This document shows positions 1 to 64,000 of a stretch of DNA of 64,000 bases, piece after piece; the stretch's first letter is position 1, and every line of letters starts with the position of its first letter. The DNA lies in the IMG/VR virus record IMGVR_UViG_3300035670_000159, positions 1 through 64,000 of that record. One strand, given 5' to 3'. The notes under the pieces are model-generated. The model saw only the letters and a program-made list of their open reading frames with translations, was not told the origin of the DNA and did no database searches. Origin of the DNA: a virus. Position numbers and translations under genes: made by a program.

Positions 1-2
1 CA

Positions 3-680
3 AAGAAAATATCAAATGAAGTCTTGCAGCAAGCACAAGAACTACGCACACAAGGAAAGTCCTATGAGGAAATCTCTAAGACTTTGAACGTAAGTATTTC
101 TTGGTGCAAACACAACCTATCTTCTGCCCTTGCACAAAAGAAAGAAGTCATTGATGCGCTTGAGTCCAAGAGTAGGACTAGAAAAGGAGTAAGCAAAGGA
201 GAGATTACTAAGGCTGTAAATGTAAACCAACCTAAGAAAGAACTGATTAAAGAAGTAAAGAACGTGACACAACGAATTCGTACACGATCTAAAGAAAATA
301 TCGTTCGTCCTAATTGGATGCCACCTGAGTTCAGCATGTTCACAACAGAGCAAGTCATGCTTTATGCAAACGAAATGGAACGTAGGCTACAAGAGTACGC
401 TAGTGAAATTCGTGATACACTTCTGGATAAATGCACAACTAAGGATCAGAAAGATACACTACCATCTACTCTTTCCTTGAAGTTCGCTATTGCGTCTTTG
501 GTGTGCTCTATGACTAACCCTAGCAGTGCCGCTGGGGCTATGCTTAACAACACAACAAACAGCTTGTATGACACAGCACTGAAGCTAGAAAAGAGGAATG
601 GAAATCCTGGTGTGAAAGTTAAAGTAGTCAAAACACCACTACCAGATGGCTTTGAAGACTTGGATGAAGTTGCTTATTAA
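3..680 (+). CDS. helix-turn-helix protein, 5' end outside window
   Basis: The frame is open from the first bases of the window, so the true start probably lies upstream; a TTG at 24 is the first possible start inside. The N-terminal part (EEISKTLNVSISWCKHNL) looks like a helix-turn-helix of the resolvase or small-terminase kind, followed by a basic linker and an alpha-helical second half. It precedes the methylase cluster on the same strand. It could be a DNA-binding regulator or a small terminase-like protein; I do not recognise a family. Confidence 0.6.
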   Translation, partial: KKISNEVLQQAQELRTQGKSYEEISKTLNVSISWCKHNLSSALAQKKEVIDALESKSRTRKGVSKGEITKAVNVNQPKKELIKEVKNVTQRIRTRSKENIVRPNWMPPEFSMFTTEQVMLYANEMERRLQEYASEIRDTLLDKCTTKDQKDTLPSTLSLKFAIASLVCSMTNPSSAAGAMLNNTTNSLYDTALKLEKRNGNPGVKVKVVKTPLPDGFEDLDEVAY

Positions 681-707
681 TTAAGCAGAAATGGTACTGA
701 TCAGGCT

Positions 708-745
708 ATTTGCACTTTTCCGCATAGTATATATAAAGTGCAAAT
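708..745. promoter_or_regulatory. 11-bp inverted repeat
   Basis: ATTTGCACTTT at 708-718 is mirrored exactly by AAAGTGCAAAT at 735-745 with a 16-base AT-rich loop, and the word TGCAAAT recurs just after it. There is no run of T after either arm, so an operator is as likely as a terminator. It sits in the 217 bases between the helix-turn-helix gene and the next start; the rest of this gap shows nothing I can name. Confidence 0.45.
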
Positions 746-957
746 GGTGCAAATAGGTTTTTAATGTATCTTTTATACAACAAGACCTACAGGGACGGAA
801 AGATATACTATCTTCCCTTACACCCTATCTTCAGCACCTAATCTTTGTGTTCTAGATAAGAAATATCCTCTTCATGCTTGCATGACAGGGTGAAATCGTG
901 TACACTAAGCATCTTTTACAGCCTTCGTTGAACCTTGAAATTAAAGAAAGGAACCCT

Positions 958-1197
958 GTGCTTAAACTAAACAATCCGTCTATCACAGACTCTATCTATA
1001 AACTAGACCCTAAAGCTATCTCTAACACATCTCCAAGGCACATTCAATCAGTACTAGAAGACTTGATTGTTGTGTGCTTAGAAGGACAAGCCTTAGCAGA
1101 TAAGGTACTAAGGCTTAATCCTAAGTCCGAAGAAATAGGTGCAGGTATGCTTGCTAACCTGCAAGAGATTGCTGGTAAGATTACTAATATTTATTAA
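958..1197 (+). CDS. unknown 79-aa protein
   Basis: Start GTG at 958 is chosen because it follows ATTAAAGAAAGGAACCCT, the same leader that precedes the next two genes; an in-frame GTG at 898 lacks a Shine-Dalgarno sequence. The product is small and mainly helical (SVLEDLIVVCLEGQALADKVL). Family not recognised. It lies 12 bases upstream of the adenine methylase and is probably co-transcribed with it. Confidence 0.6.
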   Translation: MLKLNNPSITDSIYKLDPKAISNTSPRHIQSVLEDLIVVCLEGQALADKVLRLNPKSEEIGAGMLANLQEIAGKITNIY

Positions 1198-1209
1198 AGA
1201 AAGGAAACT

Positions 1210-1902
1210 ATGCAATATATGGGTGGTAAAGTACGTATAGCAAAATATCTTGTACCTGTACTACAAGAAAGATTGAAAGATAAAGAAACCTTTGTTGACC
1301 TATTCTGTGGAAGTTGCAATATTGTCAGTGCAATCAAAGCACCTAACAGGATTGCTAATGACTTACACAAAGAACTAATTGCTTTGCATAAAGCTGTACA
1401 GCAAGGGTGGGTTCCACCTTCAGTTGTTACTGAAGAAGACTACAAACAAGCAAAGCAGGCTGAAGATCATCTCAAGGCTTTTATTGGTTTTGGGTGTAGT
1501 TTCAGTGGTAAATACTTTGGTGGGTATGCAAGAGGAGAGGGAGACAGAAATTACGCTTTGAATGCTAAGAATACCTTGCTGAAGAAACACCAGAACATGA
1601 AGGATGTGCAGTTCTTTAATCTGAATTATTCTGAAGTAAATATTCCTAGTAATTCTCTGGTATATTGTGATATTCCGTATAAAGGAACTACAAAGTACAG
1701 TACGGATTCATTTGATCATTCTTCTTTCTATTCTTGGTGCAAAGACATGAAGAATAAAGGTCATGATGTTGTTGTGTCAGAATATCTTTGTAATGTTCCT
1801 GAAGGCTGGGAAGTAATCTGGAAGCATGAAAGTAAGAAAGATATGCGAAACAAAGAAGGTAAGCAAGAAGGTACTGTAGAGGTGCTGATGACACCTAAGT
1901 AA
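1210..1902 (+). CDS. DNA adenine methyltransferase (Dam-like)
   Basis: A 230-residue N6-adenine methylase that would transfer methyl groups from S-adenosylmethionine to DNA. The start MQYMGGKVRIAKYL matches the Dam/M.DpnII opening (motif X), and DLFCGSCNIV at about residues 30-39 is the SAM-binding motif I. The catalytic motif, normally DPPY, reads CDIPYKGTTKY near residue 155, so the first proline is replaced by isoleucine. The target-recognition part includes a GYARGEGDRNY segment seen in phage Dam relatives. Likely role: protect phage DNA from host restriction. Function is likely but the altered catalytic motif leaves activity open. Confidence 0.85.
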   Translation: MQYMGGKVRIAKYLVPVLQERLKDKETFVDLFCGSCNIVSAIKAPNRIANDLHKELIALHKAVQQGWVPPSVVTEEDYKQAKQAEDHLKAFIGFGCSFSGKYFGGYARGEGDRNYALNAKNTLLKKHQNMKDVQFFNLNYSEVNIPSNSLVYCDIPYKGTTKYSTDSFDHSSFYSWCKDMKNKGHDVVVSEYLCNVPEGWEVIWKHESKKDMRNKEGKQEGTVEVLMTPK

Positions 1903-1930
1903 TAACCCAGAATTAAAGAAAGGAACTCTC

Positions 1931-2194
1931 ATGAACTACTCCATCCCTAAAGCAAAGCTTATTGGTACTCTTCCTGCATTTAATAATTACTATCTTCAAG
2001 TCTATGGCTACACTGAAGAAGAGGTTCACGCTTTGGTAGAAAATATCGTTCTTCAAGTCAAGAAGGAATGTGCTGAAGCTTGCCTTAAAGAAGCTCAACA
2101 ATGGGAGAGTCTAGATAAGAATGGACGAAGTAATTATCTTGACTATGCAGATGTAGCAAGGACTTGTGCTTCAGTGATTATGAAAAAGTATTAA
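1931..2194 (+). CDS. unknown 87-aa protein
   Basis: ATG at 1931 follows ATTAAAGAAAGGAACTCTC. The product begins MNYSIPKAKLIG and is otherwise helical with paired cysteines in KKECAEACLKEAQQW. Family not recognised. A hairpin terminator follows it at once, so it closes the transcription unit that contains the adenine methylase. Confidence 0.65.
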   Translation: MNYSIPKAKLIGTLPAFNNYYLQVYGYTEEEVHALVENIVLQVKKECAEACLKEAQQWESLDKNGRSNYLDYADVARTCASVIMKKY

Positions 2195-2208
2195 AGCTTA
2201 ACTAAGAA

Positions 2209-2235
2209 GGCTACCTTTAGGGTAGCTTTTCTTTT
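2209..2235 (+). terminator. intrinsic terminator
   Basis: GCTACC (2210-2215), five-base loop, GGTAGC (2221-2226), then TTTTCTTTT. It ends the first plus-strand unit. Confidence 0.8.
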
Positions 2236-2375
2236 GTGTACTACACCTATGCTGTAATTGATTTAGTGCAAAGTACTTAGTTTATAATTATTTTATTAAG
2301 ACTATAACTAAAATACTAAGAAATCAAGTAATTATAAATGTTTCTTTGAGTTAAGGTTTTGTGAAAGGGTTCTGT

Positions 2376-2432
2376 TAAGTTCATTTATACTTTGTGTTCA
2401 GACGGAGTGAACAATAAACAATAATGAACTTA
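2376..2432. promoter_or_regulatory. spaced inverted repeat upstream of the cytosine methylase
   Basis: TAAGTTCATT (2376-2385) and AATGAACTTA (2423-2432) are exact mirror images; GTTCA..TGAAC (2396-2412) is nested within. The dyad stands about 90 bases before the methylase start in an otherwise empty 328-base gap and may be an operator or an mRNA leader fold. Confidence 0.4.
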
Positions 2433-2464
2433 TAGTATTGTTGTGTAAAAGCTACAGATACTAA

Positions 2465-2480
2465 GAGAAGTTTACTTCTC
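2465..2480 (+). promoter_or_regulatory. leader hairpin before the cytosine methylase
   Basis: GAGAAGT TT ACTTCTC is a perfect seven-base-pair hairpin ending 42 bases before the start codon. It lacks a T-run, so it is more likely a leader structure or a protein-binding dyad than a terminator. Methylase self-regulation through such dyads is known for some restriction-modification systems; here it is only an inference. Confidence 0.4.
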
Positions 2481-2522
2481 GGATGGATTATGTTAGAATT
2501 TAGTTTTTATGAAAGGAAAAGT

Positions 2523-3365
2523 ATGGGTATTAATGTTTTAAGTTTGTTTGATGGAATGAGTGCAGGAATGCTTGCTTTAGAACGAGCAGGGATTAATGTA
2601 GATAATTATTACGCATCTGAGATTGATAAGCACGCAATCAAGGTTAGTCAAAAGAACTATCCTGGGATTATTCAAGTAGGGGACGTGTGTAATCTAGACT
2701 CGGATTCTCTTCCTGAAATTGACCTATTGATTGGTGGTTCTCCTTGTCAAAGTATCAGTACTCTTGGAGATGGTAGTGGTCTTGAAGGTACTTCAGGGTT
2801 GTTCTATCAGTATCTTCGACTCAAGCAAGAACTGAATCCTAAGTACTTTCTCCTTGAGAATGTAGTAGGGAATAAAGAAGCAATCAAGACTATCTCTAAA
2901 CTTATGCAGGTAGAGCCTATTTTGATTAACTCCAATCTCCTATCTGCTCAGAATCGTGCTAGGTATTATTGGACAAATATCCCTGTAGAGCTTCCAGAGT
3001 CTAAGGAAATTAAACTTATTGACGTGCTGGATGAAACCCCTAAGTCTTCGTGTGAACTGTCAGAAGCAAGACTTCGTTGGTTACTTTCAGATAAAGGACA
3101 AGAATGCTTGAAGAAACGCTATGCAAGCCTTGATCCTGAGAAAGCGAGTTGTCTTACAGCAAGGAGCGATGCGAGTTGGAATTGCAATTACGTTACCAGG
3201 AAGGGTAAGATTACTAAGTTGACATGTGAAGAGTATGAGAAGCTACAGACTGTACCAGTAGGATATACTTCTTGTGTTTCTGACTCACAGAGGTACAAGA
3301 TGCTAGGCAATGGATGGACTGTTGATGTGATTGCTCATATCTTCCGTGGGTTGAATAAAATTTAA
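2523..3365 (+). CDS. DNA (cytosine-5) methyltransferase
   Basis: A 280-residue C5-cytosine methylase. Visible motifs in order: LSLFDGMSAGMLALERAG (motif I, SAM site), GGSPCQSIS with the catalytic Cys of motif IV, ENVVG (motif VI), QNRARYYWTN (motif VIII), a short target-recognition stretch, and MLGNGWTVDVIAHIFRGL (motifs IX-X). ATG at 2523 is preferred because GAAAGGAAAAGT precedes it. With no restriction partner beside it, it is an orphan methylase, probably anti-restriction. It is followed by a strong terminator. Confidence 0.93.
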   Translation: MGINVLSLFDGMSAGMLALERAGINVDNYYASEIDKHAIKVSQKNYPGIIQVGDVCNLDSDSLPEIDLLIGGSPCQSISTLGDGSGLEGTSGLFYQYLRLKQELNPKYFLLENVVGNKEAIKTISKLMQVEPILINSNLLSAQNRARYYWTNIPVELPESKEIKLIDVLDETPKSSCELSEARLRWLLSDKGQECLKKRYASLDPEKASCLTARSDASWNCNYVTRKGKITKLTCEEYEKLQTVPVGYTSCVSDSQRYKMLGNGWTVDVIAHIFRGLNKI

Positions 3366-3375
3366 AATATAGACG

Positions 3376-3400
3376 ACCTCCTTCGGGAGGTTTTCTTGTT
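3376..3400 (+). terminator. intrinsic terminator
   Basis: ACCTCC TTCG GGAGGT followed by TTTCTTGTT; the UUCG tetraloop makes a very stable hairpin directly after the cytosine methylase. Confidence 0.85.
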
Positions 3401-3424
3401 TGGTGTAACTTATGAAAGGTTTTT

Positions 3425-3727
3425 ATGAATAAATTTGAATCTCTAGGCGAGCATTACTTCAATGAAGTGCTTCACCCTTCTTTGGACTCTAAGGTTTGGT
3501 TAGCTTATTTGGTGCTTAACAGAATCTATCCTTCTTTGGGCTACTGGAGTTATGACGGATATCATGTAGACGCTTTGGTGGACTACGAGAAGAATCTTCT
3601 TTGGGAAGATGAGCTGATTACAAGCACAGATAGGAAGGTTGTATATGCTGAAGTTCCTTACTTGCATGAAATTAATACAGTACAGATTGTAAAGGTGTGG
3701 GGGTCTGTTTTGCAATCATTGAGGTAA
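3425..3727 (+). CDS. unknown 100-aa protein
   Basis: Begins ATG after TATGAAAGGTTTTT. Rich in aromatic residues (LVLNRIYPSLGYWSYDGYHVDAL). No family recognised. It is the last plus-strand gene before the convergent zone. Confidence 0.6.
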   Translation: MNKFESLGEHYFNEVLHPSLDSKVWLAYLVLNRIYPSLGYWSYDGYHVDALVDYEKNLLWEDELITSTDRKVVYAEVPYLHEINTVQIVKVWGSVLQSLR

Positions 3728-3734
3728 ATATCAT

Positions 3735-3850
3735 AGGTCTCTTTAAACGAGTTTTAAGGCACTTAAATATCTAGACTACCTTGGGTATTACCCCTTCATT
3801 AAAATCGCTCCTAGAGGCTTTAAAAGGCTTCTATGGGGCTTTTGTGCTTT
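3735..3850. repeat. dispersed CTAG/TTTAA intergenic repeat, copy a
   Basis: Contains TTTAAA, TCTAGACTACC, GGGTATTACCCC, CCTAGAGGC and TTTAAAAGGC, words that recur in five other gene-free stretches of the window. It contains imperfect inverted repeats built around CTAG and ends near TGGGGCTTTTG, which could terminate transcription. Confidence 0.45.
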
Positions 3851-4014
3851 GTATTAGAATATCTCTTTTAGAATTATTATATTGTTATCGTATTGTTGTT
3901 ATGAAGCAAGGAAAAGCAGCCTAAATATCATTGCAGATTGGCAGGGGTGTTTGATGCAGATCAACTCACCCCCCATTCCCTATTCCCTGAGATTCCAAAA
4001 TATCTGCACAATAA

Positions 4015-4201
4015 ATAATACCCTCCCGATATACCTGGCGATGTATATAGAACCATTCGAGGGTGGATATTCCAGTCGATACGATGCCCTATGACGATGC
4101 ATTTAACATAATGCACATCGTATCTAGTCGATAGTGATACGACAGATCACCCTCGATGGTGTCTCATGGTTGCATGTTGGTGATAGCATGGAGGGTATTA
4201 T
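4015..4201. repeat. nested long inverted repeat, about 190 bp
   Basis: Four pairs of mirror-image arms are nested about one centre near 4106: ATAATACCCTCC (4015-4026) with GGAGGGTATTAT (4190-4201); CGAGGGTG (4058-4065) with CACCCTCG (4148-4155); GATACGATG (4078-4086) with CATCGTATC (4116-4124); TGCATT (4098-4103) with AATGCA (4110-4115). No convincing gene lies inside. Possibilities are a MITE-like element with terminal inverted repeats, a replication or resolution site, or a structured RNA. Confidence 0.7.
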
Positions 4202-4250
4202 AGGATCAGGTTAGTTGATTATGCGGAGGGAGATAATCGATGGGTAACAA

Positions 4251-4312
4251 TGTATCCACCTATCGTGTGGATCAAACATTCATCAGTGTATGTATCCGCT
4301 TAATGTGTGGAT
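4251..4312. promoter_or_regulatory. two direct 22-bp dyad sites
   Basis: TGTATCC-N8-TGTGGAT occurs at 4251-4272 and again at 4291-4312, each half-palindromic, with starts 40 bp apart (about four helical turns). This is the layout expected of paired operators. The protein that would bind them is unknown. Confidence 0.5.
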
Positions 4313-4320
4313 GCATAGAC

Positions 4321-4354
4321 AAAATAAAACCCCTCAGAGTTTCCCCTGAGAGGC
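4321..4354 (-). terminator. terminator of the leftward accessory genes
   Basis: Read leftward, CTCAG-GGGAAACT-CTGAG with flanking G/C pairs is followed by GGGGTTTTATTTT. It lies just downstream of the leftward gene that stops at 4383. Confidence 0.65.
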
Positions 4355-4382
4355 TTATTGATAACCCTTGATTGTCCTATCT

Positions 4383-4631
4383 TTACTCTATCCCCAGTTC
4401 CCTGAGCATCTCGTCTGCCTGCTCTGCTGTAATCTTCCCTTGCTGCTTTGCCTTGCCTACCTTATACCCTGCTTGTCTGAGCTGTAGAATGGTGCTTTGC
4501 TTATGCATGGTAAGCACCTTACCTGTGCCTTCAGTGTAAGCGGCCATTTGATTAAACGCCAATTCGCCTGCTTTTGATACTGGAATAAATGATGTAAACA
4601 TCCCATGATCAATATACTCAAGATCGTTCAT
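4383..4631 (-). CDS. conserved plasmid/phage-type unknown, 82 aa
   Basis: Start ATG at 4631 follows GAGGAATCAACAA. The sequence carries HGMFTSFIPVSKAGELAFN, then QSTILQLRQAGYKVGKAK and a C-terminal ITAEQADEMLRELGI. From memory, similar small proteins occur on plasmids and integrative elements without a known function. It has its own upstream promoter-like site and a downstream terminator. Confidence 0.65.
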   Translation of the reverse strand: MNDLEYIDHGMFTSFIPVSKAGELAFNQMAAYTEGTGKVLTMHKQSTILQLRQAGYKVGKAKQQGKITAEQADEMLRELGIE

Positions 4632-4660
4632 TTGTTGATTCCTCATTGGTTACGTTGTCG

Positions 4661-4705
4661 ATGATTGAATTATAGCACCAAAAGAAAAGCCGCATTTGGC
4701 GGCTT
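4661..4705 (-). promoter_or_regulatory. terminator plus promoter unit 1
   Basis: Read leftward: hairpin AAGCCGC-CAAAT-GCGGCTT with a TTTTCTTTT tail, immediately followed by GGTGCTATAATTCAATCAT carrying a TATAAT -10 box (4669-4674). A 20-odd-base part of this unit is repeated at 4927-4950. Confidence 0.6.
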
Positions 4706-4728
4706 CTGACACCCTGCAGGGCTTGTCT

Positions 4729-4887
4729 TCAGTATTTCCCTGCCAATATATCAGGCGTAATCCTGAAACTAGCTAGGGGCTCGCCGTCGCACAGCACTAT
4801 ACCGTACCCCCGATACTCTATCACGCATACGTGGCCCTTAGGTACATAACCCATGATGTAATTAGCCAGCTTTTGGTTGTCAGTCAT
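4729..4887 (-). CDS. unknown 52-aa protein
   Basis: Start ATG at 4887 after AACAAGGAAACTACT. Sequence includes HVCVIEYRGYGIVLCDGEPLA. Flanked on both sides by terminator-promoter units, so it is probably transcribed on its own. Family not recognised. Confidence 0.5.
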   Translation of the reverse strand: MTDNQKLANYIMGYVPKGHVCVIEYRGYGIVLCDGEPLASFRITPDILAGKY

Positions 4888-4926
4888 AGTAGTTTCCTTG
4901 TTTAGGCTTTGCACTATTGCGCCGCC

Positions 4927-4973
4927 ATGATTGAATTATAGCACCAAAAAGCAAAGCCAGTACAAGCTGGCAA
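4927..4973 (-). promoter_or_regulatory. terminator plus promoter unit 2
   Basis: Read leftward: GCCAG-CTTGTA-CTGGC hairpin with TTTGCTTTTT tail, then GGTGCTATAATTCAATCAT again (-10 at 4935-4940). The promoter part is nearly identical to the unit at 4661. Confidence 0.6.
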
Positions 4974-4991
4974 TGAATTATTTTCTAGGGG

Positions 4992-5186
4992 TTAACCCCT
5001 CTGAGCCATGATATACCCTGCCGTATCCGTCACCACCACCCGATCATCATTCACAGCACAGGCTACCCACTCGATAGCATCCTGCCATGTGTTGCACCAG
5101 AAGATTTTACGATTACCAGTGATGCGGTCAATATGAACTACTTTGTAGGTGCCACCAAAAAGAATCTTATTAATGAATCGGATCAT
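4992..5186 (-). CDS. unknown 64-aa protein
   Basis: Begins MIRFINKILFGGTYKVVHID and continues with IFWCNTWQDAIEWVACAVNDDRV. The compact alternating strand/helix pattern suggests a small domain protein; family not recognised. A hairpin terminator follows it. Confidence 0.5.
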   Translation of the reverse strand: MIRFINKILFGGTYKVVHIDRITGNRKIFWCNTWQDAIEWVACAVNDDRVVVTDTAGYIMAQRG

Positions 5187-5192
5187 GATACC

Positions 5193-5408
5193 TTACACTG
5201 CAGCGTTAACAATACGGGAAAGCTCAGATTCAAGAGCTAGAAAGTATTCCAGCCCACCATGTGGGTATTGCCCCCTGAGCCTACGGATTGCACGCTCCGT
5301 AGCATCAAACTTATTGCAAATGGGCCATTTGTGTGACTCATCATTAGCTCGAAAATAAGCGTTAATGATGCGCTTACTGCCGTTTTCGATTGATTCTAAT
5401 TTAGTCAT
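5193..5408 (-). CDS. unknown 71-aa helical protein
   Basis: MTKLESIENGSKRIINAYFR..., largely helical and charged, ending LALESELSRIVNAAV. The stop is 6 bases from the next leftward start, so it is probably co-transcribed with it. Family not recognised. Confidence 0.55.
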   Translation of the reverse strand: MTKLESIENGSKRIINAYFRANDESHKWPICNKFDATERAIRRLRGQYPHGGLEYFLALESELSRIVNAAV

Positions 5409-5413
5409 TTTGA

Positions 5414-5539
5414 TTACTTCCCTGCGTTAAGTTCTGCAGCCCATTCGTTGGCGCGTTGCATGGTTTTGCACATATAAAACACCCTAGACACCGTATCAAA
5501 TACTGCGGGCTTTCCTTTGTAGTGACATGCTTGAAACAT
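5414..5539 (-). CDS. unknown 41-aa protein
   Basis: A short frame with a good ribosome-binding site (AATAAGGAGTAAGTAAG before ATG). Sequence begins MFQACHYKGKPAVFDTV and ends QRANEWAAELNAGK. It fits snugly between its neighbours on the same strand, which is the main support for it being real. Confidence 0.45.
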   Translation of the reverse strand: MFQACHYKGKPAVFDTVSRVFYMCKTMQRANEWAAELNAGK

Positions 5540-5551
5540 CTTACTTACTCC

Positions 5552-5674
5552 TTATTTCCTATAAAATACGAACCAAACAATCAAAACCCAAGGGCTTAAT
5601 CCTAACATCAAAGTATACCCCAGGCAGCCCAGGATATACCCTAATGCAATGAATCGTTTTGTGAGCCTGCGCAT
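5552..5674 (-). CDS. small membrane protein, 40 aa
   Basis: MRRLTKRFIALGYILGCLGY... : a basic N-terminus followed by two hydrophobic stretches (FIALGYILGCLGYTLML and WVLIVWFVFY), a typical tiny inner-membrane protein. Its stop lies 12 bases before the next leftward start. Function unknown. Confidence 0.45.
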   Translation of the reverse strand: MRRLTKRFIALGYILGCLGYTLMLGLSPWVLIVWFVFYRK

Positions 5675-5685
5675 TGTGCTATGCC

Positions 5686-6030
5686 TTAAAACGCAGCGTA
5701 GACAAACCCGCCATCTACTTCGCCGCATATAGTGGTTTTGTACTCCAAGTATTCCCGCACAGCATCAACAACTGAGTCTGGATCATCCTCATCAATATAC
5801 GACAGATCGAGATTGTAATTTTTAATCAATTCTTCGATACTAGATTCGTAGTATTCGCAGCACAAACCTACCACGTCAAGTTCTAAAGGTTCCCCAGTCT
5901 CATCGCTGTAATTCTCCAGATAGTCAAAAAGAACCTCCAAACCCTCATAGCTAAACTGATCCCCACGTCCTGCCAAGCGGAATGCCTCGCGGAACTGGTA
6001 AACATTATTAATGCTTTGAACGATTGCCAT
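5686..6030 (-). CDS. acidic conserved accessory protein, 114 aa
   Basis: Strongly acidic, with QFREAFRLAGRGDQFSYEG, EPLELDVVGLCCEYYE and a C-terminal CGEVDGGFVYAAF. I associate this pattern with small proteins on plasmids and prophages of Gram-negative bacteria. The acidity would fit a DNA-mimic anti-restriction protein, but it lacks the hallmarks of ArdA and no function is established. Confidence 0.6.
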   Translation of the reverse strand: MAIVQSINNVYQFREAFRLAGRGDQFSYEGLEVLFDYLENYSDETGEPLELDVVGLCCEYYESSIEELIKNYNLDLSYIDEDDPDSVVDAVREYLEYKTTICGEVDGGFVYAAF

Positions 6031-6116
6031 GGTGTGTGCTCCTAAGTTAACATGGTTGGAAGAAAATCTATCTTACCATAGGGTACCATTGTTTTGATGC
6101 TCTGCAGAAAAATAAT

Positions 6117-6326
6117 TTAATCTAATTTGGCAAACTCCCCATTGCCGTTGGCGTACTGAAACTGTGCTTTTGCTTCATCATATCGAATAGTTCTAAATTC
6201 TGCTTTTTCTTTCCCCTGCCAATCTACAATGCGAACAATATAGCCCGGTTCTATTCCGTAGGTTTGGATAATTTCCGCATGGGTGTTTGTTGAAGAGTTA
6301 AATTTTCCAATTGCAATCGTGGGCAT
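6117..6326 (-). CDS. unknown 69-aa protein
   Basis: MPTIAIGKFNSSTNTHAEII followed by a small beta-rich part (GYIVRIVDWQGKEKAEFRTI). Preceded by TTGGAGTTTGTATA. Family not recognised. Confidence 0.5.
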   Translation of the reverse strand: MPTIAIGKFNSSTNTHAEIIQTYGIEPGYIVRIVDWQGKEKAEFRTIRYDEAKAQFQYANGNGEFAKLD

Positions 6327-6375
6327 TATACAAACTCCAATTGTTTAACATTAATTTATGAATTATACTCTACTT

Positions 6376-6483
6376 TCAACCCCGCCTTACCGTTGATTGC
6401 ATAAATTTTCTCATTGTGCCCACGCTTGCCCTCAGGTCGTGGGATGGTTTACCCTTAAATTTCCATTTTTCACTGTATTTCAT
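6376..6483 (-). CDS. possible 35-aa basic peptide
   Basis: A very short frame with AAAGGTGATAAA before ATG; the product is basic (MKYSEKWKFKGKPSHDLRAS). It starts 11 bases after the stop of the upstream leftward gene. Support is limited to the ribosome-binding site and the spacing. Confidence 0.35.
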   Translation of the reverse strand: MKYSEKWKFKGKPSHDLRASVGTMRKFMQSTVRRG

Positions 6484-6493
6484 TTTATCACCT

Positions 6494-6790
6494 TTAACAA
6501 AAATACCTGCCTACAATTACCGATTCATAATCCGAAGCATACCGCACCAGCACCCCAGAAAAATAGCTGTCTGAAGCGTAACCGTGCCAATTCTCCCAAC
6601 CGTCACGCTGTGGGTGCGGGGCAATATTAGCATCTATGCGCATAAACTCCCCCAGATCATACACACAGCCATTATACCTGAAAAACGAGCCTTCGCCCTC
6701 CTCCAAATAATCAAATTCTTTTAGCTCTGCTGGAGTTAGATCATACCATGTCAGGATATCACGCGGTTGATTGTTTGTTTTGATTTTCAT
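6494..6790 (-). CDS. conserved accessory protein, 98 aa
   Basis: Sequence carries DILTWYDLTPAELKEFDYLE, then FFRYNGCVYDLGEFMRID and SYFSGVLVRYASDYESVIVG. I recall similar small proteins on plasmids and phages of Gram-negative bacteria, function unknown. It is the first gene after the structured RNA and has no clear Shine-Dalgarno; a ten-codon leader peptide frame (MHQPTVEKTS) overlaps its start by ATGA, which may couple translation. Confidence 0.6.
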   Translation of the reverse strand: MKIKTNNQPRDILTWYDLTPAELKEFDYLEEGEGSFFRYNGCVYDLGEFMRIDANIAPHPQRDGWENWHGYASDSYFSGVLVRYASDYESVIVGRYFC

Positions 6791-6838
6791 GATGTTTTTT
6801 CTACGGTTGGTTGGTGCATGGATTCTCTCATACTATTT

Positions 6839-6927
6839 CAGACTGTGCAACTAGGGTAGTAGACCGTCTTGTTCCCTTACGGAACCCCAGTATCGGCGGG
6901 GTTCACCCTGTCTTGTTGCGCTGTCTG
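6839..6927 (-). ncRNA. structured RNA, possibly C4-antisense-like
   Basis: The element closes on itself: CAGAC/GTCTG outer stem, GCAAC/GTTGC second stem, AGGGT/ACCCT third stem, and inside either GAACCCC/GGGGTTC or GTTCC/GGAAC hairpins that exclude each other. Read leftward it lies in the 5' leader of the gene at 6494-6790. Size, three-stem design and position at the head of a small operon resemble the C4 antisense RNA of phages P1 and P7, but I assign the family from memory only. Riboswitch or other leader RNA are alternatives. Confidence 0.6.
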
Positions 6928-7014
6928 GGTTGAATTCTAACATGCAATCCGACACAATCCGCACCAGTACAAACCCTAGTAAGTAACCATACGTACAGCA
7001 AAGCATAGAACTGA

Positions 7015-7105
7015 TTTAAAGCCCCTAGAAGCCCTGATCTGGTCTTACCCTAGTCTACCCATTAGCCTCGATCTTTTCGCGCCTTCTAGGCCGTTCTAAC
7101 GCGCC
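7015..7105. repeat. dispersed CTAG/TTTAA intergenic repeat, copy b
   Basis: GATTTAAAGCCCCTAGAAGCCC, TTACCCTAGTCTACCC and CCTTCTAGGCCG match the words of the other copies. It lies in a 560-base stretch without genes. Confidence 0.45.
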
Positions 7106-7126
7106 CTGCTGCTCTGCCGTGCTGGC

Positions 7127-7216
7127 GATAATCCGATAATCGAAGGGATAATGCAAAGCAGATAATCCGGCAGTTAATATTATCTCGATTATCCCGGAGA
7201 TAATCAATAATATTAT
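7127..7216. promoter_or_regulatory. cluster of GATAAT motifs (iteron or operator array)
   Basis: At least seven copies of GATAAT(C/G/A), on both strands, lie within 90 bases (for example 7127, 7135, 7147, 7161, 7187 reversed, 7199), followed by CCCGGATTAATTCCCGGAT. Clustered short repeats beside AT-rich DNA suggest a replication origin or a repressor-binding array. The remaining bases up to 7440 show no gene. Confidence 0.5.
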
Positions 7217-7440
7217 CTTCCCGGATTAATTCCCGGATTTTCCGGGGTTCCCTATGCCATCTCAATTCTATACCTCTGTGGAGGTTTTTGATTTTCAGAG
7301 AGATGTGAGGATTTTTATTTACGAACTATTGCCATTCCAAACCTATAGCCTGTATAGGAATTTTCGGAGTGTGAGGTTTTGCGGTTCAACTCTATAACCA
7401 AATAAATTTACTTCAAGCCATAAGGATTTTCAAAAACAAG

Positions 7441-7490
7441 AAATCCCTTGAATATTTCCTCAATCAAGAAGAAGTATTTCAAGGGATTTT
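7441..7490 (-). terminator. long hairpin terminator
   Basis: AAATCCCTTGAA (7441-7452) pairs exactly with TTCAAGGGATTT (7478-7489). Read leftward it directly follows the stop of the gene at 7493 and ends the long leftward operon. Confidence 0.7.
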
Positions 7491-7492
7491 CA

Positions 7493-7816
7493 TTAAGCAC
7501 TAATCTTACCTTCACGGAGTTCTTGAGCGATCTTGCGGAGCCACTCAGAGCGTGTGAATGGAAGTAATTTCATAGTTCCACAGAATGTCCAAGTTCCGGT
7601 ATCAGAAATACCGTCTTGTTGTAGGAGAGGTTCTAGGAATTCTCGCGCTAGGTTGTCCGCCTCAAATGAAGTAAGAATATAAGGTTTACCCTCAATTGCA
7701 CTCGCAAGAGCATAACAACAATAAGTCTCAGTATCAAGCCGTCCAATAGCTTCTTCTAGTACTTCTGGTGTAATTTGTTTGTTTTTAGCGCTCGTAACAG
7801 CGTTACTCTCTTTCAT
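7493..7816 (-). CDS. unknown 107-aa protein
   Basis: MKESNAVTSAKNKQITPEVLEEAIGRLDTETY..., ending FTRSEWLRKIAQELREGKISA. Soluble, mixed helix and strand. Last gene of the large leftward operon, right before a terminator. Family not recognised. Confidence 0.6.
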   Translation of the reverse strand: MKESNAVTSAKNKQITPEVLEEAIGRLDTETYCCYALASAIEGKPYILTSFEADNLAREFLEPLLQQDGISDTGTWTFCGTMKLLPFTRSEWLRKIAQELREGKISA

Positions 7817-7825
7817 AGTTTATCC

Positions 7826-8200
7826 TTATTCATCTTTAGCAAGGAATTCTTCGTACATGCTTTGCATCCATGCTTTTCTTGTTGTCTGGAGTTTACGCCC
7901 TGCATTAGCACGGGTTTCTGCTTGAGTAATTCCATGTTTGCCCCACAACCACTCTTCAAAGGTACCATACCCTTGTAGACGTGTCTTGATAACAGTGTGC
8001 AATCCAGTTTTATTCTCGGGTTTGTTCCAATTCTTCTCAAGCGTAACACGACTGATGCAGTGACAGATGAAAGGGTTAAGGTCGTATTCTTCATCTGATT
8101 CTAATGTATAAGTAGGACTAAGATACTTCATAGCCTCCTTGAGCACTTCATGCTTCTTAGTGACACCTTCTTTGTACACGAACTTTTTACTCTTTGACAT
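7826..8200 (-). CDS. unknown 124-aa protein
   Basis: A lysine-rich N-terminus (MSKSKKFVYKEGVTKKHEVL), then LNPFICHCISRVTLEKNWN and WLWGKHGITQAETRANAGRKLQTTRKAWMQ. ATG at 8200 follows TTTAAGGAGTATTCTGT. Family not recognised. Confidence 0.6.
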   Translation of the reverse strand: MSKSKKFVYKEGVTKKHEVLKEAMKYLSPTYTLESDEEYDLNPFICHCISRVTLEKNWNKPENKTGLHTVIKTRLQGYGTFEEWLWGKHGITQAETRANAGRKLQTTRKAWMQSMYEEFLAKDE

Positions 8201-8204
8201 ACAG

Positions 8205-8471
8205 AATACTCCTTAAAGGTTGCCTTTAAGAGCGCTCGTAGCAGAGCTACTAAGCGTAACCGATAAGTTCAGTTACTTTCTCTCTTTCGGCACGATTGAT
8301 GAAAGTCCTAGTTTATACCGAAACTGCAATGAAATCAAGACCTTGGATAGCATTTCCACCAAGAAATTTGAAAAGCCACAGGACTTTTCGGAGGCGACGG
8401 CAGAATGCCTAGCCGTCTTTCCATTTCCTACACAATATTTGAACTCAGCCCAAGAAATGCTACAAAATCCT
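8205..8471. other. gene-free leader with hairpins
   Basis: No leftward gene fits here. A GACGGC/GCCGTC hairpin with a short T-run (8396-8417, plus-strand sense) and the palindrome GAGCGCTC near 8230 are present. Read leftward, TTGATT..TATAAA near 8310-8345 is a weak promoter candidate for the gene at 7826-8200. Confidence 0.35.
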
Positions 8472-8651
8472 TCAGAACCTAAATTCCACCTCGACCTTTA
8501 CCGTATTAGGCAAGGGATTTTTCAGCATTTGCACAGAATCTAAACTCACGTAATCAACATGCGTTTCAGTCTCTTCTTCAAACTGCTGAATAAGACTCAA
8601 GATATCTTGTTGCAGCTTATCACGAAGTTCTTTTGCTTTTTGGATTTCCAT
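8472..8651 (-). CDS. unknown 59-aa helical protein
   Basis: MEIQKAKELRDKLQQDILSL then FEEETETHVDYVSLDS and a closing beta strand VKVEVEFRF. ATG at 8651 follows TGAAAGGAAACCAAA. The N-terminal half is a likely coiled coil. Function unknown. Confidence 0.6.
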   Translation of the reverse strand: MEIQKAKELRDKLQQDILSLIQQFEEETETHVDYVSLDSVQMLKNPLPNTVKVEVEFRF

Positions 8652-8679
8652 TTTGGTTTCCTTTCAAAATAATTACAAT

Positions 8680-9042
8680 TTAAGATTCTACAAACTCTTC
8701 CAAGCCTTGAGTATAAGCCAACAACTGCTTCTCTGTCAACACATCTTCTGGTTTAACCTCATTCCCTTCATGGTCTTCTACAGAGATGACTTCCCATGAT
8801 TTCAGCTCTACATAGCCATGATAGTCCAAATCTGAAGCCCATGTTGTAGGATCAGGGGGCGTTACCTCCCAGATGCATTCTACTGTTGTAAACAACTCGT
8901 ATTCTTCGCCCCAGGCATCTTCATACGCGAAGTAATATTGCTTGAGATCTGTATCAAAATAGCTGCGCTTATTCTTGGGTGTGTCGTAGTACATATCAAA
9001 ATCTTCTTCGTTGTAGTGATCAAGGTTGTCAAAGTGCTGCAT
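8680..9042 (-). CDS. unknown acidic 120-aa protein
   Basis: Very acidic and aromatic (MQHFDNLDHYNEEDFDMYYD). Later segments are YYFAYEDAWGEEYELFTTVE and GYVELKSWEVISVEDHEGNE. ATG follows TAAAGGAGAACACG. Family not recognised. Confidence 0.65.
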   Translation of the reverse strand: MQHFDNLDHYNEEDFDMYYDTPKNKRSYFDTDLKQYYFAYEDAWGEEYELFTTVECIWEVTPPDPTTWASDLDYHGYVELKSWEVISVEDHEGNEVKPEDVLTEKQLLAYTQGLEEFVES

Positions 9043-9093
9043 CGTGTTCTCCTTTAGTTCATTTCAAAATTAGGAAAACTTTTGTCTTTTCGT

Positions 9094-9243
9094 TTAAGAA
9101 ATTTTATTATCTAATGATTCAAGAAAGGCGTTAGCGGCTTCAAGTTCTTGACTCCATGCTGCTGTACTTTGCCATGAAGATATGTAAGCGTTGTTTAAAG
9201 CCTCTGTGAGACTCTTCAACAGTTCGATAGCATCTTTGTTCAT
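9094..9243 (-). CDS. unknown 49-aa helical protein
   Basis: MNKDAIELLKSLTEALNNAY... ; helical throughout. Its start overlaps the preceding stop by ATGA, the usual sign of translational coupling in this operon. Confidence 0.55.
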   Translation of the reverse strand: MNKDAIELLKSLTEALNNAYISSWQSTAAWSQELEAANAFLESLDNKIS

Positions 9244-9431
9244 CCCCTTTCCCTTTCAATTGCTTCTGTTGCACCAATGTCATACCCTTGATTATAGCAC
9301 TCTTCAGCAAACTTCTCCAGCTTAGAAATCAATCGCATATGCGCTGGATGATTATAATCCGAAGAGGACTTAGGTTCTGGATAGAGAAGCCCTAGAGATT
9401 CTGCTAGGGTGATGATTTCTTGTCGGGTCAT
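9240..9431 (-). CDS. unknown 63-aa protein
   Basis: MTRQEIITLAESLGLLYPEP, then HPAHMRLISKLEKFAEECYN. Overlaps its neighbours by four bases on both sides. Family not recognised. Confidence 0.6.
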   Translation of the reverse strand: MTRQEIITLAESLGLLYPEPKSSSDYNHPAHMRLISKLEKFAEECYNQGYDIGATEAIERERG

Positions 9432-9670
9432 TCTATGTCCTTTAACATCTTTTCAACTTCTTGCCCCTTCAGCATTGCAGTAACATCCTCAAGCAAATCC
9501 CGCCACATTCTTTCTTGCATATCAAGATAGAAGGCATCAGTATCCGTAAGGTCTTCTGCGTCAATACAGCCAAGTAACTGCAATTGCGTATTCTTGATAT
9601 GTCGTGTGCAGGTATCTCGGATATCCTCCAAGGACTTACAGCGGATTTCGCAGTAGCGTTCTTTATTCAT
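9428..9670 (-). CDS. unknown 80-aa protein
   Basis: MNKERYCEIRCKSLEDIRDT..., with DLTDTDAFYLDMQERMWRDL; helical, probably soluble. The stop overlaps the next start by four bases. Family not recognised. Confidence 0.6.
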   Translation of the reverse strand: MNKERYCEIRCKSLEDIRDTCTRHIKNTQLQLLGCIDAEDLTDTDAFYLDMQERMWRDLLEDVTAMLKGQEVEKMLKDIE

Positions 9671-9671
9671 C

Positions 9672-10229
9672 TCAACCCCAATTCAACTTAGCCAACTCAG
9701 CTTCAAGTTCTTTCTTTCGCTGTTGCTTGAGCTCATCTTGAACTTTACCTTTGTACTTATTGAAGATACTCCAGAAGGCTTCATAGACTGCTTTGGAGTT
9801 CTCTTCTGAGAAGTACATACTATGGTTTACCGTATCACAATACTTCGGATCAAAAGATTTAAGTTCATCCCAGAAGGCGTTGAACGTTTCGATAGGATAA
9901 GTGCTAGTTAAAGCACTACCAAATGTGTATGCACCACTAGGAAAACTAATGCAGTACAGCCACTCACCTTCTGGTTGTCGTCCATCGTCAGACCATGAAA
10001 TCTTACGAACTTCGCCATCCATGTAGTATACACGAGTCCAATTGTCGTAGGCACCTTGGACATTGTAATAACCATATGTACCACTAAGAGGGATGCCGAA
10101 TTTTTCGGAAATCTCCAGACGTTCAAGCGTATCAATTACGTTTTTCAAATCATAATCGTGCTTAAACTCTTCTGGGTATTTCTCAATAACACTTTGGAGT
10201 TCTTTGTAGGCTTGGATTTGTTTGTTCAT
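9672..10229 (-). CDS. unknown 185-aa protein
   Basis: ATG at 10229 is preferred because AAAGGAAAAGAC precedes it; an in-frame ATG at 10277 overlaps the upstream gene and has no ribosome-binding site. Central part is rich in aromatics (DGRQPEGEWLYCISFPSGAY). The C-terminus is a charged helix (KVQDELKQQRKKELEAELAK). Family not recognised. Confidence 0.65.
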   Translation of the reverse strand: MNKQIQAYKELQSVIEKYPEEFKHDYDLKNVIDTLERLEISEKFGIPLSGTYGYYNVQGAYDNWTRVYYMDGEVRKISWSDDGRQPEGEWLYCISFPSGAYTFGSALTSTYPIETFNAFWDELKSFDPKYCDTVNHSMYFSEENSKAVYEAFWSIFNKYKGKVQDELKQQRKKELEAELAKLNWG

Positions 10230-10269
10230 GTCTTTTCCTTTATTCGTTAATGCCGTCTTATTCAATTCA

Positions 10270-10935
10270 TCATTCATAAATAGCTTTCAATCGGAGATAT
10301 TCTTGATACTCTGGTGAGTTGATCTTCGTAATATTCTTCTGGAAAGTATTCCAGCTTGATGTAGCTACAACCCAACCAGAAGCATCCCAAGCCTCTTTAA
10401 TCTCTTGCATACTGTACCGAGGCTCTTCCTTGAGTTCTTCCTTCTTGTCAGCAGGAGCCTCCAAGCTTTGAGGGATTATTTCTCGGATACCGTATTCTTC
10501 TGGACACGCCAATGCTTCTTCATCCCAATCTTGCCATCCTTCATCATATTCAGATTTATGATAACCTAATATGGGTTTATCGCTTCTGATACCTGTAGAA
10601 ATAGTCTCGTGCAAAAACTCCAACGTACAGCAAATAAACTCCTCGCCGTTATTGCAGATGATCTTGTCGCCGGGTTGTGGGTTGAATTTGTTTGTCATAG
10701 CAGTTTTCTCCTCTGATTCGGGGTTGTAGATAAGTTTATTAAGATCGTAATAAGAATAGTCTACACCGTTAAATTTTCCGTCGTTCGTGAGGGTGCTATA
10801 GCCGCCTCCTTCGGTGTTCTCACCAATCCACGGGAAATCTACAGAGCCTGAAGGGTTTCTATTGATTGTCCTTCGGATACCTACATTGTCTTCCCAAATC
10901 TGACCTTCTTTAAGTTCAATTCCGTTTACTGGCAT
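10270..10935 (-). CDS. unknown 221-aa protein, two similar N-terminal segments
   Basis: Starts MPVNGIELKEGQIWEDNVGI and later has KFNPQPGDKIICNNGEEFIC, two short beta-rich segments of a kind found in small phage accessory proteins. The C-terminal third is charged (KKEELKEEPRYSMQEIKEAW). It overlaps the cell wall hydrolase gene upstream by ten bases. Function unknown. Confidence 0.6.
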   Translation of the reverse strand: MPVNGIELKEGQIWEDNVGIRRTINRNPSGSVDFPWIGENTEGGGYSTLTNDGKFNGVDYSYYDLNKLIYNPESEEKTAMTNKFNPQPGDKIICNNGEEFICCTLEFLHETISTGIRSDKPILGYHKSEYDEGWQDWDEEALACPEEYGIREIIPQSLEAPADKKEELKEEPRYSMQEIKEAWDASGWVVATSSWNTFQKNITKINSPEYQEYLRLKAIYE

Positions 10936-11459
10936 TTAAATCTCCTTATAAAAACATGCTGATGAATGACTTTAACACGTTCAAACTTCCTTGTCCATGA
11001 ATTCTTCACCTTCTTGTGAGCGTAATACAACGTTCCTTCCGGTAGATCATTTTTAAGAGTTCCTTGAGCAGTCAACTCTGAGAGATAGTGTATCTTCTGT
11101 AGAACTTCCTTGTCAAGAGAATTCTTTATCTTGATGGGCTTCATCTGTCCGGGTTGCAGGTCGTTTCTATACGAGAACTGCTTAGGTTGCTGCACTACGC
11201 CACAGAAGGACGATGGGAAACCTTTAGCTTCTTTCCTATTCTTGATGACTTGAAGGACTGCACGTATACCTTCCTCGGGTTGATTAGCAGCTTCATGATA
11301 TGCAGCTTCAGTCAAGCATTGAACTTCTTTTTGGTACTGCGTAGTACCAATAAGAACCCCTCCAGACTCTCTACTCTTTGAAGGAATAGAAAGAAAGGAG
11401 GGGAATGAAATCCCGAGAATAAAAATGAAAATCAACCAAGAAATTTGAAATTTACGCAT
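10926..11459 (-). CDS. SleB-like cell wall hydrolase
   Basis: A 177-residue secreted protein: hydrophobic signal or anchor (WLIFIFILGISFPSFL), then the cell-wall-hydrolase (Hydrolase_2/SleB) pattern CLTEAAYHEAANQPEEGIRA, VIKNRKEAKGFPSSFCGVVQ, KQFSY and LPEGTLYYAHKKVKNSW. The family cleaves peptidoglycan as a lytic transglycosylase; the Glu of YHEAANQ is the likely catalytic residue. ATG at 11459 overlaps the preceding stop (TAATG). Its place in the early leftward operon, far from the lysis cassette, is unusual. Confidence 0.85.
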   Translation of the reverse strand: MRKFQISWLIFIFILGISFPSFLSIPSKSRESGGVLIGTTQYQKEVQCLTEAAYHEAANQPEEGIRAVLQVIKNRKEAKGFPSSFCGVVQQPKQFSYRNDLQPGQMKPIKIKNSLDKEVLQKIHYLSELTAQGTLKNDLPEGTLYYAHKKVKNSWTRKFERVKVIHQHVFIRRFKCQ

Positions 11460-11635
11460 TACCAAAATGCCTGGCCTTCTTCAAATCCTTCATCGTAACT
11501 GTCTTTAATAATATTCAACAAATCCTCAAGCTGTTCCCAATCAAACTGAGCCAACAATGCACTGAAACGAATTGGGTTGTAATCAATACCTTTAACGTCT
11601 AGGTATTCTGTAATGTCTTTAGAAGTCGTAGTCAT
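11459..11635 (-). CDS. unknown acidic 58-aa protein
   Basis: MTTTSKDITEYLDVKGIDYN, then LLAQFDWEQLEDLLNIIKDS and an acidic tail. Overlaps both neighbours by ATGA/TAATG. Family not recognised. Confidence 0.6.
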   Translation of the reverse strand: MTTTSKDITEYLDVKGIDYNPIRFSALLAQFDWEQLEDLLNIIKDSYDEGFEEGQAFW

Positions 11636-11850
11636 TCTTCATCCTCTCGGTGATAACCAAGAACAGCATGTTCGTAGTCAGCTTCATTGTAATAAGCCTC
11701 TCCGTCTTTATAAAAAGGTTGATTGTCAATCTCTGGTTCGTTATCTACGCAGTATTCCATATTGTCCAACCAATTCACATAAAAGCATTCTCCTGGATTG
11801 TCCAGAGAAAGCCTCTGAGCTAGTTTTTCAGCTTCTTTGTAGTTCATCAA
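11632..11850 (-). CDS. unknown acidic 72-aa protein
   Basis: MMNYKEAEKLAQRLSLDNPG..., rich in Glu, Asp and Tyr (EIDNQPFYKDGEAYYNEADY). Coupled to both neighbours by four-base overlaps. Family not recognised. Confidence 0.6.
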   Translation of the reverse strand: MMNYKEAEKLAQRLSLDNPGECFYVNWLDNMEYCVDNEPEIDNQPFYKDGEAYYNEADYEHAVLGYHREDEE

Positions 11851-12059
11851 TGAAACCTTTCTTTATCAAATACGTTAATAATCAACTCATTCAGCGTCAA
11901 GTCCTCGTCTAGCACTTCGCTAAGATTCTTCAGCAATTGTACTTCATTCCTACCGATTGCCGCAAGAGCTTCAATACTGAAATACTTCGGATTGATCTTC
12001 ATGATGGATGTGGTCATGACGTAGATGATTAGTTTTGCTGTGTCTAACTCAGTCACCAT
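11847..12059 (-). CDS. unknown 70-aa protein
   Basis: ATG at 12059 (MVTELDTAKLIIYVMTTSIM) is preferred over an upstream in-frame start because CGGAGATTG precedes it and because the upstream gene ends only ten bases inside. Contains ALAAIGRNEVQLLKNLSEVL. Family not recognised. Confidence 0.55.
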   Translation of the reverse strand: MVTELDTAKLIIYVMTTSIMKINPKYFSIEALAAIGRNEVQLLKNLSEVLDEDLTLNELIINVFDKERFH

Positions 12060-12183
12060 CAATCTCCGATAGCAAGTCTGCAAGATTCTCAATATGTATC
12101 GTAAGTACACATCCACGTTCTTCGTGGAGTTTTACAATTTCACGAAGTAACTGAAGCAGTTCATTTTCTTGGTCTATAGTCAT
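12049..12183 (-). CDS. unknown 44-aa protein
   Basis: MTIDQENELLQLLREIVKLH and a second helix IHIENLADLLSEIDGD. Preceded by TAAGAAAGGAAAATGT. Overlaps the next gene by 11 bases. A small coiled-coil-like product; function unknown. Confidence 0.5.
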   Translation of the reverse strand: MTIDQENELLQLLREIVKLHEERGCVLTIHIENLADLLSEIDGD

Positions 12184-12196
12184 ACATTTTCCTTTC

Positions 12197-12619
12197 TTAA
12201 TTACCATTGAACTTCAGATGATACAACTCCGCTTTCAATAAGTCGATATCCTGTACTAACTTTTTAATCTGCTCATACTGAATCTCTCGCATCTCTTCTG
12301 AGTATACCAGACAACTTCTAGCAATCATCAAGTCATCCTCAAGAGATTGAAGTTCTTCCATGAGTTCACAGACCTTATCATCATAAGCACTCTCAACAAC
12401 CCTGAGGTACTTCCAAGGGATGCACCAATACCGTCCTTGGAAAGTCTCCATAAGGTTTCCATCTTTACTTCGCTTCTCTGCAGGGAATTCTACCACGCAG
12501 GACATAAAACTCAAGGACTCTCGGACAATCCCTTTGGAGTATACCAAGCCAGGGAAGGGGCAACCGGGGAGAACTTCAATGACATCAAGCTCCTTTACAG
12601 GGAGTTGTTTACTACTCAT
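12197..12619 (-). CDS. unknown 140-aa protein
   Basis: ATG at 12619 (MSSKQLPVKELDVIEVLPGC) lies just inside the end of the small basic gene upstream. N-terminal half beta-rich (CPFPGLVYSKGIVRESLSF), C-terminal half a long coiled coil (ELMEELQSLEDDLMIA, then IKKLVQDIDLLKAELYHLKF). Family not recognised. Confidence 0.6.
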   Translation of the reverse strand: MSSKQLPVKELDVIEVLPGCPFPGLVYSKGIVRESLSFMSCVVEFPAEKRSKDGNLMETFQGRYWCIPWKYLRVVESAYDDKVCELMEELQSLEDDLMIARSCLVYSEEMREIQYEQIKKLVQDIDLLKAELYHLKFNGN

Positions 12620-12770
12620 GTTCGCCCCGCTTGCGTGAACGCTCTTTTGAGTAGTCTTTCTTTTTCGATTTATCTTTACTCTTTTCTTTATAGGGTTGCT
12701 TGTCTTTGCCAGAACCAACCAAAGAGCGAGTAGGGACAAAGCCAGAGAGGGTTTCTTTATTTGTTTTCAT
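12612..12770 (-). CDS. small very basic protein, 52 aa
   Basis: MKTNKETLSGFVPTRSLVGS followed by an almost uninterrupted run of Lys, Arg, Ser and Glu. It overlaps its neighbours by four bases upstream and eight downstream. Such a charge pattern suggests nucleic-acid binding or a disordered protein; no family recognised. Confidence 0.5.
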   Translation of the reverse strand: MKTNKETLSGFVPTRSLVGSGKDKQPYKEKSKDKSKKKDYSKERSRKRGEHE

Positions 12771-13042
12771 TTCGTAGTAATGTTATAAACCTTAGATTCT
12801 CCACCAATCTCTACAAAAGCAACTTCTGTAGGACTCGGAACCACAGGAAAGTACTCCTTATTCACAGCATCTACTTTCTGTTGTGCTTCCTCAAGACTAA
12901 GATCACATTCTACACAAAACAAAGGCTCATAGTTATCATCCACTGCGAACACATTGAAAAGTGCCTTATTTGTAGGGCTTCGTTTGATCAAATACCCTGC
13001 GATTTCATCAGGGTGGATTTGTTGGATATCTTCGTTTTGCAC
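12767..13042 (-). CDS. unknown 91-aa protein
   Basis: MQNEDIQQIHPDEIAGYLIK, then FAVDDNYEPLFCVECDLSLE and EIGGESKVYNITTK. ATG at 13042 follows CAAAGGAGTACATG. Soluble alpha/beta; family not recognised. Confidence 0.6.
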   Translation of the reverse strand: MQNEDIQQIHPDEIAGYLIKRSPTNKALFNVFAVDDNYEPLFCVECDLSLEEAQQKVDAVNKEYFPVVPSPTEVAFVEIGGESKVYNITTK

Positions 13043-13057
13043 ATGTACTCCTTTGCA

Positions 13058-13234
13058 TTACCAGTATTTACTAACCCGACTATCCTCTTCAAGATAACCG
13101 CTCTGTTTGAGATTATACCCCAGAGTCTCTAGGACTTCAACTTCATCGTCTTTTCCTACGTAATAAAAGAAGTCCTCTCCTTCTGCTTGTCGTGTTGGGA
13201 CAACGCCATAGTTTTTATTCTTTTCTTTTGGCAA
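13058..13234 (-). CDS. unknown 58-aa protein, TTG start
   Basis: The frame starts at TTG four bases after the preceding stop: MPKEKNKNYGVVPTRQAEGE, then FFYYVGKDDEVEVLETLGYN. TTG starts are common in this genome. Fit between neighbours and coding-like composition support it. Confidence 0.5.
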   Translation of the reverse strand: MPKEKNKNYGVVPTRQAEGEDFFYYVGKDDEVEVLETLGYNLKQSGYLEEDSRVSKYW

Positions 13235-13237
13235 GTT

Positions 13238-13588
13238 TTAGGCCCCCATCTCTTTTTCAAGTGCTTCAATCCGAGCAAGACGCTCTTGCAATTCTTTCTT
13301 CTCTGCTACAAGGGCTTCATCTGCTTTCTTCAGAAGCAAGTCCAAAGCAGCTTGGGAAAGTTCAGCGAAGTGCCCTTTGATGACTTCAGACAAAGCCCAG
13401 TCGAACTTAGCATCACTCCAGTAATTCTGAGCACTGGGGTTTGATTGGTGGCAGATTTCAGTATTCACTTCGCACTTAGTTAGCCTACCAACAGAACCAT
13501 CTCGAAAGTGCAGTTGAGGGGCACCGATTTTATCAATGTACTTCACTGCTGCTTGGTGCAGTTTATAGAGGTTATCTGCGTCTGTCAT
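13238..13588 (-). CDS. unknown 116-aa protein with C-terminal coiled coil
   Basis: MTDADNLYKLHQAAVKYIDK..., with a beta segment LHFRDGSVGRLTKCEVNTEI. It ends in a long heptad-like helix (LLLKKADEALVAEKKELQER). ATG follows AAGGAGTAAAAT. Family not recognised. Confidence 0.65.
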   Translation of the reverse strand: MTDADNLYKLHQAAVKYIDKIGAPQLHFRDGSVGRLTKCEVNTEICHQSNPSAQNYWSDAKFDWALSEVIKGHFAELSQAALDLLLKKADEALVAEKKELQERLARIEALEKEMGA

Positions 13589-13598
13589 ATTTTACTCC

Positions 13599-14618
13599 TT
13601 ATCGTTCATTAGTTCCAATAGTCTTCGTAATGCAACCCAATCCGTTGCAGTGCTGGCATTCTACCACAGGTTTGTTAATCTCTTGCATCAAATCCTTCAA
13701 ATATTGCTGAATGTACTCATAAAGTTCTTGCAAGCTATTAGCCTCCCAAGGTTCAATACAAGTGTATCCATTATACCCACCTCCGTGGTGAGCACCCTTC
13801 CAAGTCATCTCAAAGATTTTCTGTTGCTTTGTCGTCTTGGTTGCTGTAGTGAATCGTGGAGGCTTGTAGCTACGCAAAGAAGATGTGAACTTTTCAGTCT
13901 TGACTTCGTAGGGCTTAGTCTCAATGACTTTTTCTACTGTAAAGCAAAAATCATAATTACTTGTTACACGAGCTACCTTGCCGTCAACATTATTCAGGAT
14001 ATGAGCACGAACGATCTTGTAGACTTGTTCGCTTGTCAAGGAACAAGGACGAGTGTGCAAGAGGAAGTCCGGTGTAAGCATTCGCTCAATATCAGCAAAG
14101 ACAGCAACCTTGCTCAAGTCCTGTACTTGAAGTTTACCACCGTAATTACCATCTTGAACTTGAATCTTCATTTCTGAAGGAGCTTCGTAGTTTTCGATGT
14201 GCAAGTCACGGAGTTTGTAAACCTCTACCTCCACAGGGACAATCTCTGCGGGAAGTTCAGTGTAATCAGCTTGATAGAGACTGGCTAGACTTGCATAAGC
14301 ACCATGATAGGTGTACTCATCCTCATCAGAGTCCCATACTTGACAAAGCTGCTGCATTGTAAGGGTCAAAGGAATCTTCTCTGAAGCAAGTTCAGGGTTG
14401 ATCAACTTCCAGCCGGTTTGTTCTTTCTTCGGCGGATTGCGCTTCTTGAAATCCTTGAGCTCACCTTCAAAATGATACCACCCGTTGTTAGGCACAAGAG
14501 AAGTAACATCCTTGCCGTTGATTTCAACGATGTTTAGTGCTTGAAGGTTCTGGTAAGACCAAGACGAGTCAATCTTGAAAAATACTCCAATGTTTGTTGA
14601 GTAGTATTGGATTTTCAT
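13599..14618 (-). CDS. unknown 339-aa protein
   Basis: The second-largest leftward gene here. No transmembrane segment. A beta-rich N-terminus (EINGKDVTSLVPNNGWYHFE), a middle part with FTVEKVIETKPYEVKTEKFT, and a C-terminal CQHCNGLGC that could bind one metal or form a disulfide, like a single DnaJ-type zinc repeat. Start ATG after GAAAGGTCATAA. Function unknown. Confidence 0.65.
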   Translation of the reverse strand: MKIQYYSTNIGVFFKIDSSWSYQNLQALNIVEINGKDVTSLVPNNGWYHFEGELKDFKKRNPPKKEQTGWKLINPELASEKIPLTLTMQQLCQVWDSDEDEYTYHGAYASLASLYQADYTELPAEIVPVEVEVYKLRDLHIENYEAPSEMKIQVQDGNYGGKLQVQDLSKVAVFADIERMLTPDFLLHTRPCSLTSEQVYKIVRAHILNNVDGKVARVTSNYDFCFTVEKVIETKPYEVKTEKFTSSLRSYKPPRFTTATKTTKQQKIFEMTWKGAHHGGGYNGYTCIEPWEANSLQELYEYIQQYLKDLMQEINKPVVECQHCNGLGCITKTIGTNER

Positions 14619-14628
14619 TTATGACCTT

Positions 14629-14796
14629 TCAAATATTCCTAAAACTAACACCCCTGATAACATCAGGACTCTTCTTCATCTGCTGTAGATGCCACTCCAA
14701 GTGCTCCTTTGGTGTATCAAAAGAACGATCAACAAAGCCTTTAGAGGTCTTCTCTTGGAAGGAGATTCGGTGGGTTTTGACTTGTGTCTTTTTCAT
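14629..14796 (-). CDS. unknown 55-aa basic protein
   Basis: MKKTQVKTHRISFQEKTSKG, then FDTPKEHLEWHLQQMKKSPD. Its first 56 bases overlap the end of the gene at 14741-14971 in another frame. It ends 10 bases before the next start. Composition is coding-like; function unknown. Confidence 0.45.
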   Translation of the reverse strand: MKKTQVKTHRISFQEKTSKGFVDRSFDTPKEHLEWHLQQMKKSPDVIRGVSFRNI

Positions 14797-14971
14797 CTTT
14801 ACTTTTTAGTGAATCAATATGGTTAAGCATAGCATGAATGAACTTACTAAAGCGGAAGTCCTCGTAACCTACTTCCCAGTGTTCACCATGTCTACGAATG
14901 TCCAAGATTGTACCATAGTCTTCGTGTCGGTCTATTTCGTATTTACCGTCTTCAAAGGAATAAGTTTTCAC
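14741..14971 (-). CDS. unknown 76-aa protein
   Basis: MKTYSFEDGKYEIDRHEDYG, then HWEVGYEDFRFSKFIHAMLN. Its start overlaps the preceding stop by ATGA. Family not recognised. Confidence 0.55.
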   Translation of the reverse strand: MKTYSFEDGKYEIDRHEDYGTILDIRRHGEHWEVGYEDFRFSKFIHAMLNHIDSLKSKDEKDTSQNPPNLLPREDL

Positions 14972-15207
14972 AGAACCTCCGTTTCAATGTGTTCATGAAG
15001 TTCAGTATAGCCTACATTTCCAATCCCTTCAACAAAAGATTGATCAAGTCGTGCAACGTATTGTCCTGCGTGTTCAAACAAGTCATCTACAGAATCAACA
15101 GGGAACATATAAGAGCTAAACTCTTCGAGATGTTCTTCGGTCAACATATCATCAGGGATATCCACTTCGATTTCTTTTGTGATGGTTACGAGTACAGTCT
15201 TTTTCAT
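14968..15207 (-). CDS. unknown 79-aa acidic protein
   Basis: MKKTVLVTITKEIEVDIPDD, an opening typical of small phage proteins with one beta hairpin followed by helices (EEHLEEFSSYMFPVDSVDDL). Preceded by TTTGAAAGGAAATAT. Family not recognised. Confidence 0.6.
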   Translation of the reverse strand: MKKTVLVTITKEIEVDIPDDMLTEEHLEEFSSYMFPVDSVDDLFEHAGQYVARLDQSFVEGIGNVGYTELHEHIETEVL

Positions 15208-15227
15208 ATATTTCCTTTCAAACTGAT

Positions 15228-15330
15228 TTAAACGCCTTTTAAGCCCTTCTAGTACCTTCAGGCTACCTACCCCTTAGTCAATGGGTTTAAGGGGCTTCTA
15301 GGTGCCTTTAAAGCGATAACAGACCTGTCG
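15228..15330. repeat. dispersed CTAG/TTTAA intergenic repeat, copy c
   Basis: GATTTAAACGCC, AGCCCTTCTAG, CAGGCTACCTACCCC, AAGGGGCTTCTAGG and CCTTTAAAGC. The copy is itself roughly palindromic around CCCTTAGTCAATGGG. It separates two leftward genes. Confidence 0.5.
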
Positions 15331-15348
15331 GGGATGTGTCTTTGGGTT

Positions 15349-15558
15349 TTAGAGGCTTTTGTAAATCCCTGCAAGCATCTCTTCCAGCAAATCCTGCTCA
15401 TCTGAAGAAATATCTTCTACACCAGCGATAGCCTTACCTACGGTGTAGCTGTTACTACACAGCATAAAGAACAGATTGTACTCCTCTTGCCTCTCAATCG
15501 TAATCTTAAGCTCGATAGGTTGGAATGCTGGTTGGGTTGATGTTTTGTTTACTTTCAT
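15349..15558 (-). CDS. unknown 69-aa protein
   Basis: ATG at 15558 (MKVNKTSTQPAFQPIELKIT) follows AAAGGAAACCAA. It continues RQEEYNLFFMLCSNSYTVGK and ends helical. Family not recognised. Confidence 0.55.
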   Translation of the reverse strand: MKVNKTSTQPAFQPIELKITIERQEEYNLFFMLCSNSYTVGKAIAGVEDISSDEQDLLEEMLAGIYKSL

Positions 15559-15568
15559 TTGGTTTCCT

Positions 15569-15745
15569 TTATTTCTTTGCACAAACATAAGTGATATTCT
15601 TCACAGTACCGCCAGCCATCTTGACAGCAGCTTCACCAGCAGCCTTGCAAGTCTCAGCAGAGGAGAACTCCGCAGTTGTCAAAGCATTGGAGTTGCCACT
15701 GCCCATAAGACCGACATGAGCAAAGAGAATTAGAACGTAGATCAT
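15569..15745 (-). CDS. small exported two-cysteine protein, 58 aa
   Basis: MIYVLILFAHVGLMGSGNSN, a hydrophobic leader, then FSSAETCKAAGEAAVKMAGG and a C-terminal YVCAKK. The leader plus two cysteines suggests a periplasmic peptide with one disulfide. The rightward gene at 18381-18557 has the same length and plan. Confidence 0.6.
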   Translation of the reverse strand: MIYVLILFAHVGLMGSGNSNALTTAEFSSAETCKAAGEAAVKMAGGTVKNITYVCAKK

Positions 15746-15773
15746 TGTGTTTCCTTTCGTTTGTTTAGAAGCC

Positions 15774-15902
15774 TCAAGCATACAACTCTTCAATCATCTT
15801 TGCAAGTTCTTTTTCAGCTTGTTGTTTATACATCCCTTGAGAGATTTGCTTGTCTGCAAAGAAGATGTAGTACATACAGCGGTGTTTGCGGAGGTGGTAC
15901 AT
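15774..15902 (-). CDS. unknown 42-aa protein
   Basis: MYHLRKHRCMYYIFFADKQI and a helical rest (KQQAEKELAKMIEELYA). AAGGACTAACCC precedes the ATG. Support is from spacing and ribosome-binding site. Confidence 0.45.
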   Translation of the reverse strand: MYHLRKHRCMYYIFFADKQISQGMYKQQAEKELAKMIEELYA

Positions 15903-15913
15903 GGGTTAGTCCT

Positions 15914-16267
15914 TTAGTTAAGATGGTTTGATCTTAGCACATTAAGTCTTGTTGTCAAGCGAAGCCCGCCAGGGCTAGCGGTTTCGTCAAGGGCTTGTTT
16001 GAAATCTGCACTACTTATCAATTTATGTAGTGAATTTGCAACAATCTCACAACTGCCGTCATGTAGAACACTCACAGCATGACTCATGTACTTGCAATTA
16101 TAAGGTGTGTCAGGCTCTACACCTAGCTTCAAAGAGTATGTTTGAATTCTAGGGTCAAAGTAAACTTCATACACATCTTCTTCATCAAACGTCATGTTAC
16201 CAGCAAGAGATACGAAGTCTCCTTCTTTAATTTCTGTTCCGTTCTTATCAAATAGTCCTGTAAGCAT
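15914..16267 (-). CDS. YopX-like protein, 117 aa
   Basis: MLTGLFDKNGTEIKEGDFVS is the signature opening of the YopX family (DxNGxEIxEGD), small beta-rich proteins common in phages of unknown role. The following MTFDEEDVYEVYFDPRI matches the family's V-x-V-F-D part. Start ATG after AAAGGAGAACTGA. Confidence 0.7.
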   Translation of the reverse strand: MLTGLFDKNGTEIKEGDFVSLAGNMTFDEEDVYEVYFDPRIQTYSLKLGVEPDTPYNCKYMSHAVSVLHDGSCEIVANSLHKLISSADFKQALDETASPGGLRLTTRLNVLRSNHLN

Positions 16268-16282
16268 TCAGTTCTCCTTTGT

Positions 16283-17527
16283 TTACAATACAATCTTCTT
16301 CTCAAGCACACTCTTATCTACATCACGCCACTTGATCGACATAGGCACAGGACAATCAATCTTGAATCTCTCCCTGAACTTGTCTGCCATAGTCAAGACT
16401 AGGAGTTCTAGATGTTCTTTTGCTACAACGAAGCTATCATGCACACAGAGGATAGGGATTTCTTTGAGTACAAAGACTTCAAGGATATCCGCTGCTAGAT
16501 GACTGTCTAGATTCTGGAGGACTCTGCCGAAGGGTTCCATAGCAAAGAATAACCCTTCAAAATCAGGGTAGCTCTGTAGGATCAACGCCATGACAGAACG
16601 TGCGTTACCTAGCGTATACACAACCTTGTCTTCTTCAGACAGAGTATTAATTTCACTTTGGATAGCACGCTTCGCGGTATCGCTTCTGTCGCAGTTAAAC
16701 ATGATGTTCACAGCCAGCTTCACGATGCGACGATCAACCTTGTTAGTAACATCCTCTAGGATATCAGCGTACATATCCATCGGAACATCCTGCATGGGTA
16801 CACCTACAACCGCAGCAGCTATGCGGAAGTGCAGATTCTGAAAGTCCACTTCAACAACAGGCTTACCGTCAATAGTAATATCCAAACGTTGATCACCATC
16901 CTTGCTGTGAAGCTGCAGGATATCAGCACGGTAGAACCTTCCTCCTTGGTCGAAGGACTCATTGAAGATTCTGCTGTATACGTTAGACAAGCGTTCACCT
17001 GTACCTGTCAGGACTGTTGCTTTCTCGTTCAGGATGTTTAGCTTTACAACCAAATCCTTCATCTTTTCTGTTTCGTCTGTGTGCTCATACGGGATAGCCT
17101 TCTTGTCTTTGTTCCGAAGAATAAGACTCTCGATTGCTGTCAAGTAAGCACGTTCAACCTCATCCATTTCGATTTCAGAGAGGTCTGGGAATTCATTCAT
17201 AAATTTCTCCGTAGGTAGGATTGTACTGATTGTTCGGTTCTCAGGAATAGACGAACCTTTACCAATCAGATTTGTAATGTAACCTTGTTGTTCAAGGAAG
17301 TCAACAGCCTTGATGATCTTTCTTACCGAAATCTTTCTTTTGGATGTGATAGAGTCAGCACTCTTGTCCCTTGAGTACACGATAGCATTCTTATGTCTGA
17401 TACCAGCTAAGAGGTTAGTTACAATGACACCTAGCACAACATTGTCTTTGTACCTTAACTTTCTTAACTTGTTTCTGACATGCTGTGGTATAGTTATGTC
17501 GTATGTGAGTAGCTTAGTATTGAACAT
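16283..17527 (-). CDS. family-A-polymerase-like palm protein with N-terminal winged helix
   Basis: 414 residues from ATG at 17527 (AAGGAGGT 12 bases upstream). N-terminal part (KISVRKIIKAVDFLEQQGYI) resembles a winged helix. The C-terminal half shows a polymerase-like order: GRFYRADILQLHS, VVEVDFQNLHFRIAAAVVG (motif-A-like Asp), a Lys-containing helix KLAVNIMFNC, and ILCVHDSFVV (motif-C-like HD). This resembles DNA polymerase I/T7 RNA polymerase palms, in a poorly characterised phage and plasmid family. As the first gene of the leftward operon it might prime, replicate or regulate. The polymerase activity is inference. Confidence 0.6.
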   Translation of the reverse strand: MFNTKLLTYDITIPQHVRNKLRKLRYKDNVVLGVIVTNLLAGIRHKNAIVYSRDKSADSITSKRKISVRKIIKAVDFLEQQGYITNLIGKGSSIPENRTISTILPTEKFMNEFPDLSEIEMDEVERAYLTAIESLILRNKDKKAIPYEHTDETEKMKDLVVKLNILNEKATVLTGTGERLSNVYSRIFNESFDQGGRFYRADILQLHSKDGDQRLDITIDGKPVVEVDFQNLHFRIAAAVVGVPMQDVPMDMYADILEDVTNKVDRRIVKLAVNIMFNCDRSDTAKRAIQSEINTLSEEDKVVYTLGNARSVMALILQSYPDFEGLFFAMEPFGRVLQNLDSHLAADILEVFVLKEIPILCVHDSFVVAKEHLELLVLTMADKFRERFKIDCPVPMSIKWRDVDKSVLEKKIVL

Positions 17528-17564
17528 CTCAATCTTGTACCTCCTTGTAGTTATGAAGAGTAGA

Positions 17565-17594
17565 AGTATAGCACAGATAGAACTTAGAGTACAA
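17565..17594 (-). promoter_or_regulatory. leftward promoter of the early operon
   Basis: Read leftward: TTGTAC, 18 bases ending TGTGC, TATACT. It lies 38 bases upstream of the polymerase-like gene start. Confidence 0.65.
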
Positions 17595-17732
17595 CCTACA
17601 GCAGAACATCCTCGTCCCTTCGGTGTACCCATGCAAGGCACTTTTTTCTATAAAGTCGTGTGAAACTTTCAGGGCTGTAGGTGAATTTCAACCTTGATGG
17701 TGCGTGTACGAAACAAACAACACAAACCTTTG

Positions 17733-17762
17733 TTGACTTCCTTCACAAGCTCATGCTATACT
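17733..17762 (+). promoter_or_regulatory. rightward promoter of the early operon
   Basis: TTGACT, 18 bases, TATACT; followed by AAGGAG and the ATG at 17790. Together with the leftward promoter it forms a divergent control region of about 260 bases. Confidence 0.75.
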
Positions 17763-17789
17763 AAGTTTTCAACACACAAGGAGTGAAAC

Positions 17790-18047
17790 ATGACCAAGAA
17801 AATCTTCCACAAGGACACTCAATCAATGTCTGTGACAGTTCAAGGAAAGTACCCTACGCACTATATCGTGGGAGCACCTTCGGATTTTTACGTGTATCTG
17901 TCAGACAAAGGTGCAGATTCATGGTCAGAGTGGATCAAAGGAGAGCCTCGTCTCTACCGTGATCTTTCTGACTTACACAGGAAGCATGACCTAGAAGGTT
18001 TTGTCAGTGCTGTAGAAGAACTTTGGCAGAAGAATAAGAAGGCTTGA
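17790..18047 (+). CDS. unknown 85-aa protein
   Basis: MTKKIFHKDTQSMSVTVQGK, then VYLSDKGADSWSEWIKGEPR. First gene of the rightward unit, 27 bases after the -10 box, so likely one of the earliest expressed; such genes often act on host functions. Family not recognised. Confidence 0.65.
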   Translation: MTKKIFHKDTQSMSVTVQGKYPTHYIVGAPSDFYVYLSDKGADSWSEWIKGEPRLYRDLSDLHRKHDLEGFVSAVEELWQKNKKA

Positions 18048-18102
18048 CGATGCCGCTAACCTGTGGTGTCGCTTGACTGTAGCGCAGTTTCTGCGAAACA
18101 GC

Positions 18103-18131
18103 TTGACACCCTCCTGAACTTCGTGCACAAT
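18103..18131 (+). promoter_or_regulatory. possible second early promoter
   Basis: TTGACA, 17 bases, CACAAT. The -35 is perfect, the -10 poor. It stands in the 120-base gap before the next gene. Confidence 0.4.
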
Positions 18132-18167
18132 TTAACTCAACATCAACAACACACGAAAGGAATCATT

Positions 18168-18371
18168 ATGAATATCCTCTACCAAGAAATCACATCTCGA
18201 TTGCAAAAGATTCTAGACCTACCTAGAACAACTATCCCTGATCTTTTTAAAGCATGGGAGGTTGAGGCATATAAGTTAAAAGAAGAATTACTGGCTGAAG
18301 GTTTGGAAGAGTCTGCCGAGGAAGTCCAACGTATCATTGACACACAACTTCAATTTAAACCGAAGGGATAA
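18168..18371 (+). CDS. unknown 67-aa helical protein
   Basis: ATG at 18168 follows GAAAGGAATCATT. MNILYQEITSRLQKILDLPR and a second amphipathic helix; family not recognised. Confidence 0.6.
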   Translation: MNILYQEITSRLQKILDLPRTTIPDLFKAWEVEAYKLKEELLAEGLEESAEEVQRIIDTQLQFKPKG

Positions 18372-18380
18372 AGGATTAGC

Positions 18381-18557
18381 ATGACAACAATTACACTTTG
18401 GCTTTTGATTGTATCTAGCAGTAACTATCGAGGTGCCTCAGTCCCTCAAGTACTTGAACGCTTTGCTACATCTGCTGATTGTCAGCATGTACTAGAATCA
18501 ATGCCTAAAGGATATGAGAATACTGCTCGTTGTGTTCAAGCAAAGGTTGTGAAATGA
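18381..18557 (+). CDS. small exported two-cysteine protein, 58 aa
   Basis: MTTITLWLLIVSSSNYRGAS, a hydrophobic leader, then FATSADCQHVLESMPKGYEN and ARCVQAKVVK. Same plan as the leftward gene at 15569-15745: leader, AxxC, then xC near the end. The stop overlaps the next ATG (AATGA). Confidence 0.55.
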   Translation: MTTITLWLLIVSSSNYRGASVPQVLERFATSADCQHVLESMPKGYENTARCVQAKVVK

Positions 18558-18814
18558 CTCAACCAACACAAAAAGAAATCATTGAACACATCAAGGAGCA
18601 TTTCGGTATTTCAGGAGAACAGGTACTTCAAATCATGAGAACTCCTACACACCCATATGACCTCCGAGATAGGTTTGCAATGATGACAATTTCAAGCGTA
18701 CTTGCACCTAACCCAGTCACTGGACAGTTTGCGCTCGTAAGTGATTTCGAGGCTTGTGCAATTACTGCTTACAAGATGGCAGACGCAATGCTTAAAGCAC
18801 GGAGTATGGAATGA
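18554..18814 (+). CDS. unknown 86-aa protein
   Basis: MTQPTQKEIIEHIKEHFGIS, then YDLRDRFAMMTISSVLAPNP and EACAITAYKMADAMLKAR. The plan resembles small phage proteins seen next to early genes; no function known. Overlaps both neighbours by ATGA. Confidence 0.6.
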   Translation: MTQPTQKEIIEHIKEHFGISGEQVLQIMRTPTHPYDLRDRFAMMTISSVLAPNPVTGQFALVSDFEACAITAYKMADAMLKARSME

Positions 18815-18990
18815 CCCTACACCAAGCTCTAGATATCTCCCGCACCATTGCAAAGCACAATCCCTTTGTTAGAATGCAACCAAAAGAGCAAGAACTGGCT
18901 AACCAAGCAGGAACTTTGCTTAGTAGGATGGCTAACACGGAGGAGTTAGAGTTTTTGTTGAGAGATGAGAAGTGGAATGCGTTGTTTTGA
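18811..18990 (+). CDS. unknown 59-aa helical protein
   Basis: MTLHQALDISRTIAKHNPFV..., ending LEFLLRDEKWNALF. Four-base overlap with the upstream gene. Family not recognised. Confidence 0.55.
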   Translation: MTLHQALDISRTIAKHNPFVRMQPKEQELANQAGTLLSRMANTEELEFLLRDEKWNALF

Positions 18991-19000
18991 AAGGTAACAC

Positions 19001-19450
19001 ATGAACAACTTTATTCAAAATGTTAGTAGGTTTGACATCATCACTGGTCACCATGCAGACGCTGGTGAAAACTCCATGTTGATTCAAATCGTGGATTTCT
19101 TTGATACTTTCCCGACACCGAAGCACAATTTCAAAGAAGTTCTGCAGTTTAAGTTCGATGATGTTCTGGATGGCCCTACAGCTTGTACGGACTTACAAGC
19201 ACAAGAACTTGCTAATGCACTGCAACGTGCAAAAGAGCAACACATGAGTGTAATTGTGCATTGCTTTGCAGGTCTTTGTCGTAGTGGTGCTGTGGCAGAA
19301 GTAGGAATCATGCTAGGATTCAACCCTCCTGATTGCATTCGTATTCCTAACTCTACAGTAAAGAATAAGATGCTGAAGGCTTTAGGCATGAAGATTGATG
19401 AGAGCACTTCTGTGTTCGCACAGGAATTTTATAACCGTGAATTTGATTAA
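19001..19450 (+). CDS. dual-specificity/tyrosine phosphatase-like protein
   Basis: 149 residues. VIVHCFAGLCRSGAVAEVG near residue 86 contains the C-x5-R active-site loop (C-F-A-G-L-C-R) preceded by His and followed by Ser, as in cysteine-based protein phosphatases. The N-terminal half (FDIITGHHADAGENSMLIQI) fits the strand order of small phage phosphatase-like proteins. It may dephosphorylate host proteins or nucleotides early in infection; the substrate is unknown. Confidence 0.75.
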   Translation: MNNFIQNVSRFDIITGHHADAGENSMLIQIVDFFDTFPTPKHNFKEVLQFKFDDVLDGPTACTDLQAQELANALQRAKEQHMSVIVHCFAGLCRSGAVAEVGIMLGFNPPDCIRIPNSTVKNKMLKALGMKIDESTSVFAQEFYNREFD

Positions 19451-19459
19451 GGAGTGACT

Positions 19460-19657
19460 ATGACAAATCAAAACCAAATGCTAGAATCTTCTCGCTTTAC
19501 ATCCAGGAAGTTTCTCGCTACAATCTTTACTTTAGCAAGTGCAACGGCTTTGGTGTATTTTGGAGCTATCGCAGATGGTGTATACTCTGCGGTGATTATC
19601 GCTACAAACACCGCATATCTTGCTGCGAATGTAATTCAGAAGACAAATACTAAGTAA
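19460..19657 (+). CDS. small membrane protein, 65 aa
   Basis: ATG at 19460 lies six bases after AAGGAG; an in-frame GTG at 19454 is too close to it. FTSRKFLATIFTLASATALV and YSAVIIATNTAYLAANVI form two hydrophobic segments. It could be holin-like, but it is far from the lysis genes. Confidence 0.6.
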   Translation: MTNQNQMLESSRFTSRKFLATIFTLASATALVYFGAIADGVYSAVIIATNTAYLAANVIQKTNTK

Positions 19658-19672
19658 TTTTAAAAGGAGTAA

Positions 19673-19987
19673 ATGATGTTTAAGTCTTTGTTTGGTTTCT
19701 TTAATAACCAATCTGTAGGTGAAGTTTTTGATGATAAAATCGAGGTCGTCCTTCAAGAAGAAATGTTGAGTCAAACTGAACTTCAAATGCTTCAGCGGAT
19801 CATGGCTCAGTACATCCGAACGCATGAACAAGTACGCAAGGTGTTCAAAGAAGAAGCCTTGAGCTATCCTGTAGGGGATGAAATGCGGAATATGCTTTTC
19901 CGAGAGCACCGGGAAATCAAAGCAAAACTCAAAAAGCTCTCTGCTTTGCAATATCGCTTGAAGCATAAGATTGCTGCTCGGGATTAA
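19673..19987 (+). CDS. unknown 104-aa helical protein
   Basis: MMFKSLFGFFNNQSVGEVFD, then charged helices to the end (MLFREHREIKAKLKKLSALQ), a likely coiled coil. ATG at 19673 or 19676. Family not recognised. Confidence 0.6.
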   Translation: MMFKSLFGFFNNQSVGEVFDDKIEVVLQEEMLSQTELQMLQRIMAQYIRTHEQVRKVFKEEALSYPVGDEMRNMLFREHREIKAKLKKLSALQYRLKHKIAARD

Positions 19988-20060
19988 AGGTTCATAGAGG
20001 CCCTTAATAGCCCCTAGAAGGTGGGTTAAATGCTGAGGTAAGTGGTGGGTAGCCTGACAT
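19985..20060. repeat. dispersed CTAG/TTTAA intergenic repeat, copy d
   Basis: TAGAGGCCCTTAATAGCCCCTAG, then GGTGGGTAGCCTGAC, the reverse complement of the GGCTACCYACC word in copy c. It fills the 100-base gap between two rightward genes. Confidence 0.45.
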
Positions 20061-20087
20061 AGTGATAATTGATTATAGGAGGTTTAA

Positions 20088-20498
20088 ATGAAAGATATGT
20101 ATTCACCTACGGGTTGGGAAAATGCTGTAGACTGTGGTAATACACTTGGTAGTGAATATCCGTGCACTTTGAAGAAAACAGCACCAGCCACACAGCAAGC
20201 GGTGGATGGTTCCACAAGGTGGTTCACCGTTGTCTACAAAGACATTAGTCCCGGTGACGAAGCGAGATTGCTGGGCGAGCATCCAAAAGCATCAGCAATG
20301 AGTTGGAGCCACGCGCTGCGGGATCGTGACGCAGCGCGTGGCTCGGCAGAAAGCGTGAATCAAAATAATCTTGAAAGTCTTCTAGAACTTATTGACAACT
20401 TCGCAGAAACCCGGCATACTTGCGGACATTTGACTTATAACCTAAAGAGCAATGAATCTCGACAGAAGGTTATTGCAGCACTTAAAGGAAAAGTATGA
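20088..20498 (+). CDS. unknown 136-aa protein containing a GC-rich palindrome
   Basis: MKDMYSPTGWENAVDCGNTL; the middle part (WFTVVYKDISPGDEARLLGE) is encoded by DNA clearly richer in G and C than either end. The strong palindrome at 20306-20344 lies within it and encodes SHALRDRDAARGS. The ends look like ordinary genes of this phage. A small insertion or a transferred segment may explain the mix. Function unknown. Confidence 0.55.
   Translation: MKDMYSPTGWENAVDCGNTLGSEYPCTLKKTAPATQQAVDGSTRWFTVVYKDISPGDEARLLGEHPKASAMSWSHALRDRDAARGSAESVNQNNLESLLELIDNFAETRHTCGHLTYNLKSNESRQKVIAALKGKV
20306..20344. repeat. perfect 15-bp inverted repeat inside a gene
   Basis: GAGCCACGCGCTGCG and CGCAGCGCGTGGCTC flank a nine-base loop with no mismatch. 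The reading frame passes through it uninterrupted. It is the most stable hairpin in the early region and is G+C-rich in an AT-rich setting. Confidence 0.8.
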
Positions 20499-20878
20499 CA
20501 TTTCGATATAACACCCTAGAAGAAGCTCTGCCTAACGTTAAGTTTGTGGTAGAATGCAACTCTTTTGAACAACTTCAACTGTGGAAGCAGTACAAAGATG
20601 AAGTGAGCTGGGAAGAAAATCTTTGCGGATTCATGCCCAAAGTAGGAGAGCTTTGTGGGCGACCGATTCACCTTGAGACTCATTTTGCTAAAATTCACGG
20701 TAAGACTGTGATGTTCTATGAAGCATGTAGCCAGCTTGTGGATTACTTGCAAGTAGATGATTGGCTAATTAAGAATGCATATCCTCATTGCGGGTATGAT
20801 GAAAACTCCGGAGGTTGTCATCCACGTACAAACGCAATGAATTTTCATATTTGCGTCCATAAAATGAAAGAAGACTAA
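20495..20878 (+). CDS. unknown 127-aa protein with cysteine and histidine residues
   Basis: MTFRYNTLEEALPNVKFVVE, then GFMPKVGELCGRPIHLETHF and a C-terminal CGYDENSGGCHPRTNAMNFH. The clustered Cys/His could bind zinc. Overlaps the upstream stop by ATGA. Family not recognised. Confidence 0.6.
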   Translation: MTFRYNTLEEALPNVKFVVECNSFEQLQLWKQYKDEVSWEENLCGFMPKVGELCGRPIHLETHFAKIHGKTVMFYEACSQLVDYLQVDDWLIKNAYPHCGYDENSGGCHPRTNAMNFHICVHKMKED

Positions 20879-20879
20879 C

Positions 20880-21098
20880 ATGGAAATAATCCTAATCATC
20901 CAAGGTATCTTGATTGCTCTTCTGGTTTGGAGGGTAATTACACTAGGAAATCAAAACGAGAAAATGCTGAAATGGCAAGACAATGTAGTAGCATTTCAGA
21001 GTGCTCAGGTGTATTTGAATGGAACGCAACGAGAGATTAATTCCTTGCTTGCTAAAGAGGTTGCTAATCTTAATTTGATTGTAAAGGATGAAGTATGA
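20880..21098 (+). CDS. small membrane-anchored protein, 72 aa
   Basis: One N-terminal transmembrane segment (IILIIQGILIALLVWRVITL) followed by a helical cytoplasmic or periplasmic part. Function unknown. Confidence 0.6.
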   Translation: MEIILIIQGILIALLVWRVITLGNQNEKMLKWQDNVVAFQSAQVYLNGTQREINSLLAKEVANLNLIVKDEV

Positions 21099-21577
21099 AG
21101 GTGCACATTGGGCCGTATCCAGACGGAGATGAAGAACGTAAGGTTGAGATTCAGATTGATCCTTGGGATTCTTGGAACGCCGGTCATACAATTGCTATGA
21201 TTGCTGTTCCAATTCTGAAGCAATTACAAGCCACAAAGCATGGATCGCCTTATACAGACGATGAAGATGTGCCAGAAAATCTCAGAAGCACTTCAGCAAA
21301 ACCTAAAGAAAACGAGTGGGACACTGATGAGTTCCATCATCAACGCTGGGAACATATCCTTTCGGAAATGATTTGGGCTTTGGAACAATTAGTGGAAAGT
21401 AAAGAAGACGACTTCTTTCATTGGGATAAAACTCAACCAGCAGAAGAAGGAAGTATCGGAGATATGTTTGGACTTGGTACTTGTACAATTGACAGAGAAG
21501 GTCTAGATGCATATAATGCACGAATCAAACGCGGTACTACTCTTTTTGGGAAGTACCTAAAATCTTGTTGGGATTGA
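21095..21577 (+). CDS. unknown 160-aa acidic protein
   Basis: MKVHIGPYPDGDEERKVEIQ, IDPWDSWNAGHTIAMIAVPI and EFHHQRWEHILSEMIWALEQ. I recall this WDSWN...AMI..PIL.QL pattern from uncharacterised phage proteins. Acidic throughout; possibly a DNA-mimic or inhibitor, unproven. Confidence 0.65.
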   Translation: MKVHIGPYPDGDEERKVEIQIDPWDSWNAGHTIAMIAVPILKQLQATKHGSPYTDDEDVPENLRSTSAKPKENEWDTDEFHHQRWEHILSEMIWALEQLVESKEDDFFHWDKTQPAEEGSIGDMFGLGTCTIDREGLDAYNARIKRGTTLFGKYLKSCWD

Positions 21578-21591
21578 TTAAGGAGGACTAA

Positions 21592-21930
21592 TTGAGTCGT
21601 AAACGCTACCATATTCTTGCTAAATGCTACGATAAGAGAAAAAGAGTAATTTCAGTAGGAGAGAATTCCTATACTAAGACCAGCACTATCATGAGTCATT
21701 TCGCAGAGAAAGCTGGACTTCCAGATAAACTCTATTGGCACGCAGAGGGGTTAGCTTTGGTGCGTTGCAAGGATAAGGTTCCATATAGACTTACAGTAGA
21801 GCGTTACGACAACCAAGGAGAACAGGCTCTGGCAGCACCTTGTCCTGTTTGTAAAGAAATGATTAAGACATGGGGAGTAAAGATTTTGGAATACACATCA
21901 CCTGATGGATGGGTTAAGGAGGTTTTATGA
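21592..21930 (+). CDS. cytidine deaminase-fold protein, short
   Basis: 112 residues from TTG (AGGAGGACTAA upstream). WHAEGLALVRC gives the H-A-E zinc/proton-shuttle motif and PCPVCKEMIKTWGVK the P-C-x-x-C pair, so the zinc centre of the deaminase superfamily is complete. It overlaps the second deaminase gene by four bases. Size and lack of an SG-type substrate loop do not settle the substrate. Confidence 0.75.
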   Translation: MSRKRYHILAKCYDKRKRVISVGENSYTKTSTIMSHFAEKAGLPDKLYWHAEGLALVRCKDKVPYRLTVERYDNQGEQALAAPCPVCKEMIKTWGVKILEYTSPDGWVKEVL

Positions 21931-22334
21931 AAGAGAAGTATCTCTCAGCCATGATGGATATGACCCTTCGCTTTGCTGAGACTTCAGAAGCACAACGGCT
22001 AAAGGTTGCTGCAATGCTTGTTAAGCGAGGGTCTATCTTAGCTATCGGAATCAATGGTACATACCCAGGATGGGAAACTAACGAATGCGAAGATGAAACA
22101 GGTCAGACGGCATGGTTTACTAGGCACGCAGAGGAAGCCTGTTTAAGTCGTATGCTGCACTCTAATGAGACTACTGATGATTCAATCATGCTAGTGACCC
22201 ATGCTCCCTGTAAGATGTGCAGTTTGAGGATCAAAGAGGCTGGTGTACGCTCTGTGTTTTATCGAAACGACTACCGCGATTTGAGTGGTGTTGAATATTT
22301 GCAACAGTCAGGTGTAGAAGTTAAGAAGATTTGA
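21927..22334 (+). CDS. dCMP deaminase-like protein
   Basis: 135 residues. Opening KYLSAMMDMTLRFAETSEAQ, then HAEEACLSRML and APCKMCSLRIKEAGVRSVFY: HAE plus PCxxC as in dCMP/cytidine deaminases. dCMP deaminase makes dUMP, the substrate of the ThyX encoded at 39296. It is translationally coupled to the preceding deaminase-like gene. Confidence 0.85.
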   Translation: MKEKYLSAMMDMTLRFAETSEAQRLKVAAMLVKRGSILAIGINGTYPGWETNECEDETGQTAWFTRHAEEACLSRMLHSNETTDDSIMLVTHAPCKMCSLRIKEAGVRSVFYRNDYRDLSGVEYLQQSGVEVKKI

Positions 22335-22396
22335 AACATACCGTGACATATCTGGGCTTGAGAGCGAACAAAGGGAGCGAATGGAGCCAAAGGCTC

Positions 22397-22424
22397 TTGA
22401 CTTACTGAAACAAGCAGGTATAAT
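22397..22424 (+). promoter_or_regulatory. sigma70-type promoter
   Basis: TTGACT, 16 bases, TATAAT in the 175-base gap after the deaminases. Likely drives the HU-like and replication genes. Confidence 0.75.
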
Positions 22425-22509
22425 CACAAGACAGGTTCAACTACAAGAGAGCACGTAAGTGCGAACGCAAAGTAAGGAGTAACATTTTGACAACAACATT
22501 GGTGAAATC

Positions 22510-22851
22510 ATGAGCACATACACACCTAATTCATGGGTTATCGTTAAGATTCAATCCGAGAAATACGGAACGATCTATAAGGTTCTAGCAGGATGGTCTG
22601 GGAGTTATCTCTATGGTGCTTCTTGGAAGCTATCTTCGGGGATTGTTACCTTTGAAGACAAGGGGGAGCATTACGAATCCTTACAAGATTCTGGAAGTAC
22701 TTACGTGCTGTATAAGAGTTCAGAGAGAATGAGTGCTATTATGGCTAGTACTTTTGCGAGTTTTGAAGAGGAACTTAAAGGTATCAATGGTACAATTGAA
22801 GTGATTGATTCAAGAGATTACGTGAATAATAGCAAAGGAGTGAATGAGTGA
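22510..22851 (+). CDS. unknown 113-aa protein
   Basis: MSTYTPNSWVIVKIQSEKYG, GWSGSYLYGASWKLSSGIVT: beta-rich with regular aromatic residues, in a plan I have seen in other phage proteins of unknown role. Overlaps the HU-like gene by four bases. Confidence 0.65.
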   Translation: MSTYTPNSWVIVKIQSEKYGTIYKVLAGWSGSYLYGASWKLSSGIVTFEDKGEHYESLQDSGSTYVLYKSSERMSAIMASTFASFEEELKGINGTIEVIDSRDYVNNSKGVNE

Positions 22852-23168
22852 CTAACAAAATCTACGCTAAAGACCTTGCACGAGCAATGTCCGAAACATC
22901 TGATAAGATGTACACCATCTACGAATGTCAGGACTTCTTGGATATCTTCCAAAGGACTATTGAAGGGCTGATGCTTGAAGGAACTCAAGTAACTCTTACA
23001 GGTTTTGGTTCATTCGCTCCTAAGTACAGCAAGCCTAGAGTTATGACTTCTGGGCTTACAGGAAAGGATTATGAAGTCCCTGCTGGAATGACTATGAAGT
23101 TCGTGGTGAGTCCTGCGTTTCAGGAGACTCTAAAATCTAAGTTCAGTGAAAGGAAGAATCATGAGTGA
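22848..23168 (+). CDS. HU/IHF-like DNA-binding protein
   Basis: 106 residues. KDLARAMSETSDKMYTIYEC (helical dimer part), then VTLTGFGSFAPKYSKPRVM, where LTGFGSF is the hallmark of the HU/IHF family just before the DNA-binding beta arms. GTG start, coupled to the gene before and after. Expected role: bending or compaction of replicating phage DNA. Confidence 0.88.
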   Translation: MTNKIYAKDLARAMSETSDKMYTIYECQDFLDIFQRTIEGLMLEGTQVTLTGFGSFAPKYSKPRVMTSGLTGKDYEVPAGMTMKFVVSPAFQETLKSKFSERKNHE

Positions 23169-23310
23169 CAATAAATCAGACGTTGAACGTTTTTACGATG
23201 CTGTAGCTGCTAAGTTCGGAGTACAGCGAAAGTACCATGAGTTGCATCCTATGGAGCAAATGCAGTTAGTGCAAGCCGTGAACGTTATTTTACAGGTTGT
23301 GAGGGATTAA
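23161..23310 (+). CDS. unknown 49-aa protein
   Basis: MSDNKSDVERFYDAVAAKFG, then ELHPMEQMQLVQAVNVILQV. Overlaps the HU-like gene by eight bases and abuts the next. Helical; function unknown. Confidence 0.55.
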   Translation: MSDNKSDVERFYDAVAAKFGVQRKYHELHPMEQMQLVQAVNVILQVVRD

Positions 23311-23311
23311 C

Positions 23312-23710
23312 ATGACTGAACGACAACTAATCTATTCCGCTTGGAAGACACCAGACGGTACGCTTCTGCACTCACGTCACCGACATGACTATTGTGAGCA
23401 CTTTGATGCTGTGTCTAAGGAGTGGTACATTCTAGACGGTGGTACAGATTATATTCGCTGTTCTGTCAATACTGTACCGCCAGAAGATTTGACGCTATAC
23501 GCTGACGACCCTCACGAGAAGATCAGGGAAGTATTCGTCTGGAAGTCCTACGGAAAGAACTTCTCGCAGCCTGAAGGGGTTTATACACTGCTGAAGGATT
23601 TGACGGATGAGCATTTAGGTAATATCATTGCTACACAAACGCATCTTCCTGAGTACATACTGGAGATGTTTAGGAATGAGCAACTGTTTCGGAAGGAAAA
23701 CCAATGCTAA
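23312..23710 (+). CDS. unknown 132-aa protein
   Basis: WKTPDGTLLHSRHRHDYCEH and DAVSKEWYILDGGTDYIRCS recall small uncharacterised phage proteins. ILDGG and paired His/Asp might mark a metal site. Family not assigned. Confidence 0.6.
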   Translation: MTERQLIYSAWKTPDGTLLHSRHRHDYCEHFDAVSKEWYILDGGTDYIRCSVNTVPPEDLTLYADDPHEKIREVFVWKSYGKNFSQPEGVYTLLKDLTDEHLGNIIATQTHLPEYILEMFRNEQLFRKENQC

Positions 23711-24051
23711 CAATTCAAGACTGGCTTTACGCTGGTTACAAGCGCTATGACAATTACCAGTACAAGAGTGCAGACTTTCTCTTGCAGAAACGTTTTGATG
23801 ACGACAAAGGTAAGAAGTACTGCATTGACATTTTGGTGTACGAGCATTCAAAGCATGAGTACTACAATCGCAACCCTGCCTTGCCACCTGTGAGTTTTCA
23901 ACCCGAAGTGCAGTTTCAGCGAGGAGATAAGATGACATTGGACATGACGTTCCTAATGAATCGAGACAGCACCATTGCTGAGATTGAACAAGAGGTTGAG
24001 TGCTTTTGGTTGTTTTTGGAGAAGCCTTATTACCGCAAGTGGGAGGAGTAA
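23704..24051 (+). CDS. unknown 115-aa protein
   Basis: MLTIQDWLYAGYKRYDNYQY, KKYCIDILVYEHSK, FQRGDKMTLDMTFLMNRDST: alternating strands and helices of a compact alpha/beta domain. Overlaps the upstream gene by seven bases. Family not recognised. Confidence 0.6.
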   Translation: MLTIQDWLYAGYKRYDNYQYKSADFLLQKRFDDDKGKKYCIDILVYEHSKHEYYNRNPALPPVSFQPEVQFQRGDKMTLDMTFLMNRDSTIAEIEQEVECFWLFLEKPYYRKWEE

Positions 24052-24053
24052 AC

Positions 24054-24293
24054 ATGACAGTAAAAGTTAAATTCAAAGGCGATAAGATTAAGGTTCAAGC
24101 TGGTGAAGGTTATTGCTCGAATGTCAAGGACTTGTTGATTCTTAAAGACAACGGGAACGGGTACTTCGTGAAACGCAAGAGTTATGTTTCAACGGAAGCA
24201 GATCAGGTGTTTAATTTAGATTACGCTGCGTTGGAGTACTTGTACTTTGCTTATAAGGCTATTTTGGAGAAAGAGGGTCATTGTGGGAATTGA
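24054..24293 (+). CDS. unknown 79-aa protein
   Basis: MTVKVKFKGDKIKVQAGEGY, then ILKDNGNGYFVKRKSYVSTE; a small basic beta-rich domain. ATG after GGGAGGAGTAAAC. Family not recognised. Confidence 0.6.
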   Translation: MTVKVKFKGDKIKVQAGEGYCSNVKDLLILKDNGNGYFVKRKSYVSTEADQVFNLDYAALEYLYFAYKAILEKEGHCGN

Positions 24294-24573
24294 TATTAGC
24301 GCGAAGTTAATCTATGGACTACCCTACTCAGACCTTCCAGAAGAGATTCTAGAAGAGGTCAATGAGATGCTTGACGATGGAGAACTTGATTATGCAAGTC
24401 CTTATTATGATGCTCCTCGGGATGAGTGGATTGTTGGGGTTGAGATTAGTGCTTGGAAGAAGGGTCATTATGATTTAGGATATGAGATTTCTCAGATTGA
24501 TGACGAGATTCCAGAGATTCTTGTTAGTGATGATATTGATTTGAGTGTTTATGTTACACCTCACGTGAGCTAG
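24283..24573 (+). CDS. unknown 96-aa acidic protein
   Basis: GTG start overlapping the end of the previous gene. MGIDISAKLIYGLPYSDLPE, then EWIVGVEISAWKKGHYDLGY; strongly acidic. Family not recognised. An AATCGC/GCGATT hairpin follows at about 24600-24628, before the primase-helicase. Confidence 0.6.
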   Translation: MGIDISAKLIYGLPYSDLPEEILEEVNEMLDDGELDYASPYYDAPRDEWIVGVEISAWKKGHYDLGYEISQIDDEIPEILVSDDIDLSVYVTPHVS

Positions 24574-24645
24574 TACGGAGTGCTAGTGAATAGGTTTATT
24601 GAATCGCTTGTGATAACAAATGCGATTGTTTATTGAGGAGGGTTG

Positions 24646-26394
24646 ATGGGGAAGAAAGAAGATTTTGAAGACGGAGAACTTCTATATCACACTGCTTGCA
24701 TTGGAGAAGATTGCACAAGTAGTGATGCTATGGCTGTGTATAAAAAGAAAGACGGAAAGCTAGATGCTTTCTGTTTTAGTTGTCAAGGGTACTTTAATGA
24801 TTCAGAACTTGATGACGCTGGAGTAACACTACAAGAAACAAAGGTGCATAAAATTAAAGATATTGAAGTTGACTTTTCTTCTATTGAGAGCATTAAATGC
24901 AGAGGCTGGAAAGAACGGGGCATTACTCGATTCACCAGTGAGAAGTACGGAGTACACACAGAGCTAGACGAAGAGAATAATGTAGTCTCTCGTTATTACC
25001 CTGTCACAAGTAACGGTAAGGTTGTAGGGTACAAAAAACGCACACTACCAAAGACTTTTATTGGTATCGGTAACACGAAGGCTTCAAATGAACTCTTTGG
25101 CCAAAGTGTATTTGAATCAGGTCAGAAGTACCTTGTAGTTACTACAGGTGAAGAAGACGCTATGGCATTCGCTGAAGTGCTTCGGAATACTTCTGGTGGT
25201 GTAGAGTACTGGACTCCTTGTGTCTCTATCACGGCTGGTGACGGAAGTATCATTAAGCAGTTCAAAGCTAACTATGAATACCTAGCATCCTTCTCCAAAG
25301 TCGTGTTGGCATTCGATAACGATGAACCGGGTCAACGATATCTTGAAGAAGCTGCACGTATTCTTCCACCGGGGAAAGCTTTTATTGCTAAGTTTCCTCG
25401 TGATATCAAGGATGCTTGTGATATGCTCAAAGCCGGTAAGGCTGCTGAACTCAAGCAAGTGTTCTGGAAAGCTGAACCTTTTAGTCGCGTAGACGTTCTA
25501 CACCTCTCTCAGATGTGGGATGACTTTGAGAATGAAGATTCCAACGTTAAGATTCCATTTCCGGGTGCTTGGAGTGGTCTTAATGAAATGATGAACGGTG
25601 GCATGGAGAAGGGTGAAATCACTGTCTTGGGTGCGTTGACCTCGATTGGTAAATCCACGTTGATTTCTAACATCGTGTATAATCTAATTGAGAACACTAA
25701 TTTCAAGGTTGGTACGATGTACTTGGAGAGCACCAAGCGAGAGGTTGTGCGCGACCTTCTTTCTCTTGATGCTGGGATTAATCTTCGCACTAAAGCACGA
25801 GAAGGTATCGACATTGAAGCACTGAAGAAGCGATTCTTTGAAGGTCTAGCACGCAAGAACCAGTTCGTGTACGTTGACCATCAGGGTAGTATTAGTACAT
25901 CAGAAATCTTTGATAAGTTGAACTATCTTGCCAAGGCTGAAGGTTGCGATGTTATCGTGATAGACCCCGTGCAGGCGGGGGTTAATAGTTCTGATAATGG
26001 AGCTATCATTGAGTTCATGGATACGCTTTTGAAGTTCGCTAAGGAAACAGACACAGCTATCATTGCAGTGTCACACATGAAAAAGCCTTCAGAAGATAAT
26101 CCTCATGCTGTAAGCGAATACCAGTTAATGGGTTCGTCGAGCATCAATCAGATTGCTTTCAACACAATTCTATTGAGTCGAGACAAGATGAACCCTGACC
26201 CAGTGAAAAAGTCAGCCACTAAGCTACAATTGGTGAAGTGTCGTAGAACGGGTAACACTGGTGAAGCAGGTTGGTTGAAGTACGACCATGAAACAACGCA
26301 CTTGTTTGCTACGTCTAACCCATATGAACAAGTAGTATCTGAGGATGAAGCACGAGAGTTGTCAAAACCTCAGAATGTAAAGATTGATTTTTAA
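24646..26394 (+). CDS. T7 gp4-like primase-helicase
   Basis: 582 residues with all parts of a bifunctional replicative protein. An N-terminal zinc module (CIGEDC then CFSCQGYF), a TOPRIM primase part (TTGEEDAMAF near residue 166, VVLAFDNDEPGQRYLEEA near 222), and a DnaB/RecA-type helicase with Walker A LGALTSIGKST (about 328), Walker B DVIVIDPVQAG (about 438) and SHMKKP. It unwinds DNA and lays RNA primers at the fork. Directly upstream of the DNA polymerase. ATG at 24646 after GAGGAGGGTTG. Confidence 0.93.
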   Translation: MGKKEDFEDGELLYHTACIGEDCTSSDAMAVYKKKDGKLDAFCFSCQGYFNDSELDDAGVTLQETKVHKIKDIEVDFSSIESIKCRGWKERGITRFTSEKYGVHTELDEENNVVSRYYPVTSNGKVVGYKKRTLPKTFIGIGNTKASNELFGQSVFESGQKYLVVTTGEEDAMAFAEVLRNTSGGVEYWTPCVSITAGDGSIIKQFKANYEYLASFSKVVLAFDNDEPGQRYLEEAARILPPGKAFIAKFPRDIKDACDMLKAGKAAELKQVFWKAEPFSRVDVLHLSQMWDDFENEDSNVKIPFPGAWSGLNEMMNGGMEKGEITVLGALTSIGKSTLISNIVYNLIENTNFKVGTMYLESTKREVVRDLLSLDAGINLRTKAREGIDIEALKKRFFEGLARKNQFVYVDHQGSISTSEIFDKLNYLAKAEGCDVIVIDPVQAGVNSSDNGAIIEFMDTLLKFAKETDTAIIAVSHMKKPSEDNPHAVSEYQLMGSSSINQIAFNTILLSRDKMNPDPVKKSATKLQLVKCRRTGNTGEAGWLKYDHETTHLFATSNPYEQVVSEDEARELSKPQNVKIDF

Positions 26395-26406
26395 GTAAAG
26401 GAAGCA

Positions 26407-28575
26407 ATGAGTAATAAAGACGTGATTTATGACTTGGAAACCTACAAGAACTGTTTTACATTTACCATTGCTTTAGCTAATAACCCAGCAAAGATTCGTA
26501 CCTTTGAAATCTCTGATCGAAAAGATGACACCGAAGAAATGCTGAAGTGCCTTCGTAATCTCATGAACCAAGGGTGGCGAATGGTTGGATTCAATAACAT
26601 TGGATTTGACTATCCTATTCTTCATGAGATTATGATGAAAGCTGCTAAGGCTAAGTCCGAAGGGGTAAAGCCTAAGTTCACAGCTAAGTGGATTCAGAAG
26701 CTAGCACAAGAACAGATTAACTCCACGAAAGACGGAGGGTTTCCCAAGATTGTTAAAGATGAATTGATTCCGCAAGTTGATTTGTATCTAATTAACCACT
26801 TCAATAACAAGGCTAAGGCTACTTCTCTGAAGATGCTTGAAGTCAATATGCGAAGTGAAAACGTAGAGGATTTACCATTTCCTTTTGATAAGGTTCTGAC
26901 TTCAGATGAAATGGATATCTTGATTAAGTACAACCAACATGACGTGCTTCAGACTATGAAGTTCTATAACTACTGCAAGGACGCTTTACAACTTCGTGAA
27001 GAACTCACGGAGAAGTTCGGGTTTGATTGCACGAATTACAACGATACGAAGATTGGTTCAGAGTTGTTTATTCGTACTCTTGAGAAAGAGCAACCGGGTA
27101 GTTGCTATGAGCAAACTTCTAGAGGTAGGAAGATGCGTCAAACAAAGCGAGATAAGATTGCTTTGAAAGATTGTCTTTTCTCTTATATCAAGTTTAACCG
27201 ACCAGAGTTTCAGGCTGTTCATGAATGGTTTAAGACTCAAGTTATTACTGAAACAAAAGGAGTGTTTACTGATCTTCTTGAGCATAGACTAGGGGATGTA
27301 GCTAAGTATGCAGAAATGCTAACCAAGAAGAAGAAGATTAGTAATCCTGCTGATAATAAAGATAAGAAGTATGTACCTACAGAAAGTCACATTGCTAAGT
27401 TGCGCAAAGAACAGCCTCTTGGGTGGGTGGAAGAGAAAGAACTGAAGTCCCCTAAAGGAGCTAAGTCTTACTATTGGTGCTATCGTATTGCTGAGACTCT
27501 GAATGTGGTCATTAATGGCTTCAGATACGACTATGGTGTTGGAGGAATTCATGGTGCAAAACAAGGTATTGTTCGGACAGAAGGTGACAAAGTGTTACGA
27601 ACATTAGATGTTTCATCTTTTTACCCCAACATGGCAATTAGTAATAATCTACATCCTGCACACCTTGGAACAACGTTTTGTAGAGTGTATAAAAGCCTCT
27701 ACGACGAAAGAAAGAGTCATCCTAAAGGCTCAGGTGCCAACGCTGCTCTGAAGCTTGCTCTGAATGCCTCCTATGGCAATAGTGCGAATGAGTTTAGTCC
27801 ACTTTATGATCCAGCTTACACAATGGCTACTACAGTAGGAGGTCAACTTTCTTTGTGCATGTTGATGGAGAGATTGATTGATGAATGTAGTGCAGAAATT
27901 ATCATGTGTAACACTGATGGTTTTGAGTACTTGATTGATAAATCCTATATTGATAAAGCGGATTCTTTGGTGAAGGAGTGGGAAAATACTACTAAGCTAG
28001 AAATGGAAGGCGATACTTATGCTGTGATGTATATTGCAAACGTGAATAATTATATTTCGATAACTACTTCTGGTAAGGTAAAGACAAAGGGAGCATATGA
28101 AATTCCCGATTACAAAAAGGAAGGTTATAAAAATATCGCTTTTGAAAAACATGGTTGGCATAAAAACCACTCTGCTTTTGTCATTCCTTTAGCTGCAGTG
28201 GAGTTTCTTGTTAACGATAAACCTATTGAATACACAATCATGAATTGGGATAACCCTTACGATTTTTTGTTGAGAACTAAGGTTCCTCGTAGTAGTCGCT
28301 TAGTTTTGTGTTATGATGATGGGAGAGAAGAACTTCAACAAAATATTTGTAGGTACTATCCATCTGTCAATGGTGGAAAGTTAGTAAAAATTATGCCACC
28401 CTTGGAGCAAGGTGGGGAAGAGCGACGATTAGGTATTGACACTGATTGGAATGTGCAAACATGTAACAATATTAAGGATTTTACATGGAATCTAAATTAT
28501 GATTACTACATCAGTGAAGCAAATAAATTAGTTAATGCTATAACAATAGGAGGAGATATAGTTGAAATGGAATGA
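26407..28575 (+). CDS. family B DNA polymerase
   Basis: 722 residues. Proofreading exonuclease: IYDLETYKN (Exo I, residue 9 on), FNNIGFDYPI (Exo II), YNQHDVLQ (Exo III, about 175). Polymerase: LDVSSFYPNMA (motif A, about 400), KLALNASYGN (motif B, about 448), CNTDGFEY (motif C, about 500, first Asp of the usual DTD replaced by Asn), and KTKGAYE. The plan resembles compact phage PolB enzymes. Teamed with a T7-like helicase rather than a DnaB/clamp set. An HNH endonuclease gene overlaps its last 14 bases. Confidence 0.93.
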   Translation: MSNKDVIYDLETYKNCFTFTIALANNPAKIRTFEISDRKDDTEEMLKCLRNLMNQGWRMVGFNNIGFDYPILHEIMMKAAKAKSEGVKPKFTAKWIQKLAQEQINSTKDGGFPKIVKDELIPQVDLYLINHFNNKAKATSLKMLEVNMRSENVEDLPFPFDKVLTSDEMDILIKYNQHDVLQTMKFYNYCKDALQLREELTEKFGFDCTNYNDTKIGSELFIRTLEKEQPGSCYEQTSRGRKMRQTKRDKIALKDCLFSYIKFNRPEFQAVHEWFKTQVITETKGVFTDLLEHRLGDVAKYAEMLTKKKKISNPADNKDKKYVPTESHIAKLRKEQPLGWVEEKELKSPKGAKSYYWCYRIAETLNVVINGFRYDYGVGGIHGAKQGIVRTEGDKVLRTLDVSSFYPNMAISNNLHPAHLGTTFCRVYKSLYDERKSHPKGSGANAALKLALNASYGNSANEFSPLYDPAYTMATTVGGQLSLCMLMERLIDECSAEIIMCNTDGFEYLIDKSYIDKADSLVKEWENTTKLEMEGDTYAVMYIANVNNYISITTSGKVKTKGAYEIPDYKKEGYKNIAFEKHGWHKNHSAFVIPLAAVEFLVNDKPIEYTIMNWDNPYDFLLRTKVPRSSRLVLCYDDGREELQQNICRYYPSVNGGKLVKIMPPLEQGGEERRLGIDTDWNVQTCNNIKDFTWNLNYDYYISEANKLVNAITIGGDIVEME

Positions 28576-29182
28576 GTATTTTTATTACGATGAAACAAGC
28601 CCAACAGGTTTGAGATGGAACAGAGATGTTTTTGCTGGTAGAACAGGTAAAAGTAGAATTGTTGCAAAAGGTGATGTAGCAGGAAACTTGGCGACCTATA
28701 AGAACGGTCTACCAAAATGTGTTGATGTTGGGTTTAACAATAAATTAGTTAAAGCACACAGAATAATCCATGAAATGTTGATTGGAGAAATACCTAAAGG
28801 ATACGTTGTGGATCACCTCGACCAGAATCCTTGGAACAACAAAGTTGAAAATTTATGTGCAAAACCAAAAGCCTTGAACCACAGAAACACTAAAATGATT
28901 GCCACGAATACTTCTGGTGTTACAGGAGTAAGTTGGCAAACAATGAACAAAGGTAAGCACACTTATGCCGTGGGTGAAGTAAGGTTAAATGGGAAAAATT
29001 TCTCCGCACGTTTCGGTGTTCATCACTATGGGCTTCTTCCAGCTTTCAGGTTAGCATTCTTGTGGCGTGAAAACAAAATTAAGGAACTCAATGAAAAATT
29101 TGATGCTGGTTTTACTGAACTTCATGGTGTAGAATGCAAACACACTTCCACTACTTGTACAACTCCGAATTCTCCTGTATAA
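28562..29182 (+). CDS. HNH homing endonuclease with AP2-like domain
   Basis: 206 residues from TTG preceded by AGGAGGAGATATAG. Opening NEYFYYDETSPTGLRWNRD, HNH core KGYVVDHLDQNPWNNKVENL, and the AP2-type DNA-binding part SGVTGVSWQTMNKGKHTYAV. It is a close relative in plan of the gene at 33571. Free-standing, it starts inside the 3' end of the polymerase gene, as expected of a mobile intergenic endonuclease. Confidence 0.9.
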   Translation: MKWNEYFYYDETSPTGLRWNRDVFAGRTGKSRIVAKGDVAGNLATYKNGLPKCVDVGFNNKLVKAHRIIHEMLIGEIPKGYVVDHLDQNPWNNKVENLCAKPKALNHRNTKMIATNTSGVTGVSWQTMNKGKHTYAVGEVRLNGKNFSARFGVHHYGLLPAFRLAFLWRENKIKELNEKFDAGFTELHGVECKHTSTTCTTPNSPV

Positions 29183-29304
29183 TCAAACTCAGTGACTCAG
29201 GAACAGAACTCCAGCGAATCAGCATCCCTCGGTCTGACCTGATGAAACTTGCTCTGGTTTGCTGGGAGAGTTCGATTGATAAACTTGATACCGAAAGGGA
29301 GTAA
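29134..29304 (+). CDS. unknown 56-aa protein overlapping the HNH gene
   Basis: The frame MQTHFHYLYNSEFSCIIKLS continues to SDLMKLALVCWESSIDKLDT and stops two bases before the next ATG. Its first 49 bases lie within the HNH gene. It may be the gene that originally followed the polymerase. Coding-like composition and fit are the evidence. Confidence 0.5.
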   Translation: MQTHFHYLYNSEFSCIIKLSDSGTELQRISIPRSDLMKLALVCWESSIDKLDTERE

Positions 29305-29305
29305 A

Positions 29306-29698
29306 ATGATTCTTTACCATGCTGGACTATCAAAGATCAAGAAGTTCGACTTGTCCAAAGGTTGTCACTTTGGAAGTAAAGAGTCGGCACTAGAGGCTGC
29401 TCTAAGAAAAGTTGAACTCTTTGCAGAAGCAGCAATCTACTTGCACAAGGTCAGTGTCCCTGATGAGGTCATGCGTACATATGAGACATTTGATGCAGGT
29501 TGCGAGGAAAACTGGAAATCTGTGATAGAATTCGCTGTTCTTTCTGGTCACAACTCAGTTAAATACATGAATAAGTACGAACCTAGTTCTTGCCCTAGCT
29601 TTATCCTGCTAGAAGAATTGACTGATTGTGTAGTCTTAGAATCTGTAGTCACATACAATAGCGGCGACGTTGAGCAATATTTGACTACGTGCTTTTGA
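29306..29698 (+). CDS. ADP-ribosyltransferase-like fold protein
   Basis: 130 residues from ATG at 29306 (GAAAGGGAGTAAA). LYHAGLSKIKKFDLSKGCHF followed by GSKESALEAALRK looks like the opening of small ADP-ribosyltransferase-fold proteins (H-x-G..., FD..., G..F....A). The later GHNSVKYMNKYEPSSCPSFI fits the family's G-x-x-x-x-x-Y-x-N-x-x-E strand. If active, it would modify host or phage targets with ADP-ribose from NAD. Assignment is by pattern only. Confidence 0.55.
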   Translation: MILYHAGLSKIKKFDLSKGCHFGSKESALEAALRKVELFAEAAIYLHKVSVPDEVMRTYETFDAGCEENWKSVIEFAVLSGHNSVKYMNKYEPSSCPSFILLEELTDCVVLESVVTYNSGDVEQYLTTCF

Positions 29699-29707
29699 AA
29701 GAGAGTG

Positions 29708-29956
29708 ATGCACAAGTACCAACAAAAGATTTGGACAAAACAGAGTCCTCGTGATAAGATGATCAGGAACCGTACTTTCGGTGTAACCCCAGGTTGCATC
29801 CCTGATCCAAAGAAAGGTTACAAACGATTTGAACGCTGGCTTAAACGTCCTCGGAAAGCTATTGAGTTGTATTGGCGAGTACGAGGGGTTAAGACTTGGC
29901 GTGATATGCAAGGACGCAACGTGGTTGCGGCTGCTCTGTGTAATGGCTTACATTGA
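29708..29956 (+). CDS. unknown 82-aa basic protein
   Basis: MHKYQQKIWTKQSPRDKMIR, then KRFERWLKRPRKAIELYWRV; strongly basic with several Trp. Possibly nucleic-acid binding. It is the last gene before the tRNA promoter. Confidence 0.55.
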   Translation: MHKYQQKIWTKQSPRDKMIRNRTFGVTPGCIPDPKKGYKRFERWLKRPRKAIELYWRVRGVKTWRDMQGRNVVAAALCNGLH

Positions 29957-29986
29957 AGTAGCAAAAATACAACACAGTAAAAAAGA

Positions 29987-30016
29987 TTGCACAGAGTAAA
30001 GTGCTTGTGCTATAAT
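29987..30016 (+). promoter_or_regulatory. tRNA promoter
   Basis: TTGCAC, 18 bases ending CTTGTGC, TATAAT; the first tRNA base is ten bases beyond the -10 box. Confidence 0.75.
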
Positions 30017-30025
30017 TCAGGTTAT

Positions 30026-30563
30026 GCAACAGTAGCTCAGAGGTGAGAGCAGAGAAGAAGTAGGAGGAGGAATTGAAAAGAAAACAAGCAGAATACCCAT
30101 ACAATGATTTTTGGATTTATAAGGTTTGGCATAAACAAGAAGGAAGATGGCAAGCCAATCTGATTAGAAAATCAAACACAGATGATAGAACAACTATTTC
30201 GTATGCACGATATGTGCTGTCGGTATTTTTAGGTAGAATTTTAGATTCTAAAACCGAGCACGTAGACCACATAGACAATGATAAATCTAACGATTCAATA
30301 GAAAATCTTCAGATTCTTACCCCAGAGCAGAATAAAGAAAAACAAGAGTTATTGTACAGGTCGCTAAACCCAAAATTTATAGTGCTAGACTGCTACGTTT
30401 GTGGTGCAAAGTTTAACTACATAGCTCGAAATTTTAAATTTCACCAGAGTAAAGGAAGGTATAAGTTTTATTGTTCTAAGGATTGTGTCCATGAAAATTT
30501 ACGAAACAAAACACTAGTATAGTATTTCTTTGGCCGTCTGTTCGATTCAGACTTGTTGCACCA
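30026..30563 (+). tRNA. tRNA gene split in the anticodon loop by an HNH gene
   Basis: 5' half 30026-30056 and 3' half 30526-30563 together make a complete tRNA. Acceptor GCAACAG pairs with TTGTTGC plus A and encoded CCA; D-stem GCTC/GAGC; anticodon stem GAGAA/TTCTT; five-base variable loop; T-arm GTCTG-TTCGATT-CAGAC. The anticodon loop is replaced by about 470 bases holding the HNH gene. Bases GTAT just before TTCTT would fit an NGU (Thr) anticodon with A37, weakly. Nearly all the insert is coding, so there is no room for a normal group I intron; the tRNA is probably inactive. Confidence 0.8.
30073..30522 (+). CDS. HNH endonuclease inside a tRNA gene
   Basis: 149 residues, TTG start after TAGGAGGAGGAA, which directly abuts the tRNA 5' half. 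HVDHIDNDKSNDSIENLQIL is the HNH core; a C-terminal CYVCGAKF...FYCSKDC zinc module follows. The stop lies four bases before the 3' half of the tRNA. It is probably expressed from the tRNA promoter. Confidence 0.9.
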   Translation: MKRKQAEYPYNDFWIYKVWHKQEGRWQANLIRKSNTDDRTTISYARYVLSVFLGRILDSKTEHVDHIDNDKSNDSIENLQILTPEQNKEKQELLYRSLNPKFIVLDCYVCGAKFNYIARNFKFHQSKGRYKFYCSKDCVHENLRNKTLV

Positions 30564-30569
30564 AGTTAT

Positions 30570-30655
30570 GCGAGTATGATGGAATAGGTAGTCATACCGG
30601 ATTTAAAATCCGATGCCTTTTAGGCGTGCCAGTTCGAGTCTGGCTACTCGCACCA
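30570..30655 (+). tRNA. tRNA-Leu (UAA)
   Basis: Acceptor GCGAGTA with TACTCGC, discriminator A and encoded CCA; class II variable arm TGCCTTTTAGGCG; anticodon loop TTTAAAA gives UAA. The first base pair of the anticodon stem is a C-A mismatch. It starts six bases after the split tRNA and shares its promoter. Confidence 0.9.
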
Positions 30656-30678
30656 AGGTTTTAATGAAAGGAAATAAC

Positions 30679-31050
30679 ATGACACGATTGATTTCAATCA
30701 AAGCAGTATCTGAACTGCCAGAGGCTTTTAAGGATAAGGTATCCTTTCAAGTCGTAGATAATAACGTAGAGGCTGTAGTGATTACTCTAGGAGAAGAAAC
30801 TCTACGGATTGTCGGCACTGATACCTACAGTAAAAATGTAAAGGTTCTAAAGACTCAACCTAAGAAGGAAGTCACTAAGTATAAGCTCAGTGGTATTGTT
30901 GGAGGTCTTACGATGCAACCTGAGATGTTTGATTCTGAACACGAAGCTGACGAGAAACGTAAGAGTTATGAATACAAGTTTAACTTCGGTGAAGTCGAGT
31001 TGAAGATTGAACCTGTAGTAGAATACGTAGACGAAGAAAAGATTTCCTAA
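30679..31050 (+). CDS. unknown 123-aa protein
   Basis: ATG at 30679 after TGAAAGGAAATAAC. MTRLISIKAVSELPEAFKDK, then LRIVGTDTYSKNVKVLK and KYKLSGIVGGLTMQPEMFDS. Beta-rich and charged; directly precedes the SSB-like gene. Family not recognised. Confidence 0.6.
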   Translation: MTRLISIKAVSELPEAFKDKVSFQVVDNNVEAVVITLGEETLRIVGTDTYSKNVKVLKTQPKKEVTKYKLSGIVGGLTMQPEMFDSEHEADEKRKSYEYKFNFGEVELKIEPVVEYVDEEKIS

Positions 31051-31126
31051 TCGGAAAAGAAGTTCGTGATCTTCCTTAAAATCACATTTTTAAAACTTAA
31101 CTAACTCTGACAAGGAGAAAATTACA

Positions 31127-31783
31127 ATGACACAAGAAACACAACCACAAACCATCTCTGGTGTATTTGCTTACGCAAAGATTCAAGAGCCTGCGTTTAA
31201 GTACCAGAGCACTACCGAAAAGGAATTCTCGATTGACATTATAGTAGACAAGGCGACCGCTAAGGCTTTCGGTAAGCAGTTCCCCAAGCAGAAGGGTAAA
31301 CAAGTTGATAACGATGACTTTGAGGAAATCTACAAGATGCCTCCTCCATTTCCTGACCAAGACGAACAGTATGTTCTAAAGCTGAAGCGCCCTGCTCAAT
31401 ACAAGGACGGTAAGCCTCTTCCAGAATCTTACTGGCCGAAGGTCATGCAAAAGAAGGGCGGTAAGGCTGTTCAGATTCCTCGTGAAGTTCTGGTTGGTAA
31501 TGGCTCTACTGGTAAGGTTTCGTATGATGTTAACGAGAACGATTACGGCACCTTTGCAAAGCTCAAGAACATTCTTGTTGAAGATTTGAAGGAGTACAAG
31601 AAGACTGGGGGCAGTGGTGCTGATGACTTCGGCTTGGAGCTTGAAGAACCTACTGCCGATGAGTTTGGTTCTGCTGATGATGGCGAAGGTAATGAAGTGA
31701 AGGTGCCTGCAAAGGCTGTTAAGACTTCTACGAAGGCTAGTAAGAAGAGTGCTGAACCAGAAGAATCGGACAGCCCCTTCTGA
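31127..31783 (+). CDS. single-stranded DNA-binding-like protein
   Basis: 218 residues. GVFAYAKIQEPAFKYQSTTE, then MPPPFPDQDEQYVLKLKRPA and PREVLVGNGSTGKVSYDVNE match the OB-fold plan of phage ssDNA-binding proteins of the T7 gp2.5-like kind. The C-terminus is a long acidic tail ending EPEESDSPF, aromatic at the very end as in SSB and gp2.5, where it binds partner proteins. Strong AAGGAG site and separate position suggest high expression. Confidence 0.8.
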   Translation: MTQETQPQTISGVFAYAKIQEPAFKYQSTTEKEFSIDIIVDKATAKAFGKQFPKQKGKQVDNDDFEEIYKMPPPFPDQDEQYVLKLKRPAQYKDGKPLPESYWPKVMQKKGGKAVQIPREVLVGNGSTGKVSYDVNENDYGTFAKLKNILVEDLKEYKKTGGSGADDFGLELEEPTADEFGSADDGEGNEVKVPAKAVKTSTKASKKSAEPEESDSPF

Positions 31784-31786
31784 TGC

Positions 31787-31900
31787 GATATAAAGCCCCT
31801 TAAAGGCACTTTCTAGGCCAGGTAATACCCTTGCCTACCTAGATTACTTAAAAGGGCTGGTAGAGCGTTTTAAAGCGTTCTAGGGCCTTCTATCCTCGGT
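31787..31900. repeat. dispersed CTAG/TTTAA intergenic repeat, copy e
   Basis: AAGCCCCTTAAAGGC, CTTTCTAGGCCAGG, TTGCCTACCTAG, TTTTAAAGCGTTCTAGGGCC. Follows the SSB-like gene and fills most of the 225-base gap to the next gene. Confidence 0.5.
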
Positions 31901-32008
31901 TATCATAACTGGACAATGAACGAATCTTCTAAATTCGACTATACTCGTTCAAATCGAGTACCGAGGGCAGAGGGTCTTAGAACTAAAATATTTGAAAGGA
32001 GAAATCAA

Positions 32009-32137
32009 ATGAATAAAATCTGGGTAGTAACACAACGAGGTATCCCAATCATGGCGTATAATCAATCTGAAGTAACTCCACTTGAACTGTGGGAGAAGCA
32101 TTTGGGTTGTTCTGTGTTTGATGTTGAAGTTCAATAA
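32009..32137 (+). CDS. unknown 42-aa protein
   Basis: MNKIWVVTQRGIPIMAYNQS, then LELWEKHLGCSVFDVEVQ. ATG after TGAAAGGAGAAATCAA. The pattern recalls very small conserved phage proteins; no function known. Confidence 0.55.
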   Translation: MNKIWVVTQRGIPIMAYNQSEVTPLELWEKHLGCSVFDVEVQ

Positions 32138-32147
32138 GGAGGTTTAG

Positions 32148-32291
32148 ATGAAATATGTAGCTAAGTTCGTAAATGGATATTGGGTTTCGTTTAACACAGA
32201 AACTTACGAGAACACACAAGTCTTTTATCTGCGTAAGGATGCAGAAGAAGCTGTGAAGAAGATGAATAGTAACCAACGAGGAGGTAAGTGA
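32148..32291 (+). CDS. unknown 47-aa protein
   Basis: MKYVAKFVNGYWVSFNTETY, then FYLRKDAEEAVKKMNS. Preceded by AATAAGGAGGTTTAG. A small strand-helix protein; function unknown. Confidence 0.55.
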   Translation: MKYVAKFVNGYWVSFNTETYENTQVFYLRKDAEEAVKKMNSNQRGGK

Positions 32292-32292
32292 T

Positions 32293-32484
32293 ATGCAAAA
32301 GACTATCCAACGAAAGCCCATTACAGCATGGGCAGTAGAAATTGACGGAACCTTGGAGGACTTGGCTGTGATTCCTACACGAGCAATGGCACGACAAGTG
32401 CGAAATCAACTTATCAAGTACGATCCGGTGATTACAAAAGCTACGGTGCGTAAGGTTGTTCTGCAAGTTGTACCGGGGCGTTGA
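32293..32484 (+). CDS. unknown 63-aa protein
   Basis: MQKTIQRKPITAWAVEIDGT, then IPTRAMARQVRNQLIKYDPV. Basic, strand-helix-strand. Preceded by CGAGGAGGTAAGTGAT. Family not recognised. Confidence 0.6.
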   Translation: MQKTIQRKPITAWAVEIDGTLEDLAVIPTRAMARQVRNQLIKYDPVITKATVRKVVLQVVPGR

Positions 32485-32486
32485 TC

Positions 32487-32789
32487 ATGAGTGAGATTCT
32501 CAAGACCATTCTGTTGAAAGACGAAGAAGAGGCTAAGTACTTTGCATGGGGTGATCATCAGGACTTTGACATTGTAGAAACCGTTAAGGACTATGACGCT
32601 CTTTATAAGGATTACTGTCCTGCAACTACAATTGCAAAGCATATTGAAACTGGTAAGTTCTATGCTCTTGATTGGGATTCTTATGAAAGCCACTACGGTT
32701 GTGGAGAGAACATGTTCAATGAACTTTCTGTCTATGAAGTAGAGCAACAAGAAGAAGTCCGAGTAACTAAAACATGGGTGGCAGTTTGA
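32487..32789 (+). CDS. unknown 100-aa protein
   Basis: ATG at 32487: MSEILKTILLKDEEEAKYFA, then HIETGKFYALDWDSYESHYG. Acidic; family not recognised. Its stop overlaps the start of the next gene by 16 bases. Confidence 0.6.
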   Translation: MSEILKTILLKDEEEAKYFAWGDHQDFDIVETVKDYDALYKDYCPATTIAKHIETGKFYALDWDSYESHYGCGENMFNELSVYEVEQQEEVRVTKTWVAV

Positions 32790-33100
32790 CTAACTACGAA
32801 ACATTTGTTCTGACAATTGGATATATCGCTTTCATCTTGTTCATCCTTGCTGTGATTGGTATCGGTGGTGTACTGACGGTTATTGCAGCAGGGATTGCTT
32901 TGGTGGGGTATTATCCGATTAAGGTGTTTGGCTGGCTTGATGGTAAGCTTTTAAGAAAGGAAATAAATGAAATACGTTGCTGTTATTGGTGCTTTGGTTG
33001 TGCTGCTTGGGGTTATTATTGCAGGCCCATTGTTGACCATTGCCTCGTTGAATACGTTGTTTGGTTTGAACATCGCCTATACACTAGGAACTTACTTTAG
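32774..33100 (+). CDS. small membrane protein, up to 108 aa
   Basis: Hydrophobic segment YIAFILFILAVIGIGGVLTV plus GIALVGYYPIKVFG. A TTG at 32786 is an alternative start. The last 134 bases overlap the next gene in another frame, where this frame is Cys- and Trp-rich, so the true C-terminus is uncertain. Confidence 0.5.
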   Translation: MGGSLTNYETFVLTIGYIAFILFILAVIGIGGVLTVIAAGIALVGYYPIKVFGWLDGKLLRKEINEIRCCYWCFGCAAWGYYCRPIVDHCLVEYVVWFEHRLYTRNLL

Positions 33101-33170
33101 TGTTATGTGGCTTAACCTTGCTACCTTCGGTGGTTTGGGTTTGTCGATTCGTAGTTTGAAGAAGGGTTGA
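32967..33170 (+). CDS. small membrane protein, 67 aa
   Basis: MKYVAVIGALVVLLGVIIAG and a second hydrophobic stretch AYTLGTYFSVMWLNLATFGG. Good ribosome-binding site (AAGAAAGGAAATAA). Function unknown. Confidence 0.6.
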   Translation: MKYVAVIGALVVLLGVIIAGPLLTIASLNTLFGLNIAYTLGTYFSVMWLNLATFGGLGLSIRSLKKG

Positions 33171-33171
33171 T

Positions 33172-33342
33172 ATGTTTACACTAAAAGATTTTGTAATTGC
33201 TTTCGAAAAGTGGGAGAATGATTACCGAGTTAATCCCACTAACTACTACACGCCAGATGAAACAGCAGGATTGGAAGTCAGTGCTGTGTCTGTCGGTCGT
33301 GCTGAATATTTTATGGATTTGTTGACTGAAAATAAGGAGTGA
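33172..33342 (+). CDS. unknown 56-aa protein
   Basis: MFTLKDFVIAFEKWENDYRV, then LEVSAVSVGRAEYFMDLLTE. Starts one base after the previous stop. Family not recognised. Confidence 0.55.
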   Translation: MFTLKDFVIAFEKWENDYRVNPTNYYTPDETAGLEVSAVSVGRAEYFMDLLTENKE

Positions 33343-33344
33343 AT

Positions 33345-33590
33345 GTGGAAAATCAAGAAACACAAAAGCGTACTAAGGTTGAACTGGTTGAGGCTATGCA
33401 AAAACTCTACACAGAAATCAGCTCATTGACAGAACAAATTGATGAGATTAAGGTTGAGGCAAAAGAACGATCAATGCCTTACACCCTTATGGCTAAAATT
33501 GCCAAACTTAGAGCTGAATCCAAAATTGACGATGTTCTAGACAAAAACGAAGAATTTGCAGAGCTAGTGGATGAAATCAGAGGAAATTGA
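33345..33590 (+). CDS. unknown 81-aa coiled-coil protein
   Basis: GTG at 33345 is six bases after AAGGAG. MENQETQKRTKVELVEAMQK and helical heptads to the end. Its 3' end overlaps the following HNH gene by 20 bases. Confidence 0.55.
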   Translation: MENQETQKRTKVELVEAMQKLYTEISSLTEQIDEIKVEAKERSMPYTLMAKIAKLRAESKIDDVLDKNEEFAELVDEIRGN

Positions 33591-34173
33591 TAGATACACA
33601 CAGGTGGATTGGCACGAAATCTTTTACTACGACGAAAGTTCAAAAAGCTGTCTCAGGTGGAAAAAAGATTTCGGCTTCTCTGGAAGAAAATGCAATAACC
33701 GAAAAGACTCTGAGGCAGGGTTCACTAACAATAAAGAACCTTTCCCTGGGAGCCATGACTATTACAAAGTAAATGTCTTGAAGAACAGGTACATGATACA
33801 TAAAATTATTTGGTACATGTTCAGAGAACCTATACCAAAGAAGTTAGTAATTAATCACATAGACTGCAATCAGCTAAACAATAAACTTTCGAACTTGGAG
33901 GTTTGTTCCGAAGCAGATAACCAAAGACGGAGAAAAGAGCATAAACCGGGTAATTGCACTGTTGTGTCAAAAACCGGAATAAACGGAGTCGTTTTTCGGG
34001 ACAATAAGTTTGGTGGAAGATGGATAGCTCATTGGTCTGAAGATGGGAAGGTCAGGACTAAGTCATTCTCTGTATTAAAATACGGTAAAGACGCTGAACA
34101 TATGGCTAAAGAAGCCAGAAGATCAGCTATTCTGAAATTAGTTGAAAAAGGTTATGGCTACATAGTAGAATGA
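33571..34173 (+). CDS. HNH homing endonuclease with AP2-like domain
   Basis: 200 residues. WHEIFYYDESSKSCLRWKKD, HNH core PKKLVINHIDCNQLNNKLSN, then AP2-type TGINGVVFRDNKFGGRWIAH. Same plan as the gene at 28562, so the two descend from one mobile family. It starts inside the preceding gene and ends 12 bases before the exonuclease gene. Confidence 0.9.
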   Translation: MKSEEIDRYTQVDWHEIFYYDESSKSCLRWKKDFGFSGRKCNNRKDSEAGFTNNKEPFPGSHDYYKVNVLKNRYMIHKIIWYMFREPIPKKLVINHIDCNQLNNKLSNLEVCSEADNQRRRKEHKPGNCTVVSKTGINGVVFRDNKFGGRWIAHWSEDGKVRTKSFSVLKYGKDAEHMAKEARRSAILKLVEKGYGYIVE

Positions 34174-34185
34174 AAGGAGAGACTA

Positions 34186-35160
34186 TTGAAGAAACTTTGC
34201 TTTGATTACGATGCCACTTGTTTCCGGGCTGCGGCAGCAAACCAGCAAAGGTCAATCCGTTGCTTGCACAGACCCACAGGAAACATTGAGACATTCAAGA
34301 CGCGCACGGACTTCTATGGGCATTGGAAACGTAAAGAAGGAGGTTGGCTTTCTGCACATCCAGAACTCAAGCTTGAAGACTTTGACATTCAAGATGTTAC
34401 TGAACCTGAGCCGGTGGAGTACGCATTAAAATCCATCAAGAGCACAATTGAAGGGATGCTTGATAAATTCGATACTAAGGATTACTACGGGTACGTAGGC
34501 GGTGACACGAACTTTCGGAAAGACATTTGTACACTGCAGCCATATAAGGGTCAAAGAACTGCGGAATTGCCTGTACACTTAGCTGCTTGTAAAGAGTATG
34601 TGATGCAGCACCACAGGGCCACTATGTCTAAGTACGTGGAAGCTGATGATTTGGTCAGCACTGACAATTACAATGCCGTCAAGAACAAACAGGACTTTGC
34701 TGCAGTGGTTCTTGACAAAGACTTCAAAGGTTGCGAAGGAAATTGGTATTTTTACTTGAATGATGATAGGCGTAAGGTCAGAGGGTTTGGCAAGCTGTGG
34801 AGAAACGGGAGCGATGTAGATGGAGTTGGTAGGATGTTCAAGTATCTTCAAATTTGCCAGGGCGACAAAAGTGACTCATATGAGCCTCATTGCTTCTCCG
34901 ATAAAGAAAACGGTCCTGTCACAGCGTACAATGCGCTCAAAGATTGCAAGAACGACACAGAAGCTTTCCTTGCAATGAAGGAGCACTTTATGTACCTCTA
35001 TCCTGAACCCAAAGTCATCACAAACTGGAAAGGAAACTCCTTTGAAATTGATTGGTTTTATGTCATGAACGAGATGTTTCAGTTAGCTCATCTTCAGAGA
35101 TGGAAGAATGATCGAATTGACCTGAAGAGAGCTTTTAAAGGATTGGGGATTGAAATATGA
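34186..35160 (+). CDS. 5'-3' exonuclease (PIN/FEN-like, T7 gp6-like)
   Basis: 324 residues from TTG (GAAAGGAGAGACTA). LCFDYDATCFRAAAA gives the first metal-binding Asp; YVEADDLVS, AAVVLDKDFKG and LQICQGDKSDSYEPH are the later acidic and helix-hairpin-helix-like motifs of the 5' nuclease family. Expected to remove RNA primers and degrade or recombine DNA during replication. Confidence 0.88.
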   Translation: MKKLCFDYDATCFRAAAANQQRSIRCLHRPTGNIETFKTRTDFYGHWKRKEGGWLSAHPELKLEDFDIQDVTEPEPVEYALKSIKSTIEGMLDKFDTKDYYGYVGGDTNFRKDICTLQPYKGQRTAELPVHLAACKEYVMQHHRATMSKYVEADDLVSTDNYNAVKNKQDFAAVVLDKDFKGCEGNWYFYLNDDRRKVRGFGKLWRNGSDVDGVGRMFKYLQICQGDKSDSYEPHCFSDKENGPVTAYNALKDCKNDTEAFLAMKEHFMYLYPEPKVITNWKGNSFEIDWFYVMNEMFQLAHLQRWKNDRIDLKRAFKGLGIEI

Positions 35161-35357
35161 TTCAAATCAAAACACAAGAACTTCGTGATGCTGTGCAAGC
35201 TACTTATGAGTTCGACAAGGAACATGGTAAATGCACTGACGAAAGTACAGGACAATTTACGGGAAACTTTTACCACGAGACTTATGAGTTTGACGATAAG
35301 AGCAAGACGTATTACTTTGACTCGGGGAAGTTGTTTGCTTATGAGGATGTAGTGTGA
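35157..35357 (+). CDS. unknown 66-aa protein
   Basis: MIQIKTQELRDAVQATYEFD, then FTGNFYHETYEFDDKSKTYY. Overlaps both the exonuclease and the endonuclease VII genes by four bases, which ties it to recombination only by position. Confidence 0.55.
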   Translation: MIQIKTQELRDAVQATYEFDKEHGKCTDESTGQFTGNFYHETYEFDDKSKTYYFDSGKLFAYEDVV

Positions 35358-35857
35358 TTCGTGAGTTATACAACCCAAAAGACAAAGCTGAAGTCCGAGA
35401 CTTACTGCTTAAAGAGCAAGACTATACATGTGCAATCACCGGCTTACCTTTAGACAAGAAGGAAGCTGTTTTAGAGCACCGTCATGATGATGAAATGTTT
35501 GTCCGAGGTGTAGCCAGCAGAGCAGCTAACAGTGCCTTGGGAGTACTTGAAAATGCGTTTAAACGCTATCTGCAATGGTGGTACAATGGTAGTCTTAGTG
35601 ACTTCTTGAGACAGTGTGCTTCGTATCTTGAGCAACCAATTGATAGACGCTTTCGGCACGATCAGTGGTTAAAGAAGTCCGGGATTCTTTTTAATAAACT
35701 CTCAGAAGGGCAGAAGAAAGAAGTCCTTCACCTACTAGGACAACCTCAAGGTAATAACGCAACTGAGCGAAGGAAGTTGTTTCGCTCTGCTCTGATGACT
35801 CGGCAATTTAGTTATGAGCAGGTGAAAACAATGATTGAAGAAAGGAAGAAAATATGA
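35354..35857 (+). CDS. recombination endonuclease VII-like
   Basis: 167 residues, GTG start. EQDYTCAITGLPLDKKEAVL then EHRHDDEMFVRGVASRAANS matches the catalytic core of T4 endonuclease VII-type His-Me nucleases, which resolve Holliday junctions and branched DNA. The rest (NALGVLENAFKRY and on) is helical as in that family. Coupled to its neighbours by ATGA overlaps. Confidence 0.85.
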   Translation: MIRELYNPKDKAEVRDLLLKEQDYTCAITGLPLDKKEAVLEHRHDDEMFVRGVASRAANSALGVLENAFKRYLQWWYNGSLSDFLRQCASYLEQPIDRRFRHDQWLKKSGILFNKLSEGQKKEVLHLLGQPQGNNATERRKLFRSALMTRQFSYEQVKTMIEERKKI

Positions 35858-36081
35858 AGTTTAAACTACAAGCAACTCACGATGACGGTACGGTTATTAC
35901 TCACGAATTTGAAGAGGCTGTGTGGTATGCTGCACTAGATGGCTTCGTGAAGTTTCTACGAGGTAACGGTTATTTTGTCAGCGACAAAAGCGTAGGTATT
36001 AATCTGAAAGCAGGGCATTACTTCTATAATGAAGACGAGCCTTACCATAACATTACTTTCTTCGAACAAGAAAAGGAGTAA
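35854..36081 (+). CDS. unknown 75-aa protein
   Basis: MKFKLQATHDDGTVITHEFE, then GFVKFLRGNGYFVSDKSVGI. Small alpha/beta domain; family not recognised. Confidence 0.6.
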   Translation: MKFKLQATHDDGTVITHEFEEAVWYAALDGFVKFLRGNGYFVSDKSVGINLKAGHYFYNEDEPYHNITFFEQEKE

Positions 36082-36083
36082 AT

Positions 36084-36950
36084 TTGACGCAGCATTCACA
36101 AAGCATAAAAGACAAGATGAAAGCTCTGAGTGAATTGGGGTTTTCTTCTAGGGAAATTGCTAAACTTGTTCTTGGGTCAGAGACTAAGAAAAGTAGTGTA
36201 AATCGGGTGTTGGCTTCTGAGGGAACCACTTCTAAACCAAAAAAGGATGCAGAAGACAACTCTAGAATTCTGTTTATCTCGGATTTGCATATTCCGTTTC
36301 ATCACGAGGACAGCTTTGATTTTCTTCGGCACCTGAAACAGAAGTACAATCCTACGCGAGTGATTTGCTTGGGAGATGAACTTGATAAAAACTCATTGAG
36401 CTATCATGAAAAGAATCCTGACTTGTACTCGCCAGGACATGAACTTCAAGTTAGTATTCCGTTCATTCATGAACTTGAAGAAATCTTTCCTAAGATGGAC
36501 ATTCTAGAATCAAATCATGGTAGCCTTGTGTGGCGTAAAGCACAAAGTAGTGGAATCCCTAAGCACTACATCAAGAGCTATCAAGATGTACTGAGTGTGG
36601 GTGATGGGTGGAGGTGGCATTTTGATATGGTTATCGACCTACCAGACGGGAGTCAGTGTTATGTGCATCATGGAAAGACTTCAGATATTGTTAAACTCAG
36701 TCAGACAATGAGTATGCACGCTGTAAGCGGTCATTTCCATGAAAAGTTCAAGATTGACTTCTGGGCTAATCCGCAAGGGTTGTACTGGGGGATGAGCGTC
36801 GGCTGTTTGATTGATGACAATGCTTTGGCTTTCAATTACAACAATGTCAATCTGAAGCGACCACTAATTGGTACAGGTCTTGTGATAGACTCTATCCCTG
36901 TGCTTGAGCCAATGATTTTGCTCCAGTCGGGACGTTGGAAAGGGCCTTAA
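36084..36950 (+). CDS. calcineurin-like metallophosphoesterase with N-terminal HTH
   Basis: 288 residues from TTG (AAAGGAGTAAA). Residues 1-50 hold a helix-turn-helix (LSELGFSSREIAKLVLGSET). Then the five metal motifs: ILFISDLHIPFH (D-x-H), CLGDELDKN (GDxxD), ILESNHGSL (NHE/G position), CYVHHGKT, and VSGHFHEKF (GHxH). Likely cuts DNA or RNA phosphodiesters; a DNA-binding head suggests a sequence-guided nuclease or phosphatase. Confidence 0.87.
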   Translation: MTQHSQSIKDKMKALSELGFSSREIAKLVLGSETKKSSVNRVLASEGTTSKPKKDAEDNSRILFISDLHIPFHHEDSFDFLRHLKQKYNPTRVICLGDELDKNSLSYHEKNPDLYSPGHELQVSIPFIHELEEIFPKMDILESNHGSLVWRKAQSSGIPKHYIKSYQDVLSVGDGWRWHFDMVIDLPDGSQCYVHHGKTSDIVKLSQTMSMHAVSGHFHEKFKIDFWANPQGLYWGMSVGCLIDDNALAFNYNNVNLKRPLIGTGLVIDSIPVLEPMILLQSGRWKGP

Positions 36951-37093
36951 TGACCAAAGAATACATCAATGAAGTGTATAACTTTTTGTTCTACACAAAC
37001 GGGGAGTGGAAACATGAAGGGTCAACTCAATATTATTGGGGAACTTTGATTCATTACCGAGACTTCATGAAAGCAAAGAGAGGTACGCTATGA
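36950..37093 (+). CDS. unknown 47-aa protein
   Basis: MTKEYINEVYNFLFYTNGEW..., starting inside the previous stop (TAATG) and overlapping the next start by ATGA. Rich in Tyr and Trp; function unknown. Confidence 0.5.
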   Translation: MTKEYINEVYNFLFYTNGEWKHEGSTQYYWGTLIHYRDFMKAKRGTL

Positions 37094-37275
37094 AAATCAA
37101 AATAACCAAGTCAAGTAACAACCGTTCTTGGTATGATAGCCGTATCGGGGAGGTCTTTCACGTCAGACGTATCGACAGTGATTGCTATTGGGTTAAGCCC
37201 AATCCTGATGACCCTTACTCTGGTTGGAACTTTGTTCCGTTTGAGCACTGTGAAATTTATAAGGAGAAAGATTGA
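37090..37275 (+). CDS. unknown 61-aa protein
   Basis: MKIKITKSSNNRSWYDSRIG, then FHVRRIDSDCYWVKPNPDDP: a small beta-rich, SH3-like domain of the kind common in phages. Coupled on both sides. Confidence 0.6.
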   Translation: MKIKITKSSNNRSWYDSRIGEVFHVRRIDSDCYWVKPNPDDPYSGWNFVPFEHCEIYKEKD

Positions 37276-37742
37276 AAGAACTAACTTACCTATACGAGAA
37301 TAGCCTACGGGCTTGTGAGATTGCCGGACAAGATAAGGAGTTTTCTTATCAGTTTCGTAAACAACAACTCTCGTACATTCAAAGCGAAGTCCAAGAACTT
37401 GCAGACGCTCTTGAGGAACTTGATCTTGTAGAAGAGCTGGACGCTTGTCAGGATATTTTGGTTACGGTGTTTGGGTATCTTCAGAAGCTAGAAGCACTAG
37501 GGGCACGAGTAGACAAGGCTATGGTAAAGACCGCTGATAATAACCTTTCCAAGTTCCCTACTACACTAGAAGAGGTTCAACAGACGCAAGAGTTCTACAA
37601 GACTGTTAAGAACAAAGAGACTGTCTTCGGTTATAATTCTGAGTACAAACGCTACGTTGTCCGGGATATGAACGGGAAGTACTTGAAGTGTAAAAGTTTT
37701 GTAGAGAATGATTTGAGCGATTGTTTTGATAAAGGAGAATGA
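37272..37742 (+). CDS. MazG-like nucleotide pyrophosphohydrolase
   Basis: 156 residues, TTG start. IQSEVQELADALEELDLVEE then ELDACQDILVTVFG follows the all-alpha NTP pyrophosphatase pattern E-x2-E...E-x2-D that binds Mg2+. A C-terminal part (TVFGYNSEYKRYVVRDMNGK) is not part of MazG. Expected to hydrolyse a (d)NTP to monophosphate and pyrophosphate. It is followed by a second nucleotide pyrophosphatase. Confidence 0.7.
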   Translation: MKELTYLYENSLRACEIAGQDKEFSYQFRKQQLSYIQSEVQELADALEELDLVEELDACQDILVTVFGYLQKLEALGARVDKAMVKTADNNLSKFPTTLEEVQQTQEFYKTVKNKETVFGYNSEYKRYVVRDMNGKYLKCKSFVENDLSDCFDKGE

Positions 37743-38206
37743 TGTTTAAACCAACATATATTACAGTAGCGTCAAATGCTGATGTTAGGTGTGGCGAGTT
37801 ACTTCAACATCTCGCTGATATTCAGTACTTAAACGAAAACGGAGGTGTAGTGGTTACAGGTAAACATCAAGCCATGCCAATTGAAAATAAATCAGACATG
37901 CTCCTCCCGACAGACGCTCAAGAACGAAAGCAAATTCCGATTGTCTCTGGTGTACTTGATTACTTCCCATTGGCTATTGCTGAAGTCGCTAAGTGCTCTA
38001 AAGCGGGGAATGATCAGCATCATCCGGGAGAACCATTGTTCTGGGATAAGACGAAGAGCACTGACCACGCAGATTGTATTGGACGGCATTTGATTGACAG
38101 GGGTAAGTTCGATACAGATGGTCAAAGGCATAGTGCAAAGCTGGCTTGGCGTGCTCTTGCACTGCTTCAGTTAGAGTTGGAAGAAGAAACTAAGAAAGGA
38201 AATTAA
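37742..38206 (+). CDS. dATP/dGTP diphosphohydrolase-like protein
   Basis: 154 residues. PIVSGVLDYFPLAIAEVAKC, DHADCIGRHLIDRGKFDTDG and RHSAKLAWRALALLQLELEE match the phage family I know as dATP/dGTP diphosphohydrolase N-terminal domain. ATG at 37742 chosen for spacing from AAAGGAG. Such enzymes appear with base-modifying or 2-aminoadenine pathways, but no PurZ is visible here. Confidence 0.75.
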   Translation: MFKPTYITVASNADVRCGELLQHLADIQYLNENGGVVVTGKHQAMPIENKSDMLLPTDAQERKQIPIVSGVLDYFPLAIAEVAKCSKAGNDQHHPGEPLFWDKTKSTDHADCIGRHLIDRGKFDTDGQRHSAKLAWRALALLQLELEEETKKGN

Positions 38207-38208
38207 AA

Positions 38209-38433
38209 ATGGAAAATCAACATCGACAAATTAAAGGCTATCGGGAACTGACTCAGGTTGAGATTGATCTTATGAATGAAATTAAAACCAAAGGAGCAGA
38301 GTTGGGAGAATTGGTCAATAAACTACGCAATACAGAAGGTCTTGATCAGCGATGGGTAAGCATTGGTGCTACGGATTTTCAAACTGGTCTAATGGCGCTT
38401 ACACGTAGTGTAGCTCAACCAACATTCTTTTGA
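38209..38433 (+). CDS. acb2: Acb2-like anti-CBASS cyclic nucleotide sponge
   Basis: 74 residues. RQIKGYRELTQVEIDLMNEI, then RWVSIGATDFQTGLMALTRS and a final AQPTFF match my memory of the Acb2 family (IKGYR.L...EI..MN.IK, RW..IG.T..Q.G.M.L.RAV.QP). Acb2 proteins form hexamers that bind the cyclic di- and trinucleotides made by CBASS, and some Thoeris signals, so that effectors stay off. ATG after GAAAGGAAATTAAAA, between nucleotide-metabolism genes. Confidence 0.78.
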   Translation: MENQHRQIKGYRELTQVEIDLMNEIKTKGAELGELVNKLRNTEGLDQRWVSIGATDFQTGLMALTRSVAQPTFF

Positions 38434-38444
38434 AAGGAAACACT

Positions 38445-38678
38445 ATGAAAGAGAACAACGAAGTTGTGAGCGCTAAAACTAAAGAAAACAAAATCCAAGA
38501 AGTAAAGCAAGCTATTGCAAAGGTTGCTGAGAAGAAGATCTATAAGCTAGGCGATGAAGTGAAAGCCTATGGGAAGAATTGCAAGATTGTGGAGGTGCTT
38601 GATGTTGGACGCTATCACCTGAAGAATCTACAGGAACCCTACGATAGTTTTGTTGCACTTGTGGAAGAGTTTGAGTAA
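38445..38678 (+). CDS. unknown 77-aa protein
   Basis: ATG at 38445 after GAAAGGAAACACT. A lysine/glutamate-rich helix, then YKLGDEVKAYGKNCKIVEVL and VGRYHLKNLQEPYDS, a KOW/SH3-like beta module. Function unknown. Confidence 0.6.
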   Translation: MKENNEVVSAKTKENKIQEVKQAIAKVAEKKIYKLGDEVKAYGKNCKIVEVLDVGRYHLKNLQEPYDSFVALVEEFE

Positions 38679-38679
38679 C

Positions 38680-39303
38680 ATGGAAGTTGAGAACTATCCA
38701 AAGGAGTACAGTAACCATGCCCTAATCATAATGAAAGCAGCAGAACGTGGTTATTGGTTTGATTTTGAAACAAAACAAATGGTGACACCGAAAGGAACAA
38801 AGGTAACTCCAAAGACATTTGGTAAGCAGAGATACCCATGCATGACTATTAATGATGGAACAGGCATGAAGCACAATGTTTCTTTCGCAATCCATAAATT
38901 TGTAGGCTACATGATTTTTGGAGAGATTGCTTTGCGTAAAGGTGTGAATGTTAGGCATCTTGACGATAATCCTCTAAACCTCTCTAAAGAAAACATTGCA
39001 ATTGGCACATCTAGGGACAATAATTTAGACAAGTCTCCCTGTGTCAGAAGTGACACGGCTAAACGAGGAAGAAGTTCCCAAGGAGTCAGGCCAGTGACCT
39101 CTGTTGTAAAAGACGATGAAGCCGAAATAATTCTTAGGAAATACCTAAAAATAAAAGGTAATTTGAAGAGAGCAAAGCAAGGTACTATTTGTGCTATAAT
39201 GAAAGAGCATCCTTACACAAGAGAATGCCTTCAGTCAATTTGTAGTGGACATAGTTTTCCAGATATCTATGAACGAGTAATAAAGGAGTTTAGTTTTGAG
39301 TGA
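38680..39303 (+). CDS. HNH-like homing endonuclease
   Basis: 207 residues from ATG at 38680, starting at the previous stop. FAIHKFVGYMIFGEIALRKG and VNVRHLDDNPLNLSKENIAI follow the HNH homing pattern, with RH-LDD where others have NH-ID or DH-LD. The remainder is a basic C-terminal part of unknown fold. Sits directly before the thymidylate synthase gene. Confidence 0.75.
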   Translation: MEVENYPKEYSNHALIIMKAAERGYWFDFETKQMVTPKGTKVTPKTFGKQRYPCMTINDGTGMKHNVSFAIHKFVGYMIFGEIALRKGVNVRHLDDNPLNLSKENIAIGTSRDNNLDKSPCVRSDTAKRGRSSQGVRPVTSVVKDDEAEIILRKYLKIKGNLKRAKQGTICAIMKEHPYTRECLQSICSGHSFPDIYERVIKEFSFE

Positions 39304-39961
39304 TTATACAAAAGTACGCCTAGTTGGATACACACAACCTGCCGAAGAATTTAAAGATCAATTTAAATCCATTGGAGATTTGGTGGTTTTTTGCGCCAGG
39401 GTTTCAAACCCTAGTAATCAGTTCAATACTGAGACTTCAGAAAAGCTAATCAAATACCTGCTAAAGCACAAGCACTTCAGTCCTTTTGAAATGGCAAGCA
39501 TTACTCTTGAGGTTGAAACAACACGAGATATTGCACGACAACTTCTTCGTCATCGCAGTTTCACATTTCAAGAATTTTCTCAGAGGTACGCCGATCCAAC
39601 CAGTGATTTGAGTTTCGTTACACGACAAGCTCGATTGCAAGACCAGAAGAATCGACAGAATAGTATTGTCACGGATGATCCTCATTTACAAGTCTCTTGG
39701 GATGCTTATCAACAATCAGTAATTGATGCAGCAAAGCTGGCCTACAACTGGGCAGTAAATAATGGAATTGCAAAGGAACAAGCTCGTGTTGTACTCCCAG
39801 AAGGGAATACAAAGTCTAGGCTGTATGTCCAAGGCACTATTCGAAGCTTTATTCATTACATTGAAGTTCGTAGAGCAAATGGTACTCAATTGGAGCATAT
39901 TTGGTTGGCAGAGGCTGTAAGTAAAGCAATCAGTGAAGTGTTTGCTATGGAAAATAATTAA
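39296..39961 (+). CDS. thyX: flavin-dependent thymidylate synthase ThyX
   Basis: 221 residues, TTG start. FCARVSNPSNQFNTETSEKL, HFSPFEMASITLEVE and RHRSFTFQEFSQRYAD; the last is the ThyX signature RHRxxSxxExSxRY (here with Thr at the Ser position). It methylates dUMP using methylene-tetrahydrofolate and FAD/NADPH. Works downstream of the dCMP deaminase. Confidence 0.94.
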   Translation: MSDYTKVRLVGYTQPAEEFKDQFKSIGDLVVFCARVSNPSNQFNTETSEKLIKYLLKHKHFSPFEMASITLEVETTRDIARQLLRHRSFTFQEFSQRYADPTSDLSFVTRQARLQDQKNRQNSIVTDDPHLQVSWDAYQQSVIDAAKLAYNWAVNNGIAKEQARVVLPEGNTKSRLYVQGTIRSFIHYIEVRRANGTQLEHIWLAEAVSKAISEVFAMENN

Positions 39962-39962
39962 C

Positions 39963-39991
39963 TTGTAAAAATAAGAAGTGAGGGGTATAAT
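39963..39991 (+). promoter_or_regulatory. promoter of the ribonucleotide reductase unit
   Basis: TTGTAA, 17 bases, TATAAT in the 63-base gap after thyX. Confidence 0.75.
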
Positions 39992-40024
39992 AGCTATTCC
40001 CCTTCTTCTGTGAAAGGAGAAACT

Positions 40025-40369
40025 GTGGCACTAAACATTGCAGCCTTTGAGGCTATCAGCCTATCAGAACTAGAAACGGTGATGCCGTGGATTAATAAAG
40101 AGTGGATTGATGAAAATCCAGATACTTTTAAACAGATGCTTTACGACTGCGGTCTTGATGTATTTAATTTTCCTCTTGATGAACAATTGAATACACATCG
40201 TAATCGTTTCAACAATATCATCACTACATGGCGTTGGGTTTGTATGTCTAGGACGGATAAGAATTGGTGCGAGTCGGGTTATGCTTCGCAAGCGTCCAAG
40301 GATCGTGCAACTGGAAATCGTCTTTTGGTTGACTGTTACAGGCTTCGAGGGGAAGTAGAGAGTGAATAA
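40025..40369 (+). CDS. unknown 114-aa protein
   Basis: GTG at 40025 after AAAGGAGAAACT. MALNIAAFEAISLSELETVM, then FNNIITTWRWVCMSRTDKNW. First gene of the ribonucleotide reductase unit; family not recognised. Confidence 0.6.
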   Translation: MALNIAAFEAISLSELETVMPWINKEWIDENPDTFKQMLYDCGLDVFNFPLDEQLNTHRNRFNNIITTWRWVCMSRTDKNWCESGYASQASKDRATGNRLLVDCYRLRGEVESE

Positions 40370-40394
40370 GATTTAACAACAACAAAGGAAATGA

Positions 40395-42191
40395 ATGAAG
40401 TACAATATTGAAATGGATTTTTCTCGGGATGGTTTGTTTGACGATCTTGGTAAGACTCGCCTAAAAGATTCTTACATGCGAGAGGACGAACAATCCCCGC
40501 AAGAGCGTTTTGCTTATGTATCCGCTGCGTTTGCAAGCAACCAAGAGCATGCACAACGGCTGTATGATTACGCAAGTAAGCATTGGTTGTCCTACTCTAC
40601 ACCCATTCTCTCGTTTGGACGTAACAAACGTGGACTTCCTGTTAGCTGCTACTTGAATCATCTAGACGACAGTGCTGAAGGTCTTGTTAATAATCTTTCA
40701 GAAACTAATTGGCTATCAATGATGGGTGGCGGTGTAGGTGTTCATTTTCAAATTCGCGGTGCTGATGACAAGTCTGTGGGTATCATGCCACATTTGAAGA
40801 CTTACGATGCATCCAGTCTTGCTTATAAACAAGGTAAGACTCGTAGAGGTTCGTATGCAGCTTTCTTGGATGTGTCGCACCCTGATATTATTCAGTTTCT
40901 GGAGATGCGCAAAGCTACTGGCGATCAAAATCTGAAGGCTTTGAACTTGCATCATGGAGTCAATATTACGGATAAGTTCATGCAGATTATTGAGCAATGT
41001 ATGATCAATCCAGATTATGATGACACATGGGAATTGATCCAGCCTAATACTGGAAAAGTAGTTGATACCGTTTCAGCTAAGTACTTGTGGATGAAACTTT
41101 TGGAAGTACGGATGCACACAGGTGAACCCTATATTTGGTTTATTGATCGTGCTAATGAAGGACTACCGGACTATCAAAAGAAAGCTGGCTTGAAGAATTA
41201 CGGAAGTAACATCTGCGTCGAAATCAGTTTGGCTACTTCTCCTGAGCGAACAGCAGTCTGCTGCTTGAGTTCTGTCAATCTTGAATACTTTGATGAATGG
41301 AAGAACGATCCTCTCTTTTTGCAAGATATTCTTGAAATGCTAGACAACGTAATTGAGTATTTTATTCAAAATGCTCCCGATACAATCTCTCGTGCAAGGT
41401 TTAGTGCCATGCGAGAACGAAGTGTTGGTGTTGGTGCTTTAGGTTTTCATGCTTATCTTCAGAAGCATAATATTGCTTTTGAAAGTGCAATTGCTAAGTC
41501 AGTCAACATGCAAATGTTCAAGGGCATCCGTGAACGCCTTGACTTGGCTAACACTAAACTTGCAGAGGAACGTGGAAGTTGTCCAGACGCTGCTGATTAT
41601 GGGGTTGTAAAGCGTTGTAGCCACGTGATGGCAATTGCGCCTAATGCTTCAAGCTCTATCATCATGGGTAACACCAGCCCAAGCATCGAGCCTTACGCAG
41701 CAAATGCTTACCGACAAGACACTTCCTCCGGGGCATACTTGAATAAGAACAAGTTTCTTGATAAGATTATCCTAGAAGAGTCAAAAGGAAAATCTGAGTC
41801 ATGGTATGATGACACATGGGCTGCAATTATTGCTAATGATGGCTCTGTATCTGACTTGGAATGGATGGACGACTATACGAAGGATGTTTTCAAGACTGCA
41901 CAAGAGATTGACCAGCGTTGGATTGTAGAGCACACAGCAGATAGGCAAGTATATGTTGATCAGTCAATTTCGACAAACGTATTCTTCAAACCTGACTGCA
42001 GCGTCAAATACCTTCATGCTGTGCATTTCTTGGCATGGAAGAAAGGCTTGAAGGCTCTTTACTACCTCCGTAGCGGTAAACTCCGTAAAGCGGATAAAGT
42101 TGGTAAGAAGATTGAACGTAAACGAATTGAAGATGAAATCAATATGCAAGAAATTGTAGAGGGTGATAGCTGCATTGCGTGTGAAGGTTAA
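40395..42191 (+). CDS. nrdA: class I ribonucleotide reductase, large subunit
   Basis: 598 residues. LPVSCYLNHLDDSAEGLVNN carries the first redox Cys; SLAYKQGKTRRGSYAAFLDV and LNLHHGVNITDKFM line the substrate site; the catalytic Cys region reads NICVEISL...AVCCLSSVNLEYF. C-terminus CIACEG holds the reductant-accessible Cys pair. It lacks the N-terminal ATP-cone length of the E. coli enzyme. Converts NDPs to dNDPs with NrdB. Confidence 0.93.
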   Translation: MKYNIEMDFSRDGLFDDLGKTRLKDSYMREDEQSPQERFAYVSAAFASNQEHAQRLYDYASKHWLSYSTPILSFGRNKRGLPVSCYLNHLDDSAEGLVNNLSETNWLSMMGGGVGVHFQIRGADDKSVGIMPHLKTYDASSLAYKQGKTRRGSYAAFLDVSHPDIIQFLEMRKATGDQNLKALNLHHGVNITDKFMQIIEQCMINPDYDDTWELIQPNTGKVVDTVSAKYLWMKLLEVRMHTGEPYIWFIDRANEGLPDYQKKAGLKNYGSNICVEISLATSPERTAVCCLSSVNLEYFDEWKNDPLFLQDILEMLDNVIEYFIQNAPDTISRARFSAMRERSVGVGALGFHAYLQKHNIAFESAIAKSVNMQMFKGIRERLDLANTKLAEERGSCPDAADYGVVKRCSHVMAIAPNASSSIIMGNTSPSIEPYAANAYRQDTSSGAYLNKNKFLDKIILEESKGKSESWYDDTWAAIIANDGSVSDLEWMDDYTKDVFKTAQEIDQRWIVEHTADRQVYVDQSISTNVFFKPDCSVKYLHAVHFLAWKKGLKALYYLRSGKLRKADKVGKKIERKRIEDEINMQEIVEGDSCIACEG

Positions 42192-42200
42192 AGGAGAAAA

Positions 42201-43169
42201 ATGAAAAAGAAATTGAAGTTGACAGATAAGCGAGATTCTTTCAAGCCTTTCAGTTACCCGTGGGCGTTCGACGCATTCTTGCAATCAGAGCAAATGCACT
42301 GGCTGCACACCGAGGTTCCGATGATTGAGGATGTTAATGACTGGAAGAATAAACTGAAGCCAGAAGAGAAGGAGTTCTTGACTCACATCTTTCGATTCTT
42401 CACGCAAGGCGACATTGACGTTGCCGGGGCTTATGTAAATAACTACCTTCCAGTATTCCCTGCCCCTGAAGTACGAATGATGCTGTCCAGTTTTGCTGCT
42501 CGTGAAGCTATTCATATTGCAGCTTACTCGCATCTAATTGAAACACTTGGCATTCCTGAGACAACCTACAATGAGTTTCTTGAGTACGCTGCTATGAAGG
42601 ACAAACATGATTACGTGGAGTCCTTTGTCGCTCAAACAGAAGAAACTGCTGCTCAACAGATTGCTGTATTCAGTGCTTTTACTGAAGGTATGCAACTGTT
42701 TAGCTCTTTTGTGATGTTGCTTAACTTTACTCGATTCGGTAAAATGAAAGGCATGGGTCAGATTATTGCGTGGAGCATTGCTGATGAGTCGCTACACACT
42801 GAAAGCATGATTAAGTTGTTCCGGGAGTTTGTTAAAGAAAACAAGCACATCTGGAACGACACCCTGAAGGCAGAATTGTATCGAATCGCAGAGAAGATGG
42901 TAGAGCTAGAAGACACATTTATTGATCTTGCTTTTGGAGTTAGCTCTCAAGAGGGTTTGACCAAAGAAGAGGTCAAGCAGTATATTCGTTACATTGCTGA
43001 CCGACGATTGATTGCTCTTGGTCTGAAGGGTATTTTCAAGGTTAAGAAGAACCCTCTTCCTTGGGTTGATGGGATGCTTGGTGTGACACATAGCAACTTC
43101 TTTGAACAGAAGGTGGTTGATTATGCTAAGGGTTCTATGACTGGAGATTGGTCGGAGGTTTGGGCATGA
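42201..43169 (+). CDS. nrdB: class I ribonucleotide reductase, small subunit
   Basis: 322 residues. Iron ligands are visible in EKEFLTHIFRFFTQGDIDVA, AAREAIHIAAYSHLIE, EETAAQQIAVFSAF and IADESLHTESMIKLF. The C-terminal tail DWSEVWA would bind the large subunit. It supplies the tyrosyl radical. Its stop overlaps the next start by four bases. Confidence 0.93.
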   Translation: MKKKLKLTDKRDSFKPFSYPWAFDAFLQSEQMHWLHTEVPMIEDVNDWKNKLKPEEKEFLTHIFRFFTQGDIDVAGAYVNNYLPVFPAPEVRMMLSSFAAREAIHIAAYSHLIETLGIPETTYNEFLEYAAMKDKHDYVESFVAQTEETAAQQIAVFSAFTEGMQLFSSFVMLLNFTRFGKMKGMGQIIAWSIADESLHTESMIKLFREFVKENKHIWNDTLKAELYRIAEKMVELEDTFIDLAFGVSSQEGLTKEEVKQYIRYIADRRLIALGLKGIFKVKKNPLPWVDGMLGVTHSNFFEQKVVDYAKGSMTGDWSEVWA

Positions 43170-43423
43170 AATTAGTCAAATACCAATCCGCATGGTGCCA
43201 ATCCTGCAAGACTCAAACTTCTTTGCTCAATACAATTGATCTTGGAGACATTATTCTTGAACAGATTGACATTGACAATCTTGATATGCAACAATTGTCA
43301 AAAGTAAAGGTGCACGGAATTCCTACCCTAATCCTCTACGACAACCAAGGCAACGAAATAAAACGCAAGACTGGAGCTTTGACTAAAAAGCAACTTGAGG
43401 ACTTTCTAGGTCTTGACAACTAA
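43166..43423 (+). CDS. thioredoxin/glutaredoxin-like protein
   Basis: 85 residues. KYQSAWCQSCKTQTSLL has the redox C-x-x-C (WCQSC); VKVHGIPTLILYDNQGNEIK contains the cis-Pro. Coupled to nrdB, it is the likely reductant of the phage ribonucleotide reductase. Confidence 0.88.
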   Translation: MKLVKYQSAWCQSCKTQTSLLNTIDLGDIILEQIDIDNLDMQQLSKVKVHGIPTLILYDNQGNEIKRKTGALTKKQLEDFLGLDN

Positions 43424-43442
43424 AATCTAATGCTGTAAGATG

Positions 43443-43479
43443 CCCAACATGACTTAACCGTTGTGTTGGGTTTTCTTTT
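43443..43479 (+). terminator. intrinsic terminator
   Basis: CCCAACA / TGTTGGG stem and TTTTCTTTTA tail directly after the reductase unit. Confidence 0.8.
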
Positions 43480-43494
43480 ATCTGAAAGGAGTGT

Positions 43495-43749
43495 ATGCAA
43501 TCAAAACTTGATTCGTTTATAGAAGCATGGTTGAACGTGCTTATCGGGTTCGGTATCTCCGTACTAGCTAACTTCGTAATCTTCCCTTGGGTTGGTATAA
43601 GTGCATCTACAGGGCAGATACTATGGACAGGAGCAGGAATGACCCTTGTAAGTGTAGCTCGTTCGTATTTTCTTCGTAGATGGGCTAACAAATACCTCAG
43701 TCAAGTTCGTGCTAAGATGGTAGAGTTCTTTAGAAAGGAAGTTAAATGA
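43495..43749 (+). CDS. small membrane protein, 84 aa
   Basis: MQSKLDSFIEAWLNVLIGFG, then ISVLANFVIFPWVGISASTG and VSVARSYFLRRWANKYL. Two membrane segments with a basic tail; a plan that I recall as widely conserved in phages, function unknown. Preceded by GAAAGGAGTGT. Confidence 0.7.
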   Translation: MQSKLDSFIEAWLNVLIGFGISVLANFVIFPWVGISASTGQILWTGAGMTLVSVARSYFLRRWANKYLSQVRAKMVEFFRKEVK

Positions 43750-43901
43750 AAGAAGACAATTATGAAATCGCTCTTTGTAGGTTATATGATCTGACTGCAT
43801 TTCTTTACGGAGGCTACTACGAACCTAAGTCTGACAGGGATAAAGACCTTGCTGACGAGCTTCATCCGATTTGGTTAAAGCACAGAGAAGAGAGGAAGTG
43901 A
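43746..43901 (+). CDS. unknown 51-aa protein
   Basis: MKEDNYEIALCRLYDLTAFL, then EPKSDRDKDLADELHPIWLK. Overlaps the membrane protein gene by ATGA. Helical; function unknown. Confidence 0.55.
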   Translation: MKEDNYEIALCRLYDLTAFLYGGYYEPKSDRDKDLADELHPIWLKHREERK

Positions 43902-43902
43902 A

Positions 43903-44142
43903 ATGAATAAATTTAAATACGAATTGGAAACTAAGACCGAAGGAGATACGATCACACAGACTATGTATTTCTATTCAGACATGGATGATTGTACCCAACG
44001 AGAACTGATGTACGTAAACGTCATGCAGACTCAAGACGCCTCTCAGCGTCAAGCCTTAGAGAAACTTGGGTGGACGAATCCTCATGGTAGACAAGTCAAG
44101 ACTACACTGCATAAGTTTCTAGATTGGTTCAATAAACGATAG
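43903..44142 (+). CDS. unknown 79-aa protein
   Basis: MNKFKYELETKTEGDTITQT, then DDCTQRELMYVNVMQTQDAS. Last rightward gene, followed by a strong two-way terminator. Family not recognised. Confidence 0.6.
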   Translation: MNKFKYELETKTEGDTITQTMYFYSDMDDCTQRELMYVNVMQTQDASQRQALEKLGWTNPHGRQVKTTLHKFLDWFNKR

Positions 44143-44150
44143 ACAAAAAG

Positions 44151-44188
44151 AAACCCCTAGACAGCTTTATAGGCCGTTCTAGGGGTTT
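44151..44188. terminator. bidirectional terminator (within repeat copy f)
   Basis: AAACCCCTAGA (44151-44161) mirrors TCTAGGGGTTT (44178-44188). It separates the convergent rightward metabolic and leftward lysis units. The surrounding 44145-44260 also carries the CTAG/TTTAA words of the dispersed repeat. Confidence 0.75.
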
Positions 44189-44245
44189 AGTCATTTGGGG
44201 CATACACACCCCTTAGTTTTTATTTTCAGGCTCTTGTAGGCCCGT

Positions 44246-44767
44246 TTAATCGGTTTTAGGGGTGTTCTCTTCAATGAACCCATCCCTAGCTTTCTTCACA
44301 GCCTCGTAGTCTCGGTAGCACTGCTGAAGAGCGATCTTCACTTCTTCTGCGTCAAAACTATATTTTGCAAGATCAGTTGCATGTCTCCTACGAAGCTCCG
44401 CGATAACTTCTTCTCGTCCAGCTTCTGAATCTCCGGGATTTCCGGTGCTACTGCCACCGCTGGTTTGACTTGGGAGGTTGCGCACCCACTCAAGCAAATT
44501 ATTGTACTTAGAATTAGCAATTTGAAGTTCACGATCTTTCTCCTGTTTGTTTTTAGCAATCTGTTCTTTGAGTCTTATACTCTCGTTATTTGCTTTATCA
44601 AGAAGTTTGAACTTTTCTCTTTGGGTTTGTAGTTCAAATTCAGCGACAGCTTCTGTGACTGCCTCATGAACAAGCACTTTGTGCCAAGCAAAAAGAGAGA
44701 TAAGTACGATAGCTAGAATAAGTAACTTAACTTTCGAATTAAGAAAAAACGATAGTAAAGTATTCAT
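44246..44767 (-). CDS. Rz-like i-spanin
   Basis: 173 residues: one N-terminal membrane anchor (KLLILAIVLISLFAWHKVLV) followed by a long periplasmic coiled coil (LKEQIAKNKQEKDRELQIAN) and a C-terminal helical part. Spanins fuse inner and outer membranes at the end of lysis. The partner Rz1 is nested inside in another frame, which makes the assignment firm. Confidence 0.88.
   Translation of the reverse strand: MNTLLSFFLNSKVKLLILAIVLISLFAWHKVLVHEAVTEAVAEFELQTQREKFKLLDKANNESIRLKEQIAKNKQEKDRELQIANSKYNNLLEWVRNLPSQTSGGSSTGNPGDSEAGREEVIAELRRRHATDLAKYSFDAEEVKIALQQCYRDYEAVKKARDGFIEENTPKTD
44338..44559 (-). CDS. Rz1-like o-spanin lipoprotein, nested in Rz
   Basis: 73 residues wholly inside the Rz gene in another frame. 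MLKTNRRKIVNFKLLILSTI followed by ICLSGC, a lipobox whose Cys would be lipidated, then a short proline-containing outer-membrane part (KPAVAVAPEIPEI). This nested layout is classic for Rz/Rz1. Confidence 0.85.
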   Translation of the reverse strand: MLKTNRRKIVNFKLLILSTIICLSGCATSQVKPAVAVAPEIPEIQKLDEKKLSRSFVGDMQLILQNIVLTQKK

Positions 44768-44789
44768 AGCGTCCCTCTGTTATCGTCTT

Positions 44790-45338
44790 TCATTTCACAT
44801 CCTTCAAGCAAGTCTGCATCTCATCAACTCTACGATTATGCAAGCCCTTCACGAACTTCCCATCAGAGAAAGACCAGTTAGGAGTAGTACCGTCATATTG
44901 GTAAGCAATGAGTCTACAACCTAGATCATAATCCTTTTTGTTCCATTGCTTCATAGCTCCAGAAGTACAAGTCTTACCTACACCAAAGTTCCAAGCGTGA
45001 GATGTAGCAGCATCAAAGACACTTTGAGGAGGGAGGACTTTAAAGCATTGCGCTAAAGAGTCTTGTATCTTTGCTACTGCTTGTTCTTCTTGCTGGTTGC
45101 ACATTTCTTGTGTCCACTTTTCCCCTACGACAACAGGAATTGTAGCTACGTGCTTCGTAATACCGTTGCACACAGTAGGCAGACCTTGGGCAAGTTTATC
45201 TGCATAGACTACTAGATGAGCATCAGGAGAGCCCTTAGCGGGTTCCCACCGATCTAGTAGCCCCTTCCCGCCTACAACCGCTGCACTAGCTAGAATCAAA
45301 GACCCAGCTAAGTGCGGAAAGTATTTCATTCTAGCCAT
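44790..45338 (-). CDS. endolysin, lysozyme-type (GH24-like) with SAR-like N-terminus
   Basis: 182 residues. The weakly hydrophobic, Ala/Gly-rich N-terminus (LAGSLILASAAVVGGKGLL) looks like a signal-arrest-release domain. VYADKLAQGLPTVCNGITKH aligns with the E...Y-x-D-x-x-G-x-x-T-x-C-x-G-x-T region of phage lysozymes; AWNFGVGKTCTSGAMKQWN and RRVDEMQTC are further family marks. Six or more Cys suggest disulfide control. Cleaves peptidoglycan. Confidence 0.85.
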   Translation of the reverse strand: MARMKYFPHLAGSLILASAAVVGGKGLLDRWEPAKGSPDAHLVVYADKLAQGLPTVCNGITKHVATIPVVVGEKWTQEMCNQQEEQAVAKIQDSLAQCFKVLPPQSVFDAATSHAWNFGVGKTCTSGAMKQWNKKDYDLGCRLIAYQYDGTTPNWSFSDGKFVKGLHNRRVDEMQTCLKDVK

Positions 45339-45347
45339 ATCATCTCC

Positions 45348-45692
45348 TCAAATCAACCCTACAGCTTTAGCAATAAAGCTAACAGCAGCTACAGCAGCCA
45401 TCCAAAGAGCTTTGTAAGCTAACCCTATAATTCTACGAGTCTCTGGTTGCTCTTTCTCAATCGCATCAATTCTCCGTTCTTGCTCAATTTGATTTTTTTT
45501 GAGTTCTTCATAAGACACATAAAGAGTCATTTGCTTTTCTTCAAGCCTTACTAGACTCTTAATAGCCTCTGACATTTCTTTGTAACTATCTCGCATATCG
45601 CTACGCAAGTCAGTAACGTCATTGTGCAATGAACTAATTCGTTCAGCCACTACTTGAAGAGTAGCGTGTTCTTGTGGTGGAGTATTGTTCAT
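45348..45692 (-). CDS. holin-like membrane protein
   Basis: 114 residues: hydrophilic coiled-coil N-terminus (ERISSLHNDVTDLRSDMRDS) and a single C-terminal membrane segment (KALWMAAVAAVSFIAKAVGLI). Position just upstream of the endolysin supports a holin or antiholin role; the topology resembles XhlA-type proteins. Confidence 0.65.
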   Translation of the reverse strand: MNNTPPQEHATLQVVAERISSLHNDVTDLRSDMRDSYKEMSEAIKSLVRLEEKQMTLYVSYEELKKNQIEQERRIDAIEKEQPETRRIIGLAYKALWMAAVAAVSFIAKAVGLI

Positions 45693-45700
45693 GTTTAGTT

Positions 45701-45970
45701 TTAGTCTTTTAGATGCTGCACAAAATTTCTTCCTTGCTCGAACGACTGCTTTCTGTGCAGTTCTGCAAGGTAGGATTGATAGCAGTGCTTATCTTGCCAG
45801 AAGAAAAGTAAATCAATCAAAGGGCGAAAGAGTCTCCCGAATAATCTACCTTTCTGTTCTAGGCGATAAGCCCTACTAGAGAGGGTTTCGTCTGCATACC
45901 CTCCTAAGAGGGTATTTAAACCTTGATCAAAAGCAATCAAGTTGTTTTTGATGTAGGGTAGAACTTTCAT
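45701..45970 (-). CDS. conserved phage protein near lysis genes, 89 aa
   Basis: NNLIAFDQGLNTLLGGYADE, then LSSRAYRLEQKGRLFGRLFR and FWQDKHCYQSYLAELHRKQ. This pattern is widespread next to phage lysis genes; function unknown. ATG at 45970 overlaps the previous stop (ATGA). Confidence 0.7.
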   Translation of the reverse strand: MKVLPYIKNNLIAFDQGLNTLLGGYADETLSSRAYRLEQKGRLFGRLFRPLIDLLFFWQDKHCYQSYLAELHRKQSFEQGRNFVQHLKD

Positions 45971-46494
45971 ACCGGCCACTCTAAAGGGGGAAGTAGAGGT
46001 TCAATATCTGAAAAGCCTGTGGGAGCTTCTCTTTGCCCTGCTTGGACTTCTTCAAGAATCTGATACAAAGCAGCCCAAGTAGCATCTCGGAGATTTACGG
46101 CGACTTGCCCCTCAGCAGCGAACTTTGGAATGTTGCTTGTTGCGTAAGTACAAGCGGAGAGGATTCCGTCATAATTACGAGTGCGAGCGAACTCGTCCAG
46201 TCGCTGTTGAGTGGCGTCCACGATGGACTGCTGCAACGCCTGCGCTGCTGCGGCTTGGTTGGCTTTGACTTCTTCAGTAGGCAGGGGGTACACCTCCCAC
46301 TGCTGCACACCACCCACAGGGGCAGCCTCGCGCACGGCGTGAGTGGCCGGGTTGTACTGCGGGGTTGGTGCTGGCACGTAGCTGCTCACCTCGGGTGTGT
46401 CGATCTGCCCGTCTGCCGGGAAGCTCTTGCTCGGAAACAGCTTGCGCACCTGGTCGAACGTCAGGCCGAACTGGTTTTGTGCTTGGTAATACAT
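45967..46494 (-). CDS. tail fibre assembly-like protein
   Basis: 175 residues. N-terminal part MYYQAQNQFGLTFDQVRKLF; C-terminal DUF4376-like region with LDEFARTRNYDGILSACTYA and TWAALYQILEEVQAGQREAP. Similar C-terminal words occur in the gene at 48902-49468, so they are paralogues. The N-terminal two thirds are encoded by G+C-rich DNA, the last ~40 codons by AT-rich DNA, so the gene looks recombinant. Likely chaperone for a tail fibre or the propeller protein. Confidence 0.65.
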   Translation of the reverse strand: MYYQAQNQFGLTFDQVRKLFPSKSFPADGQIDTPEVSSYVPAPTPQYNPATHAVREAAPVGGVQQWEVYPLPTEEVKANQAAAAQALQQSIVDATQQRLDEFARTRNYDGILSACTYATSNIPKFAAEGQVAVNLRDATWAALYQILEEVQAGQREAPTGFSDIEPLLPPLEWPV

Positions 46495-47534
46495 CAGATT
46501 GGTCCTTCAAAAGCGCGGGGGTAAAAGGCGACTCCATTGCCAGCGCCCGTAGGCAAAGTTGCAGGATCAGCCAGCTTGGTAAAAGTGTCTCCGCTTCGCT
46601 TGTAGATGGTCAGGTATGGCGATGCGAGGTGAGCCACCGTCATGTAGGTGCCGTCTGCGCTGAAGGCGACTCCGTAGCCATTGTTTGTAGGCAAAGCGGC
46701 AGGGTTAGCCAGCTTGGTAAAAGTGTTTTCGCTTCGCTTGTAGATGGAGACGAATGGCGTTGTGCTGTGAGACACCGCCATGTAGGCGCCGTCTGCGCTG
46801 AAGGCGACTCCACTGCCAGCGTCCGTAGGCAAAGTTGCAGGATCAGCCAACTTAGTGAAGGTGTCTCCGCTGCGCTTGTAGATGGTCAGGTATGGCGATG
46901 TGGTGTGAGCCACAGCCATGTAGGTGCCGTCAGCAGAAAAGGCGACTCCACGGCTATTGCCCGCAGGCAGCGTTGCAGGATCAGCCAGCTTCGTAAAAGT
47001 GTTTTCGCTGCGCTTGTAGATGGTGACAAATGGAGATGTGGCGTGCGCCACAGCCATGTAGGTTCCGTCTGCGCTGAAGGCGACTCCACGGCTATGGCCC
47101 GCAGGCAGCGTTGCAGGATCAGCCAGCTTGGTAAAAGTGTCTCCGCTTCGCTTGTAGATGGTCAGGTATGGCGATGTGGTGTGAGCCACAGCCATGTAGG
47201 CGCCGTCTGCGCTGAAGGCGACTCCGTAGCCAGCGCCCGTAGGCAGTGTTGCCGGGTCACTCAACTTGGTAAAAGTGTTTTCGCTGCGCTTGTAGATGGT
47301 CAGGTATGGCGATGTGGCGTGAGACACAGCCATGTAGGTTCCGTCTGCGCTGAAGGCTACTCCGTAGCCATTGTTTGTAGGCAAAGCGGCAGGGTTAGCC
47401 AGCTTGGTGAAGTCGTCAACATCTTGCCCGTAGATCGTCGCAAATGGAGATGTGTTGTGAGCCACCGCAAGATACTTCTCAAAAGCCACTGCACTTGCCG
47501 CCGCAGCCCGTCTTAGTTTGTGCGCCAGCATCAC
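46494..47534 (-). CDS. seven-bladed beta-propeller tail protein
   Basis: 346 residues made almost only of repeats of 46 residues: VAFSADGTYMAVAHATSPYL followed by TIYKRSENTFTKLADPATLP. Six full copies plus an N-terminal degenerate one give seven blades; the leftover VAF strand at the end would close the ring. Blades 2-7 alternate RSENTF and RSGDTF. The pattern resembles WD40/PQQ-type propellers. Flanked by tail fibre and fibre chaperone genes and G+C-rich, it is probably a receptor-binding module gained by transfer. Confidence 0.8.
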   Translation of the reverse strand: MMLAHKLRRAAAASAVAFEKYLAVAHNTSPFATIYGQDVDDFTKLANPAALPTNNGYGVAFSADGTYMAVSHATSPYLTIYKRSENTFTKLSDPATLPTGAGYGVAFSADGAYMAVAHTTSPYLTIYKRSGDTFTKLADPATLPAGHSRGVAFSADGTYMAVAHATSPFVTIYKRSENTFTKLADPATLPAGNSRGVAFSADGTYMAVAHTTSPYLTIYKRSGDTFTKLADPATLPTDAGSGVAFSADGAYMAVSHSTTPFVSIYKRSENTFTKLANPAALPTNNGYGVAFSADGTYMTVAHLASPYLTIYKRSGDTFTKLADPATLPTGAGNGVAFYPRAFEGPI

Positions 47535-48505
47535 GCATCCCCCGCCAGCCAGCCGTAGATCGTGCTTCCGACCTTCACCAGCTCAATGACCGTGTAGCCA
47601 GTCGTCAGCAGGGTTGGTGCAGTGCCGCCACCCGTCTTCCACGTAATGGACATGGACGCCCAGTTGATCGTGTAGGCGCTGCCGTCGTCCACCATCAGCG
47701 TCATGCTCTGCCCGCTGGCCCATGTGCCCGCCGTGGGCGTGGAGTTGCCCGAAAGCACCCATGTCTGGATGCTGCCGTTGGCGGGCGACAAGGCGGGTGC
47801 GGTGCCGGTGACAGCGAAGACTTCTTCGGTGTAACCATCGTTGAGAACGGCACCTGTAATTACTGCAGATGTTAAAGTTTTATTAGTTAGTGTTTCAACT
47901 CCGGTAATAGTGGCGTACCCTGAAGTAGCATGATTACCCCATCCATATGCTGTATCCCAGTCAGACTGTTTCGCCGTTGTTGGAATAGAATACCCTGCTG
48001 TATAAGTAACAGCAAGAGTTCCAGACGTTGTGATTGGAGAATTTGATACAGTTAACCCAGTAGGTACACTTAACCCAACACTGCTTACAGAACCAGCACC
48101 ATCAGCCCCGTTATACACAGTAAAGGTGCTTGTAGTAGAATCGGTATATGTTATAGTGTAGGTATCTGTAGTACCCGCAGCACCTGTGCCAGAAGTTCTA
48201 GTAATAGATACAATGCCTCTACCATTGACCCCATCAACACCGTCTGTCCCGTTGGTAACTGTAAACGTCTGTGTTGTACTGTCGTTAAATGTAATTGTAT
48301 AAGTGTCAACTAAGCCTACCGTGCTTGTTTTCACTACGCTACTGATGCTTTTTCCTGCTGGGCCTGCTGGCCCTTGTAACCCCATCTCACTAAGAAGCAC
48401 ATCTAACTGAACACCTTCAGTGATTTCCAAAGTTTGTAAGTTACTACCGTCCTGTAGAGTAACTAAGTATTCGGTAGTACTTATTTCAATTTGTTCAATA
48501 CTCAT
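47531..48505 (-). CDS. tail fibre protein with collagen-like linker
   Basis: 324 residues. N-terminal beta domain, then MGLQGPAGPAGKSISS (collagen-like), two copies of a D-TYTITxxDSTTxTFTVxNG module, and NGTDGVDGVNGRG. The C-terminal ~95 residues (from EEVFAVTGTAPALS) are encoded by G+C-rich DNA and the rest by AT-rich DNA, so the tip was probably exchanged. Overlaps the propeller gene by four bases. Confidence 0.75.
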   Translation of the reverse strand: MSIEQIEISTTEYLVTLQDGSNLQTLEITEGVQLDVLLSEMGLQGPAGPAGKSISSVVKTSTVGLVDTYTITFNDSTTQTFTVTNGTDGVDGVNGRGIVSITRTSGTGAAGTTDTYTITYTDSTTSTFTVYNGADGAGSVSSVGLSVPTGLTVSNSPITTSGTLAVTYTAGYSIPTTAKQSDWDTAYGWGNHATSGYATITGVETLTNKTLTSAVITGAVLNDGYTEEVFAVTGTAPALSPANGSIQTWVLSGNSTPTAGTWASGQSMTLMVDDGSAYTINWASMSITWKTGGGTAPTLLTTGYTVIELVKVGSTIYGWLAGDA

Positions 48506-48512
48506 TTAACCC

Positions 48513-48899
48513 TCAATCTTCTTTAGTTACTTCTCTGAACACCTTGACAGTTCCATATACAACAGGGATGATTCTTCCGTCTGGTTGTTCAATCTCTAAA
48601 TCCCACTGGTATTGACTCTCTGGCGAATCTTCCGTATCTCCGACTTGAAGTAAAGCAGTATCGGCAGCAAGAAATTCAAAAGAAAATTTGCCAGTTGGGC
48701 CGTCTACAATCAAGCAAGTCGCAGTACAACCTGTAGTTTTACGAGTAAAAGGAGTCTTACGAATCTGAGCACGTACTATATATCCTGTAATATTTACAGG
48801 AGAGCCTGCTGAGTCTTTAAGAGTCCCCACGATAGGGCCAAAGGTTGCCCCTTGGCGAATCGTAAGATTTAGCTCTTTACCTTTGTTAATGATTTCCAT
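48513..48899 (-). CDS. tail/baseplate accessory protein, paralogue 1
   Basis: 128 residues. NLTIRQGATFGPIVGTLKDS, IVRAQIRKTPFTRK and GTVKVFREVTKED align by eye with the gene at 51138-51527 (LLIRQGATLGPF, FRAEIRRKPEA, KAQVFREVTKVD). Immunoglobulin- or BppU-like beta domain. Start ATG at 48899. Confidence 0.65.
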   Translation of the reverse strand: MEIINKGKELNLTIRQGATFGPIVGTLKDSAGSPVNITGYIVRAQIRKTPFTRKTTGCTATCLIVDGPTGKFSFEFLAADTALLQVGDTEDSPESQYQWDLEIEQPDGRIIPVVYGTVKVFREVTKED

Positions 48900-48901
48900 A
48901 A

Positions 48902-49468
48902 TCAGTTCCACTCCAAAATAGGCAGTTCGCTTTCAATGTCAGAGAAATCCATTGGAACTTCAATTTCTTGATTTTGAACTTTATCTAAAATACCGAAAAG
49001 TGCATACCACATTTGGTCGCGCTTCTCTAAGCAAATCTCTGCTTCTTGTTTAAACTGAGGAATACTACTTTGCAAATACCCTATGGCTGATTTAATATCA
49101 TCATATCCGCGACTTCTAGCAAAGTCATCTAGGAGTTTTTGTGCAGTTTCAATAAAGGACTTCTTCTGTTGTTCTAGAAAAACTGCAGTATTTTCTGCAA
49201 TCTTTTCCGGAGGCAGATTACCAACCTTATAACTACGATAAAAATAAGGGCCTTGGGAGGATTGCTTTTGCTCTACAACCCACGTTAAAACTTGAGTAAG
49301 TTTATCGTAGCTAGGGGATTCTGTTTCTACGAGAGGGAACCAACCCAGTACGCTAATATCCGCTTTTTCAGGGATACTTGCATTAGGATGATACCCGCGA
49401 ATAGTCTCAATATCAGCAATCTCTTGTTTTACTGGATTCCAGTAATAAATAGTTAATTCTGTTGTCAT
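48902..49468 (-). CDS. tail fibre assembly-like protein, paralogue
   Basis: 188 residues. C-terminal LDDFARSRGYDDIKSAIGYL, MWYALFGILDKVQNQEIEV, ending DFSDIESELPILEWN, parallel to the gene at 45967. The N-terminal part (YYWNPVKQEIADIETIRGYH) differs. Encoded by AT-rich DNA throughout, so it is probably the resident copy. Confidence 0.65.
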   Translation of the reverse strand: MTTELTIYYWNPVKQEIADIETIRGYHPNASIPEKADISVLGWFPLVETESPSYDKLTQVLTWVVEQKQSSQGPYFYRSYKVGNLPPEKIAENTAVFLEQQKKSFIETAQKLLDDFARSRGYDDIKSAIGYLQSSIPQFKQEAEICLEKRDQMWYALFGILDKVQNQEIEVPMDFSDIESELPILEWN

Positions 49469-50547
49469 ACGTGGTTTCCAAAAAATAGACTAGAAGTAGG
49501 TTTTGTAAAATTGTCAAAATACCACTGCCAATTATTACCAGCATTAGTTGAGTTATAACTAATCCAAGTATTATCTGGGTAAGGCTGCATGTCTTTTACG
49601 TTCATATAATTGGTAGAGACAACTCCTCCTCCATTTTTACGAATAGAGGCCCTTACTCCCTCTACAGAGCTACGGACACTGATCGTTGTACTAGAATCTC
49701 CAGATATGTCTATAGAGTCAACCGAGAAATTAGCTGTCGGTTCTACTTGTAAAGTAAACGGTAAAGAACTTGCAGCCCTGTTTAATGTTGTCACTGTAGA
49801 CGATCCTCCGATTTTGAAGGTTCTATTACTTACAGCCGGAGAGATTTCTAGAAAGTCTATGGTGGAGTCAGTTAAAGAATATCCGCTGTCCCCTAACTGA
49901 CCAGTCAGGAAAACCTTGTTTCCTGAAAAGCTACGGAAGTTAATTTTACCTTGTGCTGCAGGAAAAGAACCCACTAGATATAGATTCTTATCCGCCCCTG
50001 TTAGTGATGCCATTGATACCGCTGCATGAGCGCCTGTAGCCGGGCCTGTAAGACTGGCTACTTTAGTATTTGCACCCAATCTAACCAAAACACCGGCCTC
50101 AAGAGACAACTTTTCTACATAACTTGTTGTCACAGGAAGAGTAAGACTTAGGTCAATCCCTGCCTTGACATTAATCTTTCTCCACAATGACGTTGAACTT
50201 AGTGTAGCATTAATACCAGCAGCAGAATCCCCAAAAATTTGAAGAGTGCCAGAATAATTTGTGAAAGTTATAGTTCCAACGATGGTTAGTTCATTCCCAT
50301 AGCAGCGTAAATCTGAACTTCCTTCAAAAGCCATTGGGTCTGTTCGATTGAAAAAGAAGTCGTTGAAATTAACCGCGCCGTCAATTGTGACAACTGAACC
50401 AGATGCACCGGAGTTATTGTCAAAGAATACCCTATCGGATGACCCCGGTGCGCTAACACCCGGTGGGCCTCCAGAGGATGTTGACCAATTAGCCGTGCTT
50501 GTGCTGTTCCAAGTCCCGCTACCACCAACCCAGTATTTATCTGCCAT
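49465..50547 (-). CDS. tail fibre/adhesin-like protein
   Basis: 360 residues, low charge, rich in Ser, Thr, Gly and Asn. MADKYWVGGSGTWNSTSTAN opens with a short motif seen at the start of many phage and bacterial surface proteins (W-V-G-G-x-G-T-W); beta-helix-like rest. Overlaps the following chaperone-like gene by four bases. Probable receptor-binding or decoration protein. Confidence 0.65.
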   Translation of the reverse strand: MADKYWVGGSGTWNSTSTANWSTSSGGPPGVSAPGSSDRVFFDNNSGASGSVVTIDGAVNFNDFFFNRTDPMAFEGSSDLRCYGNELTIVGTITFTNYSGTLQIFGDSAAGINATLSSTSLWRKINVKAGIDLSLTLPVTTSYVEKLSLEAGVLVRLGANTKVASLTGPATGAHAAVSMASLTGADKNLYLVGSFPAAQGKINFRSFSGNKVFLTGQLGDSGYSLTDSTIDFLEISPAVSNRTFKIGGSSTVTTLNRAASSLPFTLQVEPTANFSVDSIDISGDSSTTISVRSSVEGVRASIRKNGGGVVSTNYMNVKDMQPYPDNTWISYNSTNAGNNWQWYFDNFTKPTSSLFFGNHV

Positions 50548-50558
50548 TGAAAACTCCT

Positions 50559-51137
50559 TTAGACAGCATTACTACCCATTGCCCAATAGTTTGTGCCATC
50601 ATACCAAAAGTTAATGATAGCACCTTTGTTTGCAAGAGCAGTCCAAGTGAAAAGTAACCATTTTACAGTAGCAGGCCATACGAAAGTCTGTGCTGTACTT
50701 GTACCATCTGACTCAATACGGAGTTGCAAGTGACAAGGGCCTGGGGGTGCTGTGAATGTATAAGTAATAGACCCCGTAGGCTCTACTTGCCTGTAGTTTT
50801 GCGCGGCACTCCAGTCCACAGAGATGGCTCCTGAAGGATTGTTCAGAACACCCTCTCCAGTAAAAGAAAGGGTCTTTACGTTTGTCAAAGCAGCATTAGC
50901 AAGGTTAGTGCTTAGAACAGGGATGTCACCTGAACCCATCAGGCTCACGCCGCCTACCGTCTTAATGTTTGTACCAGATACAAGAGAGGGCTGGACTCCG
51001 GTTAAAGTATTGTCGGAGTAAGAGATTGTCTTGTTAGTCAGGGTTACAGTATTGTCGGCTGTAATATTACCCGGTATACCTTCATTTACATAAAGTTGAA
51101 TTTGATTTGTATCTTCATTAATAATCAAAGTAGTCAT
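50559..51137 (-). CDS. tail fibre C-terminal-like protein
   Basis: 192 residues. NTVTLTNKTISYSDNTLTGV, TNIKTVGGVSLMGSGDIPV and IINFWYDGTNYWAMGS, a pattern typical of phage tail fibre ends. Its stop abuts the next gene upstream start. Receptor-facing role inferred. Confidence 0.7.
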   Translation of the reverse strand: MTTLIINEDTNQIQLYVNEGIPGNITADNTVTLTNKTISYSDNTLTGVQPSLVSGTNIKTVGGVSLMGSGDIPVLSTNLANAALTNVKTLSFTGEGVLNNPSGAISVDWSAAQNYRQVEPTGSITYTFTAPPGPCHLQLRIESDGTSTAQTFVWPATVKWLLFTWTALANKGAIINFWYDGTNYWAMGSNAV

Positions 51138-51527
51138 TTAATCCACCTTTGTAACTTCACGGAATACTTGAGCTTTTCCGTACAATAAAGGAAGAACCCT
51201 GCCATCAGACAGTTCCACTTCCATGTCCCACACGTACTGTGATTCAGCGTCTGCTTCAGAATCACCAGCTACGAGAACTGTTGTACTATCTGCATCTACG
51301 CTCCAGTTGACAACACCCTCAAGAGGTGTTGCAATATCAAACGTAAACGTAACCCCAGCCAATGCAGGGGCTTCTGGTTTTCTACGAATTTCTGCACGAA
51401 AAACAGCAGACGTAAGATTCACATCTAATCCATCCGCTGTCATTACCTTCATGTTGAAAGGGCCAAGTGTAGCCCCTTGTCTAATTAGCAGATCAAGTTC
51501 TGCCCCTTTTGTGCCTAGTTGTGGCAT
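51138..51527 (-). CDS. tail/baseplate accessory protein, paralogue 2
   Basis: 129 residues. MPQLGTKGAELDLLIRQGAT opens like the gene at 48513; shares RRKPEAPALAG, SQYVWDMEVELSDGRVLPLL and VFREVTKVD with it. Each copy lies next to a fibre gene, suggesting duplicated fibre cassettes. Confidence 0.65.
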   Translation of the reverse strand: MPQLGTKGAELDLLIRQGATLGPFNMKVMTADGLDVNLTSAVFRAEIRRKPEAPALAGVTFTFDIATPLEGVVNWSVDADSTTVLVAGDSEADAESQYVWDMEVELSDGRVLPLLYGKAQVFREVTKVD

Positions 51528-51542
51528 ATAATCTCCTATTTA

Positions 51543-53081
51543 TTAAACGACTAAACCTTGAACTTCGATATCAAGCATTGAGTATGTGGGGTAACTGATA
51601 ACAATGTTGAAATCTTTAAAAGCACCAAAGATAATTGAACCGTTGGAATACTCAGCAGCATCCGTTCCAATCCATGCTGTTGGTTCTGCTAATACACTTT
51701 GAAGTGTTTCGACAACCCTGTTATAATCTTTGTTCTCTACATAAACACTACAGCTCATGGTTTTACTGAAACCTCGCTTTACAAAGGTTGTTACACCGAA
51801 CTCATTAGTCTCCTTCTTGGAGTAGTCAATGATTCCAGTACGAATTCCATAAGCGGTTTTTCCAAGATTTTGCAATTTACCAAACAGCAGTTCTCCGATG
51901 CTTACTTTTAACGATGGTTCAATGACTTGTCCTGAAAACATATCCACTCCGTTATGAAGGCGTAGTGACACGGTACAACTGTAAACAGATAGAACAAAAT
52001 ACCTACTCAAGAACTCATAAATATCGTCCACTACGCCGGTATTGGCTAAAGAACCTGAGTAGGTATCTCCTTTTACTACTTTTGTAAATACTCCTGCGCT
52101 AGTTGATACAGACACAACTAGTTCAGCAACTTTTGCGGAGACTTCTACAATTGCAGCAGAGTCAAAGAATGTTCCGAAAGAACCTGGGACTTCCTCTAGA
52201 AAATCTGTAGGGTCATCTATCTTTGTAGTGTAAGAAAAATAAGCACCTAAAGAACCTTGTTCAATAACAGATGTTGAGTTTTCTTTTCTGTCAATAAGAG
52301 CTACACTATTAATGCTTTGAACTTTAACCCAAGCAGTACTTGATACAGAGGGTGCGTTCCCTATATTACTGTCAGATGTACTTGACCATCGGAAGAAATC
52401 CTTGGTGACAATATCCCCTGAAGAATACGTAACTGTCCCGTCCCACGCAGAGTACGGCTCCGTAAAAGTTGACCAAATCAGTCCACTAGAAGTTACTTCA
52501 TCTGCTGCACGTACTGCTGGGCTAGAGGTTGTAGGTATCCAAGATGTAGGTCTTGTCATACGAGTCAATACAACTTCGTCAGTCTCTGCACCTGACCCTA
52601 TAGTGAAGATGGGAACACCTTCAAGATTCGCGGCATACACTTGTCCAGTGACTACAACATCCAAAATACTTGCTCGGGTAGGGAAGGTTTTATAGGCGGG
52701 CTTGCCGTCTGTATTATTCCTTCCAGTTAATGAGTAAGAAAACCCCCCGCCTGTTACCGTTACACTTCCTGTTCCATAGAAAGACAGTGTAAGATAAGCA
52801 GGCCCGCCGTCAATCGCAACAGTCTGAGATAGTACGTTTATCGGCGTGCCACTCCCAGGGGTAAGATTACTTGCAGTATTTCGTAAGTAGTTCACCCTAG
52901 ACGGTTCAATCAACACGCCATTTAAAGTAGACATTCCCGACGAGTCCATGAAGTAATCAAAACGAAGTTCATTAGAACCTACTATTTTAAAAATACCATC
53001 AGTCCCTCTAGTGCTTGCAATTGAAGCTCTTGAGTAAGTAATTGGATTTAAATTGAGCGGTTGCGGTAAAATAATATCCAT
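51543..53081 (-). CDS. tail tip structural protein
   Basis: 512 residues. LNPITYSRASIASTRGTDGI, GVLIEPSRVNYLRNTASNL is a module found in phage tail and fibre proteins (x-R-x-S-x-A-T...GVLIEPSRTN). Beta-rich, Ser/Thr-rich. Situated directly after the tape measure, where distal tail proteins lie. Confidence 0.7.
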   Translation of the reverse strand: MDIILPQPLNLNPITYSRASIASTRGTDGIFKIVGSNELRFDYFMDSSGMSTLNGVLIEPSRVNYLRNTASNLTPGSGTPINVLSQTVAIDGGPAYLTLSFYGTGSVTVTGGGFSYSLTGRNNTDGKPAYKTFPTRASILDVVVTGQVYAANLEGVPIFTIGSGAETDEVVLTRMTRPTSWIPTTSSPAVRAADEVTSSGLIWSTFTEPYSAWDGTVTYSSGDIVTKDFFRWSSTSDSNIGNAPSVSSTAWVKVQSINSVALIDRKENSTSVIEQGSLGAYFSYTTKIDDPTDFLEEVPGSFGTFFDSAAIVEVSAKVAELVVSVSTSAGVFTKVVKGDTYSGSLANTGVVDDIYEFLSRYFVLSVYSCTVSLRLHNGVDMFSGQVIEPSLKVSIGELLFGKLQNLGKTAYGIRTGIIDYSKKETNEFGVTTFVKRGFSKTMSCSVYVENKDYNRVVETLQSVLAEPTAWIGTDAAEYSNGSIIFGAFKDFNIVISYPTYSMLDIEVQGLVV

Positions 53082-53084
53082 AAG

Positions 53085-56000
53085 TTATCCTTCATTTCTT
53101 GTAGCAAGTGCATCTCCTTCTGGCGTTACACGTTCTAAAATTTTCGCTGTCTTAGCATTATGTGCAACATCAGCACGGACTTCAGCGCGGAGCATCGTCA
53201 GTTCAGTAACCACAGCACTCAGAAGGTCAGCAAGACCTGAAGAACCTGCTGCATTAGCAGAAGATACCGACGAGACTACAGGTGCGCTTAATGCCGGAGT
53301 ACCCATTAAGGAACTGGTTCCGCTGAAGGTTGCACCACTTGCTTTCGCGGTATTGTAGGATTGCTCTAGACTATTAGCCAGCACAGACCGCTGATAAGCA
53401 TACTGCACTGCACTTGTAGCTGTGTTCTTGTAGTACTCATCAAGTAGTTTAGACGTGTCACCAAGAGAATTAAAGGCATTAGCGTCTCCACCACGAGCGA
53501 GAGTAGTTAACCTATCAAACTCAGCAATCAGTGCTTGAGGGCTGTTACCTGAAGTATCAGTATAACCACGTAAACGATTGATTTCATCAACGATGGAAGA
53601 GCTAAGTTTTTCGACACTCTCAGCAGCATCTTCCAGCGCCTTGATCTGTGCGCGTAGGGCTGTGTTGTAGTCGTAGACTGCAATCTCAGCTTCTGTAAAC
53701 CCTTGGGTATCTAATGCACGTTGTGCTGCATTAGCACCAGCGGTATCACCTTTAGCACGAAGCAGTTCAATCTCTAGGTTCGCGGTGTCTTCCTTGAGAC
53801 TCTTCATTGTCTCGGAAAAAGTATTGAATAACTCATTCAGAGGATTCTGCAGAGCCATCAAGTTCTTGAACATCTCCCTACCAGCTTCTGTAGTCAAGTC
53901 TTGACTTTCTACGATTTGCCTGAAAGCATCTCTAGTAGATGGAAGTTCAAGATTGTACTCACCGAAAGCCTTAGTCAACTGACGAACCATCGTTTCTTGT
54001 TTTTCAGCTTCCGTATAGAAGTTCTGATAGTAAGACGAGGCACTAGCTGTAAATGTTTCAAGATTACCGAACAAGTCCACTAGCTTGCTAGCCATATCAC
54101 CGCCGACAAGACTTGCGTCATACAAGGTGTAACCTAGAGTATCAAAAGCTGTGTTAACAGAAGACAAGCTACCTGCAAGTCTAGTAAGGGTGTCAATTGC
54201 TTTTTCGCCTTCTCTTGCAAAAGGACTAGCAGTATAAGAAACTTCTTCAACAACTCTTGTTATATTTTCAAAAGACGTTCCTTCTCCACTTCCTGATATC
54301 GACTCAATGACATCAGTTACTTCTTTGGTAGTTTTGCTCCATGTGCCTAAGATTTGCTCTGCCATTTCATTATTGGCAGTAGCAAGAGCTTCTTGAATCT
54401 TACCTTGAATTTCTTCTTCTTGGAGTCCTTGAAAACTGATCTTAAAAGTTGTACTGAAATCTTTTAGTTTATCTGTATTTAATCCTAGAACAGTACCTAG
54501 TGTACCTACCTGAGTAATCATTTGCGTGAAAGCAGTGCCCAGCGTCTTAGCCAGGGCTGCATCCATTTCACTCGTCTTAGTCTTATCAGAACGGAACCAC
54601 CCACCTTTGTAGAATTGGTAAGATTCTCCTGAGAAGCCGCCTTGAGTTCCAAACGTCCCTTGAATCCCGGAGTCTGCTAGTTTACGTCCAAACGCACGAT
54701 TAACCACCCCCCCAATAACACCTGCAATTGGGCCTAAAAAGGCGCTGGAAACACCAGCCAACACGTTAACAGTATTCCCTCCTGTGGTGTAACCCCCAGA
54801 AATAGCAGAACTAATCCCATAGCCAGCCAGACCAGAACCAATCATCCCCGCCGCTGTTCCAATATTCTGACCCAACGATGTTAGTTGACCTCCTTCGGGA
54901 ACGTAGGCAGAAGGATTGTTACCGACGATAGCAGTAGAGTTAGACAAGCCTAAAGATTGCCCAACAGAACTACCGGCAAACTTAGAGAAAGCATTTGAAA
55001 TTCCAGTTGCTATTCCTCCGTTTAATGCACTAAAGCCATTTGAAATAACGCCAAAAACATTCCCTCCTCCGTTAGACGTACTACTACTACCAGAGGAACC
55101 AAACCCAAGAGCACCTGCAACAGTACCCATAATTGGATTAATGAAAGCGTCAATAGAAAGAGTGATTCTCTTGCGTAACTCGGTTTTTAGATAGTCCTTG
55201 ATCTTACTAGAACCAGCCTTACCACCATCGAACAATGCAGCCGTAATACTTTCAGAGACGGTGGACTTAATCTTCTTGAATTCGGCATCGTAATCTTCCG
55301 CAGCCTGTACAGCTACTTCGCGGTTGATTGCCTTTTCTTGTTCTGCTGCATCCTTACGGGCTTGAACTTGAGCATCAATCAAATACCGATAGTCGCTCTC
55401 TGGTAAACCCTTCTTTTTAGCCTTATCAATATCTGCTTCAATGTCTCGCAATTGCTTTGCAAGTTTGATACGAACGTCAGCAATCTTATTAGCACGATTG
55501 TACTCAGTAGAAAGAGCCTTCTGTTCTTCAGTCGTTTTACCGAGCAAAGAAATTCTATAATCCAAGGATTCATTTTCTTTGAGTGTCGCTGCTTGAGATG
55601 CAATACTATCTTCGTTGAACTTACGTGCAGCGGAATTAACATCCTCAAGAGCCTTCTCGTAATCTTTCCAAGCTGGAGTAGCCACGAAGATAGCACGAGT
55701 TAGTTCTTCGATTTCCTCCCTAGACTTACCTAGCAAGGCTGCGTCTTTCTCCATGTTAGCCATGTCAGTGTAATACTGCCGACCAATACCGGAGGATTTA
55801 CCTAGTAGTCTAAGCAGGCGCTCTTCAGCATCAGACTGTGCGTTTGTAAGTGCAATCTGTTGTTCTTTGCCTGCGTTAGCAGCCATTGTGCTAAGATATG
55901 CTTCTTGTTGAACTTTCGATAGTTTCAGAAATCGTGGATCGTTAACAGCTTCAAGAAGTTTTACTTGCGATGCTGTTAAAGACTTGGTAGCATCTTCCGC

Positions 56001-58487
56001 TTTAATAGAGGAAGCAGTTGCTTCGCGCATTAGGGTTGCGAAGTAGTTTTCGGATGGGTCTTTTTTAGTTTTCTCTTCTCCGAGAATAATCTTCTTCCAA
56101 CCTGCAAGAGCTTTATCGGCTTCAATCTGACTTACAGTTCCCGCAAGCACATCCTTTTGCATTTCAAGTTCTTTAGCCTTATACTTATCAGTTTTACTGA
56201 TACTTTTATCTAAGGCTTGATCATTTTCCTTACGCCACTTTGCGTACTGAGAATTTTGTTGTTTGCTTTGGTTGAAAGACTTTTGCTCTACACTAGTACG
56301 ATTCAGGATTGCATCAACGTACTTCTTTTGCTCTTCAGCAGCAGAGGCTGCATCGGCTTTCATCATACGACCAATCTCAGCGGCACCGGAAAAATCACCT
56401 TGCATTACTGCTGCAATCTGAGCACCAATGCCACCGATTTCTTTACCCACTCCTTTAATCGTAAACCATACTTCAGAGATTACAACAGCAACAGTTTCCC
56501 ATACGGTACGCAATGCTCCGACAACAGCGTTAGACGTGGTAAGATCATAAATCTCTTGCTTTACGCTGCCAATAGCTGATTTGATATCGTTCCAAAGAAC
56601 TTCAATAGGTGACCAATTATCTCGTACTTCGGCAGCTACCTGTGCGTTAGCAGAAGCAAGAGCAAGAGTAGCTACACGTGCAGCTTCAGTTTTATCTCCC
56701 TGTTGTTCAAGTGCATAGGCATAATCAAGCGTGGCTTTGTCAACAAGGCCGGTTTTCTGAGCAATTTCGGTGAGCGCTTTAGCGGGTTCTTCTTGTAGTT
56801 TAGCAAATTGCTTTGCTGTCTCTTCAATACTAATACCAGCCGTCTTTTCTAAGTCAATTGCAGATTTTGTAATAAGTTCAAGAGACTCTTTTCCGATGTT
56901 TCCTGCTTTTGCAATTTCGGTAATTGCAGCAACTGCTTTGAGTGTTCCTACCCCGAGAGAAGTCATTCCTTCTGCAGCAGCGATAGCCTCTGTTTTAGAG
57001 ATGTCCAGAGCACCACCAGAAGTGGCAAGAGCATTGGTCAATTCAGCCTCTGCTTGAATAATCTTCTTGTATTCAAGGCCAAGCAGAATCATCCCCGCAA
57101 TCATTGCAGCAATACCTGTAGCAGCAACAGCAGAGAACGTCTTACCTATTTTATCAAGAGATGCAATATATTTGAAATTAGCTTCACCACCAGAAACAAT
57201 TGCTCGTTTAGCAATCTCCATTGCTGCCGTAATACCGGTTACATTTCCTACAAAACGGGTGACAGCACTTCCAGCAGACATGAAAGATTCAAAAACAAGG
57301 CTAGTAAGCCCTTTTGCAACGGTAGCAATTGCCGGAATCATGCTGGCAAAAGCTTCCCTCATCGCCTTTCCTAAGTTGGCAGCTTCAATTCCAGAAAGAT
57401 TGAAAAGGTCAACCATTTGACCCGATTGCTGCAACAAGACAGTGAGGGGAGCTTGACCAGAATAAAGTGAAACAGCAATATCGGTAAACTGAGGTTGAAG
57501 TGCTCTAGCCAAGTGCTGTGCTCTGCGCTTTTCTTCTAGTCCTGCTACTTGTGTCAGTTGAGCTTTATATGTCGCCAACTTAGCTGTTGCTGCATCTTGA
57601 GAGATTCCAGATTTACGCAAAGCTGCTTCATACTTCACAAGCGAATCAGTCCCAGCCTTATCTAACGCAACATTTGACGTATTCAGCGCAGCGGCCATCT
57701 TAGCTTCTGCTTGCGTTAGATAGTTTGTAGCAGAGACAACACCCTTGCGTTGCTTCTCAACTGCAGCCAGTGCAGAGGTGGCACGATTAACAGCATTAGC
57801 TTCTTCTACAAATCGTTGCTTATAAATAGCTTGTTCTTTAGTAATCTCTTGGTAGGATTTGCCTTGATGTTGTAATCTAATATTCAAACGATCCAAGTCA
57901 TTGCTTAGTTCCTTGGCTTGTTTTGAAGTAAGATTCAAGCCATTGTTCAAGAAACCTTGAGCACTACTAGCTTCCTTCGCGGATTTAACCATACGGTCAA
58001 GTCCAGTTTCAGTTTGGTCAAAGGTGTTCTTACTAAACTGCCGAATGTCCGTCAGAACCTGTTTAAGTTGATCTGATAATTGACCAGTGGCCTTAGCCAT
58101 TGCAAGAACTTTAGCATCACCCTTAGAGAAGCCTTCCAAAATGAAATCATAAGTATCATTTTGGAGTTGCAGCATATCTGCGTTTTTCTTAATCGCAGTA
58201 GAAGCACGTTCAGTGGCTTTAGTTTTTCTTTCAATTGCGGCCGCTGCTTGTTGGTCAGCTTTGTCTGCTGTAATAGTACTCTTCAGGCGGGTATCCTGAG
58301 CTTTAGCATTGTCAAGATTAGCCTTAGCCGAATCTTTGGCTGCACGTGCTAAAGTAGCTTCAGTTTGTGCAGCGGTTCTAGCTGCTTTATCGAGTTTTCC
58401 TACGTTGGTTACGAGTTCACCGATGGCCTTACCTGCACGGTCAAGCTCTGTGGTATCCACGGCAAATTTAATAGCTGACAAGTCCAT
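53085..58487 (-). CDS. tape measure protein
   Basis: 1,800 residues, by far the longest gene. N-terminal third is coiled coil (AARTAAQTEATLARAAKDSA), the middle has hydrophobic membrane-active stretches (ATGIAAMIAGMILLGLEYKK), later Gly/Ser-rich and helical parts. It sets tail length; the size predicts a tail of roughly 0.27 micrometre by the usual 1.5 angstrom per residue rule. Preceded by the chaperone pair. Confidence 0.95.
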   Translation of the reverse strand: MDLSAIKFAVDTTELDRAGKAIGELVTNVGKLDKAARTAAQTEATLARAAKDSAKANLDNAKAQDTRLKSTITADKADQQAAAAIERKTKATERASTAIKKNADMLQLQNDTYDFILEGFSKGDAKVLAMAKATGQLSDQLKQVLTDIRQFSKNTFDQTETGLDRMVKSAKEASSAQGFLNNGLNLTSKQAKELSNDLDRLNIRLQHQGKSYQEITKEQAIYKQRFVEEANAVNRATSALAAVEKQRKGVVSATNYLTQAEAKMAAALNTSNVALDKAGTDSLVKYEAALRKSGISQDAATAKLATYKAQLTQVAGLEEKRRAQHLARALQPQFTDIAVSLYSGQAPLTVLLQQSGQMVDLFNLSGIEAANLGKAMREAFASMIPAIATVAKGLTSLVFESFMSAGSAVTRFVGNVTGITAAMEIAKRAIVSGGEANFKYIASLDKIGKTFSAVAATGIAAMIAGMILLGLEYKKIIQAEAELTNALATSGGALDISKTEAIAAAEGMTSLGVGTLKAVAAITEIAKAGNIGKESLELITKSAIDLEKTAGISIEETAKQFAKLQEEPAKALTEIAQKTGLVDKATLDYAYALEQQGDKTEAARVATLALASANAQVAAEVRDNWSPIEVLWNDIKSAIGSVKQEIYDLTTSNAVVGALRTVWETVAVVISEVWFTIKGVGKEIGGIGAQIAAVMQGDFSGAAEIGRMMKADAASAAEEQKKYVDAILNRTSVEQKSFNQSKQQNSQYAKWRKENDQALDKSISKTDKYKAKELEMQKDVLAGTVSQIEADKALAGWKKIILGEEKTKKDPSENYFATLMREATASSIKAEDATKSLTASQVKLLEAVNDPRFLKLSKVQQEAYLSTMAANAGKEQQIALTNAQSDAEERLLRLLGKSSGIGRQYYTDMANMEKDAALLGKSREEIEELTRAIFVATPAWKDYEKALEDVNSAARKFNEDSIASQAATLKENESLDYRISLLGKTTEEQKALSTEYNRANKIADVRIKLAKQLRDIEADIDKAKKKGLPESDYRYLIDAQVQARKDAAEQEKAINREVAVQAAEDYDAEFKKIKSTVSESITAALFDGGKAGSSKIKDYLKTELRKRITLSIDAFINPIMGTVAGALGFGSSGSSSTSNGGGNVFGVISNGFSALNGGIATGISNAFSKFAGSSVGQSLGLSNSTAIVGNNPSAYVPEGGQLTSLGQNIGTAAGMIGSGLAGYGISSAISGGYTTGGNTVNVLAGVSSAFLGPIAGVIGGVVNRAFGRKLADSGIQGTFGTQGGFSGESYQFYKGGWFRSDKTKTSEMDAALAKTLGTAFTQMITQVGTLGTVLGLNTDKLKDFSTTFKISFQGLQEEEIQGKIQEALATANNEMAEQILGTWSKTTKEVTDVIESISGSGEGTSFENITRVVEEVSYTASPFAREGEKAIDTLTRLAGSLSSVNTAFDTLGYTLYDASLVGGDMASKLVDLFGNLETFTASASSYYQNFYTEAEKQETMVRQLTKAFGEYNLELPSTRDAFRQIVESQDLTTEAGREMFKNLMALQNPLNELFNTFSETMKSLKEDTANLEIELLRAKGDTAGANAAQRALDTQGFTEAEIAVYDYNTALRAQIKALEDAAESVEKLSSSIVDEINRLRGYTDTSGNSPQALIAEFDRLTTLARGGDANAFNSLGDTSKLLDEYYKNTATSAVQYAYQRSVLANSLEQSYNTAKASGATFSGTSSLMGTPALSAPVVSSVSSANAAGSSGLADLLSAVVTELTMLRAEVRADVAHNAKTAKILERVTPEGDALATRNEG

Positions 58488-58550
58488 TTTTCTTTTCCTT
58501 ATTTATCAGTCACTCTTTTTGAATGAATCTTCTGTAAAAATTCAATTAAA

Positions 58551-58570
58551 AAGAAGGCCCCGAAGGGCCA
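58551..58570 (-). terminator. terminator between chaperone and tape measure
   Basis: GGCCC TTCG GGGCC with a TTCTTTTT tail, read leftward. Partial termination here would lower tape measure expression relative to the chaperones. Confidence 0.75.
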
Positions 58571-58574
58571 GTCT

Positions 58575-58922
58575 TTACTTCTTTTTGTTTTGCTGAATAG
58601 TCTTTTGACGTTCTTTTTCTTGCTGCTTCTGATAATGCTTTATAGCTACGCTATCAAACATTTCAATTATCTCTATCTCATAAGGCTCTGGCTCAATGCC
58701 TAGAAGGTCAAAGAAAGATCGCATCTCAGAGTAGGGTATAGCAGAAACCCCCATACCTGAAGGTCTACGATTAGAAAGCCTCGTAAACCAATGCCAATAT
58801 TCGGCCATGCAATCAGGCAGTTCTACGAGTTCTTCTAGCTCTTTAGGAGTTCTCTTTAGTTGCCTCTGTACATTCAAGAGGTTTTCTTTGAGGGTTCTCC
58901 CATCGGCCTGAATCTCCGACAT
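58575..58922 (-). CDS. tail assembly chaperone T-like, probable frameshift product
   Basis: 115 residues as an independent frame (MSEIQADGRTLKEN...). It has no Shine-Dalgarno. The same frame is open upstream through LLEDLDQALLYAEQQFQ into the end of the gene at 58966-59373, so it is probably made as a fusion by a +1 (or -2) ribosomal frameshift. Contains MAEYWHWFTRLSNRRPSGMG, and ends in a charged tail. Position before the tape measure is that of lambda G-T pairs. Confidence 0.75.
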   Translation of the reverse strand: MSEIQADGRTLKENLLNVQRQLKRTPKELEELVELPDCMAEYWHWFTRLSNRRPSGMGVSAIPYSEMRSFFDLLGIEPEPYEIEIIEMFDSVAIKHYQKQQEKERQKTIQQNKKK

Positions 58923-58965
58923 TTGGAACTGCTGTTCAGCATAAAGTAAAGCTTGATCTAAATCT

Positions 58966-59373
58966 TCAAGAAGGAAAGTTCTCGGATTCCTTACTGACCT
59001 CCATTACCTGATCACGAATCCATTCATACTCCTCAAACAGCTCAGCAGCCTTTTCAACACTGAAGGGAAGATCAACTCCGTCCTTCTTGATGTTTCGCCA
59101 GCTAATCACCCGCATCGCTGCCGCTTCATTCAGGTCTTCAATATAATCCTCAACCAAACGAACCTTAGTGTCTTTGTTACCCCGCTTGGCATTGATAGCT
59201 TCTGCTTTGAGTTGTTGGTTGATTTGCTTACGTTGATATTCAACCACCACCTTAGAGCGTTCACCACGAACAGTAATAAAGCCGTCAAGCCCTTCTCCCG
59301 TATCAGGGTGGGTTACTTCAAATTCAAAACCGTTTTCAGCCGCTTGTGCGAGATTGTACTTAGAGATATCCAT
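58966..59373 (-). CDS. tail assembly chaperone G-like
   Basis: 135 residues from ATG at 59373 (AAGAAAGGAAATTATAAC). EVTHPDTGEGLDGFITVRGE and KVRLVEDYIEDLNEAAAMRV, then WISWRN-like core, fit phage tail assembly chaperones. Its last codons AAC TTT CCT TCT TGA contain the likely shift site; shifting +1 at TTT-C enters the downstream T-like frame. Confidence 0.78.
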   Translation of the reverse strand: MDISKYNLAQAAENGFEFEVTHPDTGEGLDGFITVRGERSKVVVEYQRKQINQQLKAEAINAKRGNKDTKVRLVEDYIEDLNEAAAMRVISWRNIKKDGVDLPFSVEKAAELFEEYEWIRDQVMEVSKESENFPS

Positions 59374-59403
59374 GTTATAATTTCCTTTCTTAGTTGTAAA
59401 CAA

Positions 59404-59437
59404 ACAAAAGCCCTCGGCTTGAAAGCGAAGGGCTTAG
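59404..59437 (-). terminator. hairpin with T-run in the chaperone leader
   Basis: Read leftward: AAGCCCT / AGGGCTT stem, then TTGTTTGTTT. It lies between the promoter at 59469 and the chaperone start, so it could attenuate transcription. Confidence 0.6.
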
Positions 59438-59468
59438 GTGAATAGCCTTTATTGCTAACTCAGTACCT

Positions 59469-59497
59469 ATTATAGCACACAATCTGTGATTTTACAA
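59469..59497 (-). promoter_or_regulatory. leftward promoter of the tail genes
   Basis: TTGTAA, 17 bases ending TGTGTGC, TATAAT; it overlaps the gap right after the GIY-YIG gene. Confidence 0.75.
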
Positions 59498-59502
59498 GAG
59501 AA

Positions 59503-60999
59503 TTATTCAGGTTGTTGTGGAGAAAGCGACCAGCCTTTATGCTTTTTCTTGGCCTTTTTGCAGAAGAGTATCCTGCACGTAATATTGTACGCAATTTCAA
59601 ATTCCCTTCGAGTACCAACGAACACATCCCCGGACTCGTGGACGAACTTATACTCAGTCTTATCTTGTCCCCTTCTGAAAGCAACGTCCGCGTTTCTTTC
59701 CAAAGCCCACCCTTTAGTTTGCAGAAAACTTTTACAAGCAAACAGAGGCTTTACACAAATTCCAATTTCTTCTTTCATTTGTTTGCGTGTTCCTGTAAAT
59801 TTCACTCCTGTGGAGTGCACAAATGTATAGATATTTAAATCAGAAGGTGAAATTGCTTTGGCTGCATCAAAATTATCTTTAAGGCACCAATAATTAGCGC
59901 TCAAATAATTTCTTTCTGAGAAGAGTTGATTAACGTTTATACCGAACTTCTTTTTAAACTCCGACCGTGTTCCTATAAACTCTTCTTCAGTTATTAAGTT
60001 TTTAAAAGCATATTTCACCGTGTCGGCATTTACGTTTAGGTCGCCAGCTTGCGGGTTCCTTAACAAGTCGATGCCAACCTCATCTACTACAGCACTTAAC
60101 GCCCAATTGCGACAAGTCTTATTCCCACTAAAGAGAGGTTTTAATGTGAATCCGTATTTTGTTTCAAACTCAACTCTTTTTCCTGTGAAAATTTCACAAG
60201 TTTCGATGTTTGTGAAAGAATACACCTCATTGTCCAGATTTGATGCGTTTATCCCTTTCTGGTCAAGTCGTATATCTCCTGAAACAAACCTGTCAGTCAG
60301 TGCCCATCCCATTGAAACATTGCACTCTTTTCGCACAAGCGACCCGGCATCACAACCTATTTTATCACTCAACTCACTTCGTAATCCAACAAAAACTTCC
60401 AGTGTATTTACATTTGTGATTGAATATTTAGTTTTATCAGATACAGGATTATAAATGCCCTTGTAGTTGTTTATTTTAGCCTGCATTGAAAACTCCGTTT
60501 GGTTTTCAATTACAACCCAGTCATAACTACTACCATTGGAAGTGCAAATCGTATTAACTAATACTTCAGGATGAATCTGTCGAAATTGGTACCTTGTTGC
60601 TGAGACTTCCTCTCCAGTCTTCAAGTTTTTAAAAGTCCAAACTGTTTTGTCTTTATTAGGTGCGTCCTCTCTTTGCATAATTTTCCTACGAAAATCTATG
60701 AACTCCTGAGACGGAACCCACCCTCCTGTCCCCTCACCACCGTCTGAGAGATTTACAAGAGTACCCAGACCGAGTTGACGCCTACCGTAATATGCAATCA
60801 AATCTCTTTCCAACTCAAAAGCGTACCACTCCTGCAAATTATTCGAGTGGATTTCAACGTCATATCCGTGTTTATTGACTACCTTCTTCCAAAACTCATT
60901 TCGTCCTTCTTTCTTCCACGCCCTATCCCCGCTACCTTTGCCTACATAAAATACTTCCCCGTTCGTTTTCTTTTTGTGCAAATAAACGTAAAAATCCAA
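59503..60999 (-). CDS. GIY-YIG homing endonuclease with six repeated modules
   Basis: 498 residues from TTG at 60999 (AAAGGAG upstream). Residues 1-95 form a GIY-YIG-type nuclease: FYVYLHKKKTNGEVFYVGKG with GDRAW, and FELERDLIAYYG with the catalytic Glu position. Then six repeats of about 43 residues (121-164, 192-234, 260-301, 330-373, 391-433, 450-491), each like Y-x-F-x-N...F-x-G-T-R-x-E-F...LF...GWAL. They are probably DNA-binding modules. It lies between the tail tube and chaperone genes with its own promoter. Confidence 0.85.
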   Translation of the reverse strand: MDFYVYLHKKKTNGEVFYVGKGSGDRAWKKEGRNEFWKKVVNKHGYDVEIHSNNLQEWYAFELERDLIAYYGRRQLGLGTLVNLSDGGEGTGGWVPSQEFIDFRRKIMQREDAPNKDKTVWTFKNLKTGEEVSATRYQFRQIHPEVLVNTICTSNGSSYDWVVIENQTEFSMQAKINNYKGIYNPVSDKTKYSITNVNTLEVFVGLRSELSDKIGCDAGSLVRKECNVSMGWALTDRFVSGDIRLDQKGINASNLDNEVYSFTNIETCEIFTGKRVEFETKYGFTLKPLFSGNKTCRNWALSAVVDEVGIDLLRNPQAGDLNVNADTVKYAFKNLITEEEFIGTRSEFKKKFGINVNQLFSERNYLSANYWCLKDNFDAAKAISPSDLNIYTFVHSTGVKFTGTRKQMKEEIGICVKPLFACKSFLQTKGWALERNADVAFRRGQDKTEYKFVHESGDVFVGTRREFEIAYNITCRILFCKKAKKKHKGWSLSPQQPE

Positions 61000-61024
61000 A
61001 ACAAAACTCCTTTCAGAAATGAAA

Positions 61025-61057
61025 AATCCCCCTGAGCCGTTAAGCAATAGGGGGATT
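61025..61057 (-). terminator. terminator after the tail tube gene
   Basis: AATCCCCCT / AGGGGGATT with a TTTCATTTC tail, read leftward. Confidence 0.75.
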
Positions 61058-61083
61058 ATAGCACAATTTTAGAGTTTACACAA
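61055..61083 (-). promoter_or_regulatory. promoter of the GIY-YIG gene
   Basis: TTGTGT, 17 bases ending TTGTGC, TATAAT; the -35 is inside the last codons of the tail tube gene and the -10 overlaps the terminator stem. Confidence 0.7.
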
Positions 61084-62287
61084 TAGTCGTATCTTGGATG
61101 AGGACTGTACTTGGTACAAGACCTGAAGTTGTAACACTGTTCTGAAGAGCTTGAAAGTCCATGGACTGCACCAACCCGAGTTCCGCGTCGGTTTTGCTCG
61201 CTGAGTTGACCAAAACTTTTGGAAGCGCGAAGGAGAGTACGTCTGCATCTTTTTCTTCTCCGGTAGTCAGTGCAACAACAACGCTGATGTGTGCTTCGTC
61301 GTCAAAGTAATCACGGAAAGCGTTATCGGTGAAGTAAACGCTCATATTCCCTGTTGCATTAATTCGACCGACAAAAATATCAGCATTAAGGTTAGAACCA
61401 ACAACAGTAGCCATTTCCTGATTACGTTCAATGTTCAAAGACATTGATGTAATGAGCGCGGCAGGTGTTCCGTTAATTACAACGGCACCCGACACCGATG
61501 CCATTACCGGATCGGTAGTAATACTTGCGGGGCTTGTAAAATACTGACTTGTACCAGTCTGTGCAAGGTCGCGCCCCATGAAGGAAAAACTTGCATTAAC
61601 TAGGCCCGTACTCGGCAAATCCAAACTCATGCTAGATGGTTTCAGGCCAACTGCTAATTCCGACTGTGAAATGTCGGCATACCAAGATTCTACCGTAAAA
61701 CTCTGGTCTGTATGCCCAGTAGAGGGTACATATGTCTGTTGCCCCACGATAGCCATCCCGGCGCTGGCGATAGGCCCTTCGGCTACAAGAGGGGTGGCAG
61801 ACAACTGCACTACTGTAGCCACAAGAGCAGTCAAACCTACCACGAGTAGATTATTACCTACGTTGGCAGGTGCAAAACCAGCGCCAGACAAGCGAACAAC
61901 GTTACCCACATAAAAACCATCAGCCAACCAGCTACCAGCAGCACGAGTGATGGTATAGAAAGAACCGGAAGCGGCGACTGTAAGAGAAGCCCCGGTTGTA
62001 GAACCACCAGCAGTAAAATCACGGGCTAGAATTGCCTCCATGAACTCAGAATAAGTACCGGGAGAGAGTTCAGCAGACAAAGAACCCTCTACGCTGCGTA
62101 CCCCGTGTCGCATTGTTACAGTTTGAAACGAAGGATTGATTTCCTCGGACTGATAGCTTTCCTTAACAAGATTAAAATCAGCAGTAACCCGACGAAGTTG
62201 TTGACCACCAGTATTACCGGCAGGAACACCCCACGAAGTTTCACGTTTGAAGGACAGAACCTTCGATACACCACGAGCAATTGGCAT
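61076..62287 (-). CDS. major tail tube protein
   Basis: 403 residues. MPIARGVSKVLSFKRETSWG, QQLRRVTADFNLVKESYQSE, EINPSFQTVTMRHGVRSVEG and LSAELSPGTYSEFMEAIL follow siphovirus tail tube proteins of the phage_tail_tube kind, followed by repeated beta domains. Position between tail terminator and chaperones agrees. Confidence 0.85.
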   Translation of the reverse strand: MPIARGVSKVLSFKRETSWGVPAGNTGGQQLRRVTADFNLVKESYQSEEINPSFQTVTMRHGVRSVEGSLSAELSPGTYSEFMEAILARDFTAGGSTTGASLTVAASGSFYTITRAAGSWLADGFYVGNVVRLSGAGFAPANVGNNLLVVGLTALVATVVQLSATPLVAEGPIASAGMAIVGQQTYVPSTGHTDQSFTVESWYADISQSELAVGLKPSSMSLDLPSTGLVNASFSFMGRDLAQTGTSQYFTSPASITTDPVMASVSGAVVINGTPAALITSMSLNIERNQEMATVVGSNLNADIFVGRINATGNMSVYFTDNAFRDYFDDEAHISVVVALTTGEEKDADVLSFALPKVLVNSASKTDAELGLVQSMDFQALQNSVTTSGLVPSTVLIQDTTIV

Positions 62288-62353
62288 AGTATTTCCTTAT
62301 TTATTATTAATTTGCAAATTAATTATTATTGTTTACGCCCGGTGGCGCGCTTA

Positions 62354-62761
62354 TTAATTCTCGTACACATCTACAGTTAGTGGAATAAGTACTGGAACAA
62401 TAACTCTGTCGCCAGCAACGGTTGCACCGGCAATTTGAGGAGTCCGTAGAATAATCATACGAACTCCATCCTCTACTAATGTAAGACCCTTATGAAACAA
62501 ATCCCGAAGAGCCTGTGCTCTAGTAATTGCTCCAGTAGTTCCTACATCTAACTTATCAGCTACAAAAATCTGAACTTGAATATTCTCTCTGTGATAATAA
62601 TTACCAAAGGTAGGATCAGTTGGAGGATTGACAACAAACTGCAATCTCTGGTACATTCCTGTAGGCGCTGTAAAAGGAGTTGCTTCAAGTGCCGTTGGTA
62701 GCTGCGGAGACAAAGTAAGAAGGTGACGCCTTACCGCTTTTTCAGCTTTAATAATTGACAT
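62354..62761 (-). CDS. tail terminator protein (gpU-like)
   Basis: 135 residues. SIIKAEKAVRRHLLTLSPQL, YQRLQFVVNPPTDPTFGNYY and REN-IQVQIFV. The NPPTDPTFG..Y.R.N motif is typical of phage tail terminators. It caps the tail and joins it to the head. Confidence 0.8.
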   Translation of the reverse strand: MSIIKAEKAVRRHLLTLSPQLPTALEATPFTAPTGMYQRLQFVVNPPTDPTFGNYYHRENIQVQIFVADKLDVGTTGAITRAQALRDLFHKGLTLVEDGVRMIILRTPQIAGATVAGDRVIVPVLIPLTVDVYEN

Positions 62762-62763
62762 TC

Positions 62764-63246
62764 TTATCCTTCTTTATACAATCTAGGTAAATCAACTTTG
62801 TATGTCTGCATAATACTGTCCAAAGTGGGTTGCATAATACCTAAGTTGTTTGTTTGTTTACTTGAATTATTCTCTAGCAATCTAATATAATAACCAGTAT
62901 TACCGATATACAAAGTATCACCAAGTTTATAACTACCTAGATCAGCTTTGATTAAATTCAGGGCTTCACCAGCAGAATAAACCTGTTGAATACTGAATTG
63001 TCCAGTTTCGTTTACTTGCCACGAACCGCGTGCCCATCCAGCTTCAGGCTTTAGACCACTACCATCTGTAAGACGCCTTTGGTATAGGTCGAAGTATTCT
63101 TCAGCATCACCTAAAGGAGTATTCTCAATAGCAGTCTTTGAGATGATGTAAGAAAACTCCCTTACCATGTGTGTAAGTTTGCGGACTGTCTCTTGATGAT
63201 ACGCTTTAAGCTCTTCTATTACTTTAGACACGTCCGCAGAAATCAT
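62764..63246 (-). CDS. HK97 gp10-like neck protein
   Basis: 160 residues. YHQETVRKLTHMVREFSYII, TPLGDAEEYFDLYQRR, GWARGSWQVN and YIGNTGYYIRLLENNSSKQT; the pattern T-P-x-D-T-G..RGSW..........N..YI..LE.G..S is that of head-tail joining proteins. Coupled to both neighbours. Confidence 0.75.
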   Translation of the reverse strand: MISADVSKVIEELKAYHQETVRKLTHMVREFSYIISKTAIENTPLGDAEEYFDLYQRRLTDGSGLKPEAGWARGSWQVNETGQFSIQQVYSAGEALNLIKADLGSYKLGDTLYIGNTGYYIRLLENNSSKQTNNLGIMQPTLDSIMQTYKVDLPRLYKEG

Positions 63247-63599
63247 TATCCTTTTACTCCGATTAGTTTGTAGAGGATAGTCTTTCCGTGAGCTGTAAAA
63301 GATTGAAAAGAGTTAATCCTATACACGTCTCCCAAATAGGTAATTTCGTCAGATGGTTTTGGTGTAAAGGAAAGACCCTCTGCTGCCATATAAAACTGCA
63401 CAACTGACTTTCCAACAAGCGTAGGGAAGTTCCATTGATTGACTTGCAAAGGTTCTGGGTAGATTCTTAGAGTGACGCTCGTTATAACCTCTGTAACGGT
63501 ACCTTCAATGGAATCTACGGTTCGGGTAATGGTTGAGTAAGGTAAATCCATTCCGTGACGTTGTAGAGCCCTTTTGGTTGATCCTACGGCCCAATCCAT
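63246..63599 (-). CDS. head closure/neck protein
   Basis: 117 residues from ATG at 63599, which overlaps the preceding stop (TAATG). LRIYPEPLQVNQWNFPTLVG, GLSFTPKPSDEITYLGDVYR and KTILYKLIGVKG are those of beta-rich head completion proteins. Position supports it; family match is from memory. Confidence 0.65.
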   Translation of the reverse strand: MDWAVGSTKRALQRHGMDLPYSTITRTVDSIEGTVTEVITSVTLRIYPEPLQVNQWNFPTLVGKSVVQFYMAAEGLSFTPKPSDEITYLGDVYRINSFQSFTAHGKTILYKLIGVKG

Positions 63600-64000
63600 T
63601 AGAATCTCCAACCTAGTGTGAAAGGTCCGGTTTGATACAGAGGGTCAGTCTTACCGGGATTCTCTACGATGTTGTTATCTGGATTGGCTGCGTTTGCTTC
63701 CATGTCCGAGATAGAGACACCGCCAAAGTATCCTTGTAAGTTATTATACAGGGGGTTTAACTGAGGATTCTTAATGTACAGCTCAAGAGCAAGACGATAT
63801 TGTTCAGCGGCCTTTGACCCGCGTACCGAAAAGATGCTTACAGTTTCATCTGTTTGTTGTGAGAGCTTCAGAAGAATAATTCTTGCTGCGTCTACTGATG
63901 CTCTAATAATAGAGTTATTATTCTTTTCAAGCAGATAGGTATATTCATCATCTACCAGCAGTGGAAAGCCGGGGTCTAAATCGGCTACTTCAATTCGTAC
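63599..64000 (-). CDS. head-tail connector protein, 5' end outside window
   Basis: Frame open to the window end: EVADLDPGFPLLVDDEYTYL, ARIILLKLSQQTDETVSIFS, VRGSKAAEQYRLALELYIKN, ending FTLGWRF. Mostly helical with an R-G-x-x-A-A-E-Q segment, as in phage connector adaptor proteins. The start lies beyond 64000. Confidence 0.65.
   Translation of the reverse strand, partial: VRIEVADLDPGFPLLVDDEYTYLLEKNNNSIIRASVDAARIILLKLSQQTDETVSIFSVRGSKAAEQYRLALELYIKNPQLNPLYNNLQGYFGGVSISDMEANAANPDNNIVENPGKTDPLYQTGPFTLGWRF

Follow-up and report, generated by a model that had tools for sequence, protein, structure and literature searches.

The locus at positions 30026-30563 of the 64,000-nucleotide viral stretch analysed here (the window) raises the question of whether a tRNA gene whose anticodon loop is filled by an HNH endonuclease gene has been killed by the insertion or is restored by excision of the insert. 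The earlier note had built one tRNA with an encoded CCA from the two flanking segments and placed the HNH gene in its anticodon loop, and its coordinates were confirmed: all four stems form, with 7 of 7 pairs in the acceptor and 5 of 5 in the anticodon stem, and the ORF of 149 amino acids lies between the halves (Table 1). ARAGORN run without introns misses the split tRNA and calls only the tRNA-Leu(TAA) next to it and a tRNA-Arg(TCT) at 31894-31968; with introns allowed, it joins the halves into a single tRNA (30026-30563) whose anticodon loop holds an insert of 460 nt. Intron-mode calls that span the HNH gene were obtained at 3 of 45 loci of the HNH family described below versus 0 of 37 control HNH loci. 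When the 5' half of one tRNA was paired with the 3' half of another, using 187 real tRNAs from the collected loci and allowing G-U, only 4 of 34,714 mismatched pairs reached both 7/7 in the acceptor and 5/5 in the anticodon stem.

Table 1. Features of the interrupted tRNA gene, its insert and its immediate neighbours, in window coordinates.
Feature	Position	Strand	Description and basis
Sigma-70-like promoter	29988-30016	+	TGCACA - 17 - TATAAT, just 5' of the tRNA 5' half; 10/12 consensus, 2.4 such matches expected by chance in the region
tRNA 5' half	30026-30056	+	Acceptor 5' strand, D-arm, anticodon 5' strand; stem pairing, ARAGORN intron mode, chance test; up to A26 also in L132/L133
Acceptor 5' strand	30026-30032		GCAACAG, followed by T8A9
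D-stem	30035-30038/30047-30050		GCTC/GAGC
A26	30051
Anticodon 5' strand	30052-30056		GAGAA
Insert, maximal extent	30057-30525		16 leader bases, ORF and 3 bases
Insert leader	30057-30072	+	Ribosome-binding-like AGGAGGAGG; from sequence
HNH endonuclease gene	30073-30522	+	149 aa, TTG start, behind the ribosome-binding-like AGGAGGAGG; PF13392, phrog_14913
Junction bases	30523-30525	+	TAT; would equal anticodon-loop positions 36-38; sequence, inference
tRNA 3' half	30526-30563	+	Anticodon 3' strand, variable loop, T-arm, acceptor 3' strand, encoded CCA; stem pairing, ARAGORN intron mode, chance test
Anticodon 3' strand	30526-30530		TTCTT
Variable loop	30531-30535		TGGCC
T-arm	30536-30552		GTCTG-TTCGATT-CAGAC
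Acceptor 3' strand	30553-30559		TTGTTGC, followed by A73
CCA	30561-30563
tRNA-Leu(TAA), intact	30570-30655	+	Directly 3' of the split tRNA; a neighbour, no partner of the 5' half

A pattern search recovered two contigs of one related phage (L132 and L133), 94% identical to the window over 29708-30019, in which the same 5' half (GCAACAGTAGCTCAGTTGGTAGAGCA) runs straight into a 74-nt tRNA-like gene ending in CCGTTGC and the HNH gene is absent. This gene scores 34.7 bits against the Rfam tRNA model (gathering score 29) and is degenerate, having neither CCA nor a clean anticodon arm, and ARAGORN misses it. In this uninterrupted gene the 5' half and an NNGTTGC acceptor strand therefore come from one tRNA. 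The uninterrupted homologue that the earlier note had proposed to look for was thus found and indicates that the halves belong together, but its decay leaves the anticodon unreadable. An anticodon reading from any join of the window halves was rejected, only AGU being compatible with U33, an anticodon not known to us from ordinary bacterial tRNAs. Homology between window and relative stops at tRNA position 26 (30051) and restarts near 31039, and the D-loop reads AGAGGTGA in the window versus AGTTGGTA in the relative. An exact 3'-half pattern search of viral contigs and a BLAST search of the joined tRNA against phages returned no match.

The protein encoded by the insert matches PF13392 (HNH_3; E=2e-8, 33.9 bits against a gathering cutoff of 24.8) and belongs to phrog_14913, whose profile aligns with residues 5-147 of its 149 at E=1.3e-29. 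Its HNH_3 core, VDHIDNDKSND, is intact and is followed at the C-terminus by a zinc-finger-like CxxC...CxxxC motif. As the catalytic residues D65, H66, D74 and N78 and the cysteine positions are invariant in an alignment with 16 relatives (A1), the enzyme looks intact, judging by its sequence. An AlphaFold model of the protein alone was poor (pLDDT 39), and a sequence search of the PDB gave zinc-finger-type and ribosomal matches only. The stop codon TAG (30520-30522) falls at would-be tRNA positions 33-35, and the tRNA promoter, of a box type expected by chance, would probably also drive the HNH gene. The window carries two more HNH_3 genes (28562-29182 and 33571-34173), apparently outside the tRNA-linked family; one overlaps the end of a DNA polymerase gene and one has an AP2 domain.

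Relatives of this gene were gathered from phage records and viral contigs, and control HNH loci came from the same search. The ORF has a tRNA no more than 300 bp away at 32 of 38 family loci versus 2 of 37 other-HNH loci, counts for which we give no P value as the loci are partly non-independent. Among the six family loci that have no tRNA in the ARAGORN scan, three (L034, L051, L136) adjoin a rearranged tRNA that ARAGORN misses, and many family loci have the HNH stop codon within the downstream tRNA. Members of phrog_14913 have inserted time and again into phage tRNA genes or next to them, in some cases with a substitute tRNA alongside. At three loci (L067:2852-2927, L064:2877-2960, L062:684-759) protein and tRNA genes overlap: the HNH reading frame runs into a complete downstream tRNA, taking its C-terminal codons from the 5' half and its stop codon from the anticodon loop or variable arm. 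In Vibrio phage 1.026.O a family HNH gene is directly preceded by a tRNA, annotated tRNA-OTHER, whose anticodon loop is enlarged (L038:1362-1441), and a phage-borne permuted tmRNA (L001:4615-4880; RF04321, 64.6 bits) adjoins a tRNA-Met and an HNH gene of the family.

At least four more family loci contain a split tRNA. In Aeromonas phage P19 (L028), GGTCCTG...CCGACTC is followed by the HNH gene and then by ATAATCGG...CAGGATCACCA, the insert lying exactly between C34 and A35 of CTCATAA, and in the related phage G2 the CCGACTCATAATCGG arm is uninterrupted. At L044 the HNH gene and a complete tRNA-Met(CAT) separate the halves, CTCATAA being still visible in the 3' half; at L045 the HNH gene and a complete tRNA-Ile(TAT) lie between a GGACCCT half and a T-arm with AGGGTCC; and at L061 a tRNA-Leu and the HNH gene separate the halves. 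The acceptor halves of these last three pair 7/7. We call a split firm only at 7/7, which unrelated loci reach in 0.5%, since a relaxed half-tRNA scan matches 13.5% of cross pairs by chance; L038, L037 and L050 are weaker candidates. One half only is retained in TC6, PA11, L039, L062 and others.

Based on these data we consider it highly probable that a free-standing HNH homing endonuclease of phrog_14913, targeting tRNA genes, entered and killed this tRNA gene, which is one of the two outcomes that the earlier note had entertained. The enzyme would probably cut the tRNA gene at or near the anticodon loop in phages that do not carry the HNH gene, and repair of the break from the donor would copy the gene in. 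The incoming gene would bring little beyond its ribosome-binding site and ORF, could use the tRNA promoter and would acquire its stop codon from the junction, leaving a disrupted tRNA that contains no intron and whose halves are decaying; phages would tolerate the loss because they can do without the tRNA or, for some relatives, because a substitute tRNA lies beside the HNH gene. The site is occupied in one phage and empty in a relative in two cases, the window versus L132/L133 and TC6 versus O4 (described below), as befits a free-standing homing endonuclease. We hold the tRNA to be dead as the insert belongs to no intron family, no workable anticodon can be formed, halves are decayed or lost at other loci and inserts elsewhere contain second tRNA genes; the linkage of the family to tRNA genes points the same way. 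Speaking against this reading, the two stems, T-loop and CCA of the window are intact, as in a gene in use or after a recent insertion, the tRNA of the empty-site relative is itself degenerate, and six of the 38 family loci gave no tRNA in the scan. Given the intact stems, the insertion is most likely recent.

Two other readings were considered. One is that remnants of two different tRNAs flank an ordinary HNH gene by chance, and remnants are indeed numerous in phage tRNA clusters; yet complementarity in both stems arises by chance in about 1 of 9,000 cases, the uninterrupted gene of the relative joins the same 5' half to a 3' acceptor strand in the same register, and the split pattern recurs across the family, so that we regard coincidence as extremely improbable. 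The other, also raised by the earlier note, is that a functional tRNA is regained when a novel mini-intron or an enzyme-assisted processing route excises the HNH segment. The insertion lies at the entry point of group I introns in tRNA genes, the preservation of both window stems, the T-loop and CCA would suit such a route, and so would the P19 anticodon, broken exactly between positions 34 and 35. However, no group I, group II or other Rfam intron was found in the window (at the gathering threshold or at E up to 5) or in 16 related loci. A group I intron would have a ribozyme core (P3-P8), a preceding U and a terminal G, a combination that this insert does not present: it consists of the ORF and about 19 other bases, 16 of them ahead of the start codon and 3 following the stop, much as the earlier note had estimated. 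An archaeal-type or other protein-spliced tRNA intron would need a bulge-helix-bulge where the exons meet and a splicing endonuclease from the host, which is presumably a bacterium. No join of the halves gives a normal loop, as those giving U33 yield AGU with U38 in every case, and the altered D-loop of the window is a further point against splicing. Elsewhere in the family the T-loop has decayed (to ATCATGC in P19) or a single half is kept, and the inserts of L044, L045 and L061 contain a whole second tRNA gene, unlike introns. Splicing of the window insert is therefore unlikely on sequence grounds, and we give the restoration of a functional tRNA by any such route very little credence.

A further possibility refines the killing of the tRNA by an endonuclease rather than opposing it. 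Among Paundecimvirus phages, O4 carries its tRNA-Arg(TCT), GTTCCGT...ACGGAAC, intact and without an HNH gene at the site, and TC6, PA11 and Ty have the O4-type 5' half followed by the HNH gene and then by another tRNA-Arg(TCT), whose segments come in a rearranged order; in PP21 the HNH gene is mostly lost, and IME180 keeps the new tRNA alone, with compensating T-stem changes. At L069 a new tRNA has the same acceptor, GGGTGGT, and a different D-arm. Replacement by a tRNA of the same anticodon is seen in Paundecimvirus and at L044 (CAT for CAT) and not in the window. The Paundecimvirus, L044 and L069 patterns suggest a natural cleave-and-rescue arrangement, in which the HNH gene would travel with a recoded, uncuttable tRNA of the same decoding specificity, and invasion would both kill and replace the native tRNA; the complete tRNA-Ile in the L045 insert is also consistent with it. 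Against it, same-anticodon replacement was read at few loci, the inserts of P19, L038 and the window contain no substitute, tRNA clusters put tRNAs close together regardless, the cut resistance of the substitutes is putative, and rearranged tRNAs are found also without an HNH gene. We judge this extension conceivable though doubtful, and we propose only tentatively that phrog_14913 HNH genes are cleave-and-rescue drives that occur naturally in phage tRNA clusters; they would cut the anticodon arm and carry cut-escaping substitutes, some rearranged or pseudoknotted, that keep decoding. The tRNA-Leu(TAA) downstream of the split gene was considered as a rescue tRNA and rejected, being a class II tRNA with a different acceptor.

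Several family HNH genes adjoin a tRNA-Arg(TCT)-like gene with a pseudoknot, which hundreds of phage records have without an HNH gene (349 records match at E<=1). Examples, mostly unannotated, are L034:1389-1473 and genes near the match in L126-L131 and L138-L150. The acceptor and anticodon stems are intact and the end is NCCA, while the D5' strand (CCNNC) finds its partner in the loop of the variable arm, 3' of the anticodon arm; an AAGG after the partner strand may replace the D-loop GG. Checked sequence by sequence, the pairing covaries, the five D5/D3 combinations (CCTGC/GCAGG, CCAGC/GCTGG, CCCAC/GTGGG, CCGAC/GTTGG, CCAAC/GTTGG) all being perfectly paired, and this pseudoknotted phage tRNA is possibly a new class. 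A second rearranged subtype with anticodon CAT or TAT (TATCNC-CTC-arm-GAAAGNGTAATTGG) also adjoins family HNH genes (L003:4902-4980, L058 about 2370-2450, L136 about 1395-1475, L002:450-530).

These results name a mobile nuclease family that specialises in tRNA genes and document its insertion inside them. Nucleases of this kind could help to explain the fast turnover and the many remnants in phage tRNA clusters and, if the substitute tRNAs truly rescue, they would be nature's version of the engineered cleave-and-rescue gene drives, an idea open to test with Pseudomonas phages in culture (O4 versus PA11 or TC6).

A search of the open-access literature yielded no account of HNH genes that are specific to tRNA genes and sit inside them. 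Group I introns occupy the anticodon loops of bacterial tRNAs, some with endonuclease ORFs; the window insert shares their insertion region and, with some of them, a linked nuclease gene, but no ribozyme was found in it and its non-coding part is far too short. In Vibrio phage pVa5 a tRNA-Stop interrupted by about 2.5 kb was called in ARAGORN intron mode and considered by its authors to be possibly an artefact (PMC5746245); it resembles the window as a phage tRNA gene reportedly interrupted by coding DNA, and differs in that no tRNA-specific endonuclease was named there (PMC5746245). That phage is absent among the tblastn matches listed for the window HNH. The mobA-mobE genes of T4-like phages are likewise of the HNH fold class and free-standing, neither intron nor intein, but they lie in or between protein genes, their cleavage sites are usually distant and they have no known tRNA specificity (PMC2988022). 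SegB of T4 is a free-standing GIY-YIG homing endonuclease encoded between tRNA-Arg and tRNA-Ile genes that has an intergenic target and favours inheritance of the tRNA region (PMC2988022). SegB and the putative homing endonuclease of the window are both free-standing phage enzymes; they differ in nuclease fold, and whereas SegB lies between tRNA genes, the HNH gene of the window lies inside one.
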